A program made the translations under genes and the position numbers. Below, piece by piece: positions 1-32,829 of a stretch of DNA of 32,829 nucleotides (position 1 is its first letter; the number at the start of each line of letters is the position of its first letter). This DNA is from Kiritimatiellia bacterium (lineage in GTDB: Bacteria > Verrucomicrobiota > Kiritimatiellia > RFP12 > UBA3636), in the NCBI GenBank assembly GCA_017648065.1, contig JAGCJJ010000102.1:1-32829 (forward strand). Reading direction: 5' to 3'. Under the pieces are notes generated by a model. The model did not search any database and was not told the DNA's origin. It saw nothing but the letters and a program-made list of their open reading frames with translations.

Positions 1-1
1 A

Positions 2-997
2 ACATATATTGACAATTATGCTTTTAATAGTAGCAATGGATATCTTTCTGGAGATGTTGTCTTTGAAGAAGGAAGTATACTTACTTCATTAGGTCAGCAA
101 TGCTTTCAAAACAGTAAAATTACATCCATTAATTTAAATGTTTGTAAAGAATTAAAAACAATAGGTTCACAAGCCTTTACTGGGTGTTCAAATTTAAAAT
201 CAATTGGAACTGGAGAAATTCCTGCCTCTGTTACTTCTTTTGGAGGTAAAATATTTAATGGATGCAGTGCATTAACACAGGATATTTACAGTGCTGCAAG
301 ATTTGATTTTTCAGGATCGGAATTATTTAAAAATTCCGGAGTAACTTCGGTAGTATTTACAAATGTTTATGGTTCTGTCGGAGCTTATTGTTTTGAGAAT
401 ACAAAATCGCTTAAAAAGGTTGTTTTAAATTCATCTATTACTGGATTTTCTCAACAGGCTTTTTCTGCTTCCTCTATAGAAACATTAGAACCTAAGAAAT
501 TCCATAATTTGGCAAATTTCGGTAGTACAGTTTTTTCTGGTTCAAGTAATTTATCTTCGCCTTTAGATTTTAGCAAATCAACTTTTACATCAATTCCTTC
601 ACATGCATTTGCTACATGTAATTCACTAACAGAAGTTAGATTTCCTGCAACGGTTACTTCTGTAGGTTCTTATGCATTTAAACTGGTAAAGAAAGCAGAT
701 TATTATTTTTATGGGAACCCACCAAGTGTAACTTCTGGTTCTTTTCAAGCTTATGATGGTAAAACAAGATGTAACTTTAAAGTTTTCCCAGAAAATGTTG
801 TAGCTTGGACAAATAATACAGTTGCAAATTACACATTTACTCCACTTAGTGAAGTAAATGATTCTGAAAAGACAGTAGAATATTGCTATCCGGAAAATTC
901 AAAGGTATTAGGTAAGATAGCTCTGGGAACTTCACCTGTTGGAACACATTGGCTTTCATTAGTTCGACCAGAATGCACTTCTATCATTATTAAATAA
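2..997 (+). CDS. BspA-like leucine-rich-repeat surface protein, C-terminal part
   Basis: The open frame runs in from the window edge, so the N-terminus is missing; 331 codons are visible. An internal ATG at 509 is not the true start, because the same LRR pattern continues upstream of it. The repeats are of the LRR_5 / BspA (Treponema-type) kind: units such as CKELKTIGSQAFTGCSNLKS near codon 50 recur about every 22-25 residues with the C-x-x-L-x-x-I-x-x-x-A-F core. Such proteins are typically exported and bind host or matrix components. The last ~50 residues leave the repeat pattern and end in TSIIIK, a tail shared with two other secreted proteins in this window. The gene is followed by a good intrinsic terminator. 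Family assignment is firm; ligand and export route are unknown. Confidence 0.8.
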   Translation, partial: TYIDNYAFNSSNGYLSGDVVFEEGSILTSLGQQCFQNSKITSINLNVCKELKTIGSQAFTGCSNLKSIGTGEIPASVTSFGGKIFNGCSALTQDIYSAARFDFSGSELFKNSGVTSVVFTNVYGSVGAYCFENTKSLKKVVLNSSITGFSQQAFSASSIETLEPKKFHNLANFGSTVFSGSSNLSSPLDFSKSTFTSIPSHAFATCNSLTEVRFPATVTSVGSYAFKLVKKADYYFYGNPPSVTSGSFQAYDGKTRCNFKVFPENVVAWTNNTVANYTFTPLSEVNDSEKTVEYCYPENSKVLGKIALGTSPVGTHWLSLVRPECTSIIIK

Positions 998-1046
998 TTT
1001 TAATTGTTAACTTAATCGGTGTAGTATTTAATCCACCGAATAACAT

Positions 1047-1098
1047 GAGCCGCATAGAGTTGGAATTTTTATTTCTGGCACTAAGCGGCTCTTTTTTT
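1047..1098 (+). terminator. Intrinsic terminator after the LRR protein gene
   Basis: GAGCCGC at 1047-1053 pairs with GCGGCTC at 1085-1091 and is followed directly by a T-run (1092-1098). The loop is long (31 nt), but stem and U-tract are convincing. It ends transcription of the gene that stops at 997 and lies just outside the left end of the insertion sequence. Confidence 0.75.
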
Positions 1099-1109
1099 AC
1101 TTTTAGCCA

Positions 1110-1118
1110 CAGGTTTTA
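1110..1118 (+). repeat. Left terminal inverted repeat of the IS (candidate)
   Basis: Nine bases, CAGGTTTTA, match the reverse complement of 2606-2614 exactly and lie the expected distance outside the transposase. Short, so only moderately supported. Confidence 0.45.
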
Positions 1119-1176
1119 CCCAATTATCACTTTAGCATGAATATATGTAAGCAAGAGTGTTGGCAATTTATTTTTT

Positions 1177-2584
1177 ATGCTGTCTAATAATATTACCCCA
1201 TATGGAGGTTTAGTTTTCTTTTCAAATTTTCTTAAAGTAAGTGGTATTTATAAGATGATGATAGAAGATTGTCCTTTTGAATATACAAGTAATAATTCAC
1301 CTCAACCAGAGAATCTAATTGGAACAATTATTTGCTCAATTATATGTGGGTGTAAACGTTTTTCACATATAAATCATTTTCGCAATGATTCTGCAATACC
1401 AAAATTACTTGGGTTCGAAAAAATCATTTCAGAAGATTCTGTCAGAAGAGCATTAAAAAACTGCAATCAGCAAAAACTAGACGAATGGTTAACAAAATAC
1501 GAACAATTTATTTATAAATTCCTGATAAAATACGACTATATAATTGATATTGGATAACACTATAAAACCTATTTATGGACATCAGGAAGGTGCTGAAATT
1601 GGATATAATCCTTCAAAACAAGGTCGTCCAAATTTAAACTATCATTCGTATTTTATCGGAGCCATTAGGTTAGTTTTAGGTATAGATGTGTTGCCTGGAA
1701 AACAAAGTAGCAGTACACATGGAATCCAATCTTTATTAAATTTCCTAGATACTGAACCTACGGAAAATCATCCAAGACTTGTAAGGGGAGATATTGGATA
1801 TGGTAACGATAAAATTATGTCTGAATTAGAAAAAAGGAATATAAAATATTTATTCAAATTAAAACGCACTACTAAAGTATCCAATAAATTTAAAGAATTG
1901 TTAAAAGAACAATGGTCAGACTGTGGCGCTAGATGGTCTTCTATAGAAACAACTATTAAGCTTAGTGGATGGGAAAAAGAAAGAAAAGTACTTTTTGTTC
2001 GTCGACCTATTGAAATAGAAGAACCAGTAATTGAAAAAAAATCAAGAGGGCGGCCAAAGAAAGAAATACCTATTCAAATTGAATTTGATTTTTTTATTGA
2101 TAAGAAAATTAACACACAATGGGAATACTACATATTAATAACGAATGATCTAGTATTAAATAGATACGAACTTACAAATTTATATAGAGAACGAAGTGAT
2201 TGTGAAAATAATTTTGATGAATTAAAAAAACAATGGGGATGGAGTGGTTTTATGACAAAAGACATCAAATCAACAAGAATAATAGCTAGATTAATAGCAA
2301 TAATTGTAAATTTATGGAGCGTATTTTGTCGGTTGGCGAATCCTAATAAACATATTGAACCGGTCACATCGAGACCAATATTATTATATATAAATGCTAG
2401 ATTGACAAATAGTGGTAGAAAAACGAAAATCAGGTTGTTTTCAACTCATGCGCAAGCATCTGAAATACAAAAGGTTTTAAGCAAAATAAACAAAATTTTA
2501 AATGGTATTTTAACTAAATGCGGAGCAGTTGAAAAAATACACATTGGGAAGAGATTTTACACTATGCTTTTAGTAAATGGTTGA
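1177..2584 (+). pseudogene. IS1380-family DDE transposase, frameshifted
   Basis: Two overlapping frames together make one ~468-residue transposase, the usual size for IS1380. The first (1177-1557) gives the N-terminal part and ends DYIIDIG-stop. The second takes over around 1544 and gives DNTIKPIYGHQEGA and onward. Skipping one base at the GG of 1552-1553 restores the expected IDIDNT around the first catalytic Asp. The second Asp lies in RGDIGYGND. The Y-(2)-R-(3)-E-(6)-K signature is intact in YRERSDCENNFDELK. IS1380 is not known to use +1 frameshifting and no slippery site is evident, so an inactivating single-base insertion is the simplest reading. Base composition is more AT-rich than the neighbouring operon. 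Confidence 0.8.
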
Positions 2585-2605
2585 ATGAAAATAAATCATT
2601 TTTCT

Positions 2606-2614
2606 TAAAACCTG
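2606..2614 (-). repeat. Right terminal inverted repeat of the IS (candidate)
   Basis: TAAAACCTG lies 22 bases after the transposase stop and is the exact complement of the left repeat at 1110-1118. Confidence 0.45.
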
Positions 2615-2675
2615 GCAGCCAATTATTATTACCGTTTTAGAAAATTATAAAAAATATAAATTTATTCAAAAAATC

Positions 2676-2719
2676 AAAAAGACAAAAACCTACTAATTTT
2701 ATTACGATTTTTGTAGGTT
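2676..2719 (-). terminator. Terminator of the hydrogenase operon
   Basis: Read on the minus strand, AACCTAC (2719-2713) pairs with GTAGGTT (2693-2687), followed by TTT-GTC-TTTTT. It lies ~35 bases after the stop of the last hydrogenase gene at 2754, as expected for the end of this operon. Confidence 0.65.
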
Positions 2720-2753
2720 ATAATTTTCAACTGCCGAATTTAGGATGAATGAT

Positions 2754-4148
2754 TTATTTCTTTAAGGAGCAAGGTCCGTTGACGCAGCCTCCTGGGCAGC
2801 ACATAACCTCTAGGAAGTTTCCTGGAAGCTTGCCTGCCGCATAGAGCTTAAGGATAGAAATAGTTTTCTTTTCTATACCGTTAATTGCTTTAGCATCAAG
2901 CTTGAAGTCATCCTTGAAGTTGCCAAGCTCGTTTACTACGGCTTGTGTTACGCCACTGCTCTTTGCAAATCCTCTTGCATCAGAAATAGCAGCTCGAGGA
3001 AGCTTCATAGGCTCACAAGCGATAATATCAATTCCAGAACCAGCAAGCATGCCGAGTAGCTCCTCGAAGCTTAGAACGAAATCAATATTATTTCTTGCGC
3101 CTTCAATGCGTTTAGCAACACAAGGACCAACGAATACGACCTTGCAGCCAGGATGCTCCTTACGTGCAATCTCAGCAGCCAATACCATTGGGCTTGGAGT
3201 ATGTGAAACATACTTCATTAGCTCAGGGACAAACTTTCTAACTAGCTCAACATATGCTGGGCAGCAGCTTGTTGTCATGAGCCTTTCGCCTGCAAGCATC
3301 TTCTCCTTAAACTCCTCAGCCTCTCTTGCTGTGGTCTCCTCAGCACCAATAGCAACCTCCATTACATCAGTAAAGCCAAGCTTACTTACTGCTGTAAATA
3401 GCTGCTCGATGGAGCCAGCAATCTGTGGCTCAATAGCTGGAGCTATCATAGCAACAACCTTCTCTCCGTTCTTTATTGCCTTCATTACATCAAGCATTTG
3501 AGAACGCTCTAAAATTGCGCTAAATGGACATTTTGAGAAGCAGTTGCCGCATGAGATGCATTTTTCCATATCGATGCGTGTGTGGCCGTCTGGATCCTTA
3601 TGAATTGCTCCTGTAGGGCAAGCCTCCTCACAAGGCACAGTAGTCTTCACAATAGCATGATAAGGGCAAACAGTTGTACATTTGCCACAGTTTATGCACT
3701 TACTATAATCAATTGTTGATACCTGATTAACAATTGAGATAGCTCCCTTAGGGCAGCTGTACATACAAGGACGATTTAAGCATCCACGGCAGTTTGGAGT
3801 AACGATAACTCTTGCACTAGGGCAGCCTGAGCAACCTGCCTCACAAACAGAAAGAGGAATTGTTTCAGCAACATTTACTGGTGTCTCACGCTCTATAGCT
3901 TCTCTATAATAGGAGGCTAGAGTACGAGCCTCATCGGTTTCCTCCTCACAGGAGAAGCCCAATAGACTCATAAGGCGATACTTGATTACTGCACGGTCAT
4001 GGTAGATGCAGCAACGGCTTGATTGTCCAAGACGAGGACGCATTTCCACTGCAAAACGGTCAAGATCTGTTTCAAGCGTACCATTATTAAAGGCACGCAC
4101 GAAACGAATCATTAGCTCACGTCTTACAAATACTGAACCATTAGCCAT
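2754..4148 (-). CDS. [FeFe] hydrogenase, group B-like, ferredoxin-dependent
   Basis: 464 residues. The ATG at 4148 is chosen over an upstream TTG because GAGGAA lies at the right distance before it. Order of elements: an N-terminal helical region with a CxxxCxxC-type cluster (C102, C106, C109), then a series of [4Fe-4S] motifs (C120-C132, C151-C161, C173/C177, C197-C207), then the H-cluster domain from ~230. H-cluster loops are L1 TSCCPAY (C295 proton relay, C296 ligand), L2 GPCVAK (C343) and L3 EVMCCPGGC (C451, C455). The proton-relay Cys and the L3 Met are both retained, so this copy can be catalytically competent, unlike the neighbouring HydS. The N-terminal layout and the GPC ending resemble the B1/B3 group of [FeFe] hydrogenases, thought to make H2 from reduced ferredoxin. 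It is the last gene of the operon. No HydEFG maturases are in the window. Confidence 0.85.
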   Translation of the reverse strand: MANGSVFVRRELMIRFVRAFNNGTLETDLDRFAVEMRPRLGQSSRCCIYHDRAVIKYRLMSLLGFSCEEETDEARTLASYYREAIERETPVNVAETIPLSVCEAGCSGCPSARVIVTPNCRGCLNRPCMYSCPKGAISIVNQVSTIDYSKCINCGKCTTVCPYHAIVKTTVPCEEACPTGAIHKDPDGHTRIDMEKCISCGNCFSKCPFSAILERSQMLDVMKAIKNGEKVVAMIAPAIEPQIAGSIEQLFTAVSKLGFTDVMEVAIGAEETTAREAEEFKEKMLAGERLMTTSCCPAYVELVRKFVPELMKYVSHTPSPMVLAAEIARKEHPGCKVVFVGPCVAKRIEGARNNIDFVLSFEELLGMLAGSGIDIIACEPMKLPRAAISDARGFAKSSGVTQAVVNELGNFKDDFKLDAKAINGIEKKTISILKLYAAGKLPGNFLEVMCCPGGCVNGPCSLKK

Positions 4149-4151
4149 CAA

Positions 4152-4406
4152 TTATTCCTCAATAAGAGCGCGCATTGCGTCGTAAATCTTCTCTGGAGTA
4201 GCCTTCTCAATAACTTTGCCGTTTAGCTTTACATATGGAGCACCTGAAAGTTCCTTGTCATTGCAAAGACCCATGCATGGAAGAGCTCTAACCTCAGCAA
4301 GACCACGTAGCTCAGAAGGCATCTCGTTCTCAATGTTTAGTAGGTTGTTTGCACCTAGCATATAGCAAGTTGTTCCGCTGCAAATTTCAAGTGTCATTTT
4401 TTTCAT
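4152..4406 (-). CDS. Thioredoxin-fold [2Fe-2S] ferredoxin (NuoE/HydC C-terminal type)
   Basis: 84 residues. The cluster ligands have the NuoE pattern: C-x4-C in CSGTTCYMLGA near the start and C-x3-C in CMGLCND near residue 45, so this is the 2Fe-2S thioredoxin-like domain on its own, without the N-terminal helical bundle of NuoE. AAGGAG precedes the ATG at 4406. Its stop is 3 bases from the ATG of the group B-like hydrogenase, so the two are probably made together and this protein may pass electrons to it. No NuoF-like flavin subunit is nearby. Confidence 0.85.
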   Translation of the reverse strand: MKKMTLEICSGTTCYMLGANNLLNIENEMPSELRGLAEVRALPCMGLCNDKELSGAPYVKLNGKVIEKATPEKIYDAMRALIEE

Positions 4407-4420
4407 TTTTTTCTCCTTTG

Positions 4421-5608
4421 TTAAAAGAATGTTATTTCAGTTTCCTTACGAAAGTTTTGATTTAAGGCAGCACACATACGACGGATTACTCCGCGACGAA
4501 GCTCTAAGTCCTGTGGAAGGTTTGGATCTTGGTGTGCTTCATTTACCTTAGTTCCAACTACAAATTCTATTTTATCATGCTCTAGCATCATTTCGATAAT
4601 TTTTCGAGCAGCTGTAGGCAGGTCTTCAACAGATTCGTTGTTTTCTAGAGCCTTGCAAACTCGTGTTAGCGTTAGAATTCCCTCAGTAACAAGAGCTACT
4701 CCAGGGAGCCTTCCTGCCGGAGGAAGCTTGTCGCTAAGCTTAAGCTTTGTTAGGTCAATTTGAACCTTTCTATCTACAATTCGCTCAAGAATATTAGCTG
4801 TTGTTCCTCCACAAATGATTGTGTGGTCTTCACCTAAATCGGCGTGGCTAGCAAAAATATTATCGTGCTCCTTATGGTATGGAGGTCCTGTTAGAATACG
4901 CATTACACGAGGCTTTCTCATGTATATAACCATGCATGAGATATCGTCCTTACAGATATTCTGAGAAATTCCATATGCTTTGTAAGCGATAGAGCGAGCT
5001 AGCGTATATGAGGAAATACTTGGATTACGAGAAATTCTTTCTTGAGCATATTCCATTTCTCCACAGCGACGCCATCCAAAACGATATTGTGGCCCTTCGC
5101 CTAGACCGGATTGAGTTACGCCGTCTGAGCAAACAATTAATCGGTCTCCTGGCTCAAGCTTTAATTCATAGCACTCTACCTGACGATCTGGCCAGTATTT
5201 TGAAACTATAGTCTCATGCTTTAGTGGCTGAACCTCTTCTGTGCCACGAAGCTGAATATATTGAGGGTTACCCATTTCAATAATTTTAGTTATACCGCCA
5301 AGACGAATATCAATCATTGAAAATGTGGAGTAGCTAATTTTTCTTAGTTCGCAAACAGGAAGAGAGTCCATAATTGTTTCTACAGATTGAAGTGTATCCA
5401 TATTTGACTGTAGATAACGAAGAGCCATCGTAGTTGTCATATTTGCTAGCACATGAGCCTTAACTCCACTACCAAGCCCATCAGAAAGAACTGCTAGATA
5501 GCGATTCTCATCCTTTAGAACCTTGTACTGGATGTCATCTCCACATGCTGCTTGACCTGTTTTTGTAAGCTGGAAGGACTCCATCTCAACGAACAACTGC
5601 GAACCCAT
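4421..5608 (-). CDS. SpoIIE-type PP2C serine/threonine phosphatase of the HydS locus
   Basis: 395 residues, soluble. The PP2C/SpoIIE domain spans ~15-230 with metal-binding motifs CGDD (22-25), SDGLGSG (42-48), CSDGV (160-164) and KDDISC (220-225). Residues ~235-395 form a further conserved-looking region (GPPYHKEHD, ICGGTTANILERIV, PAGRLPGVALVTEGILTL) that I cannot assign. The start ATG shares its A with the TAA stop of hydS (TAATG), implying translational coupling and roughly equal amounts. A PP2C beside a PAS-bearing sensory hydrogenase is the signature of the phosphatase-linked class of putative H2 sensors. SpoIIE-like phosphatases usually act on a STAS-domain anti-anti-sigma factor, but none is encoded here, so the substrate is unknown. 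Confidence 0.85.
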   Translation of the reverse strand: MGSQLFVEMESFQLTKTGQAACGDDIQYKVLKDENRYLAVLSDGLGSGVKAHVLANMTTTMALRYLQSNMDTLQSVETIMDSLPVCELRKISYSTFSMIDIRLGGITKIIEMGNPQYIQLRGTEEVQPLKHETIVSKYWPDRQVECYELKLEPGDRLIVCSDGVTQSGLGEGPQYRFGWRRCGEMEYAQERISRNPSISSYTLARSIAYKAYGISQNICKDDISCMVIYMRKPRVMRILTGPPYHKEHDNIFASHADLGEDHTIICGGTTANILERIVDRKVQIDLTKLKLSDKLPPAGRLPGVALVTEGILTLTRVCKALENNESVEDLPTAARKIIEMMLEHDKIEFVVGTKVNEAHQDPNLPQDLELRRGVIRRMCAALNQNFRKETEITFF

Positions 5609-7305
5609 TATTTTCCTCCGCGGCGCTCGTATGTACCTGCGATTTCATTAAGCAAAATTTCTGTATCTGCTACGTGCTCACCGAAGAGACGAGCTACCTG
5701 TTGAACAGTTAGAACGTTTTTGCGGATAACCTCACGAGCCTTTTCTGCAATCTGCTCGCGCTGTAGCTCGTTCTTTGTGATGTCCTGAATAACTGCGCCT
5801 GCAGATTTCCCTCGTGCGATAGAGAATACGCTAATATTTACGATTTTGTCGTTAAATTTCTGGTTGAACTTTTCAATTTCTCCACCGTTACTAATAACGC
5901 TAGCGAATAAATCAGAGAAGCCTGGTAGTGTACTATCAATAGGGATTGAATTTAGGTTTCCGATAGTGTCGTATACCTCTGTCATTTCACTCATTGCAGC
6001 AAAGTTACGATTGCATTCACAAATTTCTAGGTTTTCATCAACCATAACAACAGCAGCTGGAATAAAGCGAATAAGAGCACTACTTGTGCGCTCAAAATTC
6101 TTACGTAGGTATGTGTGGCACATTGCTGCTTCTGCTTTTTGGGAAAGAAGAGCAGCTGCGAATTCGCGGCAAGTGCTATATCCACAAGCACCACAATTTA
6201 ATTCGTCCTCTTGGGAGTATTTTCCTACTTTTGTTAAAGCAATAGTTAGTTCACGCTCGGAGTGGCGGTTTTCTGGAAGTGGTTCTGCCTTAAAGTTGCC
6301 AACAAAGGAGCCTGTTACATTACGCTTTGAGCTTGGCTCCATCGTACTGATTTTGTCTGTCTCTGCAATAACATCAAGGCTTCCTGCAAAACCAGCAGGG
6401 ATAACTGGTCCATTGATGCAGCCTCCAGGGCAAGCAAGAGCTTCAAGGAATAGCTTACGCTTACCTCTTGTTCCATTGTAGGAACGTAAAATTCTATCTA
6501 AATTATCTAGTCCTGAAACGGAAATGTAGCGAACGTCTACATTTTCATCACGGAGGGTATCGTTCATTCCGCCCTCAATAGCATAGAAGCGACCCTCTTC
6601 TGCGCTTTCTGTAATTAGAGGAGATTCCTCTAATGCAGCTGGAACGATACCATTTTCATCTAAAAGCTCCTCAAGAACAGCAAAGGTTATTGCCAAAGAA
6701 AGGATATCTGGATTGCGGTCTGCTTCATTCTTCTTTGCAGCACATGGACCAATAAAGATAACCTTTGCATCCTCTCCAAATTGCTCCTTAAGAATGCGAC
6801 AATGAGCTAAAATAGGGGAGTAGAGAGGAGTTATATTTTCTGTGTACTGAGGAAGATATTTTCTAATGTAATCAACACAGGCAGGGCAAGCGCTAGAAAT
6901 AGCTAGGCCGAGATCAGTTTTCTTTAAAAACTCAGCAGTCTGATGACTAACAGCTTGCGCGCCTATAGCGGTTTCTGCGACTCCAGCAAACCCAAGCTTC
7001 TTAAGAGCTGTAGCTAGCTGACCAATCGTTGTACCTGGGAAATATGCAGTAAAGCTAGGAGCAATAGATGCATAAAGCTTAGCATTTGTTCCTAGTAATT
7101 GTTGTAAGCGTGGAAGATCACGGCGAATTTTCTTTGCATGAGAAGGGCAAACCTTAACGCACTCTCCACAAGAAACGCAATTTTCAGGGATAACGGAAGC
7201 CTTGCCATGTACAATTCTAATTGCTTTACAATGACAATGACGGACGCACTTGTAGCAGTCCTGGCATTCATTCTCGATGGTATATACTGGAGTCGTAGTT
7301 ATCAT
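5608..7305 (-). CDS. hydS: Sensory [FeFe] hydrogenase with PAS domain (phosphatase-linked group C)
   Basis: 565 residues. Domains: 2x[4Fe-4S] ferredoxin (C14/C17/C20/C24 and C43/C46/C49/C53), H-cluster domain ~75-330, a [4Fe-4S] Fes-type motif (C371, C374, C379, C396), PAS ~405-510, and a C-terminal helix ~510-560 with no kinase or DNA-binding output. The H-cluster loops are L1 SSACPAC (C140 ligand, Ala139 where catalytic enzymes have the proton-relay Cys), L2 GPCAAKK (C188) and L3 EALACPGGC (C292, C296, with Leu290 replacing the usual Met). These substitutions mark slow sensory hydrogenases such as HydS rather than bulk H2 producers. The output must come from a partner, most likely the PP2C whose start overlaps its stop. 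The gene begins 14 bases after the preceding ferredoxin-like gene. Confidence 0.88.
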   Translation of the reverse strand: MITTTPVYTIENECQDCYKCVRHCHCKAIRIVHGKASVIPENCVSCGECVKVCPSHAKKIRRDLPRLQQLLGTNAKLYASIAPSFTAYFPGTTIGQLATALKKLGFAGVAETAIGAQAVSHQTAEFLKKTDLGLAISSACPACVDYIRKYLPQYTENITPLYSPILAHCRILKEQFGEDAKVIFIGPCAAKKNEADRNPDILSLAITFAVLEELLDENGIVPAALEESPLITESAEEGRFYAIEGGMNDTLRDENVDVRYISVSGLDNLDRILRSYNGTRGKRKLFLEALACPGGCINGPVIPAGFAGSLDVIAETDKISTMEPSSKRNVTGSFVGNFKAEPLPENRHSERELTIALTKVGKYSQEDELNCGACGYSTCREFAAALLSQKAEAAMCHTYLRKNFERTSSALIRFIPAAVVMVDENLEICECNRNFAAMSEMTEVYDTIGNLNSIPIDSTLPGFSDLFASVISNGGEIEKFNQKFNDKIVNISVFSIARGKSAGAVIQDITKNELQREQIAEKAREVIRKNVLTVQQVARLFGEHVADTEILLNEIAGTYERRGGK

Positions 7306-7319
7306 TTTTATTTACTCTA

Positions 7320-7574
7320 TTATTTTGCAGGGAAATGAGATTCCAAGATATCCTGCATCACACCGGCATTTACGTGTTTGTAGATTTTATCGTCAATAAC
7401 AACGACAGGACCATCAGGGCAATTGTTGGTGCATAATCCACCAGCTAAAACAATGTCTACCTCGTCCTTAAGTCCACGTTTAGCGATAAAGTCTTCAGCA
7501 ATTTTCACATTGTCAGCATTGCCTCTAGCGAAGCAGCTACTGCCAATGCAAATAGTCATCTTAACGCAACCCAT
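7320..7574 (-). CDS. Thioredoxin-fold [2Fe-2S] ferredoxin upstream of hydS
   Basis: 84 residues, a second NuoE-type 2Fe-2S domain, with ligands in CIGSSCFARG (C-x4-C) and CTNNCPDGP (C-x3-C). A perfect AGGAGG stands six bases before the ATG at 7574. It is only distantly similar to the paralogue at 4152-4406, so the two may serve different partners: this one lies next to HydS, the other next to the group B-like hydrogenase. Single-domain proteins of this type commonly accompany sensory hydrogenase clusters. Confidence 0.85.
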   Translation of the reverse strand: MGCVKMTICIGSSCFARGNADNVKIAEDFIAKRGLKDEVDIVLAGGLCTNNCPDGPVVVIDDKIYKHVNAGVMQDILESHFPAK

Positions 7575-7587
7575 TTGAGCCTCCTAA

Positions 7588-7998
7588 TTATAGGCAAGTA
7601 GAGTCTATGCAAGGTGGTTCTTCGTTTAGAACAGCAAAGCGGCTGTCAGAAGGAATGTTTTCTCCACTCCAGTTTAGGATTCTTACAACGCCGCACTTCT
7701 TTAGTGTATCAGCAATGCCAGCTACATCCTTATGAGGAACGCAAAGAATAGCTGTCTTAGCACCAAGACGAGGAAGAAGGTTCTTCATCTTGTCTAATTC
7801 GAAAACATCAAAGAAATCAGACTTAACAGCTGTCTCGCTAAATGCTGCGATAATCTTTACTGCTTGACCAGCAAAATTAGGCTGTTTAGCTAATGCTTCA
7901 CCAATTACACCTTTAAAAATAAAAACTGTATCCTCCACATTGCCTGTGAACTCGTAGTCTTCTTTTCTTACTTGAGAAATGCGCTCTAGAATATCCAT
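7588..7998 (-). CDS. Rex-like NAD(H)-binding domain protein lacking the DNA-binding domain
   Basis: 136 residues from the ATG at 7998, which has AGGA nine bases upstream; a TTG at 8025 is unlikely. From about residue 20 it follows the C-terminal, Rossmann (CoA-binding-like) domain of the redox repressor Rex: VKIIAAFS corresponds to the Rex FKIVAAFD strand, AILCVPHKDVAGIADTL to IAILAVPAEAAQEVADKL, and VVRILNWSGENIP to IKGILNFAPVxLxVP. The Rex N-terminal winged helix (~80 residues) is absent and no upstream frame supplies it. The dinucleotide-binding GxGxxG is degenerate (FKGVIG). The protein ends with two cysteines (CIDSTC) that could be redox-active or bind metal. It lies between adhE and the hydrogenase genes, both typical Rex-regulated functions. 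It might be a redox sensor acting on proteins, or a Rex antagonist. The homology is by eye. Confidence 0.6.
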   Translation of the reverse strand: MDILERISQVRKEDYEFTGNVEDTVFIFKGVIGEALAKQPNFAGQAVKIIAAFSETAVKSDFFDVFELDKMKNLLPRLGAKTAILCVPHKDVAGIADTLKKCGVVRILNWSGENIPSDSRFAVLNEEPPCIDSTCL

Positions 7999-8014
7999 TT
8001 TCGTTTTCCTTTTT

Positions 8015-8069
8015 TTAAAAATCAAGCTGTTGAAACCGAATTCTGCTTTTACAGAACCGGTTTCAACAG
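8015..8069 (-). terminator. Strong hairpin after adhE, probable partial terminator
   Basis: On the minus strand a 12-bp perfect stem (CTGTTGAAACCG at 8027-8038 against CGGTTTCAACAG at 8058-8069) encloses a further 5-bp stem (TTCTG/CAGAA). It is followed by CTTGATTTTT, an interrupted U-tract. It lies between the adhE stop (8092) and the next gene (7998), so it probably reduces transcription of the sensor genes relative to adhE. Confidence 0.65.
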
Positions 8070-8091
8070 TAGAGAAGTTATTTATGTTAGA

Positions 8092-10731
8092 TTATTTGCC
8101 GTAGTATGCAGCCAAATAGATCTCTTTGATTTCGCTAATTAGTGGGTAGCGAGGGTTTGCACCTGTGCACTGGTCGTCATAAGCCTTCAAGCTTAGCTCG
8201 TCCAAGTTAGCTAGGAACTCTTCCTCTGTGATACCCTTAGCATCGAACCAAATCTTCATTGCGCTTGGGATATCAAGCTCCTTCTTTAGCTCATCAATCT
8301 TGTCTAGAAGAGCTGCTACTAGCTCATCATCATCCTTACCTGCTAGGCCGATGTAGCGAGCAACTGCTGCGTAGTCTGCCTTTGCATTAGGGTGGTGATA
8401 CTGAGGGAATGCAGCCTGCTTAGTCATGCAATCAACAGCATTGAACTTAATGATGTAGTTGATTAGGAATGAGTTTGCTAGACCATGTGGAACGTGGTAC
8501 ATACCACCTAGCTTATGAGCCATTGAGTGGCACAAGCCTAGGAATGCGTTAGCGAATGACATACCAGCCATTGCAGAAGCATTGAACATGTGCTCACGTG
8601 CAACCTCGTTCATTGGGCCATTCTTGTAGCACTCAGGTAGGTGCTTGAAGATTAGGCTTACTGCCTCGTTAGCTAGAGCGTTGCAGTAGTCGCTCTGCAT
8701 GCAAGAAACGCGAGCCTCAAGAGCATGAGTTAGAGCGTCCATACCAGAGATTGCTGTTAGACCCTTTGGAAGCTTCATTGTTAGCTCTGTATCGATGATA
8801 GCCATTGATGGAGTTAGAGCGTAGTCTGCTAGAGGGAACTTCTGGTTTGTCTCTTCGTCTGTGATAACAGCGAATGGTGTAACCTCAGAACCAGTACCAG
8901 CTGTTGTTGGAACAGCAACGAACATAGCCTTGTTGCCTAGAGGCTTAATCTTTACGATACGTTTGCGGATATCCATAAAGCGCATTGCGATATCCTCGAA
9001 GCTAACCTCTGGCTGCTCGTACATTAACCACATAATCTTAGCTGCGTCGATTGGAGAACCACCACCAACAGCGATGATAACGTCAGCGTCGAAGCTCTTT
9101 AGCTGCTCAAGACCCTTCTTAGCAAGCTGGATTGTTGGATCTGGAGTAACGTCGCTGAATACGTGTGTTGCGATACCCATGTCAGTAAGAGTCTGAATCA
9201 TAGGTGCTAGCATACCTGTTGAATATAGGAACTTATCTGTAACGATAAATGCACGCTTCTTACCTGCTAAGTCACCGATAGCTGTGCATAGGCAGCCATA
9301 CTTGAAGTAAATCTTAGAAGGAATCTGGAACCACAACATATTTTCTCTCCGTTTGGCAATTGACTTGATGTTTAATAGATTCATTGGACCTACGTTCTCA
9401 GAAACGTAGTTTCCGCCCCAGCTTCCGCAGCCAAGTGTTAGGGATGGGTTCATTGCAAAGTTGTACAAATCACCGATAGCACCCTGAGAAGCAGGAGAGT
9501 TAATTAGAACGCGGCTAGCCATAGCCTCATGACCGAAGTCACGGATGCGCTGCTCGTTCTGTGTGTTTGTGTAAAGAACTGCTGTGTGGCCAAGACCATC
9601 GTATGCAAGTAGTGCCTTAGCGTTAACAAGAGCCTCCTCGTATGTTTCAGCCTTGTATAGAGCAAGAGTTGGAGAAAGCTTCTCACGTGAGAATGGAACC
9701 TCTGGACCGATGCCCTTAACCTCAGCGATAAGAACCTTTGCTGTAGCAGGAATCTTGATGCCAGCCATCTCTGCGATTGTAGCAGCAGACTTACCTACGA
9801 TATTTGGATTTAGCTTGCCATCAATCTGGATAACATTACCAACAGCCTTAGCTTCCTTAGCGTTTAGGATATAGCCACCACGCTTAATGAACTCCTTCTT
9901 AACCTCATCGTAGATTGAAGCCATAACAGTTACAGACTGCTCAGATGCGCAAATCATACCGTTATCGAATGTCTTAGAAAGAAGAACGGAGCTAACAGCC
10001 ATCTCAATATCACATGTGTCATCAAATACAACTGGTGTGTTACCTGGACCTACGCCAACAGCTGGTGTACCGCTTGAGTAAGCAGCCTTAACCATGCCTG
10101 GACCACCAGTAGCAAGAATTAGGGATACGTCCTTGTGACCCATTAGGTAAGCACTCATTGCAACAGTTGGTTCTTCAATCCAGCTGATGATATCCTCTGG
10201 AGCACCAGCCTTAACAGCAGCATCTAGAACAATCTTAGCAGCTAGGCATGTGCACTTCTTTGCACTTGGGTGTGGGCTGAATACGATACCATTACGTGTC
10301 TTTAGGGAGATAAGAGCCTTAAAGATAGCTGTAGATGTTGGGTTTGTTGTAGGAACGATACCTGCGATAACGCCGCGTGGCTCTGCAACCTTAATCATAC
10401 CTGTTGCATCGTCTGTCTCGATAATTCCGCAAGTCTTTAATGGTAGGTACTTGTTACAGATATACTCTGAAGCAAAGTGATTCTTGATAATTTTATCTTC
10501 AACAACGCCTCTGCCTGTCTCCTCAACAGCCATCTGTGCTAGTGGGATACGCATTGCGTTTGCAGCAAGAGCAGCAGCGCGGAAAATCTTGTCAACCTGC
10601 TCCTGTGAGAAATTTGCAAATTCCTTTTGAGCCTTATGAACCTTAGCAACTAATGCGTCTACTAAAGCCTTCTCTTCTGCCTCTTTTACCTCTGGGGCGA
10701 TCTCTTTGGATGTCTTGCTTTTTTTGTCCAT
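8092..10731 (-). CDS. adhE: Bifunctional aldehyde-alcohol dehydrogenase AdhE
   Basis: 879 residues from the ATG at 10731; GAGG lies ~10 bases upstream, and the TTG at 10749 is rejected. The N-terminal half is a CoA-acylating aldehyde dehydrogenase (GVGPGNTPVV, then the catalytic Cys in DNGMICASEQS near residue 250). The C-terminal half, from ~455, is an iron-dependent alcohol dehydrogenase (GGGSPIDAAK; metal ligands in GLCHSMAHKLGG and YHVPHGLANS). Full length for the family. It converts acetyl-CoA to ethanol via acetaldehyde, re-oxidising two NADH in the cytosol, and normally assembles into spirosomes. It leads an operon of redox-sensing and hydrogenase genes, suggesting that ethanol and H2 output are balanced together. 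Confidence 0.95.
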   Translation of the reverse strand: MDKKSKTSKEIAPEVKEAEEKALVDALVAKVHKAQKEFANFSQEQVDKIFRAAALAANAMRIPLAQMAVEETGRGVVEDKIIKNHFASEYICNKYLPLKTCGIIETDDATGMIKVAEPRGVIAGIVPTTNPTSTAIFKALISLKTRNGIVFSPHPSAKKCTCLAAKIVLDAAVKAGAPEDIISWIEEPTVAMSAYLMGHKDVSLILATGGPGMVKAAYSSGTPAVGVGPGNTPVVFDDTCDIEMAVSSVLLSKTFDNGMICASEQSVTVMASIYDEVKKEFIKRGGYILNAKEAKAVGNVIQIDGKLNPNIVGKSAATIAEMAGIKIPATAKVLIAEVKGIGPEVPFSREKLSPTLALYKAETYEEALVNAKALLAYDGLGHTAVLYTNTQNEQRIRDFGHEAMASRVLINSPASQGAIGDLYNFAMNPSLTLGCGSWGGNYVSENVGPMNLLNIKSIAKRRENMLWFQIPSKIYFKYGCLCTAIGDLAGKKRAFIVTDKFLYSTGMLAPMIQTLTDMGIATHVFSDVTPDPTIQLAKKGLEQLKSFDADVIIAVGGGSPIDAAKIMWLMYEQPEVSFEDIAMRFMDIRKRIVKIKPLGNKAMFVAVPTTAGTGSEVTPFAVITDEETNQKFPLADYALTPSMAIIDTELTMKLPKGLTAISGMDALTHALEARVSCMQSDYCNALANEAVSLIFKHLPECYKNGPMNEVAREHMFNASAMAGMSFANAFLGLCHSMAHKLGGMYHVPHGLANSFLINYIIKFNAVDCMTKQAAFPQYHHPNAKADYAAVARYIGLAGKDDDELVAALLDKIDELKKELDIPSAMKIWFDAKGITEEEFLANLDELSLKAYDDQCTGANPRYPLISEIKEIYLAAYYGK

Positions 10732-10835
10732 GTTTATTTTCCTCAACAATTTTGGGGATTATATTTTTTTGTCCTTATGCCCGATAGAATTTATCAAAAA
10801 ATTAAGCTTTGGGCGATGCTTATTTTGTTCAAACG

Positions 10836-10852
10836 ATATTTTTTTATCTATT
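10836..10852. repeat. 17-bp direct repeat, copy downstream of the adhE promoter
   Basis: ATATTTTTTTATCTATT, identical to 10911-10927. This copy covers roughly the first 20 transcribed bases, a place where a bound protein would block initiation. Confidence 0.5.
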
Positions 10853-10861
10853 GAGCGCTTT

Positions 10862-10891
10862 ATTATACAATAAATCTATTAGCGATTACAA
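10862..10891 (-). promoter_or_regulatory. Predicted sigma70-type promoter of the adhE-hydrogenase operon
   Basis: On the minus strand TTGTAA (10891-10886) and a consensus TATAAT (10867-10862) are 18 bases apart. Transcription would start near 10855, giving a ~124-nt leader before the adhE ATG. Copies of a 17-bp direct repeat lie immediately upstream and downstream of this promoter. Confidence 0.6.
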
Positions 10892-10910
10892 GCAGAAAAA
10901 TGCGAAATCA

Positions 10911-10927
10911 ATATTTTTTTATCTATT
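10911..10927. repeat. 17-bp direct repeat, copy upstream of the adhE promoter
   Basis: Identical to 10836-10852 and exactly 75 bp away, about seven helical turns, upstream of the -35 element. It lies 12 bases beyond the stop codon of the GNAT gene. The T-rich composition lowers its significance. Confidence 0.5.
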
Positions 10928-10938
10928 TAACCAAAATT

Positions 10939-11472
10939 TTAGTTTTCTGATGTCATCCTCTTTTCAAAACGAAAGAATCCAGATGTATTTATATCCTTGA
11001 ATTCATTTGTTAAATCATGCTCTTCACGGTGATGCTCACAGTAGAATTCAACAACCTTGAAACCGCATTTATTAATATAGAAGTGAATGTTCCTTCTTTC
11101 AAAATAAGGTGTATGTGTTTCCCAAATCTCCGCGTTTGGATACTGTTTTTCTATTGCTAACCATGCACTATATCCTAGTTTTTTATTGACGTGTTCATTA
11201 AAAATAAAAAGCAATTCTAACGAATAGCGCTTTTCTGTATTAGTGGCAGGTCTACGAATTACTGCACCACCAACAGGCGTTTTATCAAGCATTATGGCCC
11301 ATGCTTCTGTATTAGTGTCCTTAATGGTATGTGCAATATCATATTTAGGTGGAATAGGAGCTGCATCCTCTACATCAAAGCGATTAATAACGGCAGATTT
11401 AAATGATTCATGCATTTTTTCTTGAAATGTGTCTATTTCAGAAACATCAAGCCTTTTTAGTTTTATATTCAT
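10939..11472 (-). CDS. GNAT-family N-acetyltransferase
   Basis: 177 residues, soluble. The GNAT fold is suggested by the N-terminal IKLKRLDVSEIDTFQEK strand-helix, PVGGAVIRRP (strand beta4), LELLFIFNEHVNKKLGYSAW (around the acetyl-CoA loop) and the C-terminal FYINKCGFKVVEFY. The acetyl-CoA pyrophosphate loop (Q/RxxGxG/A) is weak, reading NKKLGYSA. The substrate cannot be inferred. It lies between a terminator and the adhE promoter, so is probably its own transcription unit, and its link to the downstream operon is unproven. Confidence 0.75.
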   Translation of the reverse strand: MNIKLKRLDVSEIDTFQEKMHESFKSAVINRFDVEDAAPIPPKYDIAHTIKDTNTEAWAIMLDKTPVGGAVIRRPATNTEKRYSLELLFIFNEHVNKKLGYSAWLAIEKQYPNAEIWETHTPYFERRNIHFYINKCGFKVVEFYCEHHREEHDLTNEFKDINTSGFFRFEKRMTSEN

Positions 11473-11579
11473 AATGTAGAATCCTTACTTATTAACTTAA
11501 AAAAAATCTGCGATACATTAACTAGGTTTTGTGAAATAGCATTTTATCATTTTGGCAAGGTTTAAGCTATAGGTGTAAT

Positions 11580-11610
11580 AAAAAGAGGGAGAGCGAAACG
11601 GCTCTCCCTC
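11580..11610 (-). terminator. Terminator of the beta-helix/PKD protein gene
   Basis: A perfect 10-bp stem (GAGGGAGAGC at 11585-11594 against GCTCTCCCTC at 11601-11610) with a 6-nt loop, followed on the minus strand by TTTTTATT. It lies just past the stop codon at 11643. Confidence 0.85.
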
Positions 11611-11642
11611 CTTACAATATATTACTGTTTAACTATATTCGC

Positions 11643-14621
11643 TTATCGAACGATAATTAGTGTTGAAAGAGGAGCCAAGAAAGGCTCTACAGCACCAACG
11701 TAGTTAGGGTATCCACCGACGGATGCAGTGAACGGCCAATCAAGCTTTGTTGCTCTCATGCGATATTCATCAGCATCGCCTGGCTTTGTTGATATAAAGC
11801 GTGGTGCCGCATTTATTTCAAAGCAATCAGTTGGCTCAAGATTGAATGAGTAGCCGTTGAGATTTACAGCGGATCCACCAGAAACAGCAGAAGCTAAATA
11901 TACATTGTTGTTGAATGTTGATTCGCTCTTGAATGTTGAATTAAAATTACCACTGCTGAATGTTGGGCTTTCATTGAATAGAATTCCATCTTCAGCAAGG
12001 ATGATAAGATTATCGTAAATATTTGGAGCCCATTCTACTCCGTTATATGTAGGTTTTATTAGTATAAATGAGGAAGAACCAATGACAGTATTATGGTGAA
12101 TATCTGTGTCCCTGTGTAGTCCATTGTCATTTTTTGTTATGAAAGGCTCACCTGTGCTTGTAATAAATTTATTGTATGCGATTTCAGAGTATTGTAACTC
12201 ATTGTAATTTCCATCCTCATTATTTGATTGAATTGAGCGGCATTCATACATTGTGTTTGAAGTGAATGTATAGAAGCTGGCATCTCCCTTTACTGGAGCA
12301 AACATAACATAGCAATTAGTGAATACATTATTTCTAATTATTGGTTCAATACCTGTCCAAATAGCTCTTAGGAATTTACCATTGTCTGTGCAACCTTCAA
12401 ATGTGCAATTTTCAATAAGAAGATATTCTCCCTTATCCTTATCGTGTTCGCCAGAGTCACATGCAATAGCCCAAGACTTAGGTACACCGCCAGTTGTTCC
12501 GCCTTCTACACGGAAACCACAATTTTTAATTGTTGTGTTGCTTCCATTGGAGTTAATAACTCTTCCGTTCCATCCAATAGAATCGCCAGAATGCTCTGGG
12601 TTTAATTTTCCGTACCATACAAAGTTCAATTCGGAAATTGTTGTGCCAAAAACATCTATATCAATATCAATAATGCGAGGATTCTTCACAATGCTATCAA
12701 GAGAGTGGCTGATAACAACTTTTGGATTACCAAAATCACCCCATGATGTGATTGTTGTATTATCTTCTAAGATGTAAATTAAATCATCAGCTGTGTTAAT
12801 CTCATAAACTCTGTCATCGCCGCCACGTACATATACTGTTTCTCCTTCAGCACAAGCGCTTACTGCCTTTGCAATTGTGCGATAAGGATTTTGCTCTGAA
12901 CCATCTCCATTTGGAGCTGCCAAGGAATCTACATATGTAGCATTACGTCTGATCTTTAAAACTACTGATGTAAGGTTTGCAATAACCTCTTTGCCTGTGG
13001 CAGAGTCAGTAGCTTTAACTGTTGGAGTGAAATCGCCGTATTGAGGATATGAGTAAACAGCAGTTGTATCTTCACCTGTATAGTCATACTCACCATCGCC
13101 ATCAAAGTCCCAACTAAATGTTACTGCTCCAACATTTAGAGCATATGAAACATTAAATGTAATTTCTGTTTGAGGAGAAAAAGACTCAGCTTCAGCAACG
13201 AATGAGCTAATGTCAAATAATTCACCTTCTGAACCAGCGTCAGCAATTGGCTCCTGGGCGCCGATATATGCAGGCTCTCCAGCTACAGGAGAACCAATGC
13301 CATTTGCCCAAGAATATACAAGTGAATTTAAGCGATAATAATCCTCAGAAAAGATATCTTCGGTTTCAATAAAATTAGGAATTACTTGTAGCTCAATATT
13401 GTTGTCAATATAAAGACCTACAGAATCAGGGGAGTCAGCTTCAAGCTTATAGTGTGCAAGCTGTTCAGGAGCAGAACCACCATTAAATGCAGGAGCTATC
13501 CAAGCATTATTATTGAAGGTGGAGCCTGCATTAAAGGTTGTTGGTTTTGTTGAGCCAACACTGGCATCTCTTTCTGAAATAACAACGCTGTTTTTATCTG
13601 TCAGGATAATTAAGTTGTTGTAGATAGAAGGAGTCCATGTTAATTCCCAGCCTTGTTCAACAGCAACAAATGCCTTTCCTCCAATAATTGTGTTATGGTG
13701 AATCTTTGACTGTTTGATACCATGCTCATTTTTATGGATGAACGGAATGCTGTCATCGTCGCATACAAAGATATTGTAAGCAATTTCAATATTGCTATGT
13801 TCTTTATAGTTTTCACCATTACTATAAATTGGTTCTCTTGCATTTATAACGCGATTTGAAATGAAATGACCATCAGCTGCATACTGAATTGACCAGTAAA
13901 TGCGTTGGCAATTTTCAAAAATGTTAGAAATCATTTTTGCCTTCTCGCCTGAAGAAATAGCTCTGCCGTCATATCTTGCTACATTTTTGAAATAGCAATT
14001 TTGGATTACCATATTGTAAGCCTGATCATAGCGATTGCCGTGTTTTGCTTCGCAATGAATCATTGCAGTACCACCGTAATCCCAATTAGTGACTTTTTCA
14101 TTTTGAATAAATTTGCAGCTGTCAATTGTACAGTCGCCACCATAAATACCAATAATTCTTCCGCTTTTGCCAAGAGAAGCCTTTTTAGTGTTATTATCAA
14201 CAAGAGGATAGAATTCAATATCTCTGATTGTTACAAAGTCAGCATTGTCTTCAACCATAATAACAACTGGGGTAGCAACTGATTCACTTAATGCCATATC
14301 CAGGTGTACCTTAGGATTATCAAAACCAGGCCATTTGCAAATAGTTAAATTTGCTGCTGTAATAGAGATTAAGTCATCAGCAGTTCTAATATAGTATTGT
14401 GAAGCATCTCCACCTTTAACAAAAATAGTGGAAGATGATTCATCTGAAGCATATTGAGCATTTGCTGCTTCAACAGCTGCTTTAATAGATGTGAATGGAG
14501 CTGCTTGTGAGCCAGTAGCAGTAGCACTGTCAGCATTTGCATCAACATAGTAATCTGCAGCAAGAGCAGCTATGCATGAAAGCATCATAGATGCGATAGA
14601 TAGTAACTTTTTTATAATCAT
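11643..14621 (-). CDS. Secreted protein with two parallel beta-helix modules and a PKD domain
   Basis: 992 residues from the ATG at 14621 (AAGG just upstream; the longer frame to 14702 would bury the signal peptide). Signal peptide ~1-21 (MIIKKLLSIASMMLSCIAALA, cut before ADYYVD). Two homologous modules follow, ~22-450 and ~565-970. Each opens with a xYVDxxA...GSxxxPxxxIxxAVxA entry motif and a VxGGD...YxIxTADDLI strand, followed by pectate-lyase-like beta-helix repeats of the NxxIxNNxF type. Between them, ~470-560, is a PKD domain (FSWDFDGDGEYDYTG...YSYPQYGDFTPTVKATDS). The protein ends STLIIVR, the tail shared with two other surface proteins. The fold suggests polysaccharide binding or cleavage, but I see no clear catalytic set. 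Confidence 0.8.
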   Translation of the reverse strand: MIIKKLLSIASMMLSCIAALAADYYVDANADSATATGSQAAPFTSIKAAVEAANAQYASDESSSTIFVKGGDASQYYIRTADDLISITAANLTICKWPGFDNPKVHLDMALSESVATPVVIMVEDNADFVTIRDIEFYPLVDNNTKKASLGKSGRIIGIYGGDCTIDSCKFIQNEKVTNWDYGGTAMIHCEAKHGNRYDQAYNMVIQNCYFKNVARYDGRAISSGEKAKMISNIFENCQRIYWSIQYAADGHFISNRVINAREPIYSNGENYKEHSNIEIAYNIFVCDDDSIPFIHKNEHGIKQSKIHHNTIIGGKAFVAVEQGWELTWTPSIYNNLIILTDKNSVVISERDASVGSTKPTTFNAGSTFNNNAWIAPAFNGGSAPEQLAHYKLEADSPDSVGLYIDNNIELQVIPNFIETEDIFSEDYYRLNSLVYSWANGIGSPVAGEPAYIGAQEPIADAGSEGELFDISSFVAEAESFSPQTEITFNVSYALNVGAVTFSWDFDGDGEYDYTGEDTTAVYSYPQYGDFTPTVKATDSATGKEVIANLTSVVLKIRRNATYVDSLAAPNGDGSEQNPYRTIAKAVSACAEGETVYVRGGDDRVYEINTADDLIYILEDNTTITSWGDFGNPKVVISHSLDSIVKNPRIIDIDIDVFGTTISELNFVWYGKLNPEHSGDSIGWNGRVINSNGSNTTIKNCGFRVEGGTTGGVPKSWAIACDSGEHDKDKGEYLLIENCTFEGCTDNGKFLRAIWTGIEPIIRNNVFTNCYVMFAPVKGDASFYTFTSNTMYECRSIQSNNEDGNYNELQYSEIAYNKFITSTGEPFITKNDNGLHRDTDIHHNTVIGSSSFILIKPTYNGVEWAPNIYDNLIILAEDGILFNESPTFSSGNFNSTFKSESTFNNNVYLASAVSGGSAVNLNGYSFNLEPTDCFEINAAPRFISTKPGDADEYRMRATKLDWPFTASVGGYPNYVGAVEPFLAPLSTLIIVR

Positions 14622-14734
14622 TAACCTTGTTGTATGGTTTATTATGTTTATATATTGGTATAAATAGTAAATTATATGTGTAAAAATAGAATGAAAATAC
14701 AAACTTAGCAGTATAACTTTCCCAACATAATAAT

Positions 14735-14764
14735 ATTACACAATCATACATAAGATTAAGTCAA
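14735..14764 (-). promoter_or_regulatory. Predicted promoter of the beta-helix/PKD protein gene
   Basis: Minus strand: TTGACT (14764-14759), 18 bases, TGTAAT (14740-14735). Start near 14728 would leave a ~107-nt leader. The -10 is imperfect. Confidence 0.4.
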
Positions 14765-15079
14765 TAATATAGTACTATTTTTTTTGCCTAAAATGTTGAT
14801 TTTGTAGGAGGTGCAGGATTGTAGAGCTGGTGTCTAAATAACAAGTAAAAGTTGTGGCTAAGTGTGCGAAAAAAAGGATGCAGAGGGAGCAAAGGGATGC
14901 GGAGGAGCACTGAACTTGCTTAATTCTTTGCTTGATATGGGGCATGGCGACGTCTGACCACCCCAAAATAAAGAATTCTATACCTTTTTCAGCACTTTTA
15001 GTCATCTTGCTCACGCCCAAAAGTAGTTTTCTGCTTAAAGATGTGTGCAAATGCGGTTGAATTTATTTTTTTATGTTTG
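14765..15079. other. Divergent intergenic stretch with a purine-rich repeat element
   Basis: About 315 bp between divergent genes. It holds a G/A-rich block at ~14860-14908 (a GCGAAAAA start followed by GCAGAGG units), resembling a second copy near 32068-32100, and a GGGG/CCCC hairpin at 14938-14965. A 91-codon minus-strand frame here is composed mainly of the repeat and is not called as a gene. Confidence 0.45.
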
Positions 15080-15108
15080 TTGAAATAAGCAAGGGCTTTT
15101 GCTATAAT
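15080..15108 (+). promoter_or_regulatory. Promoter of the cimA-rhaB-PHP operon
   Basis: TTGAAA (15080-15085), 17-bp spacer, consensus TATAAT (15103-15108), 33 bases before the preferred cimA start codon. One of the best promoter matches in the window. Confidence 0.7.
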
Positions 15109-15141
15109 TACTAAGTAATTATATAAATGAGGTTTAATATT

Positions 15142-16746
15142 ATGAATGCAAATAATGTAGTTGATATCTACGATAGTACGCTCCGTGATGGTGCCCAAGC
15201 TGTTGGCATCACATTCTCTCGTACTGGTAAATTGAATTTTGCACATCAGCTTGATGAGCTTGGTGTGTCATATATTGAAGGCGGATATGCTGGCTCTAAT
15301 GAGTCAGATATGCAGTTTTTTAGCGATATTAAAAAAGAAAATCTGACAACAACAAAGATTGTTGCCTTCGGATCTACACGCCGCGCTGGTATTAAGGCAA
15401 AGGATGATCAATTTACAAATGCATTTCTAGCTGCTGAGACAGAAATCTGTTGTCTCTATGGTAAAACATGGATGCTCCATGTTACAGATGTGTTGAAGAC
15501 AACTGCTGAAGAAAATTACGATATGATTTGCGATACAATCACATTTCTTCGTGAGCATGGTCGCCGCGTTTTCTTTGATGCAGAGCATTTCTTTGATGGC
15601 TATAAGAATAATCCTGAATTTGCGATGAAGATGCTTCAGGCAGCAGCAAGCTCAGGAGCTGAAAATATTACTCTTTGTGATACAAATGGTGGCTCACTTC
15701 CTCATGAAATTTTTGAAATTTCTCAAAAGGTAGTGGCAACATTCCCAACGTTGCAAATTGGTATTCATGCCCATAATGATTCTGGGCTTGCAGTAGCAAA
15801 TTCAATTGAGGCAGTGCGTGCAGGTGCTCGCCTTGTTCAGGGTTGCATCAATGGCTATGGTGAGCGTACAGGTAATGCTAATCTGACAACAATCATTCCT
15901 ACGCTTGAACTAAAGCTTGGTATGCCTTGTATTACGGAGGGACACCTTGCCGGTCTGCGCCCAACATCGCTTTATGTTGATGAGCTTGTAAATCAAAATC
16001 CATATTTGCGCGCACCATATGTTGGTGAGGCATCTTTCAGCCATAAGGCAGGTGCTCATGTTGCAGGTGTTCAGCGTAATCCAAAAACATTTGAGCATAT
16101 TGACCCAACGCTTGTTGGTAATGAGCGTCGCATTCTGGTAAGCGAATTGTCAGGTGGCTCTAATGTGCTTTATCGCATGAAGCAAATGGGAGCAAGCTTT
16201 GAGGATGTAAGCAAGGATGATGTTAAGGCAGTTCTCGCAGAAATCAAAGCAAAGGAAAATCTTGGCTATACATTTGAATCAAGCGATGCCTCATTTAAGA
16301 TGCTTGCACAGAAAATTCTTAAAAAGCATAAGGCATTCTTTGAGCTTGAAGGTTTCCGCGTAATTGTTGAGAAGAATGGAATGCAGCAGCCTTGTATTTC
16401 TGAGGCAACAATTAAGGTGAAGGTAAATGGTGTGACTGAGCATACTGCTGGTGAGGGAGAGGGTCCTGTTGAGGCTCTTGACGTAGCATTGCGTAAGGCT
16501 TTGTCTCGCTTCTATCCTGAGATTGCAGATGTTGTCTTGAAGGACTATCGTGTGCGTATCCTTGATCCTGAGGAGGCAACAAAAGCTATTACACGCGTGC
16601 TTATCGAATCCTCAGATGGAAAATCTCGTTGGGGCACAGTTGGTGTGTCGCCTAATATCATCGAGGCATCATGGCAAGCCCTCGTTGATTCTGTTGAATT
16701 TAAAATGTTTGAAGACGAAACAAAAAATAAATTGGAGCAAAAATGA
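15142..16746 (+). CDS. cimA: (R)-citramalate synthase
   Basis: 534 residues from the ATG at 15142; GAGG at 15129-15132 is spaced correctly for this start rather than for the ATG at 15127. The HMGL-like TIM-barrel lyase domain (~1-280) carries IYDSTLRDGAQ at the start, GIHAHNDSGLAVANS and NGYGERTGNANL, and a C-terminal LeuA-type allosteric domain spans ~390-525. The STLRDGAQAVGITFS form and the length match the CimA / alternative isopropylmalate-synthase branch rather than LeuA. It condenses acetyl-CoA and pyruvate to citramalate, the first step of the threonine-independent route to isoleucine. It overlaps rhaB by four bases (ATGA) and starts an operon whose other genes are not in isoleucine synthesis. 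Confidence 0.88.
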   Translation: MNANNVVDIYDSTLRDGAQAVGITFSRTGKLNFAHQLDELGVSYIEGGYAGSNESDMQFFSDIKKENLTTTKIVAFGSTRRAGIKAKDDQFTNAFLAAETEICCLYGKTWMLHVTDVLKTTAEENYDMICDTITFLREHGRRVFFDAEHFFDGYKNNPEFAMKMLQAAASSGAENITLCDTNGGSLPHEIFEISQKVVATFPTLQIGIHAHNDSGLAVANSIEAVRAGARLVQGCINGYGERTGNANLTTIIPTLELKLGMPCITEGHLAGLRPTSLYVDELVNQNPYLRAPYVGEASFSHKAGAHVAGVQRNPKTFEHIDPTLVGNERRILVSELSGGSNVLYRMKQMGASFEDVSKDDVKAVLAEIKAKENLGYTFESSDASFKMLAQKILKKHKAFFELEGFRVIVEKNGMQQPCISEATIKVKVNGVTEHTAGEGEGPVEALDVALRKALSRFYPEIADVVLKDYRVRILDPEEATKAITRVLIESSDGKSRWGTVGVSPNIIEASWQALVDSVEFKMFEDETKNKLEQK

Positions 16747-18221
16747 AAACTTATATCGCTGTAGATCTTGGTGCTGGTAGTGGCAGAGTTATAGCTTCCT
16801 GCTTTGATGGTGAGAAGCTAACTATGGAGCAGCTAAATCGTTTTGATAACACACCTATTGAGCTTAATGGCCATCTTTTCTGGAATGTGCCTGCTTTGCT
16901 TGAGGGTATACGTGCAGGACTACGTGCTGCAGTTGCAAAGTATGGCGATACAATTGCATCTGTTGGTGTAGATACATGGGGTGTAGATTATGTTCTGTTA
17001 GATAAGCAAGGTCGCTTGCTTTCTCTTCCATATATCTATCGTGACAGCCGTAACACAACAGAGCAGATGGAAAAGGTTTATGATATAGTTGGTCGCCGTG
17101 AGCTATACAATGCCACAGGTACACAATTTATGACCTTTAATACAATCTTCCAGCTATTCACAGAAGCAGAGCAAGAGGATTCTTTCCTACCAAAGGCAGA
17201 CAAGCTTTTGTTTATGCCAGATTTTATTAACTATGCACTTTGTGGTGAGATTGCTAATGAGGCAACAATTGCAAGTACCACTCAGCTAATCAATGTTAAT
17301 ACACGTGATTGGGATGAAGCTTTGATGGCAAAGTTGAATATTCCTGCACGCCTGTTTTCTAAACCAACTCAACCAGGTACAGTACTAGGAAATATCAAGG
17401 GAATCCCTGGACTTGAGAATGTTCCAGTTGTCACTGTTGGCTCTCACGATACTGCATCAGCTGTAGCATCTGTTCCTGCAAAGGCAGAGACAAGCTGGGG
17501 CTACCTTGCCACAGGAACATGGGCGCTTATGGGTGTAATTTCTGATAAGCCAATTCTTTCTGATTTGTCTTATGAATTTTCATATACACATGAAGGCGCT
17601 ACTGATGGTCAATTCCGTTATTTGAAGAATTGCACAGGTATGTGGCTGGTTCAAGAGCTACGCCGTGCATGGAAGGCAAGAGGCGAAGAGGTAAGCTTTG
17701 ATGAGCTAGAAGCAGAGGCAGCAAAGAGTGAGCCATTTAAGTATCTTATCGATGCGGATTATTCAGAATTTCAATCACCAGGCAATATGCCAGAAAAAAT
17801 TCAAGCATATTGTAAGGCAACAGGTCAGCCAGTTCCTCAAACAAAGGGTGAGCTATATCGCACAGCACTTGAAGGCATCGTAATGCGCTACCGCAAGGTA
17901 TGGAAGGAGCTTGAGCAGCTCACAGATGTAAAGCGTAATGTACTTCACATGATTGGTGGTGCAACACTTGATAAGACACATTGCCAAATGACAGCAGATG
18001 CTCTTGGAATTGATATTACTTGCGGTCCGGTAGAGGGTGCAAGTATGGGTAATGTTGTTGCTCAGATGGTTGGCTTAGGTGATCTACCAAGCTTTGATGC
18101 TGGCCGTGATTTAATTGGTGCATCAATCGAGAAGACAACATGGACACCAAATCAAGCAGGTGTTGATGCTTGGGCTGCTGCAGCTGAGCGTTGGGAAAAG
18201 CTTTGCCTAAATTTTAAATAA
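16743..18221 (+). CDS. rhaB: L-rhamnulokinase (FGGY kinase family)
   Basis: 492 residues. FGGY kinase N-domain with VDLGAGSGRV at 8-17, the substrate-site motif GVDTWGVDYVLLD, LPYIYRDSRN, and the C-domain GSHDTASAVASVPA, YLATGTWALMGV and KNCTGMWLVQELRR. The GTW-LMG and LKNxxGxWLxQ patterns fit RhaB better than L-fuculokinase or xylulokinase. It phosphorylates L-rhamnulose to L-rhamnulose-1-phosphate in the cytosol. Translation is coupled to cimA by the ATGA overlap. RhaA, RhaD and a transporter are not in the window, so the rest of the rhamnose pathway must be elsewhere, or the kinase acts on a related ketose. Confidence 0.85.
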   Translation: MKTYIAVDLGAGSGRVIASCFDGEKLTMEQLNRFDNTPIELNGHLFWNVPALLEGIRAGLRAAVAKYGDTIASVGVDTWGVDYVLLDKQGRLLSLPYIYRDSRNTTEQMEKVYDIVGRRELYNATGTQFMTFNTIFQLFTEAEQEDSFLPKADKLLFMPDFINYALCGEIANEATIASTTQLINVNTRDWDEALMAKLNIPARLFSKPTQPGTVLGNIKGIPGLENVPVVTVGSHDTASAVASVPAKAETSWGYLATGTWALMGVISDKPILSDLSYEFSYTHEGATDGQFRYLKNCTGMWLVQELRRAWKARGEEVSFDELEAEAAKSEPFKYLIDADYSEFQSPGNMPEKIQAYCKATGQPVPQTKGELYRTALEGIVMRYRKVWKELEQLTDVKRNVLHMIGGATLDKTHCQMTADALGIDITCGPVEGASMGNVVAQMVGLGDLPSFDAGRDLIGASIEKTTWTPNQAGVDAWAAAAERWEKLCLNFK

Positions 18222-18240
18222 TAAAACATAAGGGGAAAAT

Positions 18241-19242
18241 ATGAAACGTTATTTCTTTCCATCAACCGGTAATTTCTATAAAGCAAATCTACACTGCCAC
18301 ACAACATGTTCTGATGGCAGAATGACTCCTGAGCAGGTGAAGGAGCGCTACATGTCTCTTGGCTACTCAGTTATTGCTTATTCAGATCACAATGTGATGA
18401 TAGATCACTCTGATTTGAATGAAGAGAATTTCCTTGCGCTTACAGCTTATGAGGTAGATTTTATTACTCGTGATGCAAATCCACGTTGGCAGGCAAATAA
18501 GCTTTTGCATTTAAATATGATTTCTCCTAAGCCAAATGAGGACAGAGTTGTTTCTCCTCAGGTAAATGACAAGGGCGAGCATCGTGATGTAAATAGCATT
18601 CTTCCTCCTATGCGATATATTTGCAATACAACATTTGTAAACAAGATTATTGCAGCAGGAGCAGATAATGGATATCTTGTAACTATCAATCATCCAACTT
18701 GGTCAAATCTTGATTATGATGATTACAAAGGCTTGAAGCGTCTCTGGGCTATGGAGATTAATAACGGAGGCTGCTATGCTGAGGGCAGAGCAGATGATCC
18801 AAATGTGTACAATCTAATGCTTCGTGCTATGGGAACAAAGCTTTTCGCTGTTGGCACAGATGATAATCACAATGATTTGCCTCAGGATCATCCAGAGCAT
18901 CATTGTGGTCAGGCTTGGATTAATATTCGAGCAGAAAAGCTAGACTATGACACAATTTTTAATGCTCTTAAGAATGGTGATTTTTATTCTTCAGATGGAC
19001 CAGAAATTTACGAGTGCTACTACGATGATGAGGAAGATGCTGTACATGTAAAGTGTTCTCCAGCTCAGCGTGTTTTTGTAAATTCAGCAAGTATTTCTGC
19101 ACCAATGGCAACAGCAAAGAAAATTGGTGAAACAATTACTGAAGCAGTAATTCCATTAAATCATTTTGCTGTAGATTTTATCCGAGTTACAGTTGAGGAT
19201 AATAACCGCAGAATGGCTCACACAAACGCAATTTGGCTATAA
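18241..19242 (+). CDS. PHP-domain metallohydrolase, first of a tandem pair
   Basis: 333 residues, soluble. PHP metal-site motifs: NLHCHTTCSDG (H18, H20, D25), YSDHN (D49, H50), the acidic site in TAYEVDF, TINHPTWSNLD and VGTDDNHND. A beta-rich C-terminal part (~240-333, with DGPEIYECYYDDEE) follows. AGGGG precedes the ATG. PHP proteins are phosphoesterases that use two or three metals, cutting phosphate from sugars, histidinol phosphate or nucleotides. The position after rhaB hints at a sugar-phosphate or related substrate, but this is inference. Strongly similar throughout to the next gene. Confidence 0.85.
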   Translation: MKRYFFPSTGNFYKANLHCHTTCSDGRMTPEQVKERYMSLGYSVIAYSDHNVMIDHSDLNEENFLALTAYEVDFITRDANPRWQANKLLHLNMISPKPNEDRVVSPQVNDKGEHRDVNSILPPMRYICNTTFVNKIIAAGADNGYLVTINHPTWSNLDYDDYKGLKRLWAMEINNGGCYAEGRADDPNVYNLMLRAMGTKLFAVGTDDNHNDLPQDHPEHHCGQAWINIRAEKLDYDTIFNALKNGDFYSSDGPEIYECYYDDEEDAVHVKCSPAQRVFVNSASISAPMATAKKIGETITEAVIPLNHFAVDFIRVTVEDNNRRMAHTNAIWL

Positions 19243-19267
19243 CCTTTCAAAGAGATAAGAGGCATCT

Positions 19268-20278
19268 ATGAAACACAGCTTAATTCCAACAGAAGGAAAT
19301 TGGTATAGAGCAAACCTACACTGCCACACAACATGTTCCGATGGTAAGTTGACACCAGAGGAGGTTAAGGAGCGTTATAAGTCACAGGGATATTCTGTGA
19401 TTGCATTTTCTGATCACAATAAGATTATCGATCACTCAGATTTGAATGATGAGAATTTTCTTGCGCTAACTGCATTTGAGGTTGATTTTTCTGGAAAGGA
19501 TGGCGACCTCACATGGAATGCAAATAAGCAGGTTCACATAAATATGATTGCTCCTCGTGCAGATGAGGATAGAATTGTTGCAGCACGTTTACGCGATGAT
19601 GGAACATTTGATGAGGTCAAGGCAATACTTCCTCCTCAAAAGTACGTTTGTAATTCTCGCTTCATAAACAAGATTGTTTCTGCAGCTGTAGATAATGGAT
19701 ATTTAACAACGCTTAACCATCCAGCTTGGTCAAATCTTGATTATGAGGACTATGCATATCTGGAAAAGCTATGGGGTGTAGAGGTTGACAATGGGGGCTG
19801 CCGAGTAATTGGTCGCCCAGACAATGCAGATGTTTTAACAAAGATGCTTCGTGCATATCAGCGTGATATCTATCCAATTTCAGCAGACGATAATCACAGT
19901 GCATTTCCACTTGATCACCCACGTTGCTCCAGCTGCAGAGCATGGGTAAATGTTCGTGCTGAAAAGCTAGATTACACATCAATTTTTGAGGCATTGAAGC
20001 GAGGCGATTTTTATTCTTCAGCTGGCCCAGAAATTTATGAGTGCTACTATGATGATGAGGAATGTGCTATCCATATCAAGTGCTCACCAGCAGCAGCGAT
20101 ATATGTAAATTCTGATGGTATTACAGGAAATCAAGCATATCCTGAGCATATGGGAGAAACAATTACTGAGGCTGTGCTTCCTGTAAGACAAGATATTGGC
20201 TTTGAGTTTATTCGTGTTACTGTAATAGATGAAAAGGGCAACCGAGCTCATACAAAGGCTTTTTGGTTGAAAAAATAA
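19268..20278 (+). CDS. PHP-domain metallohydrolase, second of a tandem pair
   Basis: 336 residues, a clear paralogue of the preceding gene, colinear from end to end. The same motifs are kept: NLHCHTTCSDG, FSDHN, TLNHPAWSNLDYEDY and SADDNHS (TDDNHN in the neighbour). The C-terminal DFYSSAGPEIYECYYDDEE is almost identical. AAGAGG lies before the ATG, 25 bases after the previous stop. A tandem duplication with both metal sites intact suggests two related substrates or a heteromeric enzyme. Confidence 0.85.
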   Translation: MKHSLIPTEGNWYRANLHCHTTCSDGKLTPEEVKERYKSQGYSVIAFSDHNKIIDHSDLNDENFLALTAFEVDFSGKDGDLTWNANKQVHINMIAPRADEDRIVAARLRDDGTFDEVKAILPPQKYVCNSRFINKIVSAAVDNGYLTTLNHPAWSNLDYEDYAYLEKLWGVEVDNGGCRVIGRPDNADVLTKMLRAYQRDIYPISADDNHSAFPLDHPRCSSCRAWVNVRAEKLDYTSIFEALKRGDFYSSAGPEIYECYYDDEECAIHIKCSPAAAIYVNSDGITGNQAYPEHMGETITEAVLPVRQDIGFEFIRVTVIDEKGNRAHTKAFWLKK

Positions 20279-20303
20279 ATAATTTATTTGCTAGGACAAA
20301 AAT

Positions 20304-20948
20304 ATGGCAATAGAATGGAATTTACGTGGCAGGTCAAATACTTGTGGCTGCTGTGAAAAAGCTTTTGATGATGGAGAAAAGCTTTTTTCAGCAGTTGCAA
20401 TTACTGCTGCAGAAAGCATTGCTCCAATAATAGAAAAACTTGGAGGAAGTAAGGACGGCAAGGAATTGCCAGAGTATATTCGCTTAGATGTTTGCAAGGA
20501 GTGCAGAAAAACACTTCCTAAGGATGCAATAATCAGCTTGTGGCAGGGTGTGTACACCGCACCTGAGCCACCAGCTCCTGAGGCATTGCCTCGTGAGACA
20601 GCTGAGTCATTGCTACGTAAGCTTATTGAAGGCGAGGATAATCCAGATAATGTGCCAGTAATATTTGTTCTAGCAGTAATGTTAGAGCGCAAAAAGATAT
20701 TGATAGAGCGTACCGTACGTCATTTGCCAGACGGTACACTTATGCGCATATATGAGCATAAGAAAAATGGTGAAGTAATTTTCATTACTGATCCAAATCT
20801 TTCTTTAGAGCAGATACCTATTGTGCAGCAACGCGTGGCAGAGCTACTAGCTCCGCCACCTCCTGCACCAGTAGAGCAGCCAGCCCCAGCATCAGAGGAA
20901 ACCTCTGCTGAAGAGACACCAGCAGAAGCTCCTTCTACTGAAGAATAA
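20304..20948 (+). CDS. Zinc-finger protein with a disordered proline/glutamate tail, unknown function
   Basis: 214 residues. The N-terminal part carries CGCC (near residue 14) and CKEC (near 66), the usual arrangement of a split zinc ribbon, with YIRLDVCKECRK just before the second knuckle. The middle (~90-170) is helical and charged (ETAESLLRKLIEGED, FVLAVMLERKKILIERT). The last ~40 residues are rich in Pro, Ala and Glu (APPPPAP...) and probably disordered. I have the impression of a PVC-type hypothetical family, but assign no function. It is the last gene of the cimA operon, 25 bases after the PHP gene. Confidence 0.7.
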   Translation: MAIEWNLRGRSNTCGCCEKAFDDGEKLFSAVAITAAESIAPIIEKLGGSKDGKELPEYIRLDVCKECRKTLPKDAIISLWQGVYTAPEPPAPEALPRETAESLLRKLIEGEDNPDNVPVIFVLAVMLERKKILIERTVRHLPDGTLMRIYEHKKNGEVIFITDPNLSLEQIPIVQQRVAELLAPPPPAPVEQPAPASEETSAEETPAEAPSTEE

Positions 20949-21295
20949 ATATTCTCTTCATATATATTATAATAAGGTTGAGCCTGTTATTTAACTGCGT
21001 TTTTAGGTTCAGTGCTAAATAACCTATTGATTTTGTTTTAAATTAGCCAATATAGCTGCCAAATTTGTGATTTGATAGCTGTCAAGTTGTATTGGGTATG
21101 TTTGTGTAGTTAAGATGTGTTTTGTGTAAATTGTTGAGATTTAGTATGTTATATTGAATTTTAAACAAATGTTTAATGAAATTTCAAATTTTTTCTTTAT
21201 TTTTTTGAAACAGATTTGTTAGTATTTAGCCCAGTTCAGCACCTAAGTAGGCGTTGAGTTTATTTAATTTTTAACAAAAAACAAAAAAATAAGAA
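20949..21295. other. 347-bp intergenic region before the FadL gene
   Basis: Contains an imperfect hairpin, GTTATTTA-ACTG (20986-20997) with CAGT-GC-TAAATAAC (21010-21023), followed by a loose T-rich stretch from 21031; it may terminate the cimA operon. The rest is AT-rich leader of the porin gene. I see no clear sigma70 promoter and no coding potential. Confidence 0.4.
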
Positions 21296-22549
21296 ATGAA
21301 TACAAAACTACTAAAATCAATTGTTACATCAACTGCCGCACTTGCTATGGGTGCAACAGCATTTGGTGCTGGTTATGCTCTTTTTGAATCTTCAGCTTCT
21401 GGTAATGCAGATGCTGCAGGTCTAACAACAAAGGGTGGAGATCCTTCTGCAATGTTCTTCAACCCAGCAGCTATCTCTGATCTAGAAGGTACACAGGTAT
21501 CTATCGGTACATCATTCCTATTTACTCATTTCGGTATCGAAGGTAACAATGGTCAGCAGATAATGGAAAAAGAAGCAGATGATCGTCTATTCCTCTTGCC
21601 TCATATGTATGTAACACATAAGCTTACAGATGACATTCAGCTTGGTCTAGGTGTTTTTGAGAGATTTGGTCTAGGTCTAACAATGGACGATGATTTCTTT
21701 GGTCGTTATAACAACCTTGAGGTTGATATCATGACAGTAACTGTTGCGCCAACAATTAGTTACCAAATCTTAGATAATCTATCTATTGGTGCATCATTCA
21801 ATGTTCAAGCTCTTGATGTTTCTAAGAAGCAATATTTAAGTCCACTTTATGGCGCAGGAGATAATGTAACACAGGAAGTGAAAGGTGATATTAGCCTAGG
21901 TATTGGTGGTAGCGTTGGTATCAAGTGGGATCCAGTTGATTGGTTACACCTTGGTGCTTCTTATGTTACTCGCGTAAAGCATGATATTGATGGCGATGTA
22001 AATATTGATGGTATACAGCCATTTACCTTTAAGACAAGAGGACATGCAGAAATTACAACACCAGATGAAATCACAGTTGCTGGTACAATTGATGTTACAG
22101 AGAAACTAACAGTTGGTGGTACAGTAACATATACTTCATGGAGTGTATTTGACGAGCTAGCAATCAAGTGTGATAATTATCCTCTTGCTCAAGGAATGCC
22201 TTATGAAGTAAAATCAGTTATGAATTGGAAGGATACAGTTCGTTTCTCAGTTGGTGGTAGCTACAAGTTCAATGATAATTGGGTATTTCGTGCTTCTTAC
22301 ACATATGATGACTCCCCACTTAATAAGTCAACATTTGATTATCTAGTTCCTGCTCATGACCGTCATATCTTTGCTTTTGGTCTAGGTTGGACACGTGATG
22401 TATGGACTATCGATTTCAGCTACTTCTTTGAGCTAGTTCCTTCAACAGATGTTCCTGGAGATCCAAATCCATTACATGGTGTTTTCCCTGGTAAATATCA
22501 GACAGGTAATGCAAACTGCTTTGGTATAACAGTTACACGTAGATTCTAA
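21296..22549 (+). CDS. FadL/TodX-family outer-membrane transport protein
   Basis: 417 residues. Signal peptide ~1-24 (MNTKLLKSIVTSTAALAMGATAFG). The FadL N-terminal hatch signature follows: SGNADAAGLTTKGGDPSAMFFNPAAIS. The remainder alternates hydrophobic and polar residues as in a 14-strand beta barrel, and the last residue is an aromatic-rich strand ending in Phe (CFGITVTRRF), as needed for BAM-mediated insertion. The family moves long-chain fatty acids or other hydrophobic compounds across the outer membrane. It is the best evidence here that the host has an outer membrane. Flanked by its own leader and terminator, so probably monocistronic. Confidence 0.88.
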   Translation: MNTKLLKSIVTSTAALAMGATAFGAGYALFESSASGNADAAGLTTKGGDPSAMFFNPAAISDLEGTQVSIGTSFLFTHFGIEGNNGQQIMEKEADDRLFLLPHMYVTHKLTDDIQLGLGVFERFGLGLTMDDDFFGRYNNLEVDIMTVTVAPTISYQILDNLSIGASFNVQALDVSKKQYLSPLYGAGDNVTQEVKGDISLGIGGSVGIKWDPVDWLHLGASYVTRVKHDIDGDVNIDGIQPFTFKTRGHAEITTPDEITVAGTIDVTEKLTVGGTVTYTSWSVFDELAIKCDNYPLAQGMPYEVKSVMNWKDTVRFSVGGSYKFNDNWVFRASYTYDDSPLNKSTFDYLVPAHDRHIFAFGLGWTRDVWTIDFSYFFELVPSTDVPGDPNPLHGVFPGKYQTGNANCFGITVTRRF

Positions 22550-22576
22550 TCTGTTGAGCATCGCTTAACATAAATC

Positions 22577-22620
22577 AAAAATGAGGTGCGGGCTTATTGC
22601 TTGCTCCTCATTTTTGTTTT
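22577..22620 (+). terminator. Terminator of the FadL gene
   Basis: AAAAATGAGG (22577-22586) pairs with CCTCATTTTT (22606-22615), with a 19-nt partly structured loop, and runs into TTTTTGTTTTT. It lies ~28 bases after the stop. Confidence 0.8.
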
Positions 22621-22700
22621 TACTTATCTTTAATTTCATCCTAAGACTCGTAGAACCAGTTGCTTTTTAATATCCATTATGGTAAAATTTATCACGTTTT

Positions 22701-22728
22701 TTGCGACTAGTTTTGTCGCTCTTTATAT
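22701..22728 (+). promoter_or_regulatory. Possible promoter of the mcsA-like gene
   Basis: TTGCGA at 22701-22706 and TTATAT at 22723-22728 are 16 bases apart, ~30 bases before the ATG at 22756. A small GCGAC/GTCGC inverted repeat overlaps the spacer. Modest match. Confidence 0.3.
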
Positions 22729-22755
22729 GGATTTTATTATTGAGAATAATTTGAA

Positions 22756-23052
22756 ATGAAATGCGAAATTTGCCACATAAATGATGCAGAACAATCTATC
22801 GTTAAATCTGAAAATGGTTTAACGAAAGAACTTTATGTTTGTAAGTCATGCGCAAGCCAACATAAGATTGGACATGTTGGTAAATATTCTCTTGCTGATG
22901 TTCTTTTTGATATGTCTTCAACAAAACAACCAGAAGAACAAGAGCCACCTAAAATTGAACAAAAATGTCCATCATGTGGTTCTACATTTGCAAAAATTCG
23001 TAAGGAGAATCGCGTCGGTTGTCCAGATTGCTACAACTTCTTTGAAGACTAG
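22756..23052 (+). CDS. mcsA: McsA-like protein, N-terminal zinc-finger part, ending at an in-frame amber codon
   Basis: 98 residues with four CxxC knuckles: CEIC (3-6), CKSC near 30, CPSC near 70 and CPDC near 90. This is the double zinc-finger half of McsA, the activator of the McsB arginine kinase in Firmicutes, including the conserved RVGCPDCYNFF stretch. It stops at TAG (23050-23052). The downstream UVR-domain piece at 23062 is in the same frame, so if the TAG is read through, a single ~206-residue McsA results. The TAG falls within the helix that follows the last zinc knuckle. The stop is followed by C, a leaky context in some systems. It could be a nonsense mutation, a real gene split, or recoding. 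Confidence 0.75.
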   Translation: MKCEICHINDAEQSIVKSENGLTKELYVCKSCASQHKIGHVGKYSLADVLFDMSSTKQPEEQEPPKIEQKCPSCGSTFAKIRKENRVGCPDCYNFFED

Positions 23053-23061
23053 CTTGATAGA

Positions 23062-23376
23062 ATGGTTTCTATTTATTCTACTTCCAATGCTGATTTAGTT
23101 AATAACGATGTTAATGAATTAAGACAAAAACTTGATGCAGCTATCGCAAGTGAACGCTTTGAAGATGCAGCTGTACTTCGTGATCTGATAAATTCAAAAG
23201 AAAAAGTCAGCCGTCTCAGCCCATTTGCAAATAAGGATATCAATTCTTCTATGCCACCAGGATTACTGGATGCAATTAAGGATCTTGGTCTTGATATCGG
23301 TTCTATCTCAAAGCCTAGTGATGATGATTTAGATTTTGGCTTTGAGGATGATCCTCAGGATGATGATTCTAACTAA
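23062..23376 (+). CDS. McsA-like protein, C-terminal UVR-domain part, in frame after the amber codon
   Basis: 104 residues from the ATG at 23062, the fourth codon after the TAG. The UVR (UvrB/UvrC) motif is intact: VNELRQKLDAAIASERFEDAAVLRDLI, followed by an acidic tail (DDDLDFGFEDDPQDDD). There is no Shine-Dalgarno sequence, so expression would depend on re-initiation after the upstream stop or on read-through. Because the motif is undamaged and the frame stays open for more than 100 codons, the region is either still translated or was interrupted very recently. Confidence 0.65.
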   Translation: MVSIYSTSNADLVNNDVNELRQKLDAAIASERFEDAAVLRDLINSKEKVSRLSPFANKDINSSMPPGLLDAIKDLGLDIGSISKPSDDDLDFGFEDDPQDDDSN

Positions 23377-23435
23377 TGATAATTCTTGAAATTTATTTCT
23401 GACTCAGAGCATAACGATTTTTATATTTACACGCG

Positions 23436-24821
23436 ATGAAAAAAACACAAAATAAAAAACAAAATTATTTCTCAAAGGAATATGAGAAGCTAATTAAAAA
23501 TATGTACAATGACCCAGACTTCAATAATGTAGTTGAGGGTGATGTAATTCTTTGTGCAAATTGCGTCGTTAGAAGAAATATTGATGATAAACCTTTTATA
23601 AATTCTGAGAATCTTGAAATTGCAGAGAATTTCTATAATAAATTTACTCCTGCATTTTCTAAAGCATTTAATTCCAAATATCGTGCTTTGCCTTTTGATA
23701 CAAAAGCATTTAATTCTACAAACCTGATGCTTACAGCAAGGTCTCCGTTTGTTGCAGCCTTATTAGGTGAACCAGCAATTGATTCGTATTATGCTTATTT
23801 GGCAGATGAACGTTCAGATGATTATTTTATGTGTAGCGATGTATATCGTAAAAAACCTTCTCGCTATACACTTCTATGTTACGATGACCATATAACACAT
23901 ATTGCCACATCTGACAATGTTGTTGATGCAATTAATACTGCTCTAAATGATTTAGATAAGTTTGCAAAAACAGAAGGTGTCAATTTTGCTGCTCATGATC
24001 ATTTTGGATATTTGACAACACGTCCAGAGTATTGTGGTACAGGTATTACTGTTGCAACACTTCTTGCTCTCCCTGCTTTGGCAATTCGTGGTGGATTAAA
24101 AGCTGTCCTTAATGGAGTGCAACGCCTTGAGTATGATGTTACTCCTGTAATTGAACCATTAAATAAAATTGATGCTATATTTGCTGAGAAGCAGCGTTCT
24201 GCTTTATTTAATAATGCAGCACCAGGTGCACTTTATTACATTTCTGTAAATGTTCCTCAAGAGAATTATGAGGAGTTTATTAAGCAATATACAGAAACTG
24301 TTTGTGCTGTAGCAAAAGCAGAATTAGAAGAACGCAGAAAGCTTGCTTTGGCTAATTTTAATCTTAATAATCCAGATAAGATTCAATCACTTGTAGCTAT
24401 CTATGCAAATAATGGAGAAAACTTCCCTTTGCATATTATTGAAGGATATATCTTGGGTTTAATAAAGCAAGGGTTGCTAGCACATTGTACATTATTTGAT
24501 ATTTTATCTGTATTAACAATTTTTAAATATTTACTTCAATGTGATGAAGCCTCAGGTGATAGTGTAGATAGTTTTTCCTCTTATGCTCTCTATATGAATC
24601 ATGAAAATTGCTGCCGCTGGAATGATAAGGATTTTGATATAAATTTAATTTATCACCATGTAGGTAATCATTTTATTGTTGATCAAATTGGAAGCTGTGA
24701 AAATATTAAAGATTTAAATCTTCTTTCAGAGCGAGTAGAAGAAATGGTTTGCATTGCAGACGAACTGGAAAAAGCTTCAAAAAAATCTAAGCGTTCAACA
24801 AAAGCAAAGAAGCCAAAATAA
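23436..24821 (+). CDS. McsB-like ATP:guanido phosphotransferase homologue, probable pseudoenzyme
   Basis: 461 residues. Colinear with McsB by several marks: DVILCANCVVRRNIDDKPF (McsB DIVLSSRIRLARNLxxxPF), a YDDHI block where McsB has NEEDH, GYLTTRPEYCGTGITVATLLALPAL (McsB [25 protein letters not shown]) and GALYYISVNV (McsB GNIFQISNQ). The catalytic features are lost: the Arg residues of SxRxR become N and V, the catalytic Glu of NEED is absent, the Cys of CPTNVGTG is Arg, the Arg after GTG is Thr, and the ATP-binding RGxYGE motif is missing. A helical C-terminal domain and a Lys-rich end (SKRSTKAKKPK) follow. Probably a non-catalytic phospho-arginine or partner-binding protein. It follows the McsA-like gene as mcsB does in Firmicutes. 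Homology is likely but by eye. Confidence 0.65.
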   Translation: MKKTQNKKQNYFSKEYEKLIKNMYNDPDFNNVVEGDVILCANCVVRRNIDDKPFINSENLEIAENFYNKFTPAFSKAFNSKYRALPFDTKAFNSTNLMLTARSPFVAALLGEPAIDSYYAYLADERSDDYFMCSDVYRKKPSRYTLLCYDDHITHIATSDNVVDAINTALNDLDKFAKTEGVNFAAHDHFGYLTTRPEYCGTGITVATLLALPALAIRGGLKAVLNGVQRLEYDVTPVIEPLNKIDAIFAEKQRSALFNNAAPGALYYISVNVPQENYEEFIKQYTETVCAVAKAELEERRKLALANFNLNNPDKIQSLVAIYANNGENFPLHIIEGYILGLIKQGLLAHCTLFDILSVLTIFKYLLQCDEASGDSVDSFSSYALYMNHENCCRWNDKDFDINLIYHHVGNHFIVDQIGSCENIKDLNLLSERVEEMVCIADELEKASKKSKRSTKAKKPK

Positions 24822-24848
24822 TTTTTTAACAAAACTAAGGGTATAAAA

Positions 24849-26210
24849 ATGAGAATAAAGGTATGTAAGTTCGGTGGTAGCTCAGTAGCTAGCGCAGAAC
24901 AAATTAAAAAGGTAATCAATATTATTACTAGCGATGTAGATCGTCGCATTGTAGTTGTTTCTGCTCCAGGTAAAAGATTTTCTGCAGATACAAAGGTAAC
25001 AGATATGCTGATTGCATTGGCAAACTGCGTTCTAGAGGGTCGCTCTACAGATGATGCAGTTGCAGCAATTCTTGACCGTTTTGAATCAATTCGCTCTGAG
25101 TTAGATTTGTCTCAAGCTCTAATGGAGACAGTTAAGCAAGAGCTTCTAAAGCGCATTAGCTTGCCTACAACAAATCCAGGTGCATTCATGGATGGTGTTA
25201 AGGCATTGGGTGAGGAATTTTCTGCTCGCTTCTGTGCTGAGGCATTTACTAAGCAAGGTCATCCTGCTGTTTATGCTGATCCAAAAGAGGCAGGTATGCT
25301 TCTTTCAGATGAGTATGGCAATGCACAGCTATTGCCAGAATCAATGGCATTGCTTCATGAATACCTTTCTTCAGTTAAAGAGATTGTTGTATTCCCTGGC
25401 TTCTATGGTTACACACGCACAGGCTCAGTTGTAACATTCTCTCGTGGTGGCTCAGATATTACAGGTGCAATTCTTGCTGCAGCAATTCATGCTGATGTAT
25501 ATGAGAACTTTACTGATGTTGATTCTGTTTATCCTGTAGATCCTCGTATTGTTCCAGAAGTAAAAGAGGGTATTAAGGAAATGACCTTCCGCGAAATGCG
25601 TGAGCTTTCTTATGCAGGCTTTGGCGTATTCCATGATGAAGCAATTATGCCAGCTGTTCGTGCAGGTATTCCTATCAATATTCGTAACACAAATCGCCCA
25701 GAGGAACCAGGTACAATGGTTCTTCCTCGCCGTAAGACAGTTCCTGGTCGCGTAATCGGTTTGGCTTGTGCAACTGGCTTTGGTACTCTTTATACAAGTA
25801 AGTATATGATGAATCGCGAAATTGGTTTTGGCGTAAAGCTATTAACAATCCTTGCAGAAGAGGGTGTTTCTTTTGAAACAATTCCTGCTGGTGTTGATAA
25901 TATGTCAGTGATTATTCGCGACTCTCAATTTACTGATGAGGTAAAGGCAAAGGTTTTTGCTCGTATACACACAGAGCTTAAGGTTGATGAGCTTGCTTAC
26001 GAGGGTGGTCTTGCAATTATCATGGCAGTAGGCGAGGGTATGCGCGGTGCAGCTGGTGTTGCTGCTCGTATTATGCAGGCAATCGCAGATGCAGATGTAA
26101 GCATTGAAATGATTAACCAAGGTTCATCAGAAATCAGCATGATGTTTGGTATCCGTTCAATCAATCTAAAGACTGCTGTACGTGCATTGTATAAAGAATT
26201 ATTCAAATAA
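24849..26210 (+). CDS. lysC: Aspartate kinase
   Basis: 453 residues. The N-terminal amino-acid kinase domain has KFGGSSVAS (7-15), the substrate-site TRTGSVVTFSRGGSDITGAILAAAI, ENFTDVDSVYPVDPR and SYAGFGVFHDEAIMPA. The last ~130 residues hold paired ACT regulatory domains (VKLLTILAEEGVSFETIPAG and GVAARIMQAIADADVSIEMINQGSSEISMMF). It makes aspartyl-4-phosphate, first step to lysine, threonine, methionine and diaminopimelate, and is presumably feedback-inhibited through the ACT domains. AAGGG precedes the ATG. It follows the McsB-like gene by 27 bases, so may be co-transcribed with it. Confidence 0.93.
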   Translation: MRIKVCKFGGSSVASAEQIKKVINIITSDVDRRIVVVSAPGKRFSADTKVTDMLIALANCVLEGRSTDDAVAAILDRFESIRSELDLSQALMETVKQELLKRISLPTTNPGAFMDGVKALGEEFSARFCAEAFTKQGHPAVYADPKEAGMLLSDEYGNAQLLPESMALLHEYLSSVKEIVVFPGFYGYTRTGSVVTFSRGGSDITGAILAAAIHADVYENFTDVDSVYPVDPRIVPEVKEGIKEMTFREMRELSYAGFGVFHDEAIMPAVRAGIPINIRNTNRPEEPGTMVLPRRKTVPGRVIGLACATGFGTLYTSKYMMNREIGFGVKLLTILAEEGVSFETIPAGVDNMSVIIRDSQFTDEVKAKVFARIHTELKVDELAYEGGLAIIMAVGEGMRGAAGVAARIMQAIADADVSIEMINQGSSEISMMFGIRSINLKTAVRALYKELFK

Positions 26211-26219
26211 TTCTCTTTG

Positions 26220-26256
26220 ATATTGCTTTACAATTTTTGTTTTTGTAAAGCAATAT
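26220..26256. repeat. Perfect 14-bp inverted repeat after lysC
   Basis: ATATTGCTTTACAA (26220-26233) and TTGTAAAGCAATAT (26243-26256) around a T-rich 9-nt loop. It lies 10 bases after the lysC stop but has no U-tract behind it. It may act as a terminator or mRNA stabiliser, or be a protein-binding palindrome. Confidence 0.6.
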
Positions 26257-26302
26257 TCATAATAAATCTAAGTTCCGATTTTATTGACGGAATTAAATAA
26301 GC

Positions 26303-26341
26303 GCGCTGGGCATTTCTTATTCAATATTGAAATGCCAGCGC
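26303..26341. repeat. Second inverted repeat before ettA
   Basis: GCGCTGG-G-CATTTC (26303-26316) pairs with GAAATGCCAGCGC (26329-26341), 13 pairs with one bulged G. It lies 39 bases before the ettA ATG, with no U-tract, so a leader structure is as likely as a terminator. Confidence 0.55.
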
Positions 26342-26379
26342 ATTAAATATTAAAACACAAAATATTATATTTTTCTACT

Positions 26380-28056
26380 ATGGCTGGCGAATACGCATTT
26401 TCTCTAATCAATGTAACTAAGCAACATGAACAAAAAACAATCCTTGAGGATGTTTGCCTTTCTTTTTTCCATGGTGCACATATCGGTGTAATCGGTGCAA
26501 ATGGTTCTGGTAAATCCTCATTGCTACGCATCCTTGCTGGATTAGACAAGGAATTTATTGGAGAGTGCGTAATTGCAAAAAATACAAAGGTAGGATATCT
26601 TCCTCAGGAACCTGAGCTTGATCCATCTAAGACAGTGATGGAATGCGTACAAGAAGGTGTTGCTGAGCAGCAAGCAATGCTTGATCGCTATGATGAGCTA
26701 TGCGGTATGCTTGGTGAAGAAATGTCAGATGAGGAAATGGATAAGCTCAATAATGAGCTTGGCCGTCTTCAGGATCATATTGATGCTAATGACCTTTGGG
26801 AGCTTGATCACACTGTGGAGATGGCAATGGAAGCACTTCGCTTGCCTGAACCAGATGCATCAGTTGCACCTCTTTCTGGTGGTGAGCGTCGCCGCGTGGC
26901 TTTGTGTCGTCTTCTAATCTCTAAGCCAGATGTTCTGCTTCTTGACGAGCCAACAAACCACCTTGATGCTGAGTCTGTTGCATGGTTGGAAAATTATCTT
27001 AAGGATTTTCAGGGAACATTGATTGTTGTTACCCATGACCGCTATTTCTTAAGCAATGTTACAGAATGGATTCTTGAGCTTGATAGTGGCCGCACATTCC
27101 CATACAAGGGTAACTATGAGGCATGGTTGGAGCAGAAGCAGGCAATGATGCAGCGCGAGGCAAAACAAGCTGAATCACGCCGCAAGCTAATTGAAAATGA
27201 GTTGGAGTGGGTTCGCACAAATCCATCAGGACGCCATGCAAAGAGCCAGGCTCGTGTTAAGCGCTATGAAGAGCTTGCAGCTCAACAGGTTAATACTCGC
27301 GAGGATGATTTACGAATTCGCATTCCTTCTGGTCCACGCTTGGGCGATGTGGTTGTTCGTGCAAAGGATGTTTCAATGGGCTTTGGCGATAAGCTGCTAT
27401 TTGAGCACATGGATTTTGATTTGCCACGCGGTGGCATTGTCGGTGTTATTGGTGCAAATGGTGCTGGTAAGACAACAATGTTTAAACTTCTCACAGGAAA
27501 GCTAAAGCCAATTTCAGGTGAATTGCAAATCGGTGAAACTGTTCAGTTGTCTTATGTAGATCAGCTTCGTGATGAGCTTGATCCAAATCACACAATTTAT
27601 GAGGAAATCACTGGTGGCTCAGAATATGTTTCACTTGCTGGTTCATCTATGATGAATGGCCGTGCATATTGCAGCCGCTTTAACTTCAAGGGCTCTGAGC
27701 AGCAGAAGAAGATTGGCTGGTTGTCTGGTGGTGAACGCAATCGCGTACATCTTGCAAAGCTACTTCGCTCTGGCGGTAATTTACTTTTGCTTGACGAACC
27801 TACAAACGATCTTGATGTTGCAACCCTACGCTCTCTTGAAGAAGGCTTGCAGGATTTTGGTGGCTGCGTAATGGTTGTTAGCCATGATCGTTATTTCTTG
27901 GATAGAATTGCAACTCATATTCTTGCTTTTGAAGGTGATTCAAAGGTTACATGGTTTGAAGGAAACTATCAGGAATATCATGAGCAGCGCCGCCGCTTAC
28001 TAGGTGATGCAGCAGATCGCCCAACACGCGTACGCTTCCGTAAGCTAGGTAAATAA
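26380..28056 (+). CDS. ettA: Energy-dependent translational throttle protein EttA (ABC-F)
   Basis: 558 residues, near the 555 of E. coli EttA. Two ABC domains without membrane segments: Walker A GANGSGKSS (near 40) and GANGAGKTT (near 360), signatures LSGGERRRVALCRLL and LSGGERNRVHLAKLL, Walker B LLLDEPTNHLD and LLLDEPTNDLD. The EttA arm (RYDELCGMLGEEMSDEEMDKL, ~105-125) is present in domain 1, and the charged linker EWVRTNPSGRHAKSQARVKRYEEL between the domains is typical of EttA. It binds the ribosomal E site and gates the first elongation step according to ATP/ADP. No clear Shine-Dalgarno is seen; the leader is structured. The dus gene follows closely. Confidence 0.95.
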   Translation: MAGEYAFSLINVTKQHEQKTILEDVCLSFFHGAHIGVIGANGSGKSSLLRILAGLDKEFIGECVIAKNTKVGYLPQEPELDPSKTVMECVQEGVAEQQAMLDRYDELCGMLGEEMSDEEMDKLNNELGRLQDHIDANDLWELDHTVEMAMEALRLPEPDASVAPLSGGERRRVALCRLLISKPDVLLLDEPTNHLDAESVAWLENYLKDFQGTLIVVTHDRYFLSNVTEWILELDSGRTFPYKGNYEAWLEQKQAMMQREAKQAESRRKLIENELEWVRTNPSGRHAKSQARVKRYEELAAQQVNTREDDLRIRIPSGPRLGDVVVRAKDVSMGFGDKLLFEHMDFDLPRGGIVGVIGANGAGKTTMFKLLTGKLKPISGELQIGETVQLSYVDQLRDELDPNHTIYEEITGGSEYVSLAGSSMMNGRAYCSRFNFKGSEQQKKIGWLSGGERNRVHLAKLLRSGGNLLLLDEPTNDLDVATLRSLEEGLQDFGGCVMVVSHDRYFLDRIATHILAFEGDSKVTWFEGNYQEYHEQRRRLLGDAADRPTRVRFRKLGK

Positions 28057-28067
28057 TTTTCCCAACT

Positions 28068-29057
28068 ATGAGGCTTTCTCTTGCTCCGCTTCGCGGATTA
28101 ACGGTTGCGACCTATCGCACTTGCTATGCAGAATATTTTGGCAACAGCTACGATTATACTGTTGCTCCATTTATTCCATTAACCACTGCGGGTCGCATCC
28201 AACCAAAACTTCTCAAGGATATTTTCCCAGAAGTCTGTGGAACTATGCACACAGTTCCACAGGTAATTGGTAAAGAGCCGGATCGCCTCATAGAAATGGC
28301 TAATGCAATGAAGGAATATGGCTACAATGAGTTAAATCTCAATTGTGGTTGCCCATGGAAATTTGTTGCGAAGAAGGGAAGAGGCAGTGGCTTGCCAGAA
28401 AATCCTGAGCTCTTTGAAGCAATGCTTGCTGCAGGTGTACAAGTAATGCCTGGTGGATTTTCTATCAAAATACGATTAGGCAGAAAATCTATTGATACAT
28501 TGGAATCCCTCATTCCAATAATAAACAAGTATCCTCTGCAAGAAATAATTATTCATCCTCGTACAGGTGAGCAAATGTACGAGGGAGATGTATTTCTTAA
28601 TAAATTTGCAGAAATAGTTGATTCATTTGCAATGCCTGTAGTTTACAACGGCGATATAAAAACAGTTTCAGATGCGCTTTATCTTTTAAAGCGTTTTCCA
28701 AAGCTTGCCGGACTAATGCTTGGACGTGGTGCTTTTGAAGACCCATTCCTTCCTGGAGATATTGCTGCAGCATTAGTTGCTGGAGAGGAATATTCAGAAC
28801 CGATAGGGGACACCCTGCCACATAAGCAGACCCTGCCACACACAAAAGAACGTAAACAGCAAGTCATTGACTTCGCAAATGCTTTATATCAACGTTATAG
28901 TGACGAATTATTCGGCCCAGCTCCAATTCTTGGACGCATGAAGGAATTTTGGGAGTACACTGCCACATATTTTGGTAATGGGGCAGATATCTTACGCAAG
29001 GTGCAGCGTTCAAAAACATTAGACGAATACGAGCACGCAGTCAAATTGTTCAACTAA
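28068..29057 (+). CDS. tRNA-dihydrouridine synthase family protein
   Basis: 329 residues. FMN TIM-barrel of the Dus family: LAPLRGLT at the start (the usual APMxGxT region), LNLNCGCPWKFVAKKGRGSGL with the catalytic Cys in the NxGCP-like motif, KIRLG, IIIHPRTGEQMYEG, VVYNGDIKT and GLMLGRGAFEDPFL. It reduces uridine to dihydrouridine in the tRNA D-loop using FMN and NADPH. The DusA/B/C subclass cannot be set by eye. Between the barrel and the C-terminal helical domain is an 18-nt duplication giving DTLPHK-QTLPHT. It begins 11 bases after the ettA stop without a Shine-Dalgarno. Confidence 0.88.
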   Translation: MRLSLAPLRGLTVATYRTCYAEYFGNSYDYTVAPFIPLTTAGRIQPKLLKDIFPEVCGTMHTVPQVIGKEPDRLIEMANAMKEYGYNELNLNCGCPWKFVAKKGRGSGLPENPELFEAMLAAGVQVMPGGFSIKIRLGRKSIDTLESLIPIINKYPLQEIIIHPRTGEQMYEGDVFLNKFAEIVDSFAMPVVYNGDIKTVSDALYLLKRFPKLAGLMLGRGAFEDPFLPGDIAAALVAGEEYSEPIGDTLPHKQTLPHTKERKQQVIDFANALYQRYSDELFGPAPILGRMKEFWEYTATYFGNGADILRKVQRSKTLDEYEHAVKLFN

Positions 29058-29136
29058 ATTCGTAACCAAAATCTTGTCTGTCCTATCAATAAGTTTTTCT
29101 TTTTTGCCTTTTTTCATCGAGTTAAATAAATTAGCT

Positions 29137-29175
29137 AAATTGTTAATATATGTAGATTGCAAATTGTTAATATAT
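29137..29175. repeat. Pair of 15-bp direct repeats upstream of the PA14-like gene
   Basis: AAATTGTTAATATAT occurs at 29137-29151 and again at 29161-29175, 24 bp apart start to start, ~100 bases before the start codon at 29276. A possible operator pair, though AT-rich. Confidence 0.45.
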
Positions 29176-29275
29176 TGGGTTATTTGTCTTTACGATGTGA
29201 ACCTTGTTTGATATATTGTTGAAAGTGTGTGAAATTAATTTAGTTTTTTGCATTCGTTTTTATTAGGATATAAAT

Positions 29276-31978
29276 ATGAAAAAAGTTAGTTTGGTCGTTG
29301 GATTGAGCGCACTTCTTTGCTCATCTATGGTTGCTAAAGCAGAAGCACAAGCTGGTCTTATTCAGTGTATAGGTTCATTCCAGAAAAATCCAGTGGGAGT
29401 TGCTGAGCGTTGGGCTTTGGAAACAGATATTCGTACATTGTCTCCAGAAGGTTTTGCCGATGACGCAAAGGATGTTGTACTTGGTACATTGTTTGGTAAT
29501 ATTTTAAGTTATGAAACTGTGTATGGCACAACCGGTAAAGCTTGGAACTTAAGAGAATATACATACGCATACTATGATGGCTATATGTACCTGACAGAGG
29601 GTAAAACTTATAGTGCATTTACTCATTTTGATGATGGTGCTTCTGTTGCAATCAATGGTCAATATCTTTATAATGGTAACCAAGGTTACAATAAAGAAAA
29701 TTGGCCTTCTTTCAAGCCTTATGTAGCAACCTACACAGGTTGGCATAAATTTCAGGCAATGGTTTTCCAGGGCTATGGTGGCATAGGTAAGAGAAATAAT
29801 ATCAGTGTTGTTTCAGGTATGCAATGGACAGATGTAGATCCTGCAATTGCTACAAATGATTTAGACAATGCAGAATATTGGCGTACATTTGTTGACCCAG
29901 GTGATGGTTCTTTATTCGTTACAGAAATACCTACTCGCAATGTTCAGGTTGTTTCTTGGGAAAAGAATGTTTCTGCATATAATTTCTCTTTTAAATTGGC
30001 TAGTGGTAATGCTGCAATTGTTTATGCGTGCTATGGTGATGAGGATTATGGCACAGATTTGGATGCTTGGCCAAATAAGATTTCTCTAGAAGTTTCTAGT
30101 GAGGAGCAAGTATTTAATATGAGTGTTCCTTCAGATGCTAAGTTTGTTCGTTTTGCTGTAGATGTTGTTTTTGATGTTAGTTGGACTTCTGTATATGATT
30201 TGAGCCAAGCTGATGCATCTCAGATTGTTTCACAAAGCGCATCTGTTTTAGATGGTGATAAGGTAGAAGTAAGTGCTAATACATACTTCGCTGATGATGC
30301 TACATCAGCAGAGGTATTTGTAACCTATTGGATTGAAGGTTCTGATGAAAAGCTGACAAGTGCAGTTCAGACATTGACAAAGGGTGAAGTATTCTCTTGT
30401 CAATTAGAAGGTCTTGTTCCTGACTCAAATTACAATTACACAATAACAATTTCTGATGATATTGGTAATCAATCAACAACAACTGCAGACTCATTTAAGA
30501 CACTTGGTGCAAGTATTCTTATTTCAACATCAGCAGCAAGAGTAGATGGTCGTCATTTTTATATAACAGCAACAGTTGGTAGCGTAGGTGCTGGTGATAC
30601 ATATTTGATTTTATATACATCTAGCACAAATTTGACATCTGATGCTTATGATAGCCGTTTGGTGTATGAGCCTGTATCTATCGTGAAGGCAGAGACAGAA
30701 AATACACAATATGCATTTGATGATGTTATGGCAAAAAATTGGGGTGACTACTATCACTATAAAGTTGTTTGCTCTAATGAGTGTGCAGGCGTTATTTGGA
30801 AATCGGAATCATTGCCTTTAAATGCAGATGAAAACTCAGGAAGAGTTGTTGATTCTAAATCTACTTACAAGTGGGTAAAAGATTTAACATACGGTTATTG
30901 GACTAATTCATTTAATTGGAGCAATACATATAAGGGTGATGCATTGGGATTCCCTCAGTATTCCTCTTATGCTGATTTTACAAGCTTTAAAGGAACAGCA
31001 GTAACATCTATTGTTACTCAAACAATAGGTGGAACTTACACTACTAATAATTGGCCAATAACTTTGAATTTGTCTAAGTCAAATTTAGATGTTACTTTTA
31101 AAGGTGATTATGGCACAGATGAGCTTGCTCCAATAGATAACGATATGTATAGAATGTTCATAAAGAATGAGGTAAATCTTTACGAAAATGGAAAGGTTAC
31201 TATTGATAATGTTTGGTTCTATAAAGCAAATGGCAGCTTTAACTTTTATAAGAGTGCTACAGCTACAAATTGTATGCTGCATGTAACCAATGCTGGTGTC
31301 TTTGATCTTCCTAATGATGTTTTCCGCGCAAACAATACTAATAGTAAGTTGTTGTTTGACAGTAAATCTGTTGGTTACTTTAGTACACTAGAGCTTTCTT
31401 CATCAGGTACCGAGCTTACAATTGACGACTCAACGATTTATATTTGGAATTATCTATATATGAACCATTGGTCATTGGCAAAGCATACATATGATGACGG
31501 TGGTGTTCCTCGTGTAATCTTCAAAGGCAAGAATCCTCGTTTATATATGAGAGGTAGCCTACGCATTGCAGATGATGATAACAGTGATGATTCTAAGCTG
31601 GCTCGTCCTGAATTAGTATTTGAAATTCCTGTTGGTGGTTATGGTGAGGTTCCTCTTCAGAGATATGACAATTTTAACAACTCATTCCTGACATCAACAA
31701 GTAAGACAAATATCTTGATTAAGGTAGATCCGGAAAGCCCTGCATATACAAAACCATCAAAAGAGAATAAAAAATACGACCATCAGTTGATTTCATGGGC
31801 TTCTCCAAATAAGAACCCATTGACACTTGATTTTATTGAGTTCTCCGACTTACCAAATCCAGCAGTAAACTATTATTATTGCACATATGACGGCACGGAT
31901 GCTCGAGAGGGTGACAATATTTCAGGTATCTGGGTTCACCTGGAGCCATCATTTGCAACAACAATTATTATAAAATAG
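29276..31978 (+). CDS. Large secreted protein with PA14-like and fibronectin-III-like regions
   Basis: 900 residues; ATG preceded by AGGA. Signal peptide ~1-24 (MKKVSLVVGLSALLCSSMVAKAEA). Residues ~60-180 look like a PA14 carbohydrate-binding domain: GYMYLTEGKTYSAFTHFDDGASVAINGQYLY followed by TGWHKFQAMVFQGYGG. Two FN3-like beta-sandwiches follow (~330-405, LVPDSNYNYTITISD; ~410-520). The C-terminal ~350 residues are beta-rich, with WTNSFNWSN and ladder-like strands as in autotransporter-type beta helices. The protein ends FATTIIIK. TAG is the stop, immediately followed by an in-frame TAA. Probably surface-attached or secreted and involved in glycan binding; no catalytic motif is seen. Confidence 0.75.
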   Translation: MKKVSLVVGLSALLCSSMVAKAEAQAGLIQCIGSFQKNPVGVAERWALETDIRTLSPEGFADDAKDVVLGTLFGNILSYETVYGTTGKAWNLREYTYAYYDGYMYLTEGKTYSAFTHFDDGASVAINGQYLYNGNQGYNKENWPSFKPYVATYTGWHKFQAMVFQGYGGIGKRNNISVVSGMQWTDVDPAIATNDLDNAEYWRTFVDPGDGSLFVTEIPTRNVQVVSWEKNVSAYNFSFKLASGNAAIVYACYGDEDYGTDLDAWPNKISLEVSSEEQVFNMSVPSDAKFVRFAVDVVFDVSWTSVYDLSQADASQIVSQSASVLDGDKVEVSANTYFADDATSAEVFVTYWIEGSDEKLTSAVQTLTKGEVFSCQLEGLVPDSNYNYTITISDDIGNQSTTTADSFKTLGASILISTSAARVDGRHFYITATVGSVGAGDTYLILYTSSTNLTSDAYDSRLVYEPVSIVKAETENTQYAFDDVMAKNWGDYYHYKVVCSNECAGVIWKSESLPLNADENSGRVVDSKSTYKWVKDLTYGYWTNSFNWSNTYKGDALGFPQYSSYADFTSFKGTAVTSIVTQTIGGTYTTNNWPITLNLSKSNLDVTFKGDYGTDELAPIDNDMYRMFIKNEVNLYENGKVTIDNVWFYKANGSFNFYKSATATNCMLHVTNAGVFDLPNDVFRANNTNSKLLFDSKSVGYFSTLELSSSGTELTIDDSTIYIWNYLYMNHWSLAKHTYDDGGVPRVIFKGKNPRLYMRGSLRIADDDNSDDSKLARPELVFEIPVGGYGEVPLQRYDNFNNSFLTSTSKTNILIKVDPESPAYTKPSKENKKYDHQLISWASPNKNPLTLDFIEFSDLPNPAVNYYYCTYDGTDAREGDNISGIWVHLEPSFATTIIIK

Positions 31979-32662
31979 TAATTGTCAAGAAATAATATTG
32001 AGGAGGCTGTTGCAAAACATTGAGTTTTGCAACAGCCCCTTTGCGTGCGGTAGCACGCTTCATAAGTGCGAAAAAGAGACGCAGAGGACGCAGCGGACGA
32101 GATTAGACGCGACAGCAAAAAACAATGGTCTATCGTCTAACGTCAAAGTCTTATCGTCTAATTGTGTGTTTTTCTATATTTGTCCAGTGTCATGAAAATT
32201 GCATAGATAATATGGTATGCGTCAAGGCTATTTAAATCAAGGAGAAATTCCTTAATGCCAATAAGCATCTAATATTTTTGCCGTTTTCGGCATTTTTGTT
32301 AGATAGATGCAGGTCTTAGGTATAGAGAGTTCCATTTAATTATTATAGGGCTTGTTGCTTGCGGAAGTGCTTCATACCATTGCCGTGCTAGAGCGGGAGC
32401 GTCATTTTGTTCATTCTAGCGGTTATCCGTCTAGTGCCTTTTCCCTATCCATTGATATTATAATTACTAACAGCCTTTTATTTACAGAGAATTGTGTTAT
32501 GGGTTCATATTTAAATTATTTTGTAAAATAATGTCATAAGTTTGTAAAATAGTGCCAAATACGACTATAAATATTGACCTCCATTTTTAAAAATTATATA
32601 ATAAATTATATAATATTTTGATAAAGGTAAGGTTCTTTCTTACTGTTTTTTAGGAGATATAC
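31979..32662. other. 684-bp non-coding stretch with several inverted and direct repeats
   Basis: No credible gene. It contains the hairpin at 32005-32037, a small GCGTGC/GCACGC hairpin at 32043-32058, a purine-rich GCAGAGG-type repeat at ~32068-32100, the motif CGTCTAA repeated (32134, 32155) with its complement ATTAGACG at 32102, a palindrome AAGGA/TCCTT at 32239-32253, and a GCATCTAA...TTAGATAGATGC hairpin with inner GCCG/CGGC at 32265-32310. From ~32570 it is the AT-rich leader of the next gene. Confidence 0.5.
32005..32037 (+). terminator. Strong hairpin after the PA14-like gene
   Basis: A perfect 14-bp stem, GGCTGTTGCAAAAC (32005-32018) with GTTTTGCAACAGCC (32024-32037), 5-nt loop, 26 bases past the stop. 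The following CCTTT is a poor U-tract, so termination is probable rather than certain. Confidence 0.6.
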
Positions 32663-32829
32663 ATGAAATTACAAAAATTGTTTATGATAATGTTAGTTGC
32701 GATTATAGCAACATCACAATCTATATTTGCTGCTGCAACAGAAAAATTACCAACAGCAGTGCGAGTAGATACAACGTCTGCTTATGGTGCTGTTTCTAGT
32801 GCATCAGCTACACATAATTCATATCCAGC
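32663..32829 (+). CDS. Secreted protein, N-terminal fragment
   Basis: 55 codons are visible before the window ends. AGGAGA at 32652-32657 is well placed for the ATG at 32663. A signal peptide is clear: MKLQKLFMIMLVAIIATSQS followed by IFAAATEK, with cleavage likely after IFA or FAA. The mature start (LPTAVRVDTTSAYGAVSSAS) is not diagnostic. By position it may be another of the large surface proteins of this region. Confidence 0.75.
   Translation, partial: MKLQKLFMIMLVAIIATSQSIFAAATEKLPTAVRVDTTSAYGAVSSASATHNSYP

Follow-up and report, generated by a model that had tools for sequence, protein, structure and literature searches.

In the genome studied here (G000), which belongs to an uncultured, gut-type member of the Kiritimatiellia, the gene for the stress-response adaptor McsA is interrupted by a single in-frame TAG, a codon that serves this genome as a normal stop. 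The interruption is a genuine feature of the assembly and probably arose as a recent single-base nonsense mutation in this species or strain. The window, i.e., the whole stretch of DNA that was analysed, comprises 32,829 nucleotides, and the interrupted gene occupies the following positions in it:

22756-23376, plus strand: mcsA as a whole, read by translation as 98 residues, one TAG, 107 residues, and then TAA
22756-23052, plus strand: mcsA 5′ part, 98 codons plus TAG, with two four-Cys zinc ribbons
23050-23052, plus strand: the in-frame TAG, codon 99 of mcsA, a sense codon in 20 aligned relatives
23053-23376, plus strand: mcsA 3′ part in the same frame, with a helical linker, a UVR motif, and an acidic tail
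23062, plus strand: candidate internal restart ATG inside the 3′ part

Translation bears out the first-pass annotation, made from the sequence alone, in that one in-frame TAG splits McsA with the same frame on both sides, that the downstream half stays open for more than 100 codons with its UVR motif intact (107 residues, LDRMV...DDSN; Pfam PF02151, E = 2.5e-8), and that the TAG is followed by C, with three sense codons (CTT GAT AGA) before the ATG at 23062. The zinc-ribbon cysteines of the 5′ part (C3/C6/C29/C32 and C71/C74/C89/C92) are all eight found in the aligned relatives as well, and the second ribbon is the counterpart of the McsB-activating ribbon in S. aureus. McsA of Firmicutes, the UVR protein that activates the protein arginine kinase (S. 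aureus complex 8GQD), also has two Cys4 ribbons followed by UVR, and its gene likewise lies directly upstream of mcsB. In G000, the UVR motif is found, but the TAG stands between it and the second ribbon. The system further differs from that of Firmicutes in that CtsR is absent from the family genomes, and in that McsA has a long acidic tail that is common only to G000 and its congener G001.

The genus consists of three genomes (G000, G001, and G002), and G001 is the only congener with a readable mcsA. Its homologue encodes both halves as a single 214-codon ORF and aligns with the G000 gene across both (identity 70% in the 5′ half and 49-50% in the 3′ half), so the TAG lies inside one homologous protein, and a chance pairing of neighbouring ORFs was rejected as the source of the split gene. 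The TAG had also been placed in a helix where other McsA proteins have an ordinary residue, which agrees with the AlphaFold model of the intact G001 protein, where the counterpart residue, Gln99, falls within a helix spanning residues 97-110.

The TAG appears, from the alignment, to be peculiar to G000 and not conserved among the readable relatives, which are metagenome assemblies of Kiritimatiellae and Verrucomicrobiota. Among 21 aligned mcsA genes (G000 included), the site is a sense codon in all but G000: CAA (Gln) in G001, and Asp, Glu, or Ala in the 19 other Kiritimatiellae. As far as the data reach, this is the pattern (sense codons in relatives, TAG in this strain only) that the first-pass annotation had itself named as a refutation, here of its more interesting options, and it favours the fresh nonsense mutation among the options offered there. 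A profile search of 19 family genomes returned a full-domain match in 14 including G000, and none of the 13 others has a stop inside the mcsA domain; a TGA listed as an internal stop in G004 is its normal terminator according to the alignment. The closest relative of G000 is G002 (ClpC 99.6% identical), which was rejected as a decisive near-strain comparison since its assembly lacks the mcsA-mcsB-aspK-abcF stretch; the weak partial match of G002 in the profile search is not mcsA. No strain copies of the locus were found in IMG/VR.

Under the nonsense mutation, translation would halt at the TAG to give a protein of 98 residues that has both zinc ribbons and lacks the UVR helix hairpin, so that the activator ribbon would be retained and only UVR lost, and the 3′ half would be an untranslated remnant whose decay is yet to come. 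The state of that half is consistent with such an age. Conserved columns are kept to the same extent in G000 and G001 in the 3′ half (7/10 in each), and similarly in the N-terminal half (26/32 in G000 and 24/32 in G001). A neutral, untranslated 3′ half would gain about eight stop-creating changes per unit of neutral divergence, and the chance of its still being open is about 0.45 at a divergence of 0.1 and about 0.01 at 0.6, the latter standing for a TAG that arose shortly after G000 and G001 parted. So small a probability leaves two possibilities, a TAG of recent origin or a 3′ half that is still used. The intact and conserved 3′ half taken alone would fit continued translation equally well, which counts against the nonsense mutation; a young TAG in one genome is nevertheless the simpler reading. 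Fast evolution of the C-terminal half was rejected as evidence that decay has followed the TAG, since this half outpaces the N-terminal half in most other pairs (one relative pair being saturated in dS). Ordinary nonsense alleles and young bacterial pseudogenes share the features of this gene (a single stop, sense codons in relatives, and halves otherwise intact), and no tested feature separates it from them.

The main rival is that the base is wrong in the assembly or its consensus, or that the metagenome consensus took up the variant of a minority strain while the mcsA of the population is intact; we regard this as unlikely, yet as deserving serious weight. One base would suffice, the 3′ half looks fully constrained, and the assembly of G000 is fragmented (102 contigs, 88% complete). 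What also counts against the nonsense mutation is that the closest relative lacks the region in its incomplete assembly; the TAG is known from one genome. Against an error stands a scan of a 683-kb sample of G000, used in place of the whole genome, in which neighbouring ORFs of one frame were paired where a lone stop parts them and each carries coding signal. It returned 11 pairs; the nine inspected outside the window were all ordinary adjacent genes, as was the second pair within it, and mcsA was the sole interrupted gene that it found. The rate of gene-breaking base errors in this assembly is therefore low. That the mcsA allele is real and fixed is our inference.

The first-pass annotation had also proposed a split gene, in which ribosomes stop at the TAG and re-initiate at the ATG at 23062 to make separate zinc-ribbon and UVR proteins. 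A stop and an ATG at this spacing (the ATG begins nine bases past the TAG) are near enough for termination-reinitiation, and both halves are intact. The ATG, however, matches an internal Met codon of the unsplit G001 gene and so did not evolve for the split, and the two-part arrangement is absent from all relatives compared. Its anti-Shine-Dalgarno duplex is weak (-1.4 kcal/mol): 66% of random internal ATGs do as well or better, and real starts average -4.4 kcal/mol. This argument is soft because the starts of mcsA (-2.7 kcal/mol) and mcsB (-0.7 kcal/mol) are also weak, and the split gene gains from the fact that mcsB likewise starts without a good Shine-Dalgarno sequence. The proposal thus found no positive support, and we consider a functional split improbable. 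More improbable still is its extension, a stable two-part McsA made by termination-reinitiation that would act, independently of phosphoarginine, as an adaptor for ClpC and for a pseudokinase derived from McsB.

Amber read-through or recoding to a full-length McsA isoform, the third option, is the least credible: 107 homologous codons lie open past the TAG, the base after it is C, and basal read-through would yield a trace of the full-length protein, but RF1 is intact in G000, TAG is the stop of 44 of the 282 ORFs that reach 300 aa (16%) in the 683-kb sample, where no other gene was found to be interrupted by TAG, and the suggested search for amber suppressor tRNAs found no CUA anticodon at the 41 tRNA sites of G000 or in that sample (assembly 88% complete). 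The 80 bases 3′ of the TAG have a predicted hairpin with a raw energy of -9.3 kcal/mol.

The nonsense mutation, which we take as the preferred reading, lies beside a partner gene that is itself unusual:

23436-24821, plus strand: mcsB-like gene, 461 codons, with a phosphagen-kinase fold; probable pseudokinase
24849-26210, plus strand: aspartate kinase gene (aspK), 93% identical to that of G001 and used as a rate yardstick

The mcsB-like ORF begins 59 bases past the end of mcsA, and the order mcsA-mcsB-aspK is the same in G001. The McsB-like protein has a Pfam match to ATP:guanido phosphotransferase (ATP-gua_Ptrans, E = 9.8e-9), a profile match covers nearly its full length, and the top Foldseek matches of its model are solved McsB structures (E = 4e-13, with a modest mean pLDDT of 61); the Pfam match and the McsB-first structural matches together identify the locus as mcsA-mcsB followed by aspartate kinase. 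The fold is that of the McsB protein arginine kinase (6FH1-3, 6TV6, and 8GQD), but the residues on which catalysis depends are gone. In phosphagen kinases, the catalytic carboxylates belong to the NEED motif and the lid Glu. In G000, the essential Cys is replaced by Arg, NEED by CYDD, the lid Glu by Ala, and SRxRLARN by CANCVVRRN, and in G001, Lys, GYDD, and Ala occupy the Cys, NEED, and lid Glu positions. None of the sampled family members keeps the Cys of GYLTxCP, where Asn, Asp, Arg, or Lys stands instead; in four more distant genomes of Kiritimatiellae and related groups, the Cys and NEED are kept in all four and the lid Glu in three. In S. aureus McsB, this Cys is described as catalytically essential and as being oriented by the C-terminal zinc finger of McsA (PMC12467219). 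With the essential Cys and the Glu of both NEED and the lid lost, the McsB-like protein is probably a pseudokinase, a state that, judged from these replacements, would predate the TAG, and we infer that McsB is inactive.

Such a pseudokinase may explain why loss of McsA is tolerated: with McsB apparently catalytically dead, the McsA/McsB pair would be under weak or altered constraint. The pair evolves fast, McsB unusually so. Between G000 and G001, dN/dS is 0.15 for the mcsA 5′ part and ranges from 0.15 to 0.37 over mcsA and mcsB, compared with 0.02-0.07 for aspK, abcF, and dus (85-99% identical), all values (NG86) being rough rankings only because dS is high (near 0.9-1.6). McsB is 42% identical between the two genomes and aspK 93%; McsB also varies in other congeneric pairs (45-64% identical), so its variability is a family trait.

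Loss of ClpC was rejected as the cause of the TAG, as G000 has a ClpC-like protein (88% identical to that of G001), which is its single Clp_N protein; most relatives have two. The ClpB-like protein of G001 and G002 is missing from the G000 assembly, probably through incompleteness. Some family members (L231, G008:C123, and similar ones) have a long Clp_N protein with an open frame of about 1,020-1,200 aa plus a shorter one. Elsewhere in the window, a DDE transposase (DDE_Tnp_1_4, 1177-2584) is spread over two overlapping ORFs in different frames, either a frameshifted IS copy or a case of programmed frameshifting; two tandem, similar PHP-domain-like proteins are encoded downstream of a rhamnulokinase-like gene (18241-20278); and 20304-20948, a stretch 97% identical at the DNA level in G002, encodes a protein of 214 aa that contains several CxxC pairs and matches no Pfam family.

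The nonsense allele is of minor significance in itself, and serves mainly to caution annotators against invoking recoding at mcsA. The degenerate McsB offers the better lead. In the genomes checked, a family outside Firmicutes retains linked mcsA and mcsB together with a ClpC-like protein, and its McsB, by the residues at the catalytic positions, appears to have lost what arginine phosphorylation requires. The question that follows is what role a kinase-dead McsB would have for ClpC.
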